From an uncultured bacterium (GTDB lineage: Bacteria; Spirochaetota; Leptospiria; Leptospirales; Leptonemataceae): a DNA stretch of 64,000 bases. The position numbers were made by a program, and so were the translations under genes. The notes beneath the pieces were generated by a model. That model saw only the letters and a list, made by a program, of their open reading frames with translations. It did no database searches and had not been told where the DNA came from. The number at the start of each line of letters is the position of its first letter. Positions within the stretch are counted from its first letter, which is position 1. Positions 1-64,000 of the stretch are shown one piece after another. The DNA lies in assembly GCA_937928085.1 (NCBI GenBank), contig CALFVU010000006.1, forward strand, positions 62,001 to 126,000, written 5' to 3'.

Positions 1-1823
1 CATTGGATATTGTATAAATTGCTTTTTCGAATAAAAAGATATTTTATATTTTTTAAAGGTTTGATTTCTTCGTATTTTTGTTCTTTATCGTAGTATAGTA
101 TCGAATATAATTCTTCAATATCTTTGTGGTTTAAAGCAAGAGAAAGTTCATCTATCCAAATAAGACCTTGATGTTGCCTTTCGATATATTCAATTGCTTT
201 TTCTATTCTTTCTGGGATAGTTTTCATTTTTTCTTTTGGGATTTGAGTTTTTCGTTTCTGAATCAATTTAGTTTTATTTTCTTGGACTACTTGATTTGCA
301 GGTAAAAAATGACCTTCTTGGTCTTGTTCATTTGGTGCAATCGCGAATAATTTTTTTAACCAATTCCATAATAACACAAAAAGACTTTTTTTTGGTTTTT
401 TTTGTTTTTCCCATTCTTTTATTGCTTGATGTAATTTTACTTGTTCTTCTATGATTTTTTGGGGAAGTGATAATTTATTTTTTTGATTTATGTCTAAAAG
501 AAAATCATAAATACCATTCACATAACCAGAATTTTTTAGAATTAAATGAATCAGATTTCTTTGATGTTTATTTCGAATAAAACACTGAGGAATATTAATT
601 TTGTAAATACAATAATACAATTTTTCTTTTGATTGGGATTTTGATTCATACACAATGAGTTCTGGATTTGATTTAAGTCTTTTGATGATTTGAAAAAAAA
701 TATTATGTTTTTCTGTGTTTAAGTTTTCTAAAAAAGATTTCGGAATTTCAAAGTTTTCTAGTGAAATAACTTCCAGAGAGAAATTCATATTGAATTTTTT
801 TAAAAAAATCTTAACAAGTTCTTCCAGAAGAATGTTAGAACGGATTACTTCGAATTCTTCGCATATATGGATTAAATGATGTACTGTTTCTAATAGCTCT
901 TTCACATTAGGCCATAATTCTTCTGAATAAATCGAAGGATGAGAATTTAGTATAGAAAAAATTGTATTCCAGTTTAGGTCAAAATTTTCGGAATCAAAAT
1001 CTGATTGAAGATAACGAATGAGAGATATAAAAATTTCTTTTGCAATTTCTAAAAAAAACTCCAATTCATTTTGGGAAACAGAAATTTCTTCTGTTTCTTC
1101 GTTTATAAGAAGAGTTCTTTCTAAAGTGGGATAATAAAATAAAAATTTATTTGATAGTTCCACAATTAGAGGACGTTGTCCTTTTTCCAAAAGATATTGT
1201 TTGGATTGTTCGTCCATTTCTTTGTTATTGATTAAATAATCGTAAATTTCTTTTGAAGATTTTGTTAAGAGATTATATAAGAAATTCCATAGGTTTTGAT
1301 TGATTTTAAGTTGATTAAAAAATACATTTAGCGAGTAAGAGAAAAATTTATGAATGGTTTCCAAAATACCACTTTTGGTAGATGTATTTTTAGAAAAAAT
1401 ATTTTCTTTGATCTGTTGCATTAAAATTTGAGAGTTATTATTAAAATTTAGTTCTTTATAATAAAGAAATCGAATTACAGAAATTAAAGAATATTCATTA
1501 CAAAGTTGAATTGCTTTTTCCGCATCTTCTTTTTTTAGAGAAGTAGGTCTAATCAATACTAAATTTTTTTTTAAATTTTTTGTAGATTGTTCGAATTCTA
1601 AATACTCATAGCTTATAAAAACGAAACGGCTTTCTAATAATTTTAAGTTTGTTTCGTAAATGTTAGTTAAATCAGAAATTTTTTTTAAACTCTTGGGAGA
1701 ATGAGTCATCATAATAGACGCAACGGTTCCTTGTTCAATACTTCGAATATCTTTTTCTATAGAAGGATTAAATCCTATTAAAACTGCATTTAGTTCAATG
1801 GCAGAAGCAAAATCTTTTTGCAT
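1..1823 (-). CDS. Large hypothetical protein, 3' end beyond left window edge (not in ORF track)
   Basis: Manual minus-strand translation from ATG at 1823 (MQKDFASAIELNAVLIGFNPSIEKDIRS...) is open with no stop to position 1 (>600 codons); lies 4 bp downstream of the rpe stop. Confidence 0.85.
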   Translation of the reverse strand, partial: MQKDFASAIELNAVLIGFNPSIEKDIRSIEQGTVASIMMTHSPKSLKKISDLTNIYETNLKLLESRFVFISYEYLEFEQSTKNLKKNLVLIRPTSLKKEDAEKAIQLCNEYSLISVIRFLYYKELNFNNNSQILMQQIKENIFSKNTSTKSGILETIHKFFSYSLNVFFNQLKINQNLWNFLYNLLTKSSKEIYDYLINNKEMDEQSKQYLLEKGQRPLIVELSNKFLFYYPTLERTLLINEETEEISVSQNELEFFLEIAKEIFISLIRYLQSDFDSENFDLNWNTIFSILNSHPSIYSEELWPNVKELLETVHHLIHICEEFEVIRSNILLEELVKIFLKKFNMNFSLEVISLENFEIPKSFLENLNTEKHNIFFQIIKRLKSNPELIVYESKSQSKEKLYYCIYKINIPQCFIRNKHQRNLIHLILKNSGYVNGIYDFLLDINQKNKLSLPQKIIEEQVKLHQAIKEWEKQKKPKKSLFVLLWNWLKKLFAIAPNEQDQEGHFLPANQVVQENKTKLIQKRKTQIPKEKMKTIPERIEKAIEYIERQHQGLIWIDELSLALNHKDIEELYSILYYDKEQKYEEIKPLKNIKYLFIRKSNLYNIQ

Positions 1824-1827
1824 AAGG

Positions 1828-2469
1828 TTAGGAAATCCATTTAAGTTTTTTTAAATTATCTTGTATATTTCCTTTAAATATTGCAGAGCCGGCAACGATA
1901 ATGTCTGCTCCTGCATCAAGAATTTTTTTTATATTATTTTCAGTTATACCGCCATCTACTTCTATTAATGTTTTTAAATTTTTATTGAGGATCAGTTCTT
2001 TTAATTTCGAAATTTTTTGTATGGAAGAAGGAATCAATTTTTGACCATAAAAACCAGGTTCTACACTCATAATAAGCACTAAGTCAATGTCTTCTAAAAA
2101 AGGTTCCAGATGTTCAATTGGAGTTTTTGGATTGATGGAAATTCCTGCTTTGATATTTTTTTTCTTAATTTCGTTTGCTAGCCTTACTGGAAAATGAGTA
2201 GCTTCGTAATGGAAGGTAATCACAAACGGATTAAAATCAAAATACTTAGGTACTTCTTTCTCTGGATTTTGTACCATTAAATGAACATCAAAAGGAATTT
2301 TTGTATGTTGCCTTAATACGTTCGCGTATACTTCTCCAAAGGATAAAGTAGGCACAAAATGTCCATCCATAATATCTAAATGTAATAGTTCTACTTGATT
2401 TTCTAGTAGATGTAAAATATTTTTTAAATCTGTAAGATCACTAGCTAAAATTGAGGGGGAAAGCATCAT
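1828..2469 (-). CDS. rpe: Ribulose-phosphate 3-epimerase
   Basis: MLSPSILASDLTDLKN..LHLDIMDGHFVPTLSFG..FDVHLMV..VDGGI; start moved to internal ATG preceded by AAAGGA. Confidence 0.95.
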   Translation of the reverse strand: MMLSPSILASDLTDLKNILHLLENQVELLHLDIMDGHFVPTLSFGEVYANVLRQHTKIPFDVHLMVQNPEKEVPKYFDFNPFVITFHYEATHFPVRLANEIKKKNIKAGISINPKTPIEHLEPFLEDIDLVLIMSVEPGFYGQKLIPSSIQKISKLKELILNKNLKTLIEVDGGITENNIKKILDAGADIIVAGSAIFKGNIQDNLKKLKWIS

Positions 2470-2506
2470 AATGATTTCCTTTTTTTTGTTATTGCAAAAA
2501 GGGGAA

Positions 2507-3463
2507 TCATAAAAATACATCTCCTTCTTTTACAAAATTACCGTTAATACAGTCATTTGCATCAATTTTTTTTTTGTTAGGAAATTGAATTTCTAAAATT
2601 TCTAAAAAACTGTTTTTAGTTTTAACGTAAAGATGATTTCTTTTATTTTTTTTTTGAACGATACAATAACCATTGGGTACATTTAAATCTTCTAAAGATT
2701 CTGAAATCTTCGTTCGAAAAATCTTGATGTTGTGTATGATGTTTCCATTTTTTTTCAATTGGGTTTTACAAACTGGATTGGGATTTAACGCTCTTACCAA
2801 ATTATGAATTTCCTCTTTCGTAAAATTCCAATCAATAAAGGATATTTCTGGTGTTATTTTCGTACAATACGTTGCAAGAGTTTCTTCTTGATTTTTTGCA
2901 TTTTTTAAATAAAACTCTAAATTTCCTAGAACATCTAATGTTAGTTCTATCCCTAAAGGTAGAACTCTTGATAATAATTCTCCGTAGGTTTCTGAAGGAT
3001 CGATCACAAATTCTTTTTGAGCTAAAATGTCGCCAGCATCCATTTTTTCAGAAACTTTTTGTAACGTCCAACCACTTTTTGTATATCCTTTAAGAATTGC
3101 AGTTTGTAAAGGAGAGGCTCCACGTAGTTCAGGTAGTAAAGAACCATGCAAGTTTAATGTTTTAAATTTTGGTATTTCAAATACCTCTTTAGGGATTATT
3201 TTTCCATAAGCAAATACGAAAAATACATCAAGATCCATTTCTTGAATTTTTTTTAAAAACTCTTTTTCTTTTAAATTGGTAGGCCTGAACAAAGGGATGT
3301 TATTTTTTAGTGCAAATTCGGATACTGGTGTTGGTTTTAAAATTTTTGATCGATCCGAGATAGAATCAGGATTAGAAATTACGACTTTTACTTCATGAAA
3401 TTTATAAATTTCTTTTAATAGCTCTAAAGAATAATTTGGACTTCCGAAGTATCCAATTTTCAC
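2507..3463 (-). CDS. fmt: Methionyl-tRNA formyltransferase
   Basis: MKIGYFGSPNYSLELL..LNLHGSLLPELRGASPLQTAI..MDAGDIL. Confidence 0.93.
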   Translation of the reverse strand: MKIGYFGSPNYSLELLKEIYKFHEVKVVISNPDSISDRSKILKPTPVSEFALKNNIPLFRPTNLKEKEFLKKIQEMDLDVFFVFAYGKIIPKEVFEIPKFKTLNLHGSLLPELRGASPLQTAILKGYTKSGWTLQKVSEKMDAGDILAQKEFVIDPSETYGELLSRVLPLGIELTLDVLGNLEFYLKNAKNQEETLATYCTKITPEISFIDWNFTKEEIHNLVRALNPNPVCKTQLKKNGNIIHNIKIFRTKISESLEDLNVPNGYCIVQKKNKRNHLYVKTKNSFLEILEIQFPNKKKIDANDCINGNFVKEGDVFL

Positions 3464-3514
3464 AATTCCAATTTTTTTTCTTTATTTGAAAAACAAATAA
3501 AAAAAATAGTTTTT

Positions 3515-4459
3515 ATGTCTAATATTGTTTTAGTGATTCTTAGCTTTTTATTAGGATTTTTTTTTCGAAAATTTAGCGAGTTTTATGTTTCCAGAAATAG
3601 TGATGTGATGATTTTTCCTTTAGAGACTCCAAAGGTACTAAATGCTTTTATAATATATGTCTCTCTTCCTTCTTTGATTGTTCTACATATACATAACTTA
3701 GAATTAAAAAAAGAAATGTTTGCTTTAATGGCTATGCCATGGATTCTTTTTTTATTGTCATTTTTGCTTATTAATTTTTTAGGTAAAATTTTCTCTTGGG
3801 ATAATTCTTTAAAAGGAAGTTTAATACTTACTTCGGGATTAGGAAATACTTCGTTTGTTGGTATTCCTATGATTAAAGCGTATTATGGAGAAGAATATGT
3901 TAGTTTAGGACTTGTAAGTGATCAGGCAGGAACATTTCTTGTCCTTTCTACTTTAGGAATCATTGTTGCGAATCAATATTCAGTTGAAAGTTCAAATCAA
4001 AAACAAATCTCTTTTTTTAGACTTTTAAAACAAGTACTTTATTTTCCACCGTTTTTGTTTTTTTCTCTTACTTTGTTATTAAAAGCATTTCCTTATCCTG
4101 ATTGGTTTGTAGAAGTATTAAAAGTTTTAGGTAATACTTTAAGCCCCTTAGCACTTTTTTCTGTAGGATTTCAGTTAAAATTTAGTGATTTTAAGAAAGA
4201 TAAGATTTATTTATTTATAGGACTTTTTTATAAATTAATTTTAGCACCTATTTTTATTGCTTTTTTATATAGCTTTTTTTTTCTTCCAAAAGAAGTGTAT
4301 TATATTTCTATCTTCGAAGCAGCCATGGCTCCTATGATTACCGGTGGAATTGTTGCGATTAGTTATCAATTACGACCCTCTTTAGTGGTTTTGATGTTGG
4401 CTATTGGAATTCCTTTATCTTTTGTTACACTTCCATTTTTTTGGTATTTTTTTCATTGA
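3515..4459 (+). CDS. AEC family (auxin efflux carrier-like) transporter
   Basis: Multi-TM protein with SGLGNTSFVGIPMI and terminal APMITGGIVAISYQL motifs typical of AEC permeases. Confidence 0.8.
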   Translation: MSNIVLVILSFLLGFFFRKFSEFYVSRNSDVMIFPLETPKVLNAFIIYVSLPSLIVLHIHNLELKKEMFALMAMPWILFLLSFLLINFLGKIFSWDNSLKGSLILTSGLGNTSFVGIPMIKAYYGEEYVSLGLVSDQAGTFLVLSTLGIIVANQYSVESSNQKQISFFRLLKQVLYFPPFLFFSLTLLLKAFPYPDWFVEVLKVLGNTLSPLALFSVGFQLKFSDFKKDKIYLFIGLFYKLILAPIFIAFLYSFFFLPKEVYYISIFEAAMAPMITGGIVAISYQLRPSLVVLMLAIGIPLSFVTLPFFWYFFH

Positions 4460-4465
4460 ATAAAA

Positions 4466-5365
4466 ATGAAACCATATAGTGGTATTATTTTTTATTATAA
4501 ACAGAAAAGCATTACCTCTTATGAATTAGTAAAAAAAGTCAAAAAACAATTAGAATCTATACATAAACAAAAGATAAAAGTAGGACATACAGGAACGTTA
4601 GATAAATTTGCAGAAGGTCTAATGATTCTTTTAATTCAGGATGGCACTGTTTTTTCTGAATATTTTCTAAAACAAGATAAAACTTATTTTACAGAAGTTT
4701 TGATTGGTAAAGAAACAGATACTTTTGATCCAGATGGTAACATTGTAAAAGAAATGGAAAAAAATTTGACTAAAAATTTTATTGCAGAAAATATTAAAAG
4801 AATTCAAAAAGAAGTGGAAAGACTAAAAGAACTTACGATGCAAGTTCCACCTGAATATTCAGCCGTTAAAATTCAAGGCAAACGATCATCTGATTGGGTT
4901 CGTTCCGGTAAATCGGTTACGTTAAAACCAAGAGAAATCAAAGTTTATGAAAGCAAATTTTTGGGTCTTTCACCACAAGGTAATCTTTTTATTGAATTTA
5001 GGGTTTCCTCAGGCACTTATATTAGGGGTTTGATTAAGGAATTGAGCTTACGTTTGAATTTTCCATTAATGGTATACAATTTAAAAAGAACTGCAATTGG
5101 TAATTGGTCATTAGATTCAGAAATGATTTCAAATGAAGAAAAAATCAAAATTTATCATTTAATAGATATTTTAGATTGGAATACTATACAATTAAAGGAT
5201 GAATTAGTAAAAAAAATTCAAAATGGGGTAAATATCAATTTAAATTTAGAAAAAATTTATACAGAAAATTTTTTTATTTTAAATCAAAAAGGAAACATAA
5301 TTGCGTGGTGTAAAAAAATTGGGACTTCTTTATACGAATTTAAAAAAATCTTTACAGAATCATAA
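4466..5365 (+). CDS. truB: tRNA pseudouridine(55) synthase
   Basis: KVGHTGTLDKFAEGLMILLI, PPEYSAVKIQGKR, SSGTYIRGLI motifs. Confidence 0.93.
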   Translation: MKPYSGIIFYYKQKSITSYELVKKVKKQLESIHKQKIKVGHTGTLDKFAEGLMILLIQDGTVFSEYFLKQDKTYFTEVLIGKETDTFDPDGNIVKEMEKNLTKNFIAENIKRIQKEVERLKELTMQVPPEYSAVKIQGKRSSDWVRSGKSVTLKPREIKVYESKFLGLSPQGNLFIEFRVSSGTYIRGLIKELSLRLNFPLMVYNLKRTAIGNWSLDSEMISNEEKIKIYHLIDILDWNTIQLKDELVKKIQNGVNINLNLEKIYTENFFILNQKGNIIAWCKKIGTSLYEFKKIFTES

Positions 5366-5417
5366 AGAAAAAAATATTAAATATGCAAATATTTTCTGAA
5401 AGATTTTGGAGTTAGTT

Positions 5418-5687
5418 ATGTTAAACAGTGAAAAAAAATTAGAAATTAAAAAAAAATTTTCAAGACACGAAAAAGATACAGGATCTCCCGAAGTGCAAAT
5501 TGCACTATTAACAGAAAGAATCAAAAGTCTAACCGAGGAACATTTTAAAGTGCATAGAAAAGATCATCATTCTAAAAGGGGACTACTCAAAATGGTTTCA
5601 AAAAGAAAAAGATTATTGTCTTACTTACAAAAAAAAGACTACAAAAAATATAAAGCATTAATCGAAGAATTAAATTTAAGAAAATAA
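5418..5687 (+). CDS. rpsO: 30S ribosomal protein S15
   Basis: [41 protein letters not shown]; directly upstream of pnp; start at ATG after GGAG. Confidence 0.95.
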
Positions 5688-5699
5688 AATAGGTATAAG

Positions 5700-7952
5700 A
5701 TGGATCAAGAAACTTTTTACACTTCAGAAGAAGACTATCCAAATTTAGAGAGTGAACAAAACATAACAATAAAAAATAATTATTTTACGAAAGAATTTCA
5801 ACAAGTGAAAGCTCCATGGTTGGATAAGGAACTAATTTTAGAAACTGGAAAATGGGCAAAACAAGCTCATGGGGCTGTTGTTTACAAATATGATAAAATT
5901 GTTTTATTAGCAACCGTATGTGCTGAAAAAGAACCTAAAGAGGGGCAGGATTTTTTTCCTTTAACTGTAGAATATAGAGAAAAATCTTATTCTATTGGAA
6001 AATTACCCGGTGGTTTTGTTAAGAGGGAGAGTAAACCGTTAGATCATGAAATTTTAATATCTCGTTTGGTTGATAGACCCATTCGTCCTTTATTTCCTGC
6101 AGGATATTTGTGCGAAGTTCAGCTACTCGTTACTGTTTTATCTGCTGACTCAGAAACATCCATAGAAGGTCATGCAATCACTGCTTCCTCAGCTGCTTTA
6201 TGTATTTCGGATATACCATTTTTAGAACCAGTAGCTGGAGTAGTAGTTGGTTATTTTGATGGTAAATTTTATTGTGATCCAAAAAGAGAAATCTTAGAAA
6301 AAGGCGAATTAGAACTAGTTGTAGCTGGAACAGAAAATGCTGTAACAATGATCGAAGGATCTGCAAAAGAAATTCCAAATGATATTTTTGTACAGGCGAT
6401 TGATTTTGCACATCAAAAAATTAAAGAAAAAATTGAAATTCAAAAACAACTTATAGAAAAAGTCAAACCTATCAAAAGGGAAGTAAAATTAAAAGAAGAA
6501 AATAAAAAATTAAAAGAATTCATTTGGAACTATGCTTATGACTTGATTTACACTGCTAATCAAACAAAAGATAAGAAAAAAAGAGCAACAAAAATCGAAG
6601 AAATCAATAAAAAGACTATTGATGCTATTCTAGAAAACATCAATGTTTTTGGTGAAAATATAAAAATTGATGAAATATTAAAAGACAGTAAAAATTTTTT
6701 ATATGAACTTGAATACGAAGTAGTTAGAAAAACTATTTTTAATGAAGGTATACGATCCGATGGACGAAAACCTGATGAGATACGCGATATACAGATAGAA
6801 ATTGACGTACTTCCCTCAGCTCATGGTTCTGCAGTTTTTACTCGAGGGCAAACCCAATCCCTTGGGGTTGTAACGTTAGGTTCTGGAAATGATTTTCAAC
6901 TTGTTGAGAGTTTATATGGGGAAGAACAAAAAAAATTTATGCTTCATTATAACTTTCCTCCATTTTCTACAGGCGAAGTAAAAAAATTAGGACCCCCTGC
7001 AAGAAGGGAAATTGGACATGGAAATTTAGCTGAAAGAGCTATAAAAGCGGTATTACCTAAAGAAGAAGATTTTCCTTATGTAATCCGAGTGGTTTCTGAA
7101 ATCTTAGAATCAAATGGTTCTTCTTCTATGGCAAGCGTATGTTCTGCTTCCCTTGCACTTATGGCTGCTGGAGTTCCAATAAAAGCCCCAGTAGCTGGAA
7201 TAGCTATGGGGTTGATTACAGGAAATTCTCCAGATGAGTATATAATCTTACATGACATAGCTGGAATTGAAGATCACTATGGAGATATGGATTTTAAAGT
7301 AGCAGGTACTAGAAAAGGAATTACAGCTTTTCAACTGGATATAAAAACTACAGGATTATCCATCAAAATTTTAAAAGATGCTCTTATACAAGCAGAAAAA
7401 AGTAGAAATTTTATTTTAGACAAAATGGACGAGGTAATTTCAAAACCAAGAGAATCGCTATCAGAGAATGCACCTTTGATTTTATCCGTACAGATCGATA
7501 CTGATAAAATTGGTGAGCTCATCGGTCCAGGTGGTAAAATTATCAAAGGCATTATTGAAAAAACAGGTGCAAATATATGGGTTGAGCAAGATGGAAAAGT
7601 AATGATATCTGCAAGAAATCATGAATCTGCTTTAAATGCAAAAAAAATCATAGAGTCTATGTTTGTTAAAATTGAAGTAGGACAAATTTTTAAAGGTAAA
7701 GTAAAAAGAATTACTGATTTTGGCGCATTTATAGAAATTTTACCTGGAAAAGAAGGACTTTTACATATTTCTAAAATGTCACCCAATCGGATTAACTCCG
7801 TGAAAGAAGTAATGGATGTAGGAGATGAGATTTCTGTTGCGATTTTGGATGTAGATCCTTCTGGCAGAATAAGTCTTATCAATAAAGATTTACAATCAAA
7901 GATTAAAAAACCTGATAAATCATATAGATCGGACAAAAATACAAAAAAATGA
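5700..7952 (+). CDS. pnp: Polyribonucleotide nucleotidyltransferase
   Basis: Two RNase PH domains, KH (IGELIGPGGKIIKGI) and S1 (GQIFKGKVKRITDFGAFIEI). Confidence 0.97.
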   Translation: MDQETFYTSEEDYPNLESEQNITIKNNYFTKEFQQVKAPWLDKELILETGKWAKQAHGAVVYKYDKIVLLATVCAEKEPKEGQDFFPLTVEYREKSYSIGKLPGGFVKRESKPLDHEILISRLVDRPIRPLFPAGYLCEVQLLVTVLSADSETSIEGHAITASSAALCISDIPFLEPVAGVVVGYFDGKFYCDPKREILEKGELELVVAGTENAVTMIEGSAKEIPNDIFVQAIDFAHQKIKEKIEIQKQLIEKVKPIKREVKLKEENKKLKEFIWNYAYDLIYTANQTKDKKKRATKIEEINKKTIDAILENINVFGENIKIDEILKDSKNFLYELEYEVVRKTIFNEGIRSDGRKPDEIRDIQIEIDVLPSAHGSAVFTRGQTQSLGVVTLGSGNDFQLVESLYGEEQKKFMLHYNFPPFSTGEVKKLGPPARREIGHGNLAERAIKAVLPKEEDFPYVIRVVSEILESNGSSSMASVCSASLALMAAGVPIKAPVAGIAMGLITGNSPDEYIILHDIAGIEDHYGDMDFKVAGTRKGITAFQLDIKTTGLSIKILKDALIQAEKSRNFILDKMDEVISKPRESLSENAPLILSVQIDTDKIGELIGPGGKIIKGIIEKTGANIWVEQDGKVMISARNHESALNAKKIIESMFVKIEVGQIFKGKVKRITDFGAFIEILPGKEGLLHISKMSPNRINSVKEVMDVGDEISVAILDVDPSGRISLINKDLQSKIKKPDKSYRSDKNTKK

Positions 7953-8398
7953 TTTCCGTAAAAGTTTACTGCGAAAAAGGAGCCAGATTGCCCGAAAAAG
8001 CAACCGAACAATCTGCTTGTTATGATGTTCGAGCTTTTCTTCCTTTTGATCAAGAAATCATTTTAGAACATGGAGACTGGTTTGCTGTTCCTACTGGCCT
8101 TTATTTCCAAATACCAGAAGGATTTTTTATTTCTGTTAGACCTCGTTCTGGCTTGGCATATCAGTATGGGGTTACCTTATTGAATTCTCCAGGAACAATT
8201 GATTGTGATTACAGAGGAGAGCTAAAAATTATTTTGATCAACTTTGGTAAAAGCACTTTTACTATTCGGCACAACGATAGAATTGCACAAATTTTACTCG
8301 AAAAAGAAGTTCCTGTACATTTCATTTCAGTGGATAAAAAAGACTTAACATTGACAAAAAGAAACGACAAAGGTTTTGGAAGTACTGGAATAACATAA
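7949..8398 (+). CDS. dut: dUTP diphosphatase
   Basis: VRPRSGLAYQYGVTLLNSPGTIDCDYRGELKI, RNDKGFGSTG. Confidence 0.95.
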   Translation: MISVKVYCEKGARLPEKATEQSACYDVRAFLPFDQEIILEHGDWFAVPTGLYFQIPEGFFISVRPRSGLAYQYGVTLLNSPGTIDCDYRGELKIILINFGKSTFTIRHNDRIAQILLEKEVPVHFISVDKKDLTLTKRNDKGFGSTGIT

Positions 8399-8442
8399 AA
8401 AAATAAATTTTTGAATTTCTTTTTTATAATATCAAAAAATAA

Positions 8443-8448
8443 TTGACA
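8443..8448 (+). promoter_or_regulatory. Consensus -35-like TTGACA upstream of secreted-protein gene
   Basis: TTGACA about 50 bp upstream of the ATG; no clearly consensus -10 at 17 bp. Confidence 0.35.
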
Positions 8449-8499
8449 AAGCTTTGGGTTTAGTATTTTAAAATATACTAATTTAAAAAGGAGTAATGT

Positions 8500-8862
8500 A
8501 TGAAAAAGCTTTTAGGTTTTTCATTTTTATTGAGTTTGTTTCTTAGCGTAGCTATCTTTGCAGATAGTTCTATATTTTTTTGTGAAGAAACTTCTGCTTA
8601 TGGTGCTGCTTGGGGAGCTCCTATGGCAAAAGTGAAGGAAATAGCGAAACAATATTGTATTAATAATGGAGGAACCAATTGTCAAGAATTATTAAGTTGT
8701 AAAACGGGATATGGTGCTATTAGTATTGATAACGAAGGAACTATCGGAGCTTCTTGTGGTGCTTCGAATCAAGCTGAAGCTGATCAATTATCTTTAGAAA
8801 GTTGTAGAGAATATAGTAACGATCCAGATCGTTGTTATGTAAAACATCGATGGAGAGGTTAG
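8500..8862 (+). CDS. Secreted DUF4189-like cysteine-rich protein
   Basis: Signal peptide; AYGAAWGAPMAKVKEIAKQYCINNGGTNCQELLSCKTGYGAISID with paired cysteines; AAAGGAG RBS. Confidence 0.65.
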   Translation: MKKLLGFSFLLSLFLSVAIFADSSIFFCEETSAYGAAWGAPMAKVKEIAKQYCINNGGTNCQELLSCKTGYGAISIDNEGTIGASCGASNQAEADQLSLESCREYSNDPDRCYVKHRWRG

Positions 8863-8869
8863 ATGATTT

Positions 8870-8893
8870 TAGTACCAGAATTTTCTGGTACTA
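8870..8893 (+). terminator. Hairpin after the DUF4189-like gene
   Basis: Perfect inverted repeat TAGTACCAGAA-TT-TTCTGGTACTA; no strong U-tract follows. Confidence 0.5.
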
Positions 8894-9017
8894 TCAACTA
8901 TGATCAATCCATATGTAAATTGTAGAATCTAGATATATTTCTCGTAAAATAAATTTGACATTCAAGCTATTAGAAAATATTTATCTTGATTCATATTAAA
9001 ATTTTTAGGGGTGGCTA

Positions 9018-11924
9018 ATGAGTGCTTCTATTGAAACTAATAAAATCATTAATAAGCTGAATTTATTATTAAATGAAGAAAAATTAATCAAGGAATTTTC
9101 TTCGTATCAATTAAGTAAAATAGAAAGTTATTTTCAGTTTGCCGATGAAATTTTTTTATTAAACAACGAAGAGCAATCATCCCTTTTAAAAATTTTAGCA
9201 GAAAGTAAACTTGATAACCCCAAAACAGTTTTAGGCAGACTAATTCCACCCTATATCGCTTTTAAAAAAAGTTTGAATTATGATCCTTCAGAAGAGGAGC
9301 AGTTATTTGGAATTATTATATCTTTGCTTTTAGATTTTCAAACAGCTACGAGATGGTCAATTATTATTTATATAACAGATAAAATTCTTTCTTTGTTTCC
9401 AGCAGAAATAGAAAAATTAAAAAACCACCCTTATATAACAGATGTGTTAAAATTTAAACAAGATGCTGTTGAGAAAATTCAAGGTAAGAAAGAAACTAAA
9501 CAAATTCTTCGCATGATTGTAGAAATTGATAAAAAGGATGCGGATTCTTGTTTTAAATATGCTAAATTAGTTCATTCTGAAGATCCAGAAGAGGCAGGTG
9601 TTTTTTTTAAAAGAGCAGCTGAAATTTACGTAAAAGAAAAAAAAATAGATAAACTAGAAGAAATCTGGAAGATTCTTACAGATCAATATTTCGAAGATTT
9701 AAAGTTTTTCGAAAGAATAGAAAAATTTTTGAATGCTGGAAAATTTTACGATTTTATTATAGCCTTCTATCCTCAACTTATTGAAAAATATAAAGAAATC
9801 GAAGATTGGGATACTGTAATCAATCTTTTAAAAAAAATTATCATTAATGCAATAGAACAAGAAAAAAAAGAAATTAATACACGCAGATTAGAGACGGGTG
9901 AAAAAAAATTAAAACGAAAAGAAAGTAGAGCACTCTCTCGTTTAAGAGAAGAATTAACAAAAGCTTATAAAAATAAATATAAAAATCATAGTTTGTTAGA
10001 AGTTTTTCTAAAAGCATCAAATCTTACAAACCCAAAAATACCAATACAAATAAGTATTGCTAATTTCGAAAAATATATCGTATTTGATACCGGGAATTAT
10101 GTATATCACAGAAAAAGGGGTATTGGAAAGATAAAAGAAATCAATGAGCAACAAGTAATAATTGATTTTAAAGACGAAAAGACATCCCAGATTGTTCCTC
10201 AGAAAATGAGTTTAAGTATGGCTATTTCTAGTCTGCAAGCATTAGAAACAACACATATTTGGGTGCGGATTTACGAAAACTTAGAAGAAGTAAAACAATT
10301 AGCAAAAGAAAATAAATTAGAATTTTTAAAAATACTACTAGAGTCTTTTGATCGAAAAATTACTTTATCTCAAATAAAATCAGAAATGATAGGAAAAGGA
10401 TTATTAGAAAATTCTGAATGGAATAAATGGTGGCAAGAGACTAGAAAGATTCTTAAAGAAAGTCCTTTATTTGGCTTTAATCCAAAAAAAAGAGATGAAA
10501 TTCTTATGTGGGAAAGAGAATTGAGTTATTCAGAAGAACTCGAAAACAAATTTAACAACGTAAAAGAATGGGATAAAAAATTAGAAATAGCAATCGAAAG
10601 CCTTACAGTAAATCCAGAAATTACAGAAAAATCATCAGAAAGTTTTCTAGAGTATTTTTTTGAACAAGAAGACAGAAAAGATCCCGTGAAAAAATTAGAG
10701 ATCTTTTTTTATTTTTTAAAATTTATCGAAGTTTATCCCAATCATTCCATAGGAAAATTAAAAAAAGGTAAAAAAGAAGAAATCCTAAATTGGATATCAA
10801 ATGAATTATCAGAAGAAGAGATTTTAAGAATTTTTTCAGAAATAAAACATTCTGATTTTAAAAAATATTTTATAGATTTAATACAAGAAAGCAAAGAAAA
10901 CTTTAAAGACATTTTTTTAAGAATTTTATTAGAAACTCCTATAAAAATCCATAAATATATTATTGATAAACTTAACAAAAGTGATCAAAGTTCTTTAATT
11001 TCTTTTTTTAATACGTTGTATAGGAAGTATAAAGAATACCCTGAATTATTTTTATGGATTTCTAAAAACATTCTAGAAAATGATTGGTACGAAGAGTATC
11101 AATGGATCGATAAATCACGAGAAGAAATCCTTTTACAGCTATTAAGACTTTTAAAATATTTAGATAGAATTGAAAAAAAAGGCAATAAATTAAAAAATGC
11201 CACCTTAGATGTAATTTTTGGTACACAAAATATTACTATCGAATACTTAAATAAATCAAAATTCAAAAAATATATAGAAAATTTTTCAGAAGAAATTATA
11301 CAAAAATTATATCTTTTATTTAAGGATATACCTTTTATTCCGAAAGAACATAAAGAAAATTTATTGAATTTTATTAAAGGAATACGGCCCGAAATACAGA
11401 TCTCCACTCAAGAAGCGATTTCAGAAGAAGAAGAAAAAGAAGATTTAATATATTCAGATGAGGTAATTTATGTGACGATGGAAGCTATCCAAAGATTCAG
11501 GAATTATCTAGATCATTTAATTAATGTAGAATTACCAGAAAATGCAAAAGAAATTGGAGAAGCACAAGAGAAAGGCGATTTAAGGGAAAATGCGGAATAT
11601 AAAGCAGCCTTAGAAAGGCAGGATAAACTCAGAGCAGAAATTAAAAAAGCGGAAGAGCAACTCAAGAAAGCCCGACCTATTGACTCATCAAAGATAAGAA
11701 CCGATTTAGTAAGTGTTGGAACTTTAGTTTTTTTAAAAGATCAAGAAGGAAATACCTTGCATTATAAAATTTTAGGTCCATGGGATGCGGATCCGGAAAA
11801 AAATATTATTTCTTATGCTTCCCCTTTAGGTAAAACACTACTAGGGAAAAAAATTGGAGAAAAAGCTGAATTTGGTTCTGAAAAAATTTATACTATAGAA
11901 AAAATTGAAAAAATTGTATTATAA
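9018..11924 (+). CDS. greA: GreA-type transcript cleavage factor with very long N-terminal helical extension
   Basis: C-terminal ~160 aa is GreA (QEKGDLRENAEYKAALERQ..PLGKTLLGKKIGE); about 800 aa N-terminal helical extension. Confidence 0.88.
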   Translation: MSASIETNKIINKLNLLLNEEKLIKEFSSYQLSKIESYFQFADEIFLLNNEEQSSLLKILAESKLDNPKTVLGRLIPPYIAFKKSLNYDPSEEEQLFGIIISLLLDFQTATRWSIIIYITDKILSLFPAEIEKLKNHPYITDVLKFKQDAVEKIQGKKETKQILRMIVEIDKKDADSCFKYAKLVHSEDPEEAGVFFKRAAEIYVKEKKIDKLEEIWKILTDQYFEDLKFFERIEKFLNAGKFYDFIIAFYPQLIEKYKEIEDWDTVINLLKKIIINAIEQEKKEINTRRLETGEKKLKRKESRALSRLREELTKAYKNKYKNHSLLEVFLKASNLTNPKIPIQISIANFEKYIVFDTGNYVYHRKRGIGKIKEINEQQVIIDFKDEKTSQIVPQKMSLSMAISSLQALETTHIWVRIYENLEEVKQLAKENKLEFLKILLESFDRKITLSQIKSEMIGKGLLENSEWNKWWQETRKILKESPLFGFNPKKRDEILMWERELSYSEELENKFNNVKEWDKKLEIAIESLTVNPEITEKSSESFLEYFFEQEDRKDPVKKLEIFFYFLKFIEVYPNHSIGKLKKGKKEEILNWISNELSEEEILRIFSEIKHSDFKKYFIDLIQESKENFKDIFLRILLETPIKIHKYIIDKLNKSDQSSLISFFNTLYRKYKEYPELFLWISKNILENDWYEEYQWIDKSREEILLQLLRLLKYLDRIEKKGNKLKNATLDVIFGTQNITIEYLNKSKFKKYIENFSEEIIQKLYLLFKDIPFIPKEHKENLLNFIKGIRPEIQISTQEAISEEEEKEDLIYSDEVIYVTMEAIQRFRNYLDHLINVELPENAKEIGEAQEKGDLRENAEYKAALERQDKLRAEIKKAEEQLKKARPIDSSKIRTDLVSVGTLVFLKDQEGNTLHYKILGPWDADPEKNIISYASPLGKTLLGKKIGEKAEFGSEKIYTIEKIEKIVL

Positions 11925-13142
11925 TCTTATATCGATTTTTACTGTAGTTTTTTGCTTTTTAGGTTCAGGATAGATTACACATTTGTAATGTATGCCTTCT
12001 TTTTTGCAAATTTGCTCTAAATATGAATTATAAAGTAAACCAAGTCCTGCACCTAATTTTGTTTCTTCATCATCGCTATCTTCGTAAAAACTTGCTATAT
12101 TGATTCCTTCTGTATCAGTTCCCATTTTTTTTCTAAGTTTTTGTGCTGTTTTTTCATCGATTAACCCAAAGTTAGAAATTAGTATTTGAAATTTTGATAA
12201 GTTAGAAGATGATAATTTTTCAGGATTTAAATTCCATGATATTTCAAGGTTTTGTTTTTTTTGAATTGCTATATTTTTTAGTTCAATTCGATTTTTTCTT
12301 TCTCTAATAAAACTATCGATTTTATTTTTCGGTATTCCTAATTGTTGATTTGCGATAATGCCAAAGTGAGCTTTTTCGGCATTTTGAATGAACTCCATAA
12401 TTAAATTACTAAGATGAGTTGCAATCGTAGTATGATCTAAATAGCTATAAATAATATTTTCAAAAGTTGATAAAAATTGTTCCCGGAATTCGGTAAAGAA
12501 TATCACTAAAAATAAACACCATACTCTTGGATCAATCCATTCTATGAATTTAGGTAGGGCTCGAATTCTAGCAATAATATCTTCCTCTTCTAAATATTGA
12601 TTAGATAAAATTCTTTCTGTGATTTTTTCCCTTAAGGAAACTTTAACATCAGAAATAATTTTTAGATATTTTGGATTTTCAAATACAAGTTTGACTGTAG
12701 CAGGAGATATATGGGATAAATCCACCATGGAATATTTAGGATGTTTTCTATTGAATTCTTTAACTACTTTAGATTCAAACAAAGCTTTCGCTAAAGTAGG
12801 TGTGAGTTTTCTATATAGAACGGAATATACAATTAAATTGTTTGTACTTATAATGTCATTTCTTAATGGCAATAATTCAGGTAGAGAGGTATAGATTTCG
12901 TCTATATAAAAATTCATAATTAGTTTTTGCATAGCTTGTGCATTAAAACTTTTAGAAAAATACCCTTCTTTAACGAAACCATTAATGTTTGTAGAACGTT
13001 TAATTTGGATCTGAGTATTTTTTTTAAAAAATTCTAGCCCAGAAACAGTTAAAAAAATCATACTAGGCAAATGAATTTCGGGATTTTTTTTTGGTATGTT
13101 TTCTATTTTTTCTTTTAGTTTTGCTAAATTTTCTAAACTCAT
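11919..13142 (-). CDS. Hypothetical protein with GHKL/HATPase-like C-terminal domain
   Basis: N-box-like LIMEFIQNAEKAHFG and G2-box GAGLGLLYN. Confidence 0.5.
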   Translation of the reverse strand: MSLENLAKLKEKIENIPKKNPEIHLPSMIFLTVSGLEFFKKNTQIQIKRSTNINGFVKEGYFSKSFNAQAMQKLIMNFYIDEIYTSLPELLPLRNDIISTNNLIVYSVLYRKLTPTLAKALFESKVVKEFNRKHPKYSMVDLSHISPATVKLVFENPKYLKIISDVKVSLREKITERILSNQYLEEEDIIARIRALPKFIEWIDPRVWCLFLVIFFTEFREQFLSTFENIIYSYLDHTTIATHLSNLIMEFIQNAEKAHFGIIANQQLGIPKNKIDSFIRERKNRIELKNIAIQKKQNLEISWNLNPEKLSSSNLSKFQILISNFGLIDEKTAQKLRKKMGTDTEGINIASFYEDSDDEETKLGAGLGLLYNSYLEQICKKEGIHYKCVIYPEPKKQKTTVKIDIRL

Positions 13143-13174
13143 TTTTTTAATAAAAACAACGATATAATCAATAT

Positions 13175-14866
13175 ATGTTTTTCAAAAAACTAATTTTTTT
13201 TATAACAACATCGGTAATCATGTCCTCCATCTTCAACACAAGTTTTCTAATTTGCCAAACTATAATAGAATTTTCTAAAAGTCAAACAAATATTATTGAT
13301 CCAGATTTTAAAGAAAAAGAATCCCTTATTAAAGGAGAAGAATATTTTTTTAAAAAAAGTTTTACCGTTGCAGAAATATTTTTTAAGAAAGTGATTGAAA
13401 TCAATCCAGAAAATTTTATCGCCCATTCGTATTTAGGAGAAATCTATTTATATTTTAAAAAATTGGAAGAAGCTATATATCATTTTCAAATTGCTGTAGA
13501 ATTACAAAAAAATCAAAAACATCATTTTCCAGAAAAAGAATATTTTCGATTAGCTCAGGCAAATTATCTAAAAAAAGATAAAGAGAAAACAAAATTTTAT
13601 TGTGAGCAAATTCTAAAGAAAAATCAAAATTTCTATCCTTGTTATTATTATCTAGGAATGATTGCCATCGAATACGAAAAAAATCGAGGTTCAGCGTTGA
13701 TTCATTTCCAAAAATATTTAGAACTTTTAGAAACATCTAAACTTTCTTATACTTCAGATTACGAGGAAGAAAAAGAAAAAATCAAACAATTATTTGTAGT
13801 TCTATCGGACTCTAATTATAAAAATAACGATAGCATAACATTAAAACAAGAATTGGATCCCCTCAATCTTTTTAATAAAAATCAAACTTTAATCCTTAAA
13901 CCTCCACTTTTAAAACCAAAAGAGAAAGAGAAATTTGATTTTACTTTGCCATCTGAAAAAAAGTTTGATGATAAATGGATAGAAATACAACAAATCTGGA
14001 AAAGTGATAAACGTAAAGCAATTGAAATTTTATATCAATATAAAAATTCTTCTGAATTGAAATCTGCAAATGAAAACTATCTAATTCGTAAGTTTTTATG
14101 TTCTGTATTTTTAGAACTTAAAGATTACGAAACTGCAGAAAAAGAGTGTAAAGAAGCCACTTACTTTGATTATGATAGTCAATTGTTATATTATTTATCA
14201 ATGATTTATTATAAAAAAAAAGATAAAGAGTTTTTTGAAAAATATATAAAAAAATATTTAGAAATTCAAAAATACGATTTTGATACTTATTTTATGTTAG
14301 CCCACTATTACTATGAAGAAAAAAAATATAGCGATGCTTTACAATATTTCGAAAAAATTCTAACTTTACAAAATAATCATAAAGAGAGTTTATATTATGT
14401 TTTTCAAATCTATAAAGAACTAGATAAACCAAAAAAAATGATTGAAGTATACGAAAAAATTGAAATTTATTATCCCGAAGAATACGAATTACAACGAACT
14501 TTAGTTTTTGATCTTTTAGAGAAGAATCAAGAAGAAGTTGTTATTGATTTTTTAGAAAAAATTTACAAAAAAACTAAAGAAAAATATGATGGTTTAATTC
14601 TTTGTGGTTTATATTTAAGAAAAGAAAATAAATCAAAAGCAAAAGAAATTCTTATAGAATTATATCAATTATATCCTGAAGATTGGGAAGTAGTTAAAGC
14701 AGTAATTTTATTTTTTAAAGAAGAAGAAACGAATTATGATTCTATAGAAATAATAGTAAAACAATTCTTAAAAAATGTTCCAATAGAAAAAAAAGAGGAA
14801 GTTTTAAAAATACTTCCAGATTCTATAAGGCAAAAAATCGTTGGATCGGACCAAAAACAAGATTAA
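13175..14866 (+). CDS. TPR repeat protein
   Basis: Repeated TPR-like helices (FIAHSYLGEIYLYFKKLEEAIYHFQIAVEL; TYFMLAHYYYEEKKYSDALQYFEKIL); N-terminal signal. Confidence 0.8.
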   Translation: MFFKKLIFFITTSVIMSSIFNTSFLICQTIIEFSKSQTNIIDPDFKEKESLIKGEEYFFKKSFTVAEIFFKKVIEINPENFIAHSYLGEIYLYFKKLEEAIYHFQIAVELQKNQKHHFPEKEYFRLAQANYLKKDKEKTKFYCEQILKKNQNFYPCYYYLGMIAIEYEKNRGSALIHFQKYLELLETSKLSYTSDYEEEKEKIKQLFVVLSDSNYKNNDSITLKQELDPLNLFNKNQTLILKPPLLKPKEKEKFDFTLPSEKKFDDKWIEIQQIWKSDKRKAIEILYQYKNSSELKSANENYLIRKFLCSVFLELKDYETAEKECKEATYFDYDSQLLYYLSMIYYKKKDKEFFEKYIKKYLEIQKYDFDTYFMLAHYYYEEKKYSDALQYFEKILTLQNNHKESLYYVFQIYKELDKPKKMIEVYEKIEIYYPEEYELQRTLVFDLLEKNQEEVVIDFLEKIYKKTKEKYDGLILCGLYLRKENKSKAKEILIELYQLYPEDWEVVKAVILFFKEEETNYDSIEIIVKQFLKNVPIEKKEEVLKILPDSIRQKIVGSDQKQD

Positions 14867-15414
14867 TGAGTAAAATAAGATTCTATAGTTTTTTTTAAAT
14901 TTTCTTCTGGTTCATTAAAGCCATAAATATAGCGGATTTTATAATCTTTATCAACAAAAAAAGTAGAAGTGTTATGTTCTATATGAACATGAGATCCATG
15001 ACGTTCTATTCGAAAATAAACTCCAAGCTTTTTTGCAATATTAAGAATTTCTTCTTTACTTCCTGTAAATCCAATAATTTGGCCTTGAAATTTTTTTAAA
15101 TAATCATTGATTATTTCGGGTTTATCTCTTTCTGGATCTATAGTAATGAATACAATTAAAGGTTGCTTTTCTTCCGAAAATTGCTTTTGTATTTTTGTCA
15201 ATTTTTGTAATGTTATAGGACAATAATCGGGACAATGGGTATAACCAAAAAAAACAAGATAAGCGTTTGCTTTTAATGAATAGAATTCAGTTTTCTGAGA
15301 GTTTTGATTCAGAAGTATAAAATTTTCGATGATTCCGTAGTCTTTTAAACTAATTGAATTATTTTTACAATATATTAAAATTAAAAAAAAAATATATAAA
15401 TACTTTTTCAGCAT
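14863..15414 (-). CDS. SCO1/SenC family protein
   Basis: FFGYTHCPDYCPITLQKL (CxxxC), FTGSKEEI, conserved His near the C-terminus (HIEHNTSTFFVDKD). Confidence 0.88.
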   Translation of the reverse strand: MLKKYLYIFFLILIYCKNNSISLKDYGIIENFILLNQNSQKTEFYSLKANAYLVFFGYTHCPDYCPITLQKLTKIQKQFSEEKQPLIVFITIDPERDKPEIINDYLKKFQGQIIGFTGSKEEILNIAKKLGVYFRIERHGSHVHIEHNTSTFFVDKDYKIRYIYGFNEPEENLKKTIESYFTH

Positions 15415-15506
15415 ATGGACAAAAAAAATCAGTCGAAGGAATACACAAACAAAAAAATAAATTCAATGTAAAAAAATGTTGATAAGATTCTTTTGTAAAT
15501 TTATAT

Positions 15507-16565
15507 GTGATTATGGATAATGCAAAAATCATAGAATTACTAGGTAAAGAAGCTGAAGAACTTTTAAATTATAAAGCGATATTTCCAAAAGAACATTTAC
15601 ATTTACCCGGACCTGATTTCGTAGATAGAGTATTTGCACTTTCTGATCGAAGTCCAAGAGTAATGCAATCATTACAACAAATTTTTAGTCATGGTAGATT
15701 GGCGAATACTGGTTATTTATCGATTTTACCTGTTGATCAGGGAATAGAACATTCAGCGGGAGCATCTTTCGCACCAAACCCAATTTATTTTGATCCCGAA
15801 AATATTGTAAAACTAGCGATTGAAGGTGGTTGTAATGCAGTAGCTTCTACTTTTGGGGTACTAGGATCAGTTGCAAGAAAATATGCTCATAAAATCCCTT
15901 TTATAGTAAAAATCAATCATAACGAGCTTTTAACTTATCCTAACAAATATGATCAAATTTTATTTACTACTGTAAAAGAAAGTTGGAATTTAGGAGCTGT
16001 TGGTATTGGAGCAACTATTTATTTCGGTTCAGAAGAATCTGCGCGACAAATTCAAGAAATTAGCAATGCTTTTTCTTTAGCTCATGAACTAGGAATGGTT
16101 ACTGTTCTATGGTGTTATTTAAGAAATCAATCTTTTAAAGCGGATAAGGACTATCATACCGCATCTGACTTAACGGGACAAGCAAATCATTTAGGTGCTA
16201 CTATAGAAGCTGATATCATTAAACAAAAGTTGCCTACCAATAACGGAGGTTTTAAAGCATTGAATTTTGGTAAGACTCACGATAAAGTATATACAGAATT
16301 AACTTCCGATCATCCTATCGACTTAACGAGGTATCAAGTCATTAACAACTACATGGGAAGGGTAGGTTTAATTAATTCTGGAGGAGAATCGAAAGGAGCA
16401 ACTGACTTAGCAGAAGCTGTTCGAACAGCTATAATAAACAAAAGAGCAGGTGGTATGGGACTTATTTCGGGTAGAAAAGCTTTTCAAAAACCAATGAAAC
16501 AAGGTATTGAACTGCTCAATGCGATACAAGATGTTTATTTAAATCCAGAAATTACTATTGCGTAA
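15507..16565 (+). CDS. Class I fructose-bisphosphate aldolase (DhnA-type)
   Basis: [59 protein letters not shown]. Confidence 0.92.
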
Positions 16566-16592
16566 TTATCACTTACCAAAGTGATTTCCCCC

Positions 16593-17246
16593 TCATTGCC
16601 CGCATTCAAATTGCGGGCACTTTTTTATTATTTCTTTTTCAATAATATAAGCTGAAGAATCTTTATCTTTAATCCAAACACATTCCCAATTTAACTTGTT
16701 TTCGTAAATAGCTTGTATATTTTGATAATGGTCATCGAAATATAAAATGCTTTTATTTGGATAATATGTTTCGATACAACTTTGAATTATTAAAAAAAAT
16801 TCTTTTTTTGGTTTTCTGATTCCCATTTCGCAAGAAAAAAAAATTAAGTCAAACCAATCATTAAGTTCTTTTCTCTTTTCAAAAATTTCTTGATACCAAA
16901 TTGAATAGTTTGAGGCTAAAATCAAAATAAAATTCTTTTTTTTTATTTTTGAAATAAGTTCGGGAATACCGGGTAAAAAATAAATCTCTTTTAGCATAAG
17001 TTTTTTCATTCGTTGGGGAGAAACTAAGCCATATTTTTTTGGATTTTCTTTATAAGTTGTATTAAAATATTCACTTTCTAAAATTTTTCCTTCTTCGAAA
17101 AGAATGTATGCTTCGTGATTTGTATTGATTGACCAATTTTTTTTTTGAGTTTCTGTTAGTTTATTATAAAAGTTACAAAAAAATGGATCATCTAATAAAG
17201 TATTCATTAAATCAAAAATCAAAATCACAAGAATAGAAAAAATCAT
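16593..17246 (-). CDS. HAD-superfamily hydrolase
   Basis: IFDLMNTLLDDPF motif I; LASNYSIWYQ; GIRKPKKEFF; LYFDDHYQNI. Confidence 0.75.
   Translation of the reverse strand: MIFSILVILIFDLMNTLLDDPFFCNFYNKLTETQKKNWSINTNHEAYILFEEGKILESEYFNTTYKENPKKYGLVSPQRMKKLMLKEIYFLPGIPELISKIKKKNFILILASNYSIWYQEIFEKRKELNDWFDLIFFSCEMGIRKPKKEFFLIIQSCIETYYPNKSILYFDDHYQNIQAIYENKLNWECVWIKDKDSSAYIIEKEIIKKCPQFECGQ
16597..16627 (+). terminator. Rho-independent terminator of the aldolase gene
   Basis: TGCCCGCA-ttcaaat-TGCGGGCA followed by CTTTTTT. Confidence 0.85.
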
Positions 17247-18543
17247 GCTTTATATATTGCAATCTTTTAAAATTCTGGATTATATGGGATTTTTTTTATA
17301 TAACGTATTATATATTTTTTTATACTTTTTTTATAAAATTTTTATACATTTTTATCCCAAATTGAAAAAATTTCATCATTCAAGACTTGAAGGAAAGAAA
17401 GCTATTCAAAAATTTTTTAATGATTATCAGGGACAAAAAAAAATATGGTTGCATGCATCCTCAATGGGAGAGCTTGAACAAGCACTTGCGCTTTATTTTG
17501 TTGTCAAAAAGATAAATCCCACTATTCCTGTGATAATAACAGTTTTTAGTTTAAGTGTTAAAGATTTAAAAATCATTCCTTCCGAAGGTAAAGCTTATCT
17601 TCCTTTAGATGTAATATGGCAATGGAATTTTCAAAATTTTGATTGTACAGTTTTTGTGTCATTTACCTGGGATGTGTTTCCCAATTTATTAAAAAAATTA
17701 AAAAAAATCAACTGTTATAATTTTTTGTGTTCTGCTGCTATTAACAAGAATTCGTATAAAGTACGATTTCCCTTTTTATTTCGATTTTTATATGAAGATT
17801 TAGATGGAATAGGAGTTGTAGATCAACAAAATGCAGAAAGTTTTGCGAAATTTTTGCCAGAAAATAAAATTTTGATTACGGGAGATACTCGCTATGATTA
17901 TATTGCATACAAATTAAAAAACAAAACATTAGATTCTTCTATATTAGAGAAACTTCAACTTTCTAAAGACATCTTTATTTTAGGTTCTACATATACAAAA
18001 TGCGAAGAAGAAATTTTTCCTTACTTGCATTTATTAATTCATGAACTTCCTCATTTAAAAATATGGATATTTCCTCATAAAATTGATTCTTATCGGTTAG
18101 AGGAGGTAAAAAAAAGATTAAAAAAAAATCATTTAAGTTTTTTAATATTATCCGATCCAGAATTTAAAAAAAAGTATAAACATTATTCTATTGTAGTAGT
18201 TGATCAATTAGGAATTTTAGCTTTTGCGTATGGTTTTTCTAAAATTTGTTATGTAGGCGGTGCGTTTCATCATAGGGTTCATAATACTGCTGAGCCAGCT
18301 TTTAATAGTTCTCTTCCATTTACAGGACCGAAAATTTATTCTAGTCCGATAGCTGTTCAATTAAAAGAAAAAGAACTTCTTTTTGATTGTCAAACGGGTA
18401 AAGAAATTGTAGAAAGAGTGTTACATTTATATAAAAATTCAACTCTATTAGAGAAAAAAAGAAAAGATATAAAACAATATATTTTTACTCAAACAGGAGC
18501 GAGTGAAAAATTTTATTATATATTTCTAAGAAAATTTTTTTGA
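17245..18543 (+). CDS. kdtA: 3-deoxy-D-manno-octulosonic acid transferase
   Basis: IWLHASSMGELEQALAL; GDTRYD; YVGGAFHHRVHNTAEPA. Confidence 0.85.
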   Translation: MLYILQSFKILDYMGFFLYNVLYIFLYFFYKIFIHFYPKLKKFHHSRLEGKKAIQKFFNDYQGQKKIWLHASSMGELEQALALYFVVKKINPTIPVIITVFSLSVKDLKIIPSEGKAYLPLDVIWQWNFQNFDCTVFVSFTWDVFPNLLKKLKKINCYNFLCSAAINKNSYKVRFPFLFRFLYEDLDGIGVVDQQNAESFAKFLPENKILITGDTRYDYIAYKLKNKTLDSSILEKLQLSKDIFILGSTYTKCEEEIFPYLHLLIHELPHLKIWIFPHKIDSYRLEEVKKRLKKNHLSFLILSDPEFKKKYKHYSIVVVDQLGILAFAYGFSKICYVGGAFHHRVHNTAEPAFNSSLPFTGPKIYSSPIAVQLKEKELLFDCQTGKEIVERVLHLYKNSTLLEKKRKDIKQYIFTQTGASEKFYYIFLRKFF

Positions 18544-18556
18544 TTTTATTATTTAT

Positions 18557-19162
18557 ATGAGGACAATTTTTATTGGCGATGTTCATGGTTGTTTAGAAGA
18601 ATTAAAACAGTTGATACAAAAATTAAACATTAAAAGCGATCGAGTAATTCTTCTAGGAGATTTAATTAATCGTGGACCTGATTCTGTAGGTGTAGTAAAA
18701 TTTGTTTATGAAAATCAATTTGAATGTTTAATGGGAAACCATGAATATGAATATTTAAAAAATTATAAAAAAAATCCGATATATCAAGAATTATATCAAC
18801 AGTTAGGAGAAACGTTACATAAATGGATTCAACAAAGACCTTATTATATTGAAGATAAAAATTTCATTGCTGTACATGCTGGATTAATACCAAACCAATC
18901 TCTTAAAAAATCAAAACCTGCAATCATTACTTCTATACGAACTTATAAAGATATTCCATGGTACGAATATTATAAAGGAAAAAAATATGTTATTTACGGT
19001 CACTGGGCAAGAAAAGGACTAACAATTCGAAATCATACTATAGGTTTAGATTCCGGTTGTGTATATGGAAAATTTTTAAGTGCATTCATTTTAGAAGAAA
19101 AAAAAATTATACAGATACCAGCGAAAAAAAAATATTATATTCCACCTTCAAGTAAAATTTGA
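18557..19162 (+). CDS. Calcineurin-like metallophosphoesterase (PrpE/ApaH-like)
   Basis: IGDVHGCLEEL, LLGDLINRGPDSVGVV, MGNHEYE, IYGHWARKGL. Confidence 0.9.
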   Translation: MRTIFIGDVHGCLEELKQLIQKLNIKSDRVILLGDLINRGPDSVGVVKFVYENQFECLMGNHEYEYLKNYKKNPIYQELYQQLGETLHKWIQQRPYYIEDKNFIAVHAGLIPNQSLKKSKPAIITSIRTYKDIPWYEYYKGKKYVIYGHWARKGLTIRNHTIGLDSGCVYGKFLSAFILEEKKIIQIPAKKKYYIPPSSKI

Positions 19163-19164
19163 AT

Positions 19165-19575
19165 TTATTTTAAATTTTCTTGAATCATTCGATTCAAAAT
19201 TTCATAATCAACGGGATCAATGGTAGTAAATTTTAAAGCACAAAAAGTTTTTCCTTCTTCCTCCCATACTCTTATGATTCTTCCCATAGCATTTAAGTTT
19301 CCTTCCAATTCTGGTATAGATAGATTTACTAATACCATATCTCCATTTTTTAAATCAGTGCTCTTATTACACTCAAAACTGATGCCACCCAAACTAATAT
19401 CTTTTCCTTTTCCCGATGAGACTTCCATTTTATTATTTGATATATTTTTTAATAACTCGTACTCAACTTTAAAAATTAGATCGATTCTTGGATATTTTCT
19501 TCTTTCTCGTTCAGAAAAATTTGAATTACGTTTTGTATCCATATTGGCAAAGTCAAAGTATATTATAAAAAACAA
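19165..19575 (-). CDS. PilZ domain protein
   Basis: RRKYPRIDLIFKVEYEL..GKGKDISLGGISFEC. Confidence 0.85.
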   Translation of the reverse strand: MFFIIYFDFANMDTKRNSNFSERERRKYPRIDLIFKVEYELLKNISNNKMEVSSGKGKDISLGGISFECNKSTDLKNGDMVLVNLSIPELEGNLNAMGRIIRVWEEEGKTFCALKFTTIDPVDYEILNRMIQENLK

Positions 19576-19683
19576 AAATCAAATCTTTTTTTAAACAATG
19601 TCAATAAATTTATTAAAAGCAATTATTGTACTTTTGTTAAAAAATAACTTTATTCATTGGTTTAAGATTAAAAAAAGGAAAAT

Positions 19684-20778
19684 GTGAAATTTAAAGAAAT
19701 TTTTATTAAAACTTATAAAAGAATTCAAAGAGCGAAAAGAAAATTTGAAGCTAATAAAGAATTTTCTAAGGATTTTTTGAATAACATTTTGGAAAATTTA
19801 AGCGAAGATTGGATAGAAAAAGCTCTAAAAAAAGCAAAAGAAAGTTTAGCTCCTTCTTTTGAAGAAATACCTATAAATTTGCAACTAAGGCAATCAAATA
19901 TTTTTCGAAAAGCATATGAAAAAATTTTTCCTGTAAATCATGCATTTCGTATTAATTATCGTTATGGTAAGGAATTTTTAGATGAATACATGCCGATTTC
20001 GCAAGAAACCTATTTAGGTAGGGGAAATTATAAGTTTGTATATGCTTTGCCATGGAAAATGGTTATTAAAATTTCTAAAAGTGTTTTACTTTCAAATCCT
20101 TTATTTGGAAGTCTATTTACTCAAGTGAAAAAAAATCCAGAAAATTTTTTGACAAAAGAAGAATTGCTATTATATGATCATTTGTCCCAAAAAATTTCAA
20201 AATTTAAAAGAGAAAGGTTATGGTTTAAATTTTTAAGGTTAGGGTTAGAACGATATCATTATAGTATAGTAAAAAAATATCTACCAGATTTAGTAATACC
20301 TACAAGATTTTTTATGGGGTTAGAGTATAGAAAACTGCCTTTTTCGAATCAGTTCGTACGAAGTATAAAACCTATGGATGTACAAGTAATCCTAACAGGA
20401 AAACATTTAAAAGAATTTATCAAGTTTGGAAAAAAAGTTAAAAGAAAGAAATTATTAGATTATTTACTTCCTCCTTCTTATGAATTTCATTTTGATACAG
20501 GTATTTACTCAAAAGTGAAAAAGAAAATTCTAATCAAAATAAAAGAAGATTTAAAAAGATTAATAATTTTTACAGAAAAATTAGCAAAAGAAGAAAAATT
20601 AATATTGGATATTCATACAGAAAATTTGATCATTTCTTTACCAGAGTTTGAATTAAAATTATTTGACTTTCATATTTTTGATGAACACCTTTATACTTAT
20701 GGGGATGGAATATTAAATCCAGAAAAAAAACATATAGAAGTGATAGAAAATTTTATTGAATCGTTTCAATTGGAGTAA
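19684..20778 (+). CDS. Divergent protein-kinase-like / APH-like protein
   Basis: YLGRGNYKFVYALPWKMVIKISK (G-loop and Lys), LILDIHTENLII (DxxxxN), KLFDFH (DFG-like); GTG start. Confidence 0.55.
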   Translation: MKFKEIFIKTYKRIQRAKRKFEANKEFSKDFLNNILENLSEDWIEKALKKAKESLAPSFEEIPINLQLRQSNIFRKAYEKIFPVNHAFRINYRYGKEFLDEYMPISQETYLGRGNYKFVYALPWKMVIKISKSVLLSNPLFGSLFTQVKKNPENFLTKEELLLYDHLSQKISKFKRERLWFKFLRLGLERYHYSIVKKYLPDLVIPTRFFMGLEYRKLPFSNQFVRSIKPMDVQVILTGKHLKEFIKFGKKVKRKKLLDYLLPPSYEFHFDTGIYSKVKKKILIKIKEDLKRLIIFTEKLAKEEKLILDIHTENLIISLPEFELKLFDFHIFDEHLYTYGDGILNPEKKHIEVIENFIESFQLE

Positions 20779-20781
20779 ACA

Positions 20782-21474
20782 ATGAATCAAATCAATCCCG
20801 ATGTTTATGGATTTTTAAAAAAGATTGATACATTTTTTTTTGATGTAGATGGTACTTTATTTTCTAGTGAGGATATTTTAGAAGAAGTATATCAGGAATC
20901 GATAGCACAATATTTTCAGAAAAATAACATACAATATAAGTTGCCTACTTTATCAGAAATTCTTCCTTACATTGGTATGCCCGTAAAAGAAATCTTTCGT
21001 AATCTACTTCCTTTTTTAGAGGAACAACAAAGAGATGAAATCAGTCAAAATGTTTTGGATGTTCTTGTAAGAAAAATTTATCTTGGAAAGGGAAAACATT
21101 ATGATGGAGTGAAAGAAACACTGAAGTATCTATATAAAAAAAAATACAAAATGTTTTCAGCATCAAATGGACGGAAAGCGTACATAGAAGCCATTCTTAA
21201 AGTGAATTGTATTGATTCTTATTTTTTAGAAATCTCGTGTATAGACAATATTACAATTTTTAATAAATCCCAATTAGTGAGAGAGATAATTCAACGATAT
21301 AATTTAAAACCTGATTCTTGTGTAATCATAGGAGATAGAGAATCAGACAAAATAGCTGCACAAGAAAACCATATACATTTTATAGCTACTGTATATGGTC
21401 ATGGAAGCCCTCCAGAGTGGGAAGGCTCAATTCTTAAAATACAGTCAATCAAAGAATTAATGGAATTTTTTTGA
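20782..21474 (+). CDS. HAD-superfamily phosphatase (phosphoglycolate phosphatase-like)
   Basis: FFFDVDGTLFSSEDILEE; SASNGRKAYIEAIL; VIIGDRESDKIAAQ. Confidence 0.85.
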   Translation: MNQINPDVYGFLKKIDTFFFDVDGTLFSSEDILEEVYQESIAQYFQKNNIQYKLPTLSEILPYIGMPVKEIFRNLLPFLEEQQRDEISQNVLDVLVRKIYLGKGKHYDGVKETLKYLYKKKYKMFSASNGRKAYIEAILKVNCIDSYFLEISCIDNITIFNKSQLVREIIQRYNLKPDSCVIIGDRESDKIAAQENHIHFIATVYGHGSPPEWEGSILKIQSIKELMEFF

Positions 21475-22272
21475 TTAAGCAGCTTTTTCTGTTTCTTTCT
21501 TTATTTTTGAAAATATAGAAAGAGCAGTCGAAAAATCATTGGAAAATAAACATGCAATTCCAAATTCAAATAGCTCTTTTTGATCCTCTATTTGATGATT
21601 TCGATATTTTTCTTTTAAATCATCATATTTTTTTCTATAATTTCTTTCGTATTCTTCGTAATGTAGCGTGTATTCTTTTCCTGTAATTTTTTTATATGCA
21701 TGTAAAAGTATTCTTTCAGCTTCTTTATATTTTTTTAGTTTAATTAAAATAAGCCCAACATTGGTTAAATCAGTGTCAAGAAAAGCTTCTCTATAGGTTT
21801 CGAATATTTGTAAAGCTTTTTCGTAATCTTTTAGCTCATTATAAGCATTAAATAAAAAATGAACATATTCAGGTTTGACTTTTTTCTTTAACAAATAAAG
21901 AGATAGTTTTATAATTAGATCGTATTGATTCGATAATTTAGCACAGTGATATAATCTAAAAATTATCCATTCAGGAGCTAATTTTTTCTCCAAGATCCAT
22001 TGAAATAGTTTTTTTGATGATAATATATAGTTTTTATTATGATAATCATACATTGCAGAAAGTAAATCTTTAAACATACCTTTCGTCTGATGAATTTTAT
22101 CCATTTGTTTTTCTAATTCTAATAGTGATAAGTAGTAAATTTCTTTTAAGTTTTCATTTAAATTTTGATGAATATTTGGTTCTAACTCTGATTTTATTTC
22201 TAAAAATTTTTTTTCTGTATAATAGTCCCAGTATTTTTCTAAATCTTCTAGTAGTATCATAAAGTTCTCCAA
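21475..22272 (-). CDS. TPR-like hypothetical protein
   Basis: Helical repeats (YVHFLFNAYNELKDYEKALQIFETYREAF). Confidence 0.55.
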   Translation of the reverse strand: MENFMILLEDLEKYWDYYTEKKFLEIKSELEPNIHQNLNENLKEIYYLSLLELEKQMDKIHQTKGMFKDLLSAMYDYHNKNYILSSKKLFQWILEKKLAPEWIIFRLYHCAKLSNQYDLIIKLSLYLLKKKVKPEYVHFLFNAYNELKDYEKALQIFETYREAFLDTDLTNVGLILIKLKKYKEAERILLHAYKKITGKEYTLHYEEYERNYRKKYDDLKEKYRNHQIEDQKELFEFGIACLFSNDFSTALSIFSKIKKETEKAA

Positions 22273-22295
22273 TTTTTTTTGATAATCGGATATTT

Positions 22296-23501
22296 TTACG
22301 AATCTTTTAAAAATTTTTCTAATTGATATTTTTTTAATTTGATTCTTAATGTGTTTCTATGGATTCCTAATAGTTGAGCAGCATAATTTATACGTCCATT
22401 AGCAAGTTTTAATGCTCTATAGATATGTTCTTTTTCAATTTGCTCCAAAGTAGGGAAAGTAGTCTTGATTTGTTTTTGAATCATTATTTTGTTTTCGTTT
22501 TTATATAATGAATTTTTATTAAATTGACTTAAGATTTTTTCCGGCAAATCTTCTACTAAAAGATTACCATCTTTTGAAAGAACTACTAATCGTTCTATTG
22601 TATTTTCTAATTCTCTAATATTACCTGGCCAATCATATTCATTAAAAATTTTCCATAATAATGGATCTTCTATTGAGATTTTTTTGTTGTATTTTTTTTG
22701 AAATATATCGATAAAATAATATGTGAGATTTTCTATATCTTCTTTGCGTTCTCGTAAAGGCAAAATGTAAAGAGGAATGACATTTAATCGGTAATATAGA
22801 TCTTCGCGAAACAGTTTTTTTTGAACTAATTCTTCTAAATTTTTATTAGTTGCTGCAATTACTCTTACATCTATTTTTATCTCTTCGGCACTTCCTAAAG
22901 GTTCAATTGTTTTTTCTTGTAAAACTCTAAGTAACTTAACTTGAAGATTTAAAGGTAATTCTGCAATTTCGTCTAAGAAAATCGTTCCTTTATCAGCTAA
23001 TTTAAATTTTCCTTCTCTACTTTTGTGAGCCCCTGTATAAGCACCTTTTTCTACACCAAAAAGCTCGGATTCTAATAAATTTTCTGGAATAGAACCACAG
23101 GAAACTGTAACAAAGGGATAATTTTTTCTTGCACTTCTTAAGTGGATCATCTTTGCGAGCTTTGATTTTCCTACTCCTGATTCTCCTAAAAGTAATAAAG
23201 TTGTATCAACCTCTGCCATTTTTCTTGCGATTTTATAAATTTGATCCATTTGTGGGTTTAAAGAATCTGGTATCAAATGGAATTCTTTTTGGGTTGTGGA
23301 AGTCTTTAAAATATTTTGCACTTCTTTTTGATCCGATTCATCGATCCATTTTTGATTTATTAAAAATTCTATGAATTCTTTTTCTGATAAGTGTTTCAGA
23401 GTTTCTACTTCAATCTCTAAAATTCTTAGTTGTTTTCTGGAAATCCAACCATTTCGAAAAAGTTTTATAATTCTTTCATTTAGACTTGAAGGAATTTTCA
23501 T
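22296..23501 (-). CDS. Sigma-54-dependent AAA+ transcriptional activator (no receiver domain)
   Basis: GESGVGKS, GAYTGA, GTIFLDEIAELPLNLQVKLLRVLQE, C-terminal Fis-type HTH. Confidence 0.92.
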   Translation of the reverse strand: MKIPSSLNERIIKLFRNGWISRKQLRILEIEVETLKHLSEKEFIEFLINQKWIDESDQKEVQNILKTSTTQKEFHLIPDSLNPQMDQIYKIARKMAEVDTTLLLLGESGVGKSKLAKMIHLRSARKNYPFVTVSCGSIPENLLESELFGVEKGAYTGAHKSREGKFKLADKGTIFLDEIAELPLNLQVKLLRVLQEKTIEPLGSAEEIKIDVRVIAATNKNLEELVQKKLFREDLYYRLNVIPLYILPLRERKEDIENLTYYFIDIFQKKYNKKISIEDPLLWKIFNEYDWPGNIRELENTIERLVVLSKDGNLLVEDLPEKILSQFNKNSLYKNENKIMIQKQIKTTFPTLEQIEKEHIYRALKLANGRINYAAQLLGIHRNTLRIKLKKYQLEKFLKDS

Positions 23502-24499
23502 TTTAAGCTATATTTTTTTATTTTATATTGAATAGCTCCTCGAGACATTTTTAATTTTTTTGAGGCTTTATATAAATTTCCTTTATAAAAATTTATGACT
23601 TCTTTAATAATATCTTTTTCTAATTGTATAACTTCTTTTTTTTTATGTTCCAGTTCTTGAATTTTTAAATCTAAATCATCTTTTTGTAAAATTTTTTTTG
23701 GCAAATCCTCTACTAAAACTATTGTTTTATCTTCAGGAAGACTAAGTGCTAATTTAAGGATTAAATTTTCTAATTCTCTTACATTCCCTGGCCAATTATA
23801 TTCTAATAGTGCTTTTAAGGCATCTGCTTCAAATTTTAGTACTTTCTGAAATTTATGTTGTATCATCCATAAAAAATAGTCAATCAATAAGGGTATATCT
23901 TCTTTACGTTCTCTTAATGGAGGTAGATGGATATGAAAAGTAGAAATTCGATAGTATAAATCAGATCGAAAGTTTTTATTTTTAACTTCTTCCTCTAGGT
24001 TTTTTGATGTTGCAAAAATAAATCTGGCAGTACAGGGCAAAGTTTTATTAGAGCCTAATTTTTCGTATTGATTTTCTTGAATCACTCGCAGAAGTTTTAC
24101 TTGATATTCTAATGGGATTTCTCCAATTTCATCAAGAAATAAGCTTCCGTGTTCTGCTTTTTCGATTAAACCTTGTGTTGTACTATCAGCTCCCGTAAAA
24201 GCTCCCTTTATATGTCCAAATAATTCGTTTTCTAAGAGTTCTTTTGGAATTGCAGAAAGATTGGCACTTACTAATTTTCCAATTCTTTTAGAATTCGCAT
24301 GGATAATTTTTACAATTTGTTCCTTACCTGTTCCTGTTTCTCCAGTAACCAAAATTGGATTTTGTAAAGGAGCATACAATTCTACAATTTCTAAAATCTT
24401 AGACATTATCCCATCTTTTTTAAAAATGAAGGTGGAAATCGAAAAGCTATCAAGAACCTTATGGAGATTTTTCATTTTTTTGTATGATTTTTTTAGCAA
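23498..24499 (-). CDS. Sigma-54-dependent AAA+ transcriptional activator (no receiver domain)
   Basis: GETGTGKE, GAFTGA, GSLFLDEIGEIPLEYQVKLLRVIQE, Fis-type HTH; overlaps downstream paralogue by 4 bp. Confidence 0.92.
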   Translation of the reverse strand: MLKKSYKKMKNLHKVLDSFSISTFIFKKDGIMSKILEIVELYAPLQNPILVTGETGTGKEQIVKIIHANSKRIGKLVSANLSAIPKELLENELFGHIKGAFTGADSTTQGLIEKAEHGSLFLDEIGEIPLEYQVKLLRVIQENQYEKLGSNKTLPCTARFIFATSKNLEEEVKNKNFRSDLYYRISTFHIHLPPLRERKEDIPLLIDYFLWMIQHKFQKVLKFEADALKALLEYNWPGNVRELENLILKLALSLPEDKTIVLVEDLPKKILQKDDLDLKIQELEHKKKEVIQLEKDIIKEVINFYKGNLYKASKKLKMSRGAIQYKIKKYSLK

Positions 24500-24863
24500 T
24501 TTCTAAAAGTTTAGGATCAACTCTTACTTGAATAAAATCATTTTTACTTTGCTCTTTAAATTTTTTTAAAGACTCAGGTTTGATTTTATCTTCACCAATC
24601 CATTTACTTATAGCTAAAATCATTCTGCGATGTAGATCTTCTATTTTTTCTACTGCACCTGCTTTTTTATAATAACCATAAGCAAGTAATGGTAATCTTT
24701 TTTCGTACATATAGTAATCACCTAATTGTATTAAGCCTTCTTTGTAATTTGCTAATAAGAAACATTCTTTTGCTAATTTAAGGTCTTTTTTTAGAAATGC
24801 TTCTTTTCCTTTTTTAATAAGTATTACAATTTCTTCTTTACTTAATTGTTTTTTTCCTTGCAT
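24459..24863 (-). CDS. Hypothetical protein
   Basis: ORF inside a minus-strand operon, short spacing to bactofilin and sigma-54 activator genes. Confidence 0.6.
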   Translation of the reverse strand: MQGKKQLSKEEIVILIKKGKEAFLKKDLKLAKECFLLANYKEGLIQLGDYYMYEKRLPLLAYGYYKKAGAVEKIEDLHRRMILAISKWIGEDKIKPESLKKFKEQSKNDFIQVRVDPKLLEIAKKIIQKNEKSP

Positions 24864-24869
24864 AACATT

Positions 24870-25226
24870 TTAATCACTTCTAATTAGTTCTTTATTTATG
24901 GTGCATCTACCCTCGAAATAGCAACCTTCCTCAATAATTAAAGAAGGAGAAATGATATCTCCTTTTACTTTACTAGTGGAAAGTAAAACAACTCTTTTTT
25001 TTGCTATAATATTTCCTTTAACTTCTCCACCTACTACCAAAATACCTACTTGTAAATCTGATTCTACTTTGCCAGTTTTTCCGATCAAAACTTTTCCTTC
25101 TGTTTGTATTGTACCTTTAAAATATCCATCAATTCTAAGAAGATCTTTAATTTTGAATTCCCCTTTAAATTCAGAACCTTCCCCGATTAATGAGTTAATC
25201 GGTATTGTTTCTAATTGTTCAACCAT
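24870..25226 (-). CDS. Bactofilin family cytoskeletal protein
   Basis: IGEGSEFKGEFKIKDLLRIDGYFKGTIQTEGKVLIGKTGKVESDLQVGILVVGGEVKGNI. Confidence 0.93.
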   Translation of the reverse strand: MVEQLETIPINSLIGEGSEFKGEFKIKDLLRIDGYFKGTIQTEGKVLIGKTGKVESDLQVGILVVGGEVKGNIIAKKRVVLLSTSKVKGDIISPSLIIEEGCYFEGRCTINKELIRSD

Positions 25227-26320
25227 AAGGATTGTATATCATTCATTAGTATATGAGGATTAAAAGCCAATGTTCCAATATGAACTTCGTAATAAAGCAT
25301 CGAATCATTTGTATTACCTGTTCTACCCGAATATCCAATAATTTCGCCCCTTTTCACTACTTGGTTTAGGTTTACTTTTACTTCACTTAGATGAGAATAA
25401 AAAGTTTGTATTCCGGATAAATGTTCAATCCAAACATATAAACCAAATGTTGGGTGATAATTAATTTCTACAATTTTTCCATTTGCTGTGGCATAAATAG
25501 GAGAATGGGGAAAAGTCATAATTTCAACTCCTCTTAAAGGATAATGATTCCCCCTTTTTATAGTAACTCTGGTTTTATAGTTGTTTTTTATAAAACCTTT
25601 TACTGGCAAACCAGAAGGAATTACAGAAAAAAACTTCTTTTTATCTTCTGAATTTAATTCTTTTAAAATTTCTTCTAATTTTTTATTCGATTCATCTAAA
25701 ATTAAATTATCTAACTCTGAGATATTTAAAGAAATTTTTAAAATTTCCTCAATTAGAGATTGTTCACAATTATTTTTCTTTTCTTTACATACTTGAATCA
25801 TTCGATTTAAATTCTGTAATTGACTAAATGTATATTCATTGACATATCCTCCTTTACCATTTTCAGAAGCAATGCGCAAATTACTGTGAATTTTTGTAAT
25901 TGTTTCGGCAAATTGTAAAATCGTATTATGCATGGGTATAATTTCTTCAGAAAGTCGTGATGTTTGTAGATAAAAATTGTTATTGGTGACTCCCAAATGG
26001 TAATATTGTAAATTTTGTGAATTTCTATAAATAATTATAAAAACTGCGGAAATCGTTAATAAAAGGACAATAACAGAAGTAAAAAAAATGATATAAAAAT
26101 TTAAATGTAAACTTACTATTCTACTTTCAGAATGAGGTATCAACATAATAGTAATTTTTTTCTTTCCCTTTAAGTGAATTCTTTTAAAAAATATTTTTAA
26201 GTTTTCTAAAAAAAGCCTCAATTTCTTTTTTTCTTCTTTTGGAAATGGAACTTCTAAGTAATATGAGACTTTTGTAATCTCTTCATTGTGTGTTTTTTTA
26301 ATTTTTTTCTTTTTGACCAT
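25211..26320 (-). CDS. Membrane-anchored M23/LytM-fold protein, probably catalytically degenerate
   Basis: LytM-like C-terminus (IYATANGKIVEINYHPTFGLYVWIEHLSGIQTFYSHLSEVKV..GEIIGYSGRTGNT); metal-ligand motifs substituted. Confidence 0.82.
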   Translation of the reverse strand: MVKKKKIKKTHNEEITKVSYYLEVPFPKEEKKKLRLFLENLKIFFKRIHLKGKKKITIMLIPHSESRIVSLHLNFYIIFFTSVIVLLLTISAVFIIIYRNSQNLQYYHLGVTNNNFYLQTSRLSEEIIPMHNTILQFAETITKIHSNLRIASENGKGGYVNEYTFSQLQNLNRMIQVCKEKKNNCEQSLIEEILKISLNISELDNLILDESNKKLEEILKELNSEDKKKFFSVIPSGLPVKGFIKNNYKTRVTIKRGNHYPLRGVEIMTFPHSPIYATANGKIVEINYHPTFGLYVWIEHLSGIQTFYSHLSEVKVNLNQVVKRGEIIGYSGRTGNTNDSMLYYEVHIGTLAFNPHILMNDIQSLWLNN

Positions 26321-26530
26321 ATAGGGTTAAATTCTATAAGAATCTAAAATAATCAATTTTTTTTTAAGTTGGATTCTAAAATCAAAATTTAATTTTATAA
26401 TTTTTGTTAGTTTTTTTTGAGTTTTTGATTGCTAAAAAAACAATTTTGATATCAATACTTTGAATTTTTTAATTTACAAAATCTTACAATTTAAATAAAA
26501 ATACGACAAAATGAATATAGGGGGATAGCA

Positions 26531-28591
26531 ATGGAACAAAAACTAAAAGAGAATGTTAGTTTTGATATAAAATTAGGAGATACTTATGCTCCGTGGCAAA
26601 GAGAATTTTTTAAAAATATTCAGGGTTTTGTAGAGTTTGGTGTTTCTGAAGAAAAAGCTAAAGAATTGTTGTTTAAATTTATAAAATTATCTTCAGAAGT
26701 GCCATTACCCGATGTTATGAAAACTTTTGATGATCCCTCTAAGTTAGAGGAAGTAGGAGTTTATACAAAGCAAAATTCAAATCTTAGAGATTTCATAGTG
26801 GAATTTTTAATGCCATTGTTAAAAAATTTTACTTTTGAAGGTAAAGAAAATCTTGATTACATCCTACCTCTAGCAGATCAATTTCCTGTTACTTTGATTT
26901 CGAATCATTTAAGTCATTTAGATGCTCCAGCAATTTATTTAATGTTGTATAAAGAGGGGGGTAAGGCTAAAGAAATTGCTGACAGATTAGTATTTATTGC
27001 AGGGAGATTAGCTTTTACTGAAGATTTTGCTAGATTAGGGCTTTATATGTTCGATACATTATTAGTTTGTTCTAAAAGAGACATGTCTCAGAATCCTGGT
27101 TTAGCTGATGTTATGACTCGCATTAATATGCGTTCTTTTCGACAATCTCAACAATTGCAAAAGCAAGGAAAAATAATTGCAATTTTTCCAGAAGGAACGA
27201 GAAGTAGAACCGGACAACTGATTTCTTTTGTGGATGCTGTGTATCATTATGTTATGAATCGAATCATTATACCCATTTCTTTAGAAGGAACAGATGAAAT
27301 TTTACCAACATCAACATTTCTATTTAAAGCAGCAAAAGGGAGATTTGTTTTAGGAAAACCCGTACTCGTAGGAAGTTTATCCAAAGACTTGATGGAAAAA
27401 TTGCCAGATTATGTTGATCGTTTAGAAATTCCAGAGCATATACAAGACAAAAAACAGTATGTTATAGACTCTTTAGCTTTATTAGTAGGAAGAAATTTAC
27501 ACAGACACCGACATGGAGTTTATAGAAATTTATATAAAGCGATTGATCAAAAAGAAAATATTTTAATCACTATTCCAAAAGAACCAAAAGAAAAAATATT
27601 GATTATTGGCCATTCTCCTTATTCAGCAGCTATTGGATGTGTGCTTGCAAATAAAGATACTCTTGTAAAAATATTGATTTTAGATCAAAATAAAAAAGAT
27701 AGTTTTAATGCAAGTAGAACTGATCAAGATTATTATCCTTTTTTTAAATTACCACCTAATGTTGAATTTACAGTAGATGCTGAAGAAATCAAAAAAGCGA
27801 CTTTAATTATCCAATCAGTAAGACCTTGGGAAATTGATATGTATTATTCAATTTTAAAAAAATTGATAAATCAAACTTCAGCTCCGATTATTAATGTAGC
27901 CAAAGGTTTTTGTAATTCTAAAACAGGTTTAATCACAGATGATCTGACGATCAAGTATGATATTGATCCCAATCGTATGTTTGTTATGCTTGGTGCCAAT
28001 TATCCACAACAAGTAATGGAAAGAAAAATTACTGGTTACGAAATTGCTGCCTATTCTCAATTAGATAAAATTGATGATTTAATAAATTTATTTAGTAACA
28101 TGTATATCTTTGTAAGACCAGCTATTGTAAAAAATGATATTAGAGGTGTACAATTAGGCGGAGCTCTTAAAAATATTTATGCTTTGGCTACTGGACTTAT
28201 TGATGGTTATTTTGATAAATATTATGGTGGCAACTCTGATAATACTTTATTTCATTTATCGAATCGATTTTTTAAAGAAATGGTTTTAATTGGAAAGGAA
28301 TTAGGTGGTATAGAGGAGACATTTAACGGATTATCAGGGCTTTCAGATTTAATGCTGGCATGCTTTGGTAAAGATTCAAAAGATCGACAGTGGGGGTATG
28401 ATTTCGCTTTTGGTAAGGCTGATCTTACTCGAATGAGTTCAGGTATTTTTGGAATCAGTATACTACCTAACTTGATTTCTCTTGATGTGGATAAATTTCC
28501 TATAGCAGCTTCGGTGTATCAAGCTGTTATTGAAAAAGTGCCTCTAGACAAAATATTTGATAATTTAATTTTAAGACTAAAGAAATTTTAA
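26531..28591 (+). CDS. Fusion: PlsB-like glycerol-3-phosphate acyltransferase + GpsA-like glycerol-3-phosphate dehydrogenase
   Basis: N-term SNHLSHLDAPAIYLM and FPEGTRSRTGQ (acyltransferase motifs I and III); C-term INVAKGF, LGGALKNIYALATGLIDG, ETFNGLSGLSDLMLACFGKDSKDRQWG (GpsA-like). Confidence 0.85.
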   Translation: MEQKLKENVSFDIKLGDTYAPWQREFFKNIQGFVEFGVSEEKAKELLFKFIKLSSEVPLPDVMKTFDDPSKLEEVGVYTKQNSNLRDFIVEFLMPLLKNFTFEGKENLDYILPLADQFPVTLISNHLSHLDAPAIYLMLYKEGGKAKEIADRLVFIAGRLAFTEDFARLGLYMFDTLLVCSKRDMSQNPGLADVMTRINMRSFRQSQQLQKQGKIIAIFPEGTRSRTGQLISFVDAVYHYVMNRIIIPISLEGTDEILPTSTFLFKAAKGRFVLGKPVLVGSLSKDLMEKLPDYVDRLEIPEHIQDKKQYVIDSLALLVGRNLHRHRHGVYRNLYKAIDQKENILITIPKEPKEKILIIGHSPYSAAIGCVLANKDTLVKILILDQNKKDSFNASRTDQDYYPFFKLPPNVEFTVDAEEIKKATLIIQSVRPWEIDMYYSILKKLINQTSAPIINVAKGFCNSKTGLITDDLTIKYDIDPNRMFVMLGANYPQQVMERKITGYEIAAYSQLDKIDDLINLFSNMYIFVRPAIVKNDIRGVQLGGALKNIYALATGLIDGYFDKYYGGNSDNTLFHLSNRFFKEMVLIGKELGGIEETFNGLSGLSDLMLACFGKDSKDRQWGYDFAFGKADLTRMSSGIFGISILPNLISLDVDKFPIAASVYQAVIEKVPLDKIFDNLILRLKKF

Positions 28592-28592
28592 A

Positions 28593-29051
28593 ATGAATAC
28601 AAATAATATAAATCAAAATGATATTACACAAGTAGAAAAATTTAAGAATTTAGTTAACAAATTAAAAGAATTAGAAAAACAAAAGATTCAATTATCCCGA
28701 GAGTTAGAGCATAAGCAAAAACAAAGACAAATTTTAAAGGATATCTTACATAAGAAGAAACTAATTCAAGAAAAAACGATTGATTCAATTGAAGAGTATT
28801 TAGAAAAAGGAAAAAATATTTTAAAAGAAATTCGAGAAATTATTTCTTATTTAAAGAAAATTCAGGACGAACAAGAACAGATTATAAATTCGATCTATCA
28901 TCATCCTTTGTTAAGTAAAACAGTTTCTTCTATACAAAATTCAAAGGAAGAACTTTTAAACATTGTTTATGATTTACAAAAAGAGATCGAATCTTTTAAA
29001 CAAAAAAGAATACAAATAGAAAAAAAAATTGCTCATTTAAAAGATTTATAA
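28593..29051 (+). CDS. Coiled-coil hypothetical protein
   Basis: Heptad-rich E/K/Q sequence directly after the fusion gene. Confidence 0.6.
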   Translation: MNTNNINQNDITQVEKFKNLVNKLKELEKQKIQLSRELEHKQKQRQILKDILHKKKLIQEKTIDSIEEYLEKGKNILKEIREIISYLKKIQDEQEQIINSIYHHPLLSKTVSSIQNSKEELLNIVYDLQKEIESFKQKRIQIEKKIAHLKDL

Positions 29052-29073
29052 TTTCTGGTCTTAGGTAGAAGTT

Positions 29074-29544
29074 ATGAGTAGTCATTTATTACCGGTTCAA
29101 AAAACAAAATTTGTAGAAGATTCGAAAATTAAAAATCAATGGATTTTGATCAATGCTGAAAATCAGATTTTAGGTAGATTAGCAGCGTTGATAGTCCATA
29201 GATTGCAGGGAAAACATAGAAGAGATTTTTCACCTCATCAAATATTAGGTGATTATGTAGTAGTTATTAATGCAGAAAAAATAAAAGTTACTGGAAATAA
29301 AATCAAAAAAAAAGTATATTATCGATATAGTGGTTATCCTGGGGGATTGAAAAAAGTTACATTAGAAGAAAAAATGAAAAAAGATCCAACAGAAGTTTTG
29401 GAAAAAGCAGTAAAACGAATGTTGCCTGATGGCAGAAGAGGACGAAAACTACTAAAACATTTAAAAATTTATGCGGGTGCTGATCATCCTCATCACGCAC
29501 AAAAGCCCGTAGAAATCAAAATCAATTACAAAAAACTAGTTTAA
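29074..29544 (+). CDS. rplM: 50S ribosomal protein L13
   Basis: [70 protein letters not shown]. Confidence 0.95.
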
Positions 29545-29557
29545 ATATAGGGGAATT

Positions 29558-29962
29558 ATGGAACAAGTGAACACAAGACAAAAAGAAATTTTTGTTGGTA
29601 GAAGAAAGACAAGTGTAGCAAGAGTAATTTTAAAAGAAGGAATAGGTAAGATTATCGTTAATAAAATTCCCTTAGAAAAATATTTTCCTGCGTTAAGACT
29701 TCAGAAACATGCAATCGAAGCATTAGAATTAACTCAACTTACTAATAAATTTGATATTTTTATCAAAGTCAAAGGTGGAGGAATTTCGGGTCAGGCTGGA
29801 GCCATAAGGCTTGGAATTTCTCGTGCAATCGAATCTAAATTTCCCGATTTGCGACCCCTGTTAAAAAAACATGGACTATTAACAAGAGATTCCAGAATGG
29901 TTGAAAGAAAAAAATACGGAAAACACAAAGCAAGAAGAAGCACGCAATTTTCAAAAAGATAA
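29558..29962 (+). CDS. rpsI: 30S ribosomal protein S9
   Basis: [61 protein letters not shown]. Confidence 0.96.
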
Positions 29963-29997
29963 TTTTTATTATTGTTAATCGTAATTTTTAAATCAGA

Positions 29998-32757
29998 ATG
30001 TATGTTAAAAAAATACGTCTATTAGGATTTAAATCTTTTGCTCAAGAAACAATACTGGAATTAGAAAAGGGAATTACAGCTATTGTTGGTCCTAATGGCA
30101 GTGGAAAATCGAATATTATTGATGGTATTCGCTGGGCTTTAGGAGAAAAATCAAGTAAAGCTCTTCGCGGAAAAAATATGGAAGATGTAATCTTTCTTGG
30201 TTCAGAAACACGAAAACCTGCTGGCATGGCAGAAGTGGAAATTTATTTTGACAATTCAGATAAAGTATTACCCATAGATTTAGAAGAAGTTGTAGTTTGC
30301 CGAAGAATTTATTTAAATAGTGCTAGTGATTATTATTTGAATGGAAAAAAAACCACTCGAAAAGAAATAGATAAAATTTTTGCTGATACCGGTATAGGTA
30401 AACCTGCATATTCTATCATGGAACAGGGAAAAATGTCGGAAATCTTAAAATCTTCTCCAGAGGAACGAAGATATATTTTCGACGAAGCAGCAGGTATTTC
30501 AAGATACAAAATAGAAAAAGAAGATACATTACAAAGATTACAGGATACAAAACAAAATCTTTTACGATTAAATGATATACTAAAAGAAAAAGAAAAAGAA
30601 ATCCAACAATTAGAAAAACAAGCAAGAAAGACAAAACAATATTTAACTTTAAAAGAGCATCTATCAAGATATGATAAACATTTAAGATATTTAAAATTTG
30701 TAGACTTAAAAGAAAAAGAACAACAAACATCTTTAAAACTAAAAGAATTACTTTCTGAAAAAAATAAAATTTTTCAGAATATTAACTCGTATGAAATTCA
30801 AATAGAGGAGTTAGAAAAACAAAATCAAAGAGAAATAGAATATATTCAAAATATAGAGATAGAATATCATCAATTATATAGTCAATTAAACATAAAAAAA
30901 GAAGAGATTGAACGAATCCAATTTGAAGAAAATACTGTAAAAGCAAAATTAGAACAGATTTATAAAAGAATAAAAAGCGAATCAAAATATTTAAGAGAAA
31001 TAGAAAAAAAATATCAAGAGTCATTACAAATAGAATTGGATTTAGTTTCAGAAATTGAGGTTTTACAACAAAAGATTGAAAGCACTACAGATTTAATTTT
31101 CTTTTTAGAGAATGAAATCAACAAAATAAATGAAAAAATCGAAAACTATAATCATCTTATAGAAGAATTAGAACAATTGTATAATTTAGAATTAGAAAAG
31201 CTAAAAAAAATTACTGAGGAACTTTTAATCAATTTAGAACAAAATCAACTTCAGTTTAAACATGGAGAAGAAAAACGAAAAATTTTACAGATACAAATTG
31301 AAGAAATCTTTCATTCAATTTTTATAAAAATTCAAGAAATCAAACAATTGTATTTTGATGGTTCTTTAAAGTTAGAAAAAGTGATTGATTTCTTTAATGA
31401 ATTTTATTTTGAAGTTTTACAAAAACATATTCAAGAATATTTTGAAATTGATACTAATTTTCGAGAAGTTTTTTTTGGAGAAACAGGAATCTTTTCTAAA
31501 AAAGAAGAAGTTGATAAAACAATGCAGGATCTTATTGAAAAAAAGAAAGAATACCAAAGAATAAGAAAAGAATTGCAAAATACAAAAACTTTAAAAGAAA
31601 AAGAAAAAGAAAAACTAAAACAACAAAAAGTTCAATTGGAAATTTTGCAAAGAGATTTTCAAGTAAGAAAAACATCTTCTTTAGAAGTTAGAGATAATAT
31701 AAAAAATCAAATAGAGGAAAGTAAAGAAAGATTAAAATTCTTAAGAGAAGAAGAAGAAACTTATCATCATCAATTAAATTATTTTGAAAATTATAAAAAA
31801 AAGCTAGAAGAAGAAATACAACAACTACTCCAAAAAGTTAATGAATTAGATGTTAAAATCAAAAGCTTAAAAAAAAATTCTGTGATTCTTAAAGAAAAAA
31901 TTCTTGAACTAAAAAAAAATGCTCAATCAGAAAGAGAAAAAATTGAAACTATATTACCTCAGATTACTAATTACGAAAGAATGGAGGAAAACATAAAAGT
32001 AGCAATACTTAATTTAGAAGAGGAATTGTATAATGATTACCAAATTAGTCCAACAGAATTAATAGAACAGTGTAAACATTTAAGTTTAGATTACCAAAAA
32101 GAATTTAATGAATATCAAAGGTTTAAACAAGAAATTCAGGCTTTAGGACAATTCAATGCTCTTGCGATTGAACAATATGAATTTTCTAAAAAAACATACG
32201 AAGAAATTTTAAAACAAAAAGAAGATATAGAAAATTCCGAAAAAAATATAAAAGCAATCATACAAAAAATAAATGAAGAATCAACAAAAACTTTTTTAGA
32301 TACATTCAAAAAAATACAAATAAATTTTCAAAACGTTTTTAAAACACTTTTTGAAGGAGGAAATGCTCAATTAGCTTTAACAGATCCATCAAATCCATTA
32401 GAAAGTGGAGTGCAAATTTATGTTCAACCACCGGGGAAAAAAATTACTAATTTGTCTTTACTTTCAGGTGGTGAACAAAACTTAACTGCAATTGCTTTAA
32501 TGTTTGCTATTTATTTGGTAAAACCTTCTCCTTTTTGCCTATTAGACGAGATTGATGCACCATTAGATGATGTTAATCTAAAAAAATTTTTAAAAATGCT
32601 TAATCAATTTTCTGAACATTCACAGTTTTTAATGGTCACCCATAATAAAATTTCAATTTCAGAAGCAAATGCTATCTTTGGTGTTACACAAGAAGAACCG
32701 GGAGTTTCTAAAGTTATATCTTTGAAATTAGAAAATTATAAAGTGCAAAATGTATAA
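29998..32757 (+). CDS. smc: Chromosome segregation ATPase SMC (short form)
   Basis: MYVKKIRLLGFKSFAQ..VGPNGSGKSNIIDGIRWALGE; LSLLSGGEQNLTAIALMFAIYLVKPSPFCLLDEIDAPLDDVN. Confidence 0.94.
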   Translation: MYVKKIRLLGFKSFAQETILELEKGITAIVGPNGSGKSNIIDGIRWALGEKSSKALRGKNMEDVIFLGSETRKPAGMAEVEIYFDNSDKVLPIDLEEVVVCRRIYLNSASDYYLNGKKTTRKEIDKIFADTGIGKPAYSIMEQGKMSEILKSSPEERRYIFDEAAGISRYKIEKEDTLQRLQDTKQNLLRLNDILKEKEKEIQQLEKQARKTKQYLTLKEHLSRYDKHLRYLKFVDLKEKEQQTSLKLKELLSEKNKIFQNINSYEIQIEELEKQNQREIEYIQNIEIEYHQLYSQLNIKKEEIERIQFEENTVKAKLEQIYKRIKSESKYLREIEKKYQESLQIELDLVSEIEVLQQKIESTTDLIFFLENEINKINEKIENYNHLIEELEQLYNLELEKLKKITEELLINLEQNQLQFKHGEEKRKILQIQIEEIFHSIFIKIQEIKQLYFDGSLKLEKVIDFFNEFYFEVLQKHIQEYFEIDTNFREVFFGETGIFSKKEEVDKTMQDLIEKKKEYQRIRKELQNTKTLKEKEKEKLKQQKVQLEILQRDFQVRKTSSLEVRDNIKNQIEESKERLKFLREEEETYHHQLNYFENYKKKLEEEIQQLLQKVNELDVKIKSLKKNSVILKEKILELKKNAQSEREKIETILPQITNYERMEENIKVAILNLEEELYNDYQISPTELIEQCKHLSLDYQKEFNEYQRFKQEIQALGQFNALAIEQYEFSKKTYEEILKQKEDIENSEKNIKAIIQKINEESTKTFLDTFKKIQINFQNVFKTLFEGGNAQLALTDPSNPLESGVQIYVQPPGKKITNLSLLSGGEQNLTAIALMFAIYLVKPSPFCLLDEIDAPLDDVNLKKFLKMLNQFSEHSQFLMVTHNKISISEANAIFGVTQEEPGVSKVISLKLENYKVQNV

Positions 32758-34147
32758 GTTGATTTTTTTATTTTTGTTATCAAAAACGTATCTTTTTTCT
32801 CAAAATGTTTTATGCGATTCTTATTTTAAAATAGCCTTTCTACCTTTTTTTGTAACAGAAATCAATCCAAAAGAATCTTTAATAAATGATTATGCTTTTA
32901 TTGGAAATGGAATTGCTAAATTAATTTTTTCTAATCTAAAACAGAAATTTTTTATAAAGCAATCTATAAATCCCGTTATTTATACGAATTTTCACAAATT
33001 TCAAAATCAAGAAAATTGTAATGATTATGCATTAGCGGTGATTGAATATATTGAGCCAAAGAAATTTTTTTTATCCGATAATCGAGAATCTTCTTTTTTG
33101 AAAGTTCCATTAGAAAAACAAAATTTAAAAGATAAAGTTAAAAACTATTCAATTTCAGAGGGATATTATGCTTTTTTTGTTGGAGTTGTGATTCTTAAAG
33201 AGAGTGATATCCAAATAGAGATTGACTATGTAAATTTAATGAATCAGAATCATAGCTTTTCTATAATGTTTTTTTTAGATCGAAAAGATGTTTATAGCAA
33301 AGAAAATTTAAATAAAATTCAAGAAATTTCTTTCAAAATTCAAGAAGAACTTTTAAAATCAAATACGAATATTTTTTCAATAAAAATAGAAGGAGACTAT
33401 CAAGTGTATGTGAATCAAATCACGTACGGGAAGAACCTTAAAAAAATTTCTTTACCGGATGGAGATTTTTTGATTGAGATTTATCATCAAAAATGTAAAA
33501 ATTTTTTTCGTACAAAAGAAATTTCGAATAAAGAAATATTCTTAAATTGTCCTGAAAAAGATCTAGTATCTATTTCTATCACTTCTAATCCGCAAAATTC
33601 TGAAATTTTTTTAGATGAAGAATATATTGGAAAAACCCCTTTAGACATAAAAGTTCCAAAAAAAATTTATAGAATACGAATTTCAAAAGAAAATTTTTTA
33701 GAGCAATATTTTGTTTTAGATTTAACAAAAAATTTCACGGATACACTTAACTTCGATTTACAACCAAAAAATATTGAGAAAAATAAAACCATTCTTTCGA
33801 ATTGGGGATTTTATGATTTATCTTTTGGATTTGGTATACAATCGTTCATTTTTTTGGGTGGTTGGATTCATTCAAATCAACAAAAAGAAAAAGCACTCAG
33901 TACAGTCCGCAGTGAATTAATTCCATATTTTTTTATTGATCCTTTAGAAATGAAGTTAGAGCAATATATTATTTTAGAAAATGCAAGAAAAAAAGCTTTA
34001 TTCTGGCACAGGCAATCACAAATCTATGGTGGTGCAAGCATAGCTTCTTTATTTTTATCTGCTTTTTTTATGTATAAAGGTATAGATCTGGATATACAGA
34101 GTAATCCTTATAAAAATTTATCTTTTCGATTTTTTGTGAGCTTTTGA
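32750..34147 (+). CDS. PEGA domain-containing exported protein
   Basis: SISITSNPQNSEIFLDEEYIGKTPLDIKVPKKIYRIRISKENF; N-terminal signal. Confidence 0.75.
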   Translation: MYKLIFLFLLSKTYLFSQNVLCDSYFKIAFLPFFVTEINPKESLINDYAFIGNGIAKLIFSNLKQKFFIKQSINPVIYTNFHKFQNQENCNDYALAVIEYIEPKKFFLSDNRESSFLKVPLEKQNLKDKVKNYSISEGYYAFFVGVVILKESDIQIEIDYVNLMNQNHSFSIMFFLDRKDVYSKENLNKIQEISFKIQEELLKSNTNIFSIKIEGDYQVYVNQITYGKNLKKISLPDGDFLIEIYHQKCKNFFRTKEISNKEIFLNCPEKDLVSISITSNPQNSEIFLDEEYIGKTPLDIKVPKKIYRIRISKENFLEQYFVLDLTKNFTDTLNFDLQPKNIEKNKTILSNWGFYDLSFGFGIQSFIFLGGWIHSNQQKEKALSTVRSELIPYFFIDPLEMKLEQYIILENARKKALFWHRQSQIYGGASIASLFLSAFFMYKGIDLDIQSNPYKNLSFRFFVSF

Positions 34148-34150
34148 TTT

Positions 34151-34609
34151 TTAAGTATTTCTTATAATCTGATAAATTTCTGAAGGTGAACTTGAACTTA
34201 AAATTTGTTTTTTAATGTCTTGTTTTTGAAAAGTTTTTGCAACACTTGCTAATGCTTTAATATGTGCATCGAAATTGTTTCTTGAAATTAATAACAAAAC
34301 AATAATTCGTACTGGCGTTGTATCTAATGAATGAAAATCTAAATCTTCTTTTAAAACAGTGAGTGAACAAATAATTTCTTTTACATGCTCAGAGGTGCAA
34401 TGAGGTATTGCCAATCCACCTCCAATACCAGTGGACATAGCTTGTTCTCTTTCCAGTAATGATTGCCATATCGCTTCGAATTTATCTAATAAATTTGAAT
34501 TACTAAGAGTTTTTTCTAGTAGAATTTTTAAAAATTCATATTTTTCTTTTGTAGGAAGTTTTTCGTAAAAAAAAATATTATTTTCTTTTACTATTTCGTA
34601 GAATTTCAT
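34151..34609 (-). CDS. PTS EIIA (PtsN/fructose-type) domain protein
   Basis: REQAMSTGIGGGLAIPHCTSEHVKEI..FDAHIKALASVAKTF. Confidence 0.85.
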   Translation of the reverse strand: MKFYEIVKENNIFFYEKLPTKEKYEFLKILLEKTLSNSNLLDKFEAIWQSLLEREQAMSTGIGGGLAIPHCTSEHVKEIICSLTVLKEDLDFHSLDTTPVRIIVLLLISRNNFDAHIKALASVAKTFQKQDIKKQILSSSSPSEIYQIIRNT

Positions 34610-34628
34610 ATGTCCTCTAAATTTTATT

Positions 34629-35372
34629 TTATGAATTCAACAATCTATTTTTTAAAATTTCGAAACTTGTCTTATAAAACATAAAAGAAATTAAAGCTAC
34701 ATAAATAAAATCAATAGTTACATTTTTGTTAAAATAATACACAAGTGCAATACTAATAAATTCAAAAATAATGAATAGTATTTTCATTAATAATTCTTTA
34801 TTTTTTAATTTTATCATCTGAAAAGGAAATGCAAATAAAAGCATATAAACTCCATAAAGTTCAATTAAGCTATAGAAAGTACTGGGATTTAAAAAAAAGT
34901 AATAAACTGGAAGTATCAAAACAATTCGTAATACATAAAATAAAAAATTTTGCATAGATAAATAAGCATAAGGCACACTAAATAAAAGAAAAATTGGAAA
35001 CATACTCCAACTTTCCTCGTAATAATTGATTAGTTTATAAAAAAGTAATACTAAAACCAATACATCGATATGTAAAGAATAACGAAAGTAAAAAGAGTAA
35101 GGGACTTTCATGATAAAAAATGCAATTGCTATAAAAAGAATACTGTTGATGTAAATATTTTCCCCGCCATATAAAATCAAAAAACTAAGAAAGAAACCCA
35201 TATCAAAAAGTAATATTTGTAAAGATAATTTTTTGATAATAAAAATCTGTTTTACAATTAAAGTTAGTATTACAAATCCTAAAATGATAAGTAGTTTTAT
35301 ATAATGTTCAAAAAAAATAAATAGAATTATGTTGATTAGACCAATATATAAAATTCTAATAAGAGAATTCAT
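34629..35372 (-). CDS. Multi-TM membrane protein, possibly RnfD-like
   Basis: About 8 hydrophobic segments; start overlaps the 3' end of an RnfC-like gene; RnfD assignment is positional only. Confidence 0.45.
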   Translation of the reverse strand: MNSLIRILYIGLINIILFIFFEHYIKLLIILGFVILTLIVKQIFIIKKLSLQILLFDMGFFLSFLILYGGENIYINSILFIAIAFFIMKVPYSFYFRYSLHIDVLVLVLLFYKLINYYEESWSMFPIFLLFSVPYAYLSMQNFLFYVLRIVLILPVYYFFLNPSTFYSLIELYGVYMLLFAFPFQMIKLKNKELLMKILFIIFEFISIALVYYFNKNVTIDFIYVALISFMFYKTSFEILKNRLLNS

Positions 35373-36450
35373 ATTGAATCATTTCTAGCAATGGTAGATT
35401 GGCTTCGCATATTTCTTCACATAAACCACATTCAATGCATAATTCTTTTTTAAAGAGTTTTTTATTTTCTACTAACGACATAGGATTTGCATTTACCGGG
35501 CAAAAATGATTGCATATAAAACAAGCACTGCAAAAGTTATATTTACTACCTTTTAATTTTTTGTAGTAGTAGTAATAATTTTTAAAAATGTCAAAATAAC
35601 TTTCTTGATTAATTTCTAATTTTTTTCGAAAAGATAGATTTTGTAAATAAGGATAGTTGGATAATACTTCTTGAAATTTTGTTCCATGATACAATAACAA
35701 TAAAAATTCTTTTTTCGAATCATAATCTCGAAAAAAGAAAATGTTTTTTATAAAAGGTTCATCATTAAACAAAGCCCTTAAAAGGGCATACAAAGTAGTA
35801 GGAGAAAAAACATAAAAATTTTCTAATTTTTGTTTATGGTATAGATATTTATAATGAAACTCAAAAACATTTCTTTGTTGCGTAGAAAAATTATGAATGA
35901 GTTTATCTGGTATATACTCGATTTGATAACCTATAAAAGTTTCAGAAAACCATTTCAATAACAAATTCAATTCTTCTTTGTAGCTTTTAAAGATCTCGTT
36001 CCAAAAAAATGGTATATAGGGATCATATAAAGAGAAGATTACTTTTTTTTTTGAAAAAAATAAATTTGATAGTTTGTTTTCGTATTCGAAAGAGTATAAA
36101 GAATATGAATCTAAGAAAAGTTTAAAATCATCTAAAGAATTTAATTTTTCTAAATTATTTTTTTTTGAATTTGAAGTAAAGCCAACTAATTCGTTTTTAC
36201 CTGATATTTTAATTTGAAATTTTATAGATTCTTTATTTTCCCATATATAGGCAATTCCAGAAAGTGGAGAGCGAATACAAAATTCTTGAGATTTACATAA
36301 AATTTCGTATTGTTCAACTCTTCTTGGATACTCTCCTAAAAGTTGAATTGTATTTTTTGGAAAAGGAACTAAAAAATTTAAAACGGATGGGATCAATAAA
36401 TTTTTTCTAAAACGTAAATCTGAATGGTAGATATACGAAAAAAAACTCAT
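35356..36450 (-). CDS. RnfC-like protein with two 4Fe-4S motifs
   Basis: CSACFICNHFCPVNANP and CIECGLCEEICEANLPLLEMIQYE; N-terminal SPLSGIAYIWENKE resembling the RnfC/NqrA barrel-sandwich motif. Confidence 0.6.
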   Translation of the reverse strand: MSFFSYIYHSDLRFRKNLLIPSVLNFLVPFPKNTIQLLGEYPRRVEQYEILCKSQEFCIRSPLSGIAYIWENKESIKFQIKISGKNELVGFTSNSKKNNLEKLNSLDDFKLFLDSYSLYSFEYENKLSNLFFSKKKVIFSLYDPYIPFFWNEIFKSYKEELNLLLKWFSETFIGYQIEYIPDKLIHNFSTQQRNVFEFHYKYLYHKQKLENFYVFSPTTLYALLRALFNDEPFIKNIFFFRDYDSKKEFLLLLYHGTKFQEVLSNYPYLQNLSFRKKLEINQESYFDIFKNYYYYYKKLKGSKYNFCSACFICNHFCPVNANPMSLVENKKLFKKELCIECGLCEEICEANLPLLEMIQYEFSY

Positions 36451-36479
36451 TAATGTTTGTTATTAGCTAATGATAAAAT

Positions 36480-36779
36480 TTATTTATTTATTTTTAAAAC
36501 AGGTTTTTTTACACTATAAATTTCATCCTTAATAGGTAATTCTTTTTTTAAAATTTTTGTAAACGGTAGATCATCTCCCATTTTTTTATAATGTTCACAT
36601 CGGTTCATCATCCTTCTAGCTACAGTAAAATATTTATAGAGCTTTTCTTCGCCCGATCGTTTAGACCACATTTTTTTTATGCATCTAACTCTTAAAATAT
36701 ATTTATCTTGTTCTGCTTCGTACTGTCTTAACACGATACAATGTCGGCAATTTGCGCAAAATATCTTTTGACCAACCAT
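36480..36779 (-). CDS. Small cysteine-containing hypothetical protein
   Basis: CANCRHC..RVRCIKKMW..RRMMNRCEHYKKMG; possible metal-binding. Confidence 0.6.
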   Translation of the reverse strand: MVGQKIFCANCRHCIVLRQYEAEQDKYILRVRCIKKMWSKRSGEEKLYKYFTVARRMMNRCEHYKKMGDDLPFTKILKKELPIKDEIYSVKKPVLKINK

Positions 36780-36804
36780 AGTTTATACTCCTTTCAATAA
36801 TTTA

Positions 36805-37176
36805 TTATTTTATTTTTTTATGAAAAATATTTTTATGAATAAAATTCTGAATTTTAACAATGATTTCTTCTGAGACATTATCATAAATCACACCTGCATT
36901 TTTTCCAGAAACTCTAGAGACAATACATGGAAGTTCAAAGATAGTATCTTCTAACCAAAATTTGACTATAATTTTATCACCTGGATAAAGTAATGTTTTT
37001 GTTTCGATTCCTAATCCACCTGTTCCTATATCTAGAATTGTGCATTCATTCTCTTTATTTTGATTATGAAAAACAAAATTTCCTATAAGGTTAGTAATAC
37101 GTATTCTTGCATTTTTTCGTTGTTGCTTCGATGGTTTTTGAAAATTCTCAAATTTTGAACCTTGCTTTTGCTCCAT
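36805..37176 (-). CDS. PilZ domain protein
   Basis: KQQRKNARIRITNLIGNFVF..ECTILDIGTGGLGIET. Confidence 0.75.
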   Translation of the reverse strand: MEQKQGSKFENFQKPSKQQRKNARIRITNLIGNFVFHNQNKENECTILDIGTGGLGIETKTLLYPGDKIIVKFWLEDTIFELPCIVSRVSGKNAGVIYDNVSEEIIVKIQNFIHKNIFHKKIK

Positions 37177-37192
37177 ATTGATAAATTATTTT

Positions 37193-38470
37193 TTAGAGTT
37201 CCATTGTAAATCTTTTAAATAAATATACAAATCTCAAAGTAAAATTTTGTATTACTGATAAGAAAACCACATATAAAAAACCTATTGTATAAATAAAAAA
37301 AGGTATAATCAGATATTTTTGGTTTTGATAAGCATAATAAGCCGTAAGAATACAATAAAGAAAAAAGATACATTCTACAACTATGATTGAATTTAATTTT
37401 TGAAAGTATTTTTGTCGCTGTGATAAAGAATCATATTTAGATTCTATTTTATATTTTGAGATTCGCTCAAAAGTAGATTTTTTATCTAGTAAGGCTTCTA
37501 AAAATGCTTTAGTGTTAGAAATAGAGATCTCTACTCCTAAAATCATTAAAAAAGGTAAATTTGCTTTTATGATTTTTGGAATGAATTTAATTACTGTATG
37601 GATAGACCCTTTATACCAGCGGAATTGTTGAGATTGAAAAGACTGCATTATAGAAGGTAAATTAGCAGGATTTTCTAAATCCACAAAATATCGAAATTTC
37701 CAATCCATTAGTTGAGCTCTGTAAAATAAATCAAAATCTTCGATAAGTGTGTCTGATTCACCAATTTTCTGCATATGATATAGATTATTTTCGCCATATT
37801 CCAGTAGTGCCATTAAAATTCATCCAAAAATTCGAACCATTACGAGCAACTAATTCGAGGACAAAATGTCCATCAATTTCAAATAATTGTAGATAATTTA
37901 AAAAAGAATAATTTCTGTTAATATGTTCCCAACAAGTTTGAATCATACCAATATACCAATACAAAGATTATTAAATAAGGAATTGTTTTTACAAGAAAAT
38001 TTTCTTTTAAAAATAGGGTCAGAATCAAAAATAGCAATAAATCCCGCGTTTACCTTTTTAAGTCCTTCTTTTAATACGCTTGCTTTATGTCCTTTTCTAA
38101 TGTCTCTATGTATATGTTCGATTTTATATCCTTTTTGTGTAAGCTCTTCCACAAGTTGAGCTACCATATGGACAGTTTCATCAGTTGAGTCCTCTATAAC
38201 TTGAATGTTAAGTTTTTCTCTAAACCAAAAAATGTTTTTTACAGAATTTAAAAGTCTTTCTACAACATGAATTTCTTTATAAATAGGAAATTGTATAGCA
38301 ACTTCAGATATTTTATCAAGTGGTGTTTTTTCTAAATCGATTGGTTTTTTCTTGCAATTGGATATGCAATAGATTTTATATTTTGTATATCGATAAATCA
38401 TCAAATACAAATGCATTCCGTAAAAAGAAGAAGAAAGACATCAACTGTATAAAGAAAGAAACTAGTAATC
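37193..38470 (-). pseudogene. Family 2 glycosyltransferase (cellulose synthase-like), disrupted by frameshifts and stops
   Basis: N-part VAIQFPIYKEIHVVERLLNSVKNI..IQVIEDSTDET; middle IGMIQTCWEHINRNYSFLNYLQLFEIDGHFVLELVARNGSNFWMNFNGTTGIWRK* in another frame; C-part GESDTLIEDFDLFYRAQLMDWKFRYF..QQFRWYKGS in ORF 37193..37813. Confidence 0.9.
37946..37961. repeat. 8-bp tandem direct duplication TACCAATA x2 inside the glycosyltransferase pseudogene
   Basis: taccaatataccaata; deleting one copy fuses the ORF 37943..38416 frame to the downstream IGMIQTCWEHIN frame. Confidence 0.9.
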
Positions 38471-38510
38471 ATTATCAAGTTTGAAAATAACATAGAAAAT
38501 TAAAATAATT

Positions 38511-39191
38511 TTATATTCTTCTTTGTGTCAAATTGATTTTAATAAGGTTCAGATAATGTTTTCGATAATGTTTAAACTCTGTTTGAATATGTAAGAATTC
38601 GTTTTTATATGATTCAAACAAAAAATAATACGGATGTGGAGATTGAATCATTAATAATATTTTTTTTCTTTCTTGATTTTCCAATTTCAAATATTCAAAA
38701 AATTTTTTAAAAAAATTATCTAAATGTCTGCAACTTTTTTCTTTCCAAAAACTATATGGTAGATCGATAAAAGAAACACTATTCGTATCTCTTGGAATGA
38801 CTTTAGCAAACCTCAAAAAATCTTTGTTATGAAGTATTAGTTTTGAATTTTGGATTTTATATTTTTTTAAATTTTCTAAAATAAAATCAAATCTTTTTTT
38901 ATCTTTTTCTACTATATGAACTTTACTAAAACCTCTGCTTAGTGCTTCTATTCCTATCTGCCCTGATCCAGCACATAAATCATAAAATGTAATCGAATAT
39001 TGTCTTTGACCGTCAAAATGAATTCCAAAGAAATTTTCTGCTAGTTGAAATAATGCTTCTTTTACTAAAGAAGAAGTAACATTTCTGTGTCCTTTTAAAG
39101 ATGGTGGTAGATAAACTTTTTTTCCTTTAAGTATTCCTTTTTGAATGGGGATCGATATTTTTTTCCTTTGAGAAAGATTCATTTTCAACAA
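38511..39191 (-). CDS. rsmD: RsmD-like 16S rRNA guanine-N2 methyltransferase
   Basis: YDLCAGSGQIGIEALSRGFSKVHIVEKD; motif IV reads FIDLPY. Confidence 0.8.
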   Translation of the reverse strand: MLKMNLSQRKKISIPIQKGILKGKKVYLPPSLKGHRNVTSSLVKEALFQLAENFFGIHFDGQRQYSITFYDLCAGSGQIGIEALSRGFSKVHIVEKDKKRFDFILENLKKYKIQNSKLILHNKDFLRFAKVIPRDTNSVSFIDLPYSFWKEKSCRHLDNFFKKFFEYLKLENQERKKILLMIQSPHPYYFLFESYKNEFLHIQTEFKHYRKHYLNLIKINLTQRRI

Positions 39192-39194
39192 TAC

Positions 39195-39398
39195 TTATCG
39201 AATAGAGTTTTTGATAAGATTGATCAATATAATATATAGAATAGCCCCATAGATTATACCAAATAGTATGATTTCGTACAATCTATAGGTGCTTTTCCAA
39301 AAAAAAATCTGAAAACCTACTTCGTGAGGATTGTTAATAATGATTATGATTAAAATTATTATTCCTAAAAGGAATAATAACAAACGAAAGGGTAGCAT
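39195..39398 (-). CDS. LapA-like small membrane protein
   Basis: Two TM helices flanking NNPHEVGFQIFFWKSTYRLYEIILFGIIYGAIL. Confidence 0.55.
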   Translation of the reverse strand: MLPFRLLLFLLGIIILIIIIINNPHEVGFQIFFWKSTYRLYEIILFGIIYGAILYIILINLIKNSIR

Positions 39399-39415
39399 TT
39401 TTTTGTAAAATTTGT

Positions 39416-39544
39416 TTATTTATCTTCATCCTCATCGAAGTCTTCTTCATCGAAATCATCTTCATCGAAGTCTTCTTCATCGAAATCTTCTTCATCAAAG
39501 TCTTCTTCATCCTCTTCCCAATCTTTTTTTTTAAGTTCTAACAT
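39416..39544 (-). CDS. 42-aa acidic tandem-repeat microprotein (not in ORF track)
   Basis: MLELKKKDWEEDEEDFDEEDFDEEDFDEDDFDEEDFDEDEDK*; perfect AGGAGG upstream of the ATG (aacaggaggaaggcATG). Confidence 0.8.
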   Translation of the reverse strand: MLELKKKDWEEDEEDFDEEDFDEEDFDEDDFDEEDFDEDEDK

Positions 39545-39607
39545 GCCTTCCTCCTGTTTTATCCCTTATGCCCTAATTTTTTTTTGATTAAAAAATGCAA
39601 CTTTATT

Positions 39608-40459
39608 TTACAAATATTGTTTATAAATTGAAAATGATAATGAGCCACAAGTTTCTTTATAATCCACTAAATAAGGATTAAATTCTGTATATTTAGGATT
39701 TTTCCCACATAAAATGCAATTTTCATTTTTAGGAAGTGTCGTTTTTCTAAACTCAAGATTAAGCAAATCAATTCTTATTATCGAATTGATGATATTAGGT
39801 TGAATTTGTAATAAAAATTTAATGGTTTCATTAGCCATTAAAGCCCCGATCACACCAGCTGCAGGAGACATCACTCCTACTGTAGAACAGTTTTCCGTGA
39901 CATTTGGGTTGGGTTCTACTAAACATCTATAGCAAGAGGTTTGATTGGGAAGAATTCCTAAAACAATTCCGTAGAATTGTAAAACTCCTCCCGAAATCAA
40001 GGGTATTTTTTTAAAGTAACAAACATCATTTACTAAAAATCTAGTAGGAAAATTATCAGAACCGTCTACTACTATATCCACATTATCAATAATTTCAAAC
40101 GCATTTTCGGAATTTAACTTTACTGAGAAATGTTGAATTTCTATTTCTGGATTTAAAGCAGATAATTTTTCATAAGCAACTAAACTTTTTTTACGCCCAA
40201 TAGAATGAGTATCATATAAAATTTGTCTTTGTAAATTGGATAAATCTACTGAATCGAATTCAACGAAAGAAAGATGCCCCAACCCTGATGCTGCTAAATA
40301 ATAGAGTAAGGGACTGCCAAGTCCTCCAGCACCTATAACTAATACTTTGCTATTTTTTAATTTTTGTTGTCCTTCAAAATTAATTTCTTTTAAAAAAATG
40401 TTTCTTGAATATCTGGTCAGTTCTTCTTTTTTGAATTCAACAGATTGTTTAATTGTCAT
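39608..40459 (-). CDS. HesA/MoeB/ThiF family adenylyltransferase
   Basis: RYSRNIFLKEINFEGQQKLKNSKVLVIGAGGLGSPLLYYLAASGLGHLSFVEFDSVDLSNLQRQIL; CYRC and CILC motifs. Confidence 0.92.
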   Translation of the reverse strand: MTIKQSVEFKKEELTRYSRNIFLKEINFEGQQKLKNSKVLVIGAGGLGSPLLYYLAASGLGHLSFVEFDSVDLSNLQRQILYDTHSIGRKKSLVAYEKLSALNPEIEIQHFSVKLNSENAFEIIDNVDIVVDGSDNFPTRFLVNDVCYFKKIPLISGGVLQFYGIVLGILPNQTSCYRCLVEPNPNVTENCSTVGVMSPAAGVIGALMANETIKFLLQIQPNIINSIIRIDLLNLEFRKTTLPKNENCILCGKNPKYTEFNPYLVDYKETCGSLSFSIYKQYL

Positions 40460-41115
40460 TTATTTAATTTTTTTAGAACATTTTCTGATAAATTCTTTAA
40501 TAATTCATCTTCAGAAATTTGTTGAGTTTCATAAATTTGTTTTGCTTCACTTTTTATCTCTTCATTCAAATTGCTATATAAGACTATACTGGCAATGTAT
40601 TGTAATTTAGGATTTTTAAAAGATTCTTTTTCTTTCAAAGCATTGATAATTCCTTTTGGAATATCTTGATTTTTTTGGTTTGATAATAAAAGTAAAGATA
40701 GTTTTATTATAGTTTCATCTTGAGAATTCTGCATCAGATTTAGCAAAGCGGATTGTACTTTTTGTTTATCTTTGTTTTTTGATGCGCAACTAGCTAAAGC
40801 GAGTAATACTAAATCCTTTTCTTTTGTATTCAAAGTATTTGCGCATTCCTCAGCATTTTGATTAGGGATTGGTTTTTCTATTTTTGGAGCTACAGAGACT
40901 TCTTCTTTGATTTCTTTTGAGTTGTCTGCAGGTGTAGAGGTTTCATTTTCTTTAAGATTTTCTACATTGTTATTTGCTAAATATTGATTTTGATAATCCT
41001 TTGCTTTTACTTCTAAAAACGCAACGCACACAAAGATACCTATGATGAAAAAAAATAATGTTTTCATTTTCATAATTCTAAATAATGAAATTAAAATAAA
41101 ATTCTTGTCAATCAA
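40456..41115 (-). CDS. Exported helical-repeat hypothetical protein
   Basis: Signal peptide followed by helical repeats (LVLLALASCASKNKDKQKVQSALLNLMQNS). Confidence 0.55.
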   Translation of the reverse strand: MIDKNFILISLFRIMKMKTLFFFIIGIFVCVAFLEVKAKDYQNQYLANNNVENLKENETSTPADNSKEIKEEVSVAPKIEKPIPNQNAEECANTLNTKEKDLVLLALASCASKNKDKQKVQSALLNLMQNSQDETIIKLSLLLLSNQKNQDIPKGIINALKEKESFKNPKLQYIASIVLYSNLNEEIKSEAKQIYETQQISEDELLKNLSENVLKKLNK

Positions 41116-41218
41116 AAAATAGAATTTTAAAGTTTACTCCTTATAAAAAAAAATTGTTTTTTTTGTATTTTGAAATTTTATAATTATTGTAAATAAATTT
41201 AAAAAATTCATAAAACAT

Positions 41219-41977
41219 ATGGAAGCAGTTTTTTTTACTAATAGGGGATTGCAAAGATATCAAAACGAAGATGCTCTCTTAATAGGGAATAAAGTATATT
41301 CCGATGTAGATTTTTTATTGCCTCAATCTCTACAGTTTTTATCTGATGAAAAGTTTATTGTTGCGGATGGTTTAGGAGGACATAGAAAAGGTAATATAGC
41401 TAGTTTTTTAGTTTTAGATTATTTAAAATCTCAACAAGTAACTAATGAAAAGGATTTACAACATTATTTATTAAATGCTAAGTTAGTTTTAAATCAATAT
41501 GTAAAAAGTCATCCTCAAGCATATCAGCTAGGAACAGTACTTTCAGGCATTGTAGTTTTAAGTAATAAGTTGATTGTTTTTAATATAGGAGATGCAAGAG
41601 TATATCAGATCGAAAATAAAATACTAAAGCGAATTACGAGGGATCATTCTTATGTAGAATTATTGTATCAGAGAGGACAAATTCGATATGAGGATATGCG
41701 AACTCACCCTAGAAAAAACATAGTAACTTCTTGTCTTTTAGGAGATGAAAAAGAAACGATTTCAGAAATTTTTATAAAAACGATACCAAGAAACTTAAAT
41801 TCTACATATCAATTTCTTATTTGTTCTGATGGTTTGTGGGAGATGCTTTCTGATAAAGAAATCCAAAATCTCATTTGGACTTCTAAATCTACACTTGAAC
41901 TTGCAAATTGTTTAAAAATTGAAGCTTTTGAAAAAGGAGCATTTGATAACATTTCTTATATTATTCTAACAATTTAA
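41219..41977 (+). CDS. PP2C-family protein phosphatase
   Basis: TNRGLQRYQNEDALLI, VADGLGGHRKG, FNIGDARVYQI, LICSDGLWEML, DNISYIIL. Confidence 0.92.
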   Translation: MEAVFFTNRGLQRYQNEDALLIGNKVYSDVDFLLPQSLQFLSDEKFIVADGLGGHRKGNIASFLVLDYLKSQQVTNEKDLQHYLLNAKLVLNQYVKSHPQAYQLGTVLSGIVVLSNKLIVFNIGDARVYQIENKILKRITRDHSYVELLYQRGQIRYEDMRTHPRKNIVTSCLLGDEKETISEIFIKTIPRNLNSTYQFLICSDGLWEMLSDKEIQNLIWTSKSTLELANCLKIEAFEKGAFDNISYIILTI

Positions 41978-41979
41978 AC

Positions 41980-42840
41980 ATGATTTGCCCTTTTTGCAAA
42001 CTTCCTGCGAATTACATTTTTAGTATCGATCGTTTTTCTCCTTCTTTTGATATTTATAAATGTGAATTTTGTAATTTACTTTTAAAAAAAGAGAAAATCA
42101 AAAATTACAAAGTTTTTTATAATCAGGGATATTATACAGGAAAAAATGAATATCATTACTTAGATGAAAGAAAATACGAAAAGTTTTTTAAAGAAGTTTG
42201 GCAAGCAAGAATTCATACGATAAAACAATACAAATTTCCACCCGCAAAAGTGCTAGATGTTGGCTGTAGTTTTGGTGGTTTTGTAAAAACATTATTAGAA
42301 AATGGTTACGATGCCCAAGGAATTGATATTTCTGATTTTGCAATAAAAGAAGCAAAAAAAAATGTGATTTTAAAAAATAGGGTTTATTGTAGAGATTTGC
42401 TTGATTTATCTTCCAAAAATAAATATGATGTAATCACTTTAATTGAAGTATTAGAACATCTCTCTCAACCAGATTTGGTATTCCAAAAAATTTCTGAAAT
42501 TTTAAATCCAGGTGGTTTATTATTGATACAAACAGCAAATTTTGATGGTTTGCAAGCAAAGCTGCAAGGTCGAAGATATCATTATTTTTTACCCGGTCAT
42601 TTATTTTATTATTCTAAATCTAATTTAATTTCTTTTTTAAAAAATTATGGTTTTACAAAATTTGTTAGTTATCATGGGGTTGATTTTGGACTAATCCCAA
42701 AATTAAAAAAAGCGAAAGGTTTAGTGAAACACGAATTACGATTAGTAAAAATTATCTTTTATCATTTTCTAAGCAAAATATATTTTAAAAATTTTTCTCT
42801 AACAAGTTCTTATGTTTTATATGCTTTTAAAAAACCTTGA
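41980..42840 (+). CDS. SAM-dependent methyltransferase with N-terminal zinc-ribbon-like motif
   Basis: CPFCKLP..CEFCN; VLDVGCSFGGFVKTLLENGYDAQGIDIS; VITLIEVLEHLSQPD. Confidence 0.9.
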   Translation: MICPFCKLPANYIFSIDRFSPSFDIYKCEFCNLLLKKEKIKNYKVFYNQGYYTGKNEYHYLDERKYEKFFKEVWQARIHTIKQYKFPPAKVLDVGCSFGGFVKTLLENGYDAQGIDISDFAIKEAKKNVILKNRVYCRDLLDLSSKNKYDVITLIEVLEHLSQPDLVFQKISEILNPGGLLLIQTANFDGLQAKLQGRRYHYFLPGHLFYYSKSNLISFLKNYGFTKFVSYHGVDFGLIPKLKKAKGLVKHELRLVKIIFYHFLSKIYFKNFSLTSSYVLYAFKKP

Positions 42841-42966
42841 TTTTTTTCTTTGACATTTTATGTTTTTTTGTTAATTTTAAAAAAGATTCCATAGATTTTT
42901 ATCATTAATTGATGAATCAAATCATTAAAGACATTACAAAAATTTTTGATGTTTTAGAGTATTTCA

Positions 42967-43428
42967 TTACTCGTCTAATTCCACATCAACAGCTAAGTTT
43001 AAATCTAAAAGTGATGTAATCATGAAATCATTTTCTAATAAAAAACGTCCAGTTTTAGAACATAAAGAAGAAGTGATGATTAACCATCCTCTAGGAATAA
43101 AAAAACCATCATCATTAAAATGATTTCTAATATTATTATGTAAAGATAAAAATTTTCTTCCGTCTTTCATCATAAAACGAGTTTTTCGGATTACCGGATA
43201 AACAACTACATCAGGATCTCTTAAAATAAAAAAAAGTTGTCTTCCTTTAATATTATGATCTCGAGTTAATTCTAATTTTATATTTTCATTTTTTAGTCTT
43301 TTATATAAGTGTTTATATTCTTCTTCAGGTTCGGGGATTGTATTTTCTAAAACGTATTCATAAAAATTTTTTTCTTTAATAGCCTCAACAAGATCATGTC
43401 CGTTACGGATTTCAGTTTTGAGTTCCAT
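42967..43428 (-). CDS. Conserved-looking hypothetical protein
   Basis: ORF of 153 aa with RBS (aggag) upstream of the ATG; no recognised domain. Confidence 0.6.
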   Translation of the reverse strand: MELKTEIRNGHDLVEAIKEKNFYEYVLENTIPEPEEEYKHLYKRLKNENIKLELTRDHNIKGRQLFFILRDPDVVVYPVIRKTRFMMKDGRKFLSLHNNIRNHFNDDGFFIPRGWLIITSSLCSKTGRFLLENDFMITSLLDLNLAVDVELDE

Positions 43429-43546
43429 AAAAAACTCCTAATTAATATTTTTTGAATCAAATTTATTTAATGAATTTATAAAGTCAATAATTTTTTAATG
43501 ATAATATTCATTTTGATAAATTTAATATTATAAAATACATATTTAT

Positions 43547-43565
43547 GATATTGAGACTCAATATC
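43547..43565. promoter_or_regulatory. 19-bp inverted repeat resembling a Fur box
   Basis: GATATTGAG-A-CTCAATATC (9-1-9 palindrome) immediately upstream of TTGACA (43568-43573) and the porin gene. Confidence 0.55.
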
Positions 43566-43632
43566 ACTTGACAATATATATGTATTTTAAAAATTGTGCT
43601 TTAAAATCATAAATTTTGAAAAAGGAGAAAGT

Positions 43633-45231
43633 ATGAAGATAAAAAAAATATTTTGTTTATTGATTTTGCAGGCTTTGCCAATAACATTACTACCACAGCA
43701 AAATCAAATCTCTACAGAAGAAAAAATCAAAATTTTAGAAGAGGAAATTGAAACTTTAAAAGAAAAAAGAGCAACCAAACAATATAAAAGCTTTCAGGGT
43801 TTAGGACCTGCTGCTTCGGAAGTGTATTATCTCGAAGAAGGATTATTTTCTTTAGGAGGGTATGGAGAAATAAAATATAAAAATTCACTTTCGAAATATA
43901 AAACGGATTTTGCGGATGTACATAGATTTATTTTATATGCTGGATATAAATTTAGTGATTGGATCGTTCTTAATTCAGAAATTGAATACGAACATTCTGG
44001 AATAGAGAGAAAGAAAATCATTTATTGTTCTGATGTCATAAGCGGATCTTGTGTTAAGAAAACTGATACTATACAACAAGGGGAAGTTTATTTGGAATTT
44101 GCTTATGTAGATTTTCTTTTTTCTGAATCTTTTCAATTAGCTGCAGGTTTGCTTCTTTTACCAATAGGAATAACTAATTATTATCATGAACCGACGACTT
44201 TTTTTACAGTAGAAAGACCTTACACAGAAACACTAATTATACCATCTACTTGGAGAGAAATTGGATTTATGCTACATGGCAAAGGATTCTATGATATTTT
44301 TATGTATAAAGTAGGTGTAACGAATGGAATGGAAGGTAGCAGTTTTTCAGAAGATTCGTGGATTCGAGGGGGAAGACAAAAAGGAAGTAAAGTTAAATCA
44401 CAAGATTTAGCATATTTTGCTTCTTTTGATATTTTTCCTTTAGAAGGTTTAATGTTAGGTGCTTCTTATTACTTTGGAGGTTCAGGACAAAATGAAATCA
44501 TAAAAACAGATCTTTTTTCTCGATTTGATTTTCAAGTGGCTTTACCAGGAACAGATGATACTACTACAGCTTTCAGAACATATCTTCAAAAAAGTTATCA
44601 AAATTCAAGAATTATAAATCCAAAAGTAAGAATATCTGAAGGGCATATCAAGTATGAATATCGTGGTATAACTCTTCAAGGGTTGTTTGCAAGAGGTTGG
44701 ATTAAAGAAGAAGAAGTAAGAGCACTAAATGCAAAAACTTTAAAAAATATTGGTTCTACTGTAGAAGGTGGATATTTTAACATTGCTTACGATATAGCTT
44801 CTCTTTTAAAGCTAAAGCATAAAAAATTAGTTATATTTTATCAAAATGAATATGTAAATACTCAAAAAAGAACATTAAAAAGTAACGGTCAAAGAAATTT
44901 AGAAAAAGAGATTTCAGATCAAATTAATAATTTTTTGGGAGTGAATCTTTTTAAATCCAGTTTTATCAATGATGGATTTGTGAATTCTCTAAATAGTACA
45001 GAGATAAAAAAACTTTTAGAAGCGTATGATATTCTTGGTATTGCAAATCCAGTAAATGATAGAAGAATTCAAACGTTTGGTTTTGCACTGTATCCCCATC
45101 CAAATGTATCGATAAAACTTGATTACGAGGATTGGAGTTCTAAATCTAAATTTTATCAAGATAGTGATTTTTTTAATCCATCGAATAATAATATCGATGT
45201 GATAAATCTGGCTGTAACATTTATTTTTTAG
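43633..45231 (+). CDS. Outer-membrane porin-like beta-barrel protein
   Basis: Signal peptide, coiled-coil EEKIKILEEEIETLKEKR, LGGYGEIKYKN, terminal aromatic INLAVTFIF; start at ATG after AAAGGAG. Confidence 0.75.
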   Translation: MKIKKIFCLLILQALPITLLPQQNQISTEEKIKILEEEIETLKEKRATKQYKSFQGLGPAASEVYYLEEGLFSLGGYGEIKYKNSLSKYKTDFADVHRFILYAGYKFSDWIVLNSEIEYEHSGIERKKIIYCSDVISGSCVKKTDTIQQGEVYLEFAYVDFLFSESFQLAAGLLLLPIGITNYYHEPTTFFTVERPYTETLIIPSTWREIGFMLHGKGFYDIFMYKVGVTNGMEGSSFSEDSWIRGGRQKGSKVKSQDLAYFASFDIFPLEGLMLGASYYFGGSGQNEIIKTDLFSRFDFQVALPGTDDTTTAFRTYLQKSYQNSRIINPKVRISEGHIKYEYRGITLQGLFARGWIKEEEVRALNAKTLKNIGSTVEGGYFNIAYDIASLLKLKHKKLVIFYQNEYVNTQKRTLKSNGQRNLEKEISDQINNFLGVNLFKSSFINDGFVNSLNSTEIKKLLEAYDILGIANPVNDRRIQTFGFALYPHPNVSIKLDYEDWSSKSKFYQDSDFFNPSNNNIDVINLAVTFIF

Positions 45232-45241
45232 AAATTTTTGT

Positions 45242-45268
45242 ACTCTCCCTCTTTTGGGAGAGTTTATA
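45242..45268 (+). terminator. Hairpin terminator after the porin gene
   Basis: ACTCTCCC-tctttt-GGGAGAGT followed by TTATAT. Confidence 0.75.
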
Positions 45269-45356
45269 TCTAAAGAATCGTTTGATAGAATCTCTTTTCA
45301 TTCATGTAAGTTTAAGAATTTTTGAATTTTTTCTTTCTATATATATTTTTTTTGAT

Positions 45357-45383
45357 TTGACATCTTATTTTGTTATGTAAAAT
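45357..45383 (+). promoter_or_regulatory. Candidate promoter of tRNA-Asp
   Basis: TTGACA - 15 bp - TAAAAT just upstream of the tRNA. Confidence 0.5.
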
Positions 45384-45393
45384 TGGATGTAGA

Positions 45394-45467
45394 GGGGTAG
45401 TAGCTCAGCTGGTTAGAGCGCTGGTCTGTCACACCAGAGGCCGCGGGTTCAAGTCCCGTCTATCCCG
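45394..45467 (+). tRNA. tRNA-Asp (anticodon GTC)
   Basis: GGGGTAG/CTATCCC acceptor, CTGGT-CTGTCAC-ACCAG anticodon arm, GGTTCAAGT T-loop; discriminator G. Confidence 0.96.
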
Positions 45468-45570
45468 TTTGTAAGTTCATTGAAAAATTCCTAAAAAAAT
45501 CTCTTTTATTTACAAAAGTCTAATATTATAAAACGTTAGCTACTTCTTTTTTTATTATTTTATTATAAAT

Positions 45571-47637
45571 ATGAATACTCCTAATCGATTGATTTATGAG
45601 ACTAGCCCTTATCTCTTACAACATGCTTATAATCCTGTAGATTGGTTTCCTTGGGGCGAAGAAGCTTTTCAGAAAGCAAAATCAGAAAATAAGTTAATCT
45701 TTCTTTCTATTGGTTATTCCACTTGCCATTGGTGCCATGTGATGGAAAAAGAATCTTTCGAAGACGAAGAAACAGCATCGATTTTAAATCGTCACTTTAT
45801 TTCTATTAAAGTGGACAGAGAAGAACTTCCCGAAGTAGACTCAATTTATATGAATGCTTTACATTTAATGGGGCAACAAGGTGGATGGCCTTTGAATATG
45901 TTTCTTACTCCAGATTTAAAACCTATTACTGGTGGAACTTATTTTCCAAAAGAAAGAAAATGGGGAATGCTCTCTTTTAAAGAGGTGTTGAAATATGTCC
46001 TAAATCTATGGAATACCAAAAAAGAACAATTAATTGAGATTTCGAATCAGATCACAAATTATTTAAATTCTAGAAATTTTATGAGTAATGAAGAAATAAT
46101 AGACATAAAGCAAGAGCATTTCGAAAAAATCATCGGTGATTTTTATCAATATTTTGATCCTCATTATGGTGGGTTTTTGGTAAATCAAAAAAATAAATTT
46201 CCTCCTTCTTTAAATTTATTATTTCTAATTGCTTTATATAAAAAATTTAAAAAATCCGAATGTCTGGAAATGATTGAAACTACTCTTATTAATATTCGAA
46301 AAGGGGGAATTTATGATCAATTAGGTGGTGGTATTGCAAGATATGCAACAGATCATCAATGGAGAGTTCCACATTTCGAAAAAACATTATATGATAACGC
46401 ATTGTATGCAAATGTTCTTATAGAAGCTTATAAACTAACAAAAAAAGAAATATATAAAGAGATTTCTATTGAAGTTCTGGATTACTTATTTCGAAATTTG
46501 TACAATCCTGAAGGTGGATTTTATAGCGCTGAAGATGCAGATAGCGAAGGAGAGGAAGGTAAGTTTTATGTATGGAGAAAACAAGAAATGATTTCTATTT
46601 TAGAAAGAAATGATTTTAAAACAAAAGAGATTGAGCAAGTACTTGAGTTTTTTGGAGTTACTGATGGTGGGAATTTTGAATCAAATCAAAATGTTTTGTA
46701 TATCAAACAAGAAAAATTATGGGAATATCCATTTATTAAAAAAGCAAGAGAAATTTTGTTTAGAGAAAGAAATAAACGAATTCTACCTTTTAAAGACGAA
46801 AAAATTCTTACCTCTTGGAATGCTTTAATGATATCGACTTTGTGTAATGCATATTTGACTTTCGAAAATCCGATTTATTTAGAGAAAGCCTTAAAAACAT
46901 TTGAATTTATCACACTTTTCTTAACTCAAACAAGTAAATTTACAAACCCATTAAATCATGGATTTTTAAAAAGAAGTTATAATCCTAAAAAAAATAAAGT
47001 TTTTTATTTAAATGCAAATTTAGCTGATTATGCTTTATTAGCTTGTTGTTTGTTAGATTTATATAAAGCTACTGCTAAAGAAATCTATCTTATGAATGCT
47101 TGTTTGATAAAAGATTACATTTTAAAATATTTTTATAAAGATGGAGTTTTTTACGAAACAGAAGAAAATATTCCATATTTAATCGTACGACCTTTTGATT
47201 TTTATGATGGAGTAATTCCTTCTTCTGTATCTGCAACAATTCGACTTTTTTTAAAACTTGCAGATTTTGGATTTGTTCAAAAAGAAATACATCTAGTGGA
47301 AAATTTTATAAAAAAATTCTATCCTGTTGCAATCCAGCATCCTTTCTCTTACTCTTATTTTTTGTTAGAAGTATTTCAATATTATTTTTTAAATCAACAA
47401 ATTGTTATAAGAATTTATCAAAAACAATTCTTAAAAGAATTGATACATTTTTTTGGTAAGCATACATTTCTAGAGAGTTCGATTTTTTATAATTTTCCCG
47501 GAAGTGAATTTAAAGCAGATTGGATAAAAGAAGAAAATAATCAAAATTTAGATTATGTAATTTATATTTGCAAAAACTTTTCTTGTTCTTTGCCTATCTC
47601 GGATATAAAAAAGATTAATGAATTTTCTTTTTATTAG
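45571..47637 (+). CDS. Thioredoxin domain-containing protein (DUF255/YyaL family)
   Basis: [60 protein letters not shown]. Confidence 0.94.
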
Positions 47638-47999
47638 TGTTTTGTTGTATTTTTATAATCAAATTCCTAAATTTTTTTTGAATATAATAAAATTTCAAAA
47701 TGATGAAATTTGATTAATTAATGTGGTAATTTTTTTTGTATGATTTTTTTTTGCTTTTTTTGAAAAGTTTTTTAATTTTTTGGGTTTCTACAAATTTTGA
47801 TTTTCTTTAAAGTGTTTTTTTATGCATTTATATATTAACTTGATATCTAATAATGTTTGCTTTGCAAGTTTTATGTAATTTTTTTTAGTTTTTTGCATTC
47901 TAGCTTTTCAATTTTTTTTAAAGACTTTTAAGTAAAATATAAAGTAAAATAAAAAAATTTTTTCATTAATAGAATACGTAATGTTGTGAAAGTAGATAG

Positions 48000-50222
48000 T
48001 TATTTTTCAAAAATTTTATATAATCTCATATATACGCCTGGATTGTCTTGTATATATCGAATCATATCTTTTCTATGGATAGCGTAAACTTCTGAATCTG
48101 TTTCTGTAATAAAGTCAAAATCTGAAGGTAATTCTTTTTGCAAGTTAAAGATTTGTCCACAAAAATCTCCTGTTGTTAGTTCCATAATATTTTCATTTTT
48201 GGCATCCTTGACTTTGATGATTCCTTTTTTTATAATAAAAACATAATCAAAAAATTTATCTTTTTCTATTAAATATGTACCTTTTGGAATTTTTTTATAT
48301 TGCATAATTAACTCTAATCCCGTTTTCTGAGCGGAGGTTAAAGATTTAAAAATAGAGCTATTTGATAATATATCCCATGTACCTGTCTTTCTGATTTCGT
48401 TGAGTTCTCGAAGTTGATCAATTAAATTAGTATTTCTTATAAATGACAAAAATTTTTCTTTGGTTATTACTAAAGCTTCTACATCTGTTTCTGCAATTAC
48501 GTCAGCACTTCTTACTTGCTCAGTAATCAGTGCAGCTTCTCCAAAACATTCGTAAGTTCCATAACGTTTTAACGTTTCTTTGTCTGTAATTTTCTCTTGT
48601 TCCATACCTTCAATACGAACGTTTCCAGATAAGATTATAAAAAATTCATTTCCTTTCGTACCTTTTTGAATAATTTTATCTCCTCTTCGATATTTCCTGT
48701 TTTCTACTATAGTAATGAATTCTTTTGCTTTATATATAGGAAAGTTTTTAAAGATATTCACATTTGCTAAAGCATCTAAAATTTTATAGACTTCTTCGTA
48801 TTTTGGGGGTTGGACATCTACATATACGGTATTCTCAATACCAAATTGTGCATATCGTAAATGTGTATTTTTTGGAAAATCTTTTGCTGCAATGTGATAT
48901 ACAATCATTTTTTTTTGAATTTCTTCTGGCAAACTGTTTAAATATTCAATTCTTGTATGTAAAGGGGGTATGCCCGCTTCGTGATATATTAAATCAGACT
49001 CCCAAGGAAAATTTTTTAAATCTTCGCATCTACCCGGTGTAAGGATTCCTTTATCTCTTAATTCATCGTAGAATTCTGGAGGTGCATTGAGATGATCTGA
49101 AGAATAATAAAAAGTTTTTCCTTCAAATTCGAATCCAAAACCTAACGATGGGATAGAGTGAAATGCATAATTAAATCGAAATGTAGCATTATGAATTTGA
49201 TATTCTTTTCCAATAACCACGTTTACGAAATCAAATAATTCATATAATTCTTCTCTTGGAATTTTAGTAAGGGCAACATATTTTCTTATAAAAGAATCTA
49301 ATATAGTTTCTGTAGTGTAAATGGTAATCTTACCTTCTTCTAAGATTTTTTGGAAAGTACCAGCATCATGATCCGCATGACAATGTGTAAGGATGATTGT
49401 GTCTATCAATTTTGGATTTACATTCGAAAGCCTAAGCCATTCTGTAGAATTCACAGGTGGATCGATCATAATTCCAGAATGGTTGATCCATAAAATAAAA
49501 CCAGAGGTGTTAGCATCTGGATCAAAACCATGGCTTGGTCCCAAACAGGTTATACCAAAAAGTGGTGGATTGAAAGGTTCAGGAAGACTTTTCCCTATAT
49601 CGTAAATAATATTATATTTAATATCTCCATTAAGTATGATTTCGTTATTCCACTCTAAGTCATTAATTTTTAAATTTCCATCATTTAATTTTTGTATAAT
49701 AACTTTGACTTGATTCTTTTCTTTAAATCCTGCAGTGTTATTTTCATCATAAACAACAAATTTTACTAAATCATCTAGTATGCGATTTCCACGAAAGTAT
49801 TCTAATTCAGCTCTCATATCGGGAAATGCTTTATTATTTACTCCATCTACATATTCCGAAGCTAAATTTAATTCTGCTGGTCCAAAAACAGATTCACTCA
49901 AAGCAATTTTTAATTGCTCCTTTTGTTCTTTTGTACAAACGATATAAGTTTTTTTTCTTCTCAGATAAAAATTGTAATAAATAGGAAATTCCAGTTCTGC
50001 TAAAGAAATTCCTTTTTCTACATGAAAAAGTTTATTAGGTAAAATAAAAATAGTAGGAGTTCCTCGCTCTAATCTCATTGTATCTTTGATTGTCTCTGGT
50101 GGTGAACCAACTTGTATATAACCTATTGAGGTTTGAATTAAATAACCACCTCTAGGAAGCTCGTTCACTATCTTATTTTGTAAATCTATGGTGTGTATTG
50201 TGGACATATTTTTATAATACAA
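48000..50222 (-). CDS. Metallo-beta-lactamase-fold hydrolase fused to two cNMP-binding domains (candidate cyclic-nucleotide-regulated phosphodiesterase)
   Basis: ILTHCHADHDAGTF (HxHxDH), YYSSDH; two cNMP domains (GDKIIQKGTKGNEFFIILSGNVRIE; KGTYLIEKDKFFDYVFIIKKGIIKV). Confidence 0.85.
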   Translation of the reverse strand: MYYKNMSTIHTIDLQNKIVNELPRGGYLIQTSIGYIQVGSPPETIKDTMRLERGTPTIFILPNKLFHVEKGISLAELEFPIYYNFYLRRKKTYIVCTKEQKEQLKIALSESVFGPAELNLASEYVDGVNNKAFPDMRAELEYFRGNRILDDLVKFVVYDENNTAGFKEKNQVKVIIQKLNDGNLKINDLEWNNEIILNGDIKYNIIYDIGKSLPEPFNPPLFGITCLGPSHGFDPDANTSGFILWINHSGIMIDPPVNSTEWLRLSNVNPKLIDTIILTHCHADHDAGTFQKILEEGKITIYTTETILDSFIRKYVALTKIPREELYELFDFVNVVIGKEYQIHNATFRFNYAFHSIPSLGFGFEFEGKTFYYSSDHLNAPPEFYDELRDKGILTPGRCEDLKNFPWESDLIYHEAGIPPLHTRIEYLNSLPEEIQKKMIVYHIAAKDFPKNTHLRYAQFGIENTVYVDVQPPKYEEVYKILDALANVNIFKNFPIYKAKEFITIVENRKYRRGDKIIQKGTKGNEFFIILSGNVRIEGMEQEKITDKETLKRYGTYECFGEAALITEQVRSADVIAETDVEALVITKEKFLSFIRNTNLIDQLRELNEIRKTGTWDILSNSSIFKSLTSAQKTGLELIMQYKKIPKGTYLIEKDKFFDYVFIIKKGIIKVKDAKNENIMELTTGDFCGQIFNLQKELPSDFDFITETDSEVYAIHRKDMIRYIQDNPGVYMRLYKIFEK

Positions 50223-50295
50223 TTTTTATTATGAAATTATATTTATCAATTTTTTTCTTGTTTTTTTATCGAATTTTTGCTATAAGAATTTTAAT

Positions 50296-50619
50296 ATGCG
50301 AAAAAATATTCTATATATAATTTCTGTTTTTTTTATAATTTTTTTAACTCTTTTTTGTTCTCCGATAAAAGAAAAAAATCAATTACAAATTCTTTTAGAA
50401 CCTGAATTAAATCACACCCATAATATTTATATTACTTTTGATGATTTAAATTCTCAAATAACAGATTATTATACAACGGAGAATTTTGGTCATACTCATA
50501 AAGTAATTCTCAGTACAGAAGAAAAAGCAAAATTAAAACTTGGTATTCCTATCAAAAAAGAATGTGAAGAAAACTTAGGACACAAGCATAAACTAACAAT
50601 TCAAGTTTTTACTCCCTAA
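50296..50619 (+). CDS. Small His-rich putative lipoprotein
   Basis: Hydrophobic N-terminus ending FLTLFCSP (lipobox-like); three HxH motifs NHTHNIYI, GHTHKVIL, GHKHKLTI. Confidence 0.6.
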   Translation: MRKNILYIISVFFIIFLTLFCSPIKEKNQLQILLEPELNHTHNIYITFDDLNSQITDYYTTENFGHTHKVILSTEEKAKLKLGIPIKKECEENLGHKHKLTIQVFTP

Positions 50620-50683
50620 ATAATTTTTCTTGTTTAAATAAACATAGATTGCTTTTTTTAATAGTAAAAAAAAAGTGGTTTTA

Positions 50684-50798
<115 letters not shown>

Positions 50799-50820
50799 TT
50801 TTACTTTTGTACTTCTATCT

Positions 50821-51855
50821 TTAAAAGAAAAATACAATAGTTGGTCCGTAAAGCAAGTATTGAATCTTTACAATGTTTCTATCCATTATTTCGTAGTAAA
50901 CAATACTAAATCCTACATAATTTGGAAAGATTAAATTAAAGACCATATTGAAAATGGTACGATTTTTTGCTAAATCTTTATTTATGTTTAAAATTAGTGA
51001 TAAAAATCTTTGATAATCTAAAAATAGATTTATTCCAATACGTTGAGAGTAATTTTTTGAATTTATTGTATACCTTAAAGGTTGAATCCATTCTTCTGTA
51101 TTTGTATAATCATAAAACTTTAAAAAAAAATTATTCAAAGAGAAATTTTTTGATTCAAAAGGAATCGTTTTTCCAACAAAAGAATCAATTTTTATTTTTG
51201 TTTCTTCCAAGCTGTAGATATAAAAAGTGTCGAATTGCCAATTTTGGATGGGAAGTTTAAAGCTTAAACCGATTTGAAAGTTAGGATCTTCATTATATAC
51301 TTTTATATTTGCTTGAGGAAAAAAAATCCAGCTAGATTGAATGAAATTAAATGATGTTAAGTTTTTAAATTGTGAACTTTGAATGGGTCCAATGCCCTTG
51401 AAGTAATTATAACTAATAAAAGGAGTTGTCGCTTCGTTGTGAAATAAATTGTATCTTATTGTGGTGTTTTGGATTGCTATTTTTGTTTCTATGGTTTGCC
51501 ATAAATTATACAAAGGATTTCGATCTTGATTAGGTAATTTCATTGCATAATTTAAATAAGAAAACTGCCAGTTTTGTTTAAAGCCTAAAATCTGAAATCC
51601 ATTCCCATTTCCGTATCCATCATATTTTTTATTATCCTGATATATTTCTAAATTGTTCGTTTGTTTGAATTGCAAAACAGGAATGGGAATTTTGTTTATG
51701 TTAGAACCTACTCCATTAAATACAGAAAAAACGAACAACCAAGAATTAATGTCTATGTTGATTTGATTTTTTTCTGATAGTTTGAATTTGGACTCATTTG
51801 GAAAAATAGAAATTAACAATACGAAATATAAAATCAATAATGTTTTGATTTTCAT
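50821..51855 (-). CDS. Envelope/beta-barrel-like protein, paralogue A
   Basis: Signal peptide; shared blocks with 52206..53270 (SFKLPIQNWQFDT, VYNEDPNFQIG, LFLDYQRFLSL); ends in aromatic residues. Confidence 0.65.
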   Translation of the reverse strand: MKIKTLLILYFVLLISIFPNESKFKLSEKNQINIDINSWLFVFSVFNGVGSNINKIPIPVLQFKQTNNLEIYQDNKKYDGYGNGNGFQILGFKQNWQFSYLNYAMKLPNQDRNPLYNLWQTIETKIAIQNTTIRYNLFHNEATTPFISYNYFKGIGPIQSSQFKNLTSFNFIQSSWIFFPQANIKVYNEDPNFQIGLSFKLPIQNWQFDTFYIYSLEETKIKIDSFVGKTIPFESKNFSLNNFFLKFYDYTNTEEWIQPLRYTINSKNYSQRIGINLFLDYQRFLSLILNINKDLAKNRTIFNMVFNLIFPNYVGFSIVYYEIMDRNIVKIQYLLYGPTIVFFF

Positions 51856-52029
51856 AATCTTTCATCTGAAAAACTACATTATTTTAATATCATTACAGAT
51901 AACGAATTTTTTTTTATTTTAAAGTGCAACTATTTTTATAAAATTCTCTTAAGAAATTTGGTTAAAAAAATTTTACAAAATACTTAAAAAAGGATTGCTT
52001 TTTTTAATAGCAAAAAAAGTATGGTTTTA

Positions 52030-52143
<114 letters not shown>

Positions 52144-52205
52144 ATTTACTTTTAATTCTTTTACTACAAGGATCTTCTTAATAAAATTTTTGTTTCTCTT
52201 TGAAT

Positions 52206-53270
52206 TTACAGTTGAAAAACAAATGTTGGCCCGATTAGCCAATATCGAATTGTACCTACACTTCTTTCACTAAATTCATAAAAAACATTGAAACCAAAAT
52301 TTTTTGATAAAATTAAACTTATGACTGTATTCGATACCCAGCGAGCAAAAGTAAGATCTCTTCTTAGTGTAATTTTCAGCGATATAAATCTTCTATAATC
52401 CATAAAAATAGAAACCCCCAATCGATGGGAAAAGTATTTTTTTCTTATAGTTAGGTTTAAAGGAAGTATCCATTTTGTAGGATCTGAAAAATCGTATAGT
52501 CCAAAGGATAAGTCTTCGAAATTATTCTTTATTTCTCCTATAGTAGTTTTTAAATCTGTGTTTACTCTTTCGAAACCGTAAGAATATGTAGTGTCGAACT
52601 TCCAATTTTGAATAGGAAGTTTAAAACTAACTCCTAATTGGGGGTTCGGATCTTCTACGTATACTTTTACATCAACTTTAGGGAAATGAATCCAATTCTG
52701 AGTAGAAACACTATACAATGAAAAGTTATTCACAATAGAATAATCGTGAGGTCCAGAACCTTGAAAATGAGAAAATCCTATAAAAGGTTGTATTTGATTA
52801 TTTTTATAAAACGTATATTTCATCAAAAATACGTTTCCAGTGACTTTTGTTTGGACTTGTTGCCAATAATCTAATATTTGAATTTGATCAGAATTTGGAT
52901 ACATAGGAAAGCTAAAATGAACATATAGAATCTGCCAGTTTTCTTTAATTGCCATAAATTCTAATCCTATACCTTTGCCTTTTCCAGAAAAATTTTTATT
53001 ACCAGAGTGAATTTTTAAATTATCATTTTGAGTTGATTGAAATACTCGTATAGGAATCTGATTAAAATTTGTTACTTCTCCCCAAAAAGGACTTATAAAA
53101 AAAAACCATTGATTAAAATTAAATTGAGGTCTTTGAAAAATAATTTGTTTTTCTTTGGTTTCTTTATTTTCTGTTGCAAAAAGATGACTAATAACAAATA
53201 CTATTATTAAAAGCATTTGTGATTGTTTCATTTTACATCCTTTGAATTTTAAAATTTTAAAATCAAACAT
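52206..53270 (-). CDS. Envelope/beta-barrel-like protein, paralogue B
   Basis: Paralogue of 50821..51855 (VYVEDPNPQLGVSFKLPIQNWKFDT, SIFMDYRRFISL, RYWLIGPTFVFQL); likely start at internal MKQSQMLLI. Confidence 0.65.
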   Translation of the reverse strand: MFDFKILKFKGCKMKQSQMLLIIVFVISHLFATENKETKEKQIIFQRPQFNFNQWFFFISPFWGEVTNFNQIPIRVFQSTQNDNLKIHSGNKNFSGKGKGIGLEFMAIKENWQILYVHFSFPMYPNSDQIQILDYWQQVQTKVTGNVFLMKYTFYKNNQIQPFIGFSHFQGSGPHDYSIVNNFSLYSVSTQNWIHFPKVDVKVYVEDPNPQLGVSFKLPIQNWKFDTTYSYGFERVNTDLKTTIGEIKNNFEDLSFGLYDFSDPTKWILPLNLTIRKKYFSHRLGVSIFMDYRRFISLKITLRRDLTFARWVSNTVISLILSKNFGFNVFYEFSERSVGTIRYWLIGPTFVFQL

Positions 53271-53470
53271 GTTATAATATAGTAAGCATCAAATTTTTTT
53301 ACAGAGAATTTTTAATCAATAAAAATTATAAACTCATTTCTATTTTTTTTTAATCATCTAATCATCGAAGAAAATTTTAATGTTAAAAGTTTTGATTTTA
53401 AAAAAAGTTCAAAATAAATTATCTACATTTTATAAGAAGAATTGTAATTACCGATAATATTTAAAAAAAA

Positions 53471-54655
53471 ATGAAATGGAAAATCTACAATTCTACCTTA
53501 ATTACTTCTGAAAGCATCATTTCTGACTTTGAGTTTGGTGTTTTAGAAAATTTTTTCACTTTTTATCTAAATAATGTAGACTTTAGTATCAATTTACATG
53601 GAAGAGTAGTTCTTCCTAATTTTATTAACTGCTTTGATAATTTATTAGCGAGTTATCTTCCTTACAAAGGAAAAAAAAAAGTATATTACAATTGGTTGGA
53701 ATGGGATAATGAAGTAAAAACATCAGATCTTTTTAAAGAACGTATGTTATTAGATAGAGAAGACCTTTATTTTTTAGGTGCATATAGAAATTTATTTTCT
53801 GGCGTGGATTTTATTGTTGATCATATTCCTAAATTTGTTTTTGAAGATATTTTGCCTTTTATAGATGTGGATCTGCTTACTGATTTTGGGATTGCACATT
53901 CACCCGTTAGTTATTCTTTAAATTGGGGTAAAGGGATTAAAGTAGAATTTGATTATGCAAAAAGAAATCATTTACCTTTTATTATAAGAGTAGGAGAGGG
54001 ATACGATAAAGAAAGTAAACAATCAATTAAAAAACTATACGATATGGGAGCTTTATCGGAAAATACTGTTCTAATCTGTGGTGTTGCAATGGACGAAGTT
54101 GATATAGAATTAATTGAAAGCAATAATAGTAAAATTGTTTGGTGTCCCGAAATCAATGAAATTCTCTTTGGAAAAACAATACCTATTCAGAAAATTTTAG
54201 ATCGTGAAATTACTGTCTGTTTAGGTACCGGCAGTTCAATGCAGGGAAGCAAAAATTTATTTTCGACAATTCAGACTTCTTTAAAATACGTACCAGATGC
54301 AAAGATGATTTTAAAAATGATTGTAGACAATCCCGTAAGTGCTTTTCAACTTAAAAAAAAAGGTAAAATACAAGATTCCTATTTTGCAGATTTTATTGTT
54401 GTAGATGAAATCTCTCCTAAAAGTTATGATTTTATCAAAAGATTAGAATTACAAAAAATTATTTTACTAGTTCACAAGGGACTTCCTTTGTATGCTAATG
54501 AAAAATTTTTAGAATTGTTTGAGATCTTACAAGTAGAATATGAAAAAATTATCATAGCCAAAAAAGAAAGATATGTAAAAAAAGGTTTTACGAATAAAAT
54601 GAAAGAAATTTTTCTCAAATTAGGAAAAGAAATCGAACTTCCTTTTTTTATGTAA
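53471..54655 (+). CDS. Amidohydrolase-fold protein, probably catalytically inactive
   Basis: GRVVLPNFINCFDNLL (HxH position lost), FIIRVGEGYDKESKQSIKKLYDMG, KIVWCPEINEILFGKTIPI, CLGTGSS (Asp lost), DNPVSAFQLKKKGKIQDSYFADFIVVD. Confidence 0.65.
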   Translation: MKWKIYNSTLITSESIISDFEFGVLENFFTFYLNNVDFSINLHGRVVLPNFINCFDNLLASYLPYKGKKKVYYNWLEWDNEVKTSDLFKERMLLDREDLYFLGAYRNLFSGVDFIVDHIPKFVFEDILPFIDVDLLTDFGIAHSPVSYSLNWGKGIKVEFDYAKRNHLPFIIRVGEGYDKESKQSIKKLYDMGALSENTVLICGVAMDEVDIELIESNNSKIVWCPEINEILFGKTIPIQKILDREITVCLGTGSSMQGSKNLFSTIQTSLKYVPDAKMILKMIVDNPVSAFQLKKKGKIQDSYFADFIVVDEISPKSYDFIKRLELQKIILLVHKGLPLYANEKFLELFEILQVEYEKIIIAKKERYVKKGFTNKMKEIFLKLGKEIELPFFM

Positions 54656-54659
54656 GGTT

Positions 54660-55742
54660 ATGCCAGCAATCAAAGAATATACAAAAGGTGCTATTATTTA
54701 TTTCGAAGGTGATAAAAGTGATTACATATATCTATTACAGTCTGGACAGGTAGTTTTGATTTATAATTCTCTGGATGGAACGAAAGAAGAAAAATACATT
54801 GTCAAAACAGGAGAATTTTTCGGTGTTAAGTCGGTTTTGGGAAACTATCCAAGAGAAGAAACAGCTCAAGTATTAGGAAATGCAAGAGTAATTTTATTGA
54901 AATTAGAAGAGTTTCGGAAGATTGCTTTAGAAAATACGAGATTAGTTTTACAAATGTCGAAGGTTTTTTCTAAGGAATTAAGAGAAATTCATTCAAAAAT
55001 CCGAGAAATCTTAAAAGTAGATTCTGTAAAAGATTTAGAATACGAATTAATGAATGTGGGTGAATCTTTTTATTTAGCAGGAAATATTCAAAATGCGGGA
55101 TATGTATTCGAAAGATATCTTCAGTATTATCCTGATGGTAAATTTAAGGAAAGAGCAGAGATGTTATTATTAAAAACAAGAAAAGGAGATACTTATCCGC
55201 TTGAAATTCCTTCGTTAGAAGAATATGCAAGTAAACTTTATAGCTCTACCAACGATGAAGAATTTGTTAAAGAAACCTTAAATCTTGTAAATGAAGATTT
55301 ATTCCAGATGCCTGGGATAGAAAATACTTCATTAGAAAAAGAAATTGGAAAAATTGATCTACCTAATTTAGTAGAAAAAATTAATGAATTAGTCAAAAAA
55401 GATAAAGTAAAAGAAGCTTATGATTTACTAGAAAATTTAAAAAATACGAATCAACTTTCATCTAAAGAAGAATTTAACGAATTTCTTTCTTTTGAAAGAG
55501 GTAGATTACTTATTTTGCTAAAAAATTATAAGGCGGGATTAGAACAAATCTTAAATTACTTAAAAACGTATCCTCAGGGAAAATACTTAAAAGATGCTTT
55601 GTTTCAGGCTGCTTTGACATTTGAAATTTTAAAAGATGTACAAAAAGCATCTATGTTTTATAACAAAGTACTTTATCTTAAACCAGATGATGATATAACA
55701 AAGCAAGCCAGATATCGATTGTCCAACTTAAAAAAGTCATAA
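54660..55742 (+). CDS. cNMP-binding domain + TPR repeat protein
   Basis: GAIIYFEGDKSDYIYLLQSGQVVLI..GEFFGVKSVLGNYPREETAQVLGNARVILL; C-terminal TPRs. Confidence 0.82.
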   Translation: MPAIKEYTKGAIIYFEGDKSDYIYLLQSGQVVLIYNSLDGTKEEKYIVKTGEFFGVKSVLGNYPREETAQVLGNARVILLKLEEFRKIALENTRLVLQMSKVFSKELREIHSKIREILKVDSVKDLEYELMNVGESFYLAGNIQNAGYVFERYLQYYPDGKFKERAEMLLLKTRKGDTYPLEIPSLEEYASKLYSSTNDEEFVKETLNLVNEDLFQMPGIENTSLEKEIGKIDLPNLVEKINELVKKDKVKEAYDLLENLKNTNQLSSKEEFNEFLSFERGRLLILLKNYKAGLEQILNYLKTYPQGKYLKDALFQAALTFEILKDVQKASMFYNKVLYLKPDDDITKQARYRLSNLKKS

Positions 55743-55806
55743 ATAAAAAAGATGCTAGTTTTTAACCTTATTGATCAATTCCGATAATTTTTAAAAGAAG
55801 TAATTT

Positions 55807-56457
55807 ATGGAAATATCAGAAAGCTTATTTCAGAAATTTGGAAAAGAATATAAAGCAGGAGAAATGATCTTTTGTGAGTGGGAACCCGGAAACAGTTTAT
55901 TTATTATCGTTAAGGGAAAAGTAAAAATTATCAAAGTTTTTGGTAAAACTCAAAAAACATTAGATGTAATTGTGGAGGGTAGTATTTTTGGCGAAATGGC
56001 TATTTTAGAGGAGCAACCCAGAAGTGCTTCCGCTATAGCAATTGATGATGTTAAGGTTTTGGAATTAAACAAAGAAGATTTTAATTTTATAATTCAAAAA
56101 CATCCTCAAATCGTTTTTAATTTGCTGCTTATCTTTACCAAAAGAATCTACGATGCTAAAAGAAGATTAAAAAATTTATTGATTTCTGATCCTTTAATTC
56201 GAGTGATTGATGTTTTTTTGATGTTAATTGAATCAAATCCGAATTTATTAAAATTGAATCAAGCTTCTTTGCAAGTTAGTGTAGATGATATAGCTAATTG
56301 GTGTGGTTTACCAATTCGCGAAGTGAATTCCCATGTTATGAATTTAGTTAGGCAGGGGAAGATTGATCTTTATCCCGATAGAGTAGTCATTCCAAATGTA
56401 AAAGAATTAGAAAGATTTGTACAAACCAAAATAAAAAGTATTAAAAAAGCAAAATGA
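55807..56457 (+). CDS. Crp/Fnr family regulator
   Basis: GEMIFCEWEPGNSLFIIVKGKVKII..GSIFGEMAILEEQPRSASAIA; C-terminal HTH VDDIANWCGLPIREVNSHVMNLVRQG. Confidence 0.88.
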   Translation: MEISESLFQKFGKEYKAGEMIFCEWEPGNSLFIIVKGKVKIIKVFGKTQKTLDVIVEGSIFGEMAILEEQPRSASAIAIDDVKVLELNKEDFNFIIQKHPQIVFNLLLIFTKRIYDAKRRLKNLLISDPLIRVIDVFLMLIESNPNLLKLNQASLQVSVDDIANWCGLPIREVNSHVMNLVRQGKIDLYPDRVVIPNVKELERFVQTKIKSIKKAK

Positions 56458-56509
56458 AGCTAAATTATTTTTTTTAGAAAAAACTATAGTAAACATATTT
56501 TAATTCAAT

Positions 56510-57109
56510 TCAAAATTGATTCATTATTTTATCGATGATTCCATATTCTAAAGCTTCTTCTGAATTCATATAATAGTCTCTATCTGTATCTTTTTCCACT
56601 TGTTCTAAACTTCTACCTGTTCTTTCTGCAATAATTTTGTTTAATTCTTCTCTGGTTTTTTTTATTTCTACAGCATGAATTTTAAGATCAATAGCTGGAG
56701 CTACAATTTGTCCGGAGATGAGTGGTTGGTGGATCATGATTTTGCTATGTTTCCAAGCATATCTTTTTCCTTTTGTTCCACCACAAAGTAGTAGTGCTCC
56801 CATGCTTGCTGCAAGTCCCATACATACAGTTGCTACATCTGATTGTATCATTTGCATAGTATCATAAATACACATTCCCGAGGTAATAATTCCTCCAGGG
56901 CTATTGATAAACAAATAAATATCCTTTCCAGGATCAATAAAATCTAAGTATAAAAGCCTCTCTACTACATATTGAGCTGAACGATCATCTACTGGACCCC
57001 ATAGAAAAATCTGCCTTTTTTTAATCAAAGCTTTCTCTATTTCTGCTTTAATGGGAGCAAAATTTTCTAGTAGTTTTTCTGTTTCTTGATTAAGAATCAT
57101 AAAAGCCAT
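56510..57109 (-). CDS. clpP: ATP-dependent Clp protease proteolytic subunit
   Basis: FINSPGGIITSGMCIYDTMQ; CMGLAASMGALLL; IMIHQPL; DRDYYMNSEEALEYGIIDKI. Confidence 0.95.
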   Translation of the reverse strand: MAFMILNQETEKLLENFAPIKAEIEKALIKKRQIFLWGPVDDRSAQYVVERLLYLDFIDPGKDIYLFINSPGGIITSGMCIYDTMQMIQSDVATVCMGLAASMGALLLCGGTKGKRYAWKHSKIMIHQPLISGQIVAPAIDLKIHAVEIKKTREELNKIIAERTGRSLEQVEKDTDRDYYMNSEEALEYGIIDKIMNQF

Positions 57110-57170
57110 TTTTTCTTATAAGATTTTGTGTAAACTAAATTTAATGATCGGAACTCTGCATGATAAGATT

Positions 57171-57860
57171 TTATGATTCTTTTTTCACTTTGTTGATCCA
57201 ATCTTTCAAAAATTCAATTCCTGCACGGTCGGATTTTTCGGGATGATATTGAGTTGCTATAAGATTATCTTTTTGTATTGTAGAAGGAAAAACTTCTCCA
57301 GCATATTCAGTCCAAGTAAGTACAACTTGATCATCTACATCTATAGCTCGATAAGAATGAACAAAATACATATAATCATTAAAATATGGTGGGTATTGTT
57401 TTAATTTTTTATCCGGAATAATTCGATTCCATCCCATGTGAGGAATTTTATAATGTTTTGAGTTTGGAAATTTTCTAATTTTTCCTTTTAACAATCCCAA
57501 ACCTTTTACTGTTTTTACTTCGCTTTCTTTAATAACTTCATCTGAGTCTTCGAATAAGATCTGAAATCCAATGCATATACCAAGTAAAGGTTTTCCTTTT
57601 TGAATATGTTCATGAATTAGTTCTTCTAGCTCATTTTGTAAGTTTTTCATTGCAGAAAAAAAATGTCCATCCCCTGGCAGTACCAAAGCTTGGCAGTTTT
57701 TGATTTTATTTTTTTCATTCGTAAATTCTACTTTATCTGTAAATAATTGTAATGCTTTAAGAATGGAATAAATATTTCCCATTTTGTAATCCAAAACTAC
57801 GATCATATATTTTTGTTTTTTTTTATTTGAATTGCGATCAACATTTTTCGTTTTTATCAA
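57171..57860 (-). CDS. hisH: Imidazole glycerol phosphate synthase glutaminase subunit
   Basis: VLPGDGHFFSAM; GICIGFQILFE; FVHSY; QYHPEKSDRAGIEFLKDW; likely start at MIVVLDYKMGN. Confidence 0.9.
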   Translation of the reverse strand: MIKTKNVDRNSNKKKQKYMIVVLDYKMGNIYSILKALQLFTDKVEFTNEKNKIKNCQALVLPGDGHFFSAMKNLQNELEELIHEHIQKGKPLLGICIGFQILFEDSDEVIKESEVKTVKGLGLLKGKIRKFPNSKHYKIPHMGWNRIIPDKKLKQYPPYFNDYMYFVHSYRAIDVDDQVVLTWTEYAGEVFPSTIQKDNLIATQYHPEKSDRAGIEFLKDWINKVKKES

Positions 57861-57987
57861 AAATAAAAATACTAAAAATGATTTATTTATTAAATTTATA
57901 AAAATTTACTATATTTTAACTCAATAAAATAGATAAAAGATCCAGACTAAAAAAAGCTTTAACTTTTATGGATATGTGTTAGATTTT

Positions 57988-58061
57988 TGGGCCAGGGTAG
58001 ACTCGAACTACCGACCCCTTCCTTATCAGAGAAGTGCTCTAACCGGCTGAGCTACTGGCCC
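57988..58061 (-). tRNA. tRNA-Ile (anticodon GAT)
   Basis: Reverse complement GGGCCAGTAGCTCAGCCGGTTAGAGCACTTCTCTGATAAGGAAGGGGTCGGTAGTTCGAGTCTACCCTGGCCCA; loop CTGATAA. Confidence 0.96.
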
Positions 58062-58190
58062 TTGAACAACTCTAAGACCATATAATATTTGTGTCTTTAA
58101 GAGTCAAATTTTTTTATAATTTTACAAGGATTTCTAAATAATAAAAAAAATTTACTTTATGATAATTCATTTTTATTTTTATTAGTAAGT

Positions 58191-59507
58191 ATGATAAAAA
58201 CAGAAGATTCTCAGAAATATTTAGATCAGATCGAAGAAATGATTCAGAAATATAAAGAAATTCCAATTGAAGCAATTATTAAACAAGATATTTTACGTTT
58301 GGGGTTGAATTTTGATCCATCTGTATTAAAAAACAATGATTTTAAAACAAAAGATTATTTTATTTTTACTTTTGATCATATTTCTTTGCTTGAACAATCA
58401 AATGAATATAGGTTCAAAGTTCCAGAAGAAATCAAAATATCGGGAGGAAGGTATGGTTTACTATCAACTGTAGTTTCTGTACGTGTGGATCCTAATTCTC
58501 CTTATAAAATTACTAACGAGGATCAAACAATAATATTAAAATTGTATGATACATATATAGCGGATGTGGAATTTCCCCCAGTTCCTGTTTGGTATCAAAA
58601 ACTAACATCTTCTGGAAAGTTTCCTAATGAGATTGCTCCAGTTATAGAATGGGGATATTTGATTTATTTAACTGTGTTTAGAAATTGTCAATATTTTGGT
58701 CAGGAAGAAGAATGTGCTTTTTGTGATATCAATCATAATTGGAGACAGCAAAAAATTTTAAAAAGACCTTATACAGGTATCAAGAGTATTGAAGATATTT
58801 TAGAGGTTCTTAGCTGGATCGATACCATGGATACTACAGCGAAAGCATATACGATTACAGGTGGATCTGTGATTACTCACCTTCAAAATAAAAAAGAAAC
58901 TGATTTTTATTTTCAATATGCAGAAGCCATAGAATCTAACTTTCCCAATCGATGGATAGGGAAAATTGTAGTTCAGGCTTGGGAAAAAGAAGAATTAAAA
59001 AGGTTTAAAGAAATAGGAATTAAAATTTATCATCCTAATTTCGAAGTATGGGATCCTACTCTATTTCGTTTACTTTGTCCCGGAAAAGATAAATTCATTG
59101 GTAGAGATCTTTGGATTCAAAGAATTTTAGAATCTGCAGAAATTTTTGGTCCTTCGAATGTGATTCCAAATTTTGTAGGAGGAGTAGAACTTTCTAAACC
59201 TTATGGCTTTTCTAGTGTTGAGGAAGCAATCAAATCTACATCTGAGGGGTTAGATTTTTTTATGAGTCATGGCATTGTTCCTAGATTTACAACTTGGTGT
59301 CCGGAACCTTATACTACTTTATCAACGATAGCGAATCAAGAAATACCTCCTTTAATATACTTTTTAGAATTATTGACCGTATGGAAAAGAACTTTTGAAA
59401 AATACAAACTGCCTGTTCCTCAGGGTTACGGTGAACCGGGCAGAGGAAAAGCAGTATTTTCTGTAAGTGCATTTATGGATGTAATTGGATACCAGGGAAG
59501 AAGTTGA
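58191..59507 (+). CDS. Radical SAM protein with non-canonical CX8CX2C spacing
   Basis: TVFRNCQYFGQEEECAFCDINHNW; TITGGSVITH (GGE-like). Confidence 0.7.
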   Translation: MIKTEDSQKYLDQIEEMIQKYKEIPIEAIIKQDILRLGLNFDPSVLKNNDFKTKDYFIFTFDHISLLEQSNEYRFKVPEEIKISGGRYGLLSTVVSVRVDPNSPYKITNEDQTIILKLYDTYIADVEFPPVPVWYQKLTSSGKFPNEIAPVIEWGYLIYLTVFRNCQYFGQEEECAFCDINHNWRQQKILKRPYTGIKSIEDILEVLSWIDTMDTTAKAYTITGGSVITHLQNKKETDFYFQYAEAIESNFPNRWIGKIVVQAWEKEELKRFKEIGIKIYHPNFEVWDPTLFRLLCPGKDKFIGRDLWIQRILESAEIFGPSNVIPNFVGGVELSKPYGFSSVEEAIKSTSEGLDFFMSHGIVPRFTTWCPEPYTTLSTIANQEIPPLIYFLELLTVWKRTFEKYKLPVPQGYGEPGRGKAVFSVSAFMDVIGYQGRS

Positions 59508-61196
59508 TTATTCTTCGTTTAACCAAGTTCTTAAAAGTTTTGCTACTTCATCTGGTTTTTCACGAGCTAAATTAATTGCATTTTCTAACAATTCCCTTCT
59601 TGCTTTTTCATCTATGGATAATTCTACTTCGGCTGCACCTTCTTCAGCTACTCGCAAGGCAGCTTCTCGCATTAATTGTTGTTGCGCTGCAAGCTCTTCT
59701 TCACGTAGTCTTCTTCTTCTTGCTATTTCGTTTTTTATAGCTTTATATAATAAGTATAGTAGGAAAAAAGCAATTAAAGAAATGCCCGATACGATTAGCA
59801 TTCTTTGGATCATCAATTTTTGCCTTAGCTCTTCATCTTCTTTTTCAAATTGTGCTGTTCGATCTTTTTGTAAATGGGCTACTACAATTTGATCCCCGCG
59901 AGCTTTATTATAGAGAATCGATGCTTTTAAAAGTTTTTCTATAGTTTTTAGTTCTTCGTTTGAGGGAGGTATATATTCTCGAATATAACCACTACCATCT
60001 TCTTTAGGACCTTTTCTGATCCAAATTCCATCTACAGCAACTGCAATCGAACGTGCTCTTTCTTCCCAAGGTTGTCTTTGAATTTCTTTTTCAATTCGAT
60101 TATAGTCGTAATTTCTTATTACATCGTTGTTGCCATACTCTGCCCTTTGATAGTCTAAATCTCTATAACCAGGTGGTAATTGCTGTTCTGTTCCCGTAGG
60201 TCCTCCTGGTGTAAATCCATTTCCTCTAAATCGTTCATTTCTAGCATTTTCCGAGATGATTAAAGTACCACCCGGCATTAATTTTCTATCTGGGTAAGGA
60301 GTTTCTGGATTTTCTGGTTCTGCTTCCACTGGTTCTACTAGATGTTGTTTTTCTTTTACTTCATCCCAGTTTATGCTTAAGGCAACTCTTATAATAGAAA
60401 TCCTATCCGCAGTATAAAACTCAAAAAGACTTTTCTGAATTTCCTCTGCCCATTTTTTTCTCTCTCGTTCTTCTAATTCTTTTTTCTTTTCTACAAGTTC
60501 TAATTTTCGTTGTTCATTATCTAATTCATCAGGTTCAACAAATTCTTTTCCAAAATTATCGGTAATCGTGATATTCTCTCTTTTAAGATTGGGTACAGCG
60601 CGATAAATTAAATTTTTAATTCCCATTACTTGTTTTCTTGATATCGTTTCTATACCAGGTTTTAAGGTAATTACTACCGAAGCTTTTACTGGTTCTGTAT
60701 CTGTTAAAAAATTATTTCGTTGAGGAATAGCTAATTCTACTCTGGCTGATTTTACATAATCTAAAGTCATTAGCATTTGCTCTAATGAGCCTTTGATAGC
60801 TCTATGGAGTTTAACATTCTTATCAAATGTGGTTTCATCCCATCTTGACATATTAAATAATTCCCAACCTTCTACACCAGAAGGTATTAGATTTTCCTGT
60901 GCTAATTTTGTGATAATTTCTTGTCGTTTTAATCCATTTACATAAATGGTTGAAGTACCCGTACCTTTCCATTCGTAGCCCGTTGCATCTAAAAATTTTG
61001 TAATCGCAGCATAATCAGAAGCTGATAAATTGTCATATAAAACTTCCATCGCTGGTTTTTTTGAATATGATCCAATAAAAGCAAACGTACCTACTACAAT
61101 GGCAAGGATGATACCTAATGTAATTTTTTTTGTTGTGTCTAACTTTCCCCATAATTCCAATATTTTGTCTATGATTTGTTTTAAACCTTCGGGCAT
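59508..61196 (-). CDS. fliF: Flagellar M-ring protein FliF
   Basis: MEVLYDNLSASDYAAITKFLDATGYEWKG; LEQMLMTLDYVKSARVELAIP; VRNYDYNRIEKE-like region; C-terminal TM and tail. Confidence 0.95.
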   Translation of the reverse strand: MPEGLKQIIDKILELWGKLDTTKKITLGIILAIVVGTFAFIGSYSKKPAMEVLYDNLSASDYAAITKFLDATGYEWKGTGTSTIYVNGLKRQEIITKLAQENLIPSGVEGWELFNMSRWDETTFDKNVKLHRAIKGSLEQMLMTLDYVKSARVELAIPQRNNFLTDTEPVKASVVITLKPGIETISRKQVMGIKNLIYRAVPNLKRENITITDNFGKEFVEPDELDNEQRKLELVEKKKELEERERKKWAEEIQKSLFEFYTADRISIIRVALSINWDEVKEKQHLVEPVEAEPENPETPYPDRKLMPGGTLIISENARNERFRGNGFTPGGPTGTEQQLPPGYRDLDYQRAEYGNNDVIRNYDYNRIEKEIQRQPWEERARSIAVAVDGIWIRKGPKEDGSGYIREYIPPSNEELKTIEKLLKASILYNKARGDQIVVAHLQKDRTAQFEKEDEELRQKLMIQRMLIVSGISLIAFFLLYLLYKAIKNEIARRRRLREEELAAQQQLMREAALRVAEEGAAEVELSIDEKARRELLENAINLAREKPDEVAKLLRTWLNEE

Positions 61197-61273
61197 AAGA
61201 AACTCCTTTTAAAAGCAATTTCAGTATTTTTTTATTTTTTGTATAGAATTTTTTTCTGTTTTTTTTATTTTTT

Positions 61274-61663
61274 TTATCTTGGTGTTATCAATTCTTTGTA
61301 TGATCTAACTATTCCCTCTGCAATAGTTTTGGTAAGATTGATAGCAAATCTTGCTTTTTGTACAGCAATCATAATTTCATGGGTATCTACACTATCAGGA
61401 TCATATACTGCTTTTTTTGTTAATTCATCAGCTTCTGTAGATAAAGTTTCTGCATTATTTAGCATTTGTTGTAAAGCTTCAGCAAAATTAGTTGCCATTC
61501 TATCTTCTTGAGAGGGTAAAATATCTTGTAAAACGGGTTTTTGAGAAATTTTCATATGTTTATCGTGTAAAGTTCTAAGTTGTAATGGATTCCAGGTTTC
61601 TGCTTTTTGTACTTTTGGGAATGCATTTGGAAATTGAACTCCATTATAGCTAAAAATTTTCAT
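61274..61663 (-). CDS. fliE: Flagellar hook-basal body protein FliE
   Basis: FAEALQQMLNNAETLSTEADELTKKAVYDPDSVDTHEIMIAVQKARFAINLTKTIAEGIVRSYKELI. Confidence 0.9.
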   Translation of the reverse strand: MKIFSYNGVQFPNAFPKVQKAETWNPLQLRTLHDKHMKISQKPVLQDILPSQEDRMATNFAEALQQMLNNAETLSTEADELTKKAVYDPDSVDTHEIMIAVQKARFAINLTKTIAEGIVRSYKELITPR

Positions 61664-61835
61664 TATTTTTAATCCTTGAATTTTCTTAAAATTGATATCG
61701 TCACTTTCTTTTGATCTTTAAGCTTTTTTTGCTTTCTATTTAAAAAAATTTTATTTGTTCTAAGATTTTTTAAAACATAAAAATATATTTCCAATCAAAA
61801 GAATTATACAATTGATTTTTTTATATCAAAAAGAC

Positions 61836-62440
61836 TTATTTAAGTATTCCATATTCAAATACTTTTAAAATTTCTAAAATTTGTTGTTCTATTTCCTCTT
61901 CTTTGGGTTTCGTATGATTCCAATTTCGTACGATTTCTTTTATGGCGCCAAAAATTAAAATAGAAGAAATTTTTGTATTTTCCACTTTTATTATTTTATA
62001 TTTTTTACCTCTTTCCAAAATGTTTTCTATTGCTTTAAAAAAAATCTTTTGATATTTTTTTATAATTTCGTTAAATTCTAAATTATGATTAAAAGGAGAT
62101 TCAATGATCATTTTTATTAAGTCTTGATGATTATAAAGTGTTTTGAACAAGGAAATTAAGTTTTTTTCTATATTTTCTTTAAAGTTTGATGGATTGATTT
62201 TTACTTCTTTGTTCAATTGAATCAAATCTGAAAGTAATTCTTGATATAATTTACGAACTAAAACAGAAAAGATTTCTTCTTTACTTTTAAAATATAAATA
62301 AAATGTACTTCTCGATAATCCTGTATCTCGAATAATATCCGATATACTTGTTTGATGAAACCCTTTTTTTGTAAAAACAGATCTTGCTGCGTTTAAGATA
62401 TCTTCTCTATTTTGTTTTTTTTTTCTTCTCTTAAGCTCAT
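61836..62440 (-). CDS. TetR-family regulator, 5' end frameshifted at an A10 tract
   Basis: Frame of ORF 61836..62225 extends upstream as QNREDILNAARSVFTKKGFHQTSISDIIRDTGLSRSTFYLYFKSKEEIFSVLVRKLYQELLSD (TetR HTH); the ATG at 62440 is out of frame by 1 nt across T10 (62415-62424). Confidence 0.85.
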
Positions 62441-62862
62441 ATAATGATTTTTTTTAATATTTCTTTTATTGTCAATTTTTTTTATAAGTATTGTTTATTT
62501 TTTATTTTTTGATTTTTTTAAAAAACAACAACAATAGAATTTTTTTTAGCTTTTTTATCTAAGATTTTGAATAGTTTAAAACAAATACTTTATATAAAGA
62601 AAAATTATAAAACAAATGCTTTCAAAAATAAAACCTGTGTATTTAGCAATAATGTAAAATTCATATTTAAAAAAAATTTTGAATCGTCAATTATTATTAA
62701 TAATCTACGCAATGGATTTTAGATAAAATTCTTTAGAAAAATAAAGCTTTAGTTGCGAAGAAAAAAATTTTAGATTTCATTTTTGGAGTTCACAAATATC
62801 ATAAGTTCTTATCAATAAAAAAATAGTTTTCAATTCCTTAAATTCAATTATAATGATGTGAT

Positions 62863-63240
62863 ATGAAAAAAAAAGTTCTAAGTGTAGGACAGTGCTTGGT
62901 TGATCATTTAGCGATTTCTAAATTATTTCATTCTTTAGGATTCGAGGTAGAAAAAATCGATACACAAGAAGAAACCATAAAAAAATTGAAAGATAAAAAA
63001 AGTCAATATTCTTTAGTTCTTATCAATAGAAAATTAGATGTAGATAACTCTGAGGGCATAGAATTACTAAAAAAAATCAAAAATGATCCAGAAATTCAAA
63101 ATACAAAAGTAATGATTGTAAGCAATTACAAAGATGTACAACAAATGGCACAAAAATTGGGAGCCCTTTATGGATTTGGGAAAGCAGAATTAGATAAAGA
63201 AGAAACTAAGAAAAGAATCTTGCAATCGATTGAGAATTAG
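62863..63240 (+). CDS. Degenerate CheY-like receiver domain protein
   Basis: KVLSVGQCLVDHLAISKLFHSLGFEVEKIDT..YSLVLINRKLDV..VMIVSNYKD..GFGKAELD. Confidence 0.7.
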   Translation: MKKKVLSVGQCLVDHLAISKLFHSLGFEVEKIDTQEETIKKLKDKKSQYSLVLINRKLDVDNSEGIELLKKIKNDPEIQNTKVMIVSNYKDVQQMAQKLGALYGFGKAELDKEETKKRILQSIEN

Positions 63241-63241
63241 A

Positions 63242-64000
63242 CTATCTAAAAAATAAGTGTTGAATGATTTTGAAAATCAATTCTTTTTTTGTAAAAGGTT
63301 TTTTAATATGATCACTAAACCCAGCCTCTAAAGCTTTTTTTTGATCTTCAAAATTAGAATATGCAGTAAAAGCTATAATTGGAACGTCAATCATTGTTTT
63401 TAATTCTTTTAGGGTTTCGTAACCGTCGAGAATAGGCATTCTTATATCTAAAAACACAATATCAGGTTTTCGCTCCTTTGTTATATGAATGGCTTCTAAA
63501 CCATTATTTGCGATATCGATTACCATATCTGTTTCTTCAAGAAATTTTTTTACTAAAAGTTGTATTTCTTTAGAATCTTCCGCTATTAAAATTTTTTTTC
63601 CTTTTAATCTAACAAGGTATTTTGAATATGTTTCTTCGTCAACAAGGTCATCTGATTTTTTTATTTTTGATTTTAAGTATGGTAATTTCAAAGTGATTGT
63701 AAAACTACTTCCTTTATTGATTTGCGAATCTACTACAATAGAACCTTTCATTCTTTCCACATATTCTTTTACTAATGATAATCCTATGCCTACACCTTTG
63801 GGATTGATATCTTTTATGTCTATCTTTCTAAATTTTTCGAATATATAAGGTAAATCTCTTTTAGAAATACCAATTCCTGTATCATTTACTTGAAGTTCTA
63901 GTTGTAATTGATCTTTATCTTCTTTAATAAAAACTTTTAATTCTACATAACCTTGGAATGTAAATTTTACAGCATTCGAAAGTAAATTATTCAAAATCTG
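63242..64000 (-). CDS. Hybrid sensor histidine kinase (HATPase + receiver), 5' part beyond right edge
   Basis: ILNNLLSNAVKFT N-box, VNDTGIGI, GVGIGLSLVKEYVE; receiver KILIAEDSKEI..FLDIRMPILDGYE..HIKKPF; frame open to the window edge. Confidence 0.92.
   Translation of the reverse strand, partial: QILNNLLSNAVKFTFQGYVELKVFIKEDKDQLQLELQVNDTGIGISKRDLPYIFEKFRKIDIKDINPKGVGIGLSLVKEYVERMKGSIVVDSQINKGSSFTITLKLPYLKSKIKKSDDLVDEETYSKYLVRLKGKKILIAEDSKEIQLLVKKFLEETDMVIDIANNGLEAIHITKERKPDIVFLDIRMPILDGYETLKELKTMIDVPIIAFTAYSNFEDQKKALEAGFSDHIKKPFTKKELIFKIIQHLFFR

Follow-up and report, generated by a model that had tools for sequence, protein, structure and literature searches.

A FadR-like TetR regulator gene one base out of frame at an A10 tract, possibly through a homopolymer under-call in a low-GC draft genome

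One-base frame breaks at long A/T runs are known both from genes of AT-rich symbionts and from sequencing consensus. For the frameshifted genes of Blochmannia vafer, full-length transcripts have been reported at about 30% (PMC3017870), and transcriptional slippage in A/T runs has been found to consist mostly of insertions, yet no restored frame was seen in that study (PMC5574713). In nanopore R10.4 consensus most homopolymers shorter than 11 are resolved, while trouble persists at 10 and above and under-calling climbs sharply near 11 (PMC9262707). Here, we describe a TetR-family gene (tetR) with such a break in a stretch of 64,000 nucleotides (the window) and compare it with the remainder of its genome (G000; 2.3 Mb, 27% GC, with flagellar genes and not strongly reduced) and with same-genus relatives. 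We favour the reading that an A11 run has been recorded as A10 through a one-base homopolymer under-call in the draft consensus, to which we give a probability of roughly 0.5.

According to the sequence-only reading of the window, the helix-turn-helix (HTH) of this gene and the ATG at 62440-62438 are out of register by one base at an A10 tract, and this is correct in all of its coordinates (Table 1). The tract is exactly ten bases long and the ATG frame and the HTH frame join inside it; from the ATG, the other frame translates as MSLREEKKNKIEKIS and then a stop codon. Also as that reading had it, one extra A would restore a TetR protein of the expected size: the window would then read MSLREEKKKQNREDILNAAR, for a product of 201 residues, which is the length of the orthologue in the relative G002. 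Its further claim, that the HTH is preceded by no in-frame ATG, GTG or TTG, holds for CTG and all ATN codons as well. From the TAA to the HTH the codons are AAA AAA TCA TTA TAT GAG CTT AAG AGA AGA AAA AAA AAA CAA AAT AGA GAA GAT, without any of these up to helix 1; the first ATN codon is an ATC within helix 1, and an alternative start in this frame is thus ruled out. A second lesion was not found across the 205 codons, an open frame that has a chance probability of ∼3e-10 given the local non-coding composition.

Table 1. Features of the tetR region of the window and split genes at A/T runs in the same genome
Feature	Position	Strand	Run	Basis or remark
fliE, next gene downstream of tetR, an adjacency restricted to this genome	61274..61663	-		Pfam; gene order in relatives
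TetR/FadR-like protein, stop-free frame of 205 codons lacking a start codon	61836..62453	-		Translation; Pfam TetR_N and TetR_C_4; NCBIfam FadR (below cut-off); PDB 3whb
TetR_N helix-turn-helix, residues 19-63 of P0001	62265..62399	-		Pfam; 37/46 residues identical to the G002 orthologue
A tract, site of frame loss	62415..62424	-	A10	Interrupted in relatives
ATG, counterpart of the start of the intact orthologues	62438..62440	-		Misses the HTH frame by one base
In-frame TAA, upstream closure of the HTH frame	62454..62456	-		Translation
TTGACA, -35-like box	62470..62475	-		TTGAC also conserved in the tetR upstream regions of G002 and G003; the promoter scan is at chance level
Split gene tetR	62415-62424		A10	One base short
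Split gene cmoB-like	C6:200475 (L171:3176-3185)		A10	Profile 73-120 / 125-322
Split gene mobA-like	C10:29528 (L245:2729-2738)		T10	Profile 4-87 / 89-187
Split gene tmk (thymidylate kinase)	G000:C6:337248-337256 (L178:8249-8257)		T9	Profile 5-31 / 28-196
Split gene ribD	G000:C6:133368-133377 (L134:7368-7377)		A10	Contiguous in G001 and G003

The HTH matches Pfam TetR_N (PF00440) with an E value of 1.1e-15 over residues 19-63, which places the protein in the TetR family, and the C-terminal domain matches TetR_C_4 (YsiA-like; E = 1.7e-4), passing the Pfam cut-off. Over its full length the best NCBIfam match is Bacillus FadR (NF053878), at 80.1 bits against an equivalog cut-off of 200, and the FadR structure with PDB code 3whb is among the best PDB matches. 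As the NF053878 score falls under the cut-off, these profiles identify the protein as a FadR-like TetR regulator and not as a proven FadR.

Full-length orthologues were found among 41 genomes in two of the same genus, G002 (64% identity) and G003 (63%); a second strain was not found, and a scan of genome contigs gave distant TetR relatives only. Both orthologues are intact, with the N-terminus MGLREEKKK(L/F)NREAILNSAR beginning at the ATG that corresponds to 62440-62438. Looking up the tract length in relatives, as had been proposed, showed the A tract to be interrupted and non-slippery in both (G002 reads GAAGAAAAGAAAAAA), so that the long run is the derived state of G000. Since the orthologues are intact and their tract is interrupted, the one-base contraction in the window would be derived, and the window would not hold a conserved switch. 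Compared with the G002 orthologue, 37 of the 46 HTH residues are identical (80%), as are 84 of the other 142 (59%). On the G000 branch the ω of tetR is 0.29 (bootstrap 0.13-0.87), within the range of fliE (0.44) and the radical-SAM neighbour (0.19), with fliF at 0.06; all of these values are approximate because synonymous sites are near saturation. The substitution pattern indicates that selection has acted on the frame for the greater part of the period since divergence from the relatives. Accelerated evolution of tetR was rejected, as its divergence is about that of fliE. Decay as a plain old pseudogene is not supported, given the absence of a second lesion together with the branch ω of 0.29.

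The gene stands alone in G000, 5' of fliE-fliF, an order that was not seen in relatives. In G002 and G003 it is the first gene of a tetR-STAS-antisigma operon, divergent from genes for an acyl-CoA dehydrogenase, a MaoC-like protein, an SDR and a thiolase; these gene names were read from the translations and STAS was additionally confirmed. This linkage of tetR to fatty-acid genes was not seen in G000. The palindrome ATGATGATTCATCAT lies between the operon and the divergent fatty-acid genes in both relatives; a search of 602 kb of G000 gave no copy of it. Four genes of this locus were searched for, and orthologues of the acyl-CoA dehydrogenase, MaoC-like, STAS and anti-sigma genes are absent from G000 and G001; as G000 is 92% complete, their absence is likely and not certain. 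Gene order is too scrambled between G000 and G002/G003 for frameshifts to be surveyed by synteny. Two related genes arranged in tandem (50821-51855 and 52206-53270; 50824-53135 of the window, - strand) have relatives within ∼25 kb of tetR in both G002 and G003, despite the otherwise scrambled order.

The A10 tract of tetR is not rare in G000, where 183 A/T runs reach ten bases or more, 128 of them inside intact ORFs of all kinds. We surveyed all 183 with their flanks and used runs below ten bases from the same sequence as controls (602 kb in total, made up of the stretches around these tracts plus part of contig C6, with ∼370 coding A/T tracts of at least nine bases). At least five genes, tetR included, are split with family or orthologue support, all at A/T runs of 9-10 and all one base short, and each of the five gives two halves that adjoin along the profile or the orthologous gene (Table 1). 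The earlier proposal was to search other regulator genes for such tracts; further one-base breaks do occur at A/T9-10 runs, and they are not confined to regulators: the same lesion in cmoB-like, mobA-like, tmk and ribD shows that the event is not regulator-specific. No verified split gene was found at runs of 6-8 bases, against >4,000 intact coding runs. With every split gene entered as a run one base longer, 4/12 inferred 11-mers, 1/119 10-mers and 0/241 9-mers are short by one base; the difference between 10 and 11 bases has a Fisher P of 2e-4, with five split genes in all. Break candidates lacking family or orthologue support (L177:1594, L245:4398, L225:1474 and L200:1580) were left uncounted, and L270:3723 was dismissed because it resembles an ordinary gene start. 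The split ribD is the sole ribD match in G000, and it is weak support for an essential function since the ribD of G002 is frameshifted too, at a site that is not near a long run (L284, about 1067-1114).

Several other observations were made along the way. In G002, an A10 run (C2:260459-260468; L106:12459-12468) apparently splits a large gene. A/T runs of at least ten bases number about 38-55 in three similarly sized genomes of the genus, compared with the 183 of G000, and the run-length ceiling of G000 is about one base above theirs. Within the window, a glycosyltransferase family 2 gene (37193-38416, - strand) is broken into two parts (Pfam Glycos_transf_2 and Glyco_trans_2_3); its frame changes lie away from long homopolymers and it looks like a real decaying gene.

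The sequence-only reading had listed four explanations without ranking them; a phase switch gained no support, nor did an old pseudogene, and the survey favours the assembly error, with a slippage-tolerated contraction in second place. An ON/OFF switch of the regulator by replication slippage would suit an A10 near the 5' end of an otherwise intact regulator gene. It is very improbable: a phase-variable gene would keep its hypermutable repeat in relatives or vary in it between strains, whereas both orthologues here have an interrupted tract, the 183 comparable tracts lie mostly inside intact genes of all kinds, and the identical lesion is present in ribD and in non-switch genes such as tmk, cmoB and mobA. 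Programmed -1 ribosomal frameshifting, for which the 0 frame GAA GAA AAA AAA AAC offers A AAA AAA / A AAA AAC, is just as hard to credit. The slippery heptamer is in phase and the direction needed is indeed -1, but it is not conserved in the orthologues, a search for a stimulator hairpin 3' of the tract gave none (MFE z = +1.48), there is no clear Shine-Dalgarno-like stimulator, and A7-A8 runs would serve equally and yet show no verified split genes. With the tract not conserved and no stimulatory structure, both ideas are without support. That the regulator is the remnant of a lost fatty-acid oxidation locus, just broken at its weakest point, is distinctly doubtful. The operon beside tetR in G002/G003, the absence of its searched members from G000 and G001, the relocation 5' of fliE and the missing palindrome speak for it; the want of a second lesion, the well conserved HTH and an ω below 1 speak against it, it leaves the lesions in tmk, cmoB and mobA without explanation, and with an assembly that is 92% complete, the operon may simply lie in the part not assembled.

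There remain a real contraction and a consensus error. If A10 is real, RNA polymerase might slip and add an A in some transcripts, giving some full-length regulator. The low GC content and the density of coding tracts would suit this, as would a lesion common to several otherwise intact genes, tmk among them, and tetR has the make-up of a slippage-rescued gene, being otherwise intact and selected and having just one indel, which falls in a long A/T run. Blochmannia vafer has eight such genes evolving at normal rates (PMC3017870). The uniform sign of the lesions fits insertion-dominated slippage (PMC5574713); as slippage mostly inserts bases, a tolerated contraction predicts the same sign as an under-call. 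No tested frameshift (tetR, cmoB, ribD) is common to a relative, however, and poly(A) is a poor template for slippage by the E. coli polymerase relative to poly(T) (PMC6260861), and we consider this rescue rather unlikely. The wider proposition, that a 2.3 Mb low-GC bacterium with flagellar genes tolerates one-base A/T contractions, including those in tmk and a FadR-like gene, with a polymerase that slips efficiently, is unlikely too. The breaks show what marks homopolymer consensus errors: one-base shortages of the same sign in unrelated genes, with a steep rise with run length. A consensus error is favoured because the affected fraction climbs steeply, from 1/119 to 4/12, when a run is longer by a single base, because tmk is normally essential and because no tested break is common to a relative; the cause most likely lies in the consensus and not in the chromosome. 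Eight 11-mers and two longer coding runs that are read in frame argue against an under-call; runs of 11-16 exist, and a hard truncation at 10 by the assembler was rejected on that account. With an under-call, tetR would be an ordinary FadR-like TetR regulator, selected until recently, whose real chromosomal copy has A11 in its 5' coding run; the draft-genome consensus would have dropped one base of the 11, and an intact 201-residue protein would start at 62440.

One-base breaks at runs of ∼10 A/T bases in G000 should not be equated, in the absence of reads, with gene loss or switches. Should they be real, they would offer testable cases of frameshifts tolerated through slippage and would extend an endosymbiont phenomenon beyond strongly reduced genomes; a tolerated frameshift of the kind already known from AT-rich symbionts is, however, less likely than a run-length reading error. 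The protein resembles Bacillus FadR (YsiA; NF053878, PF08359, 3whb) in its top NCBIfam family, in TetR_C_4 and in the 3whb match, and its orthologues adjoin fatty-acid oxidation genes; it differs in scoring below the 200-bit cut-off and in that the fatty-acid operon was not found in G000. As in the poly(A)/poly(T) genes of Blochmannia and Buchnera (PMC3017870), a one-base indel lies in a long A/T run of an AT-rich genome, in genes otherwise intact and selected and with core functions among them, whereas none of the tested frameshifts of G000 is common to another species, they may be consensus errors, and the genome, at 2.3 Mb, is not strongly reduced. The platform behind G000 may not be nanopore R10.4, but the likeness to homopolymer errors in long-read (meta)genomes (PMC9262707) is that one base is missing, at runs of ∼10-11 only, in scattered unrelated genes.
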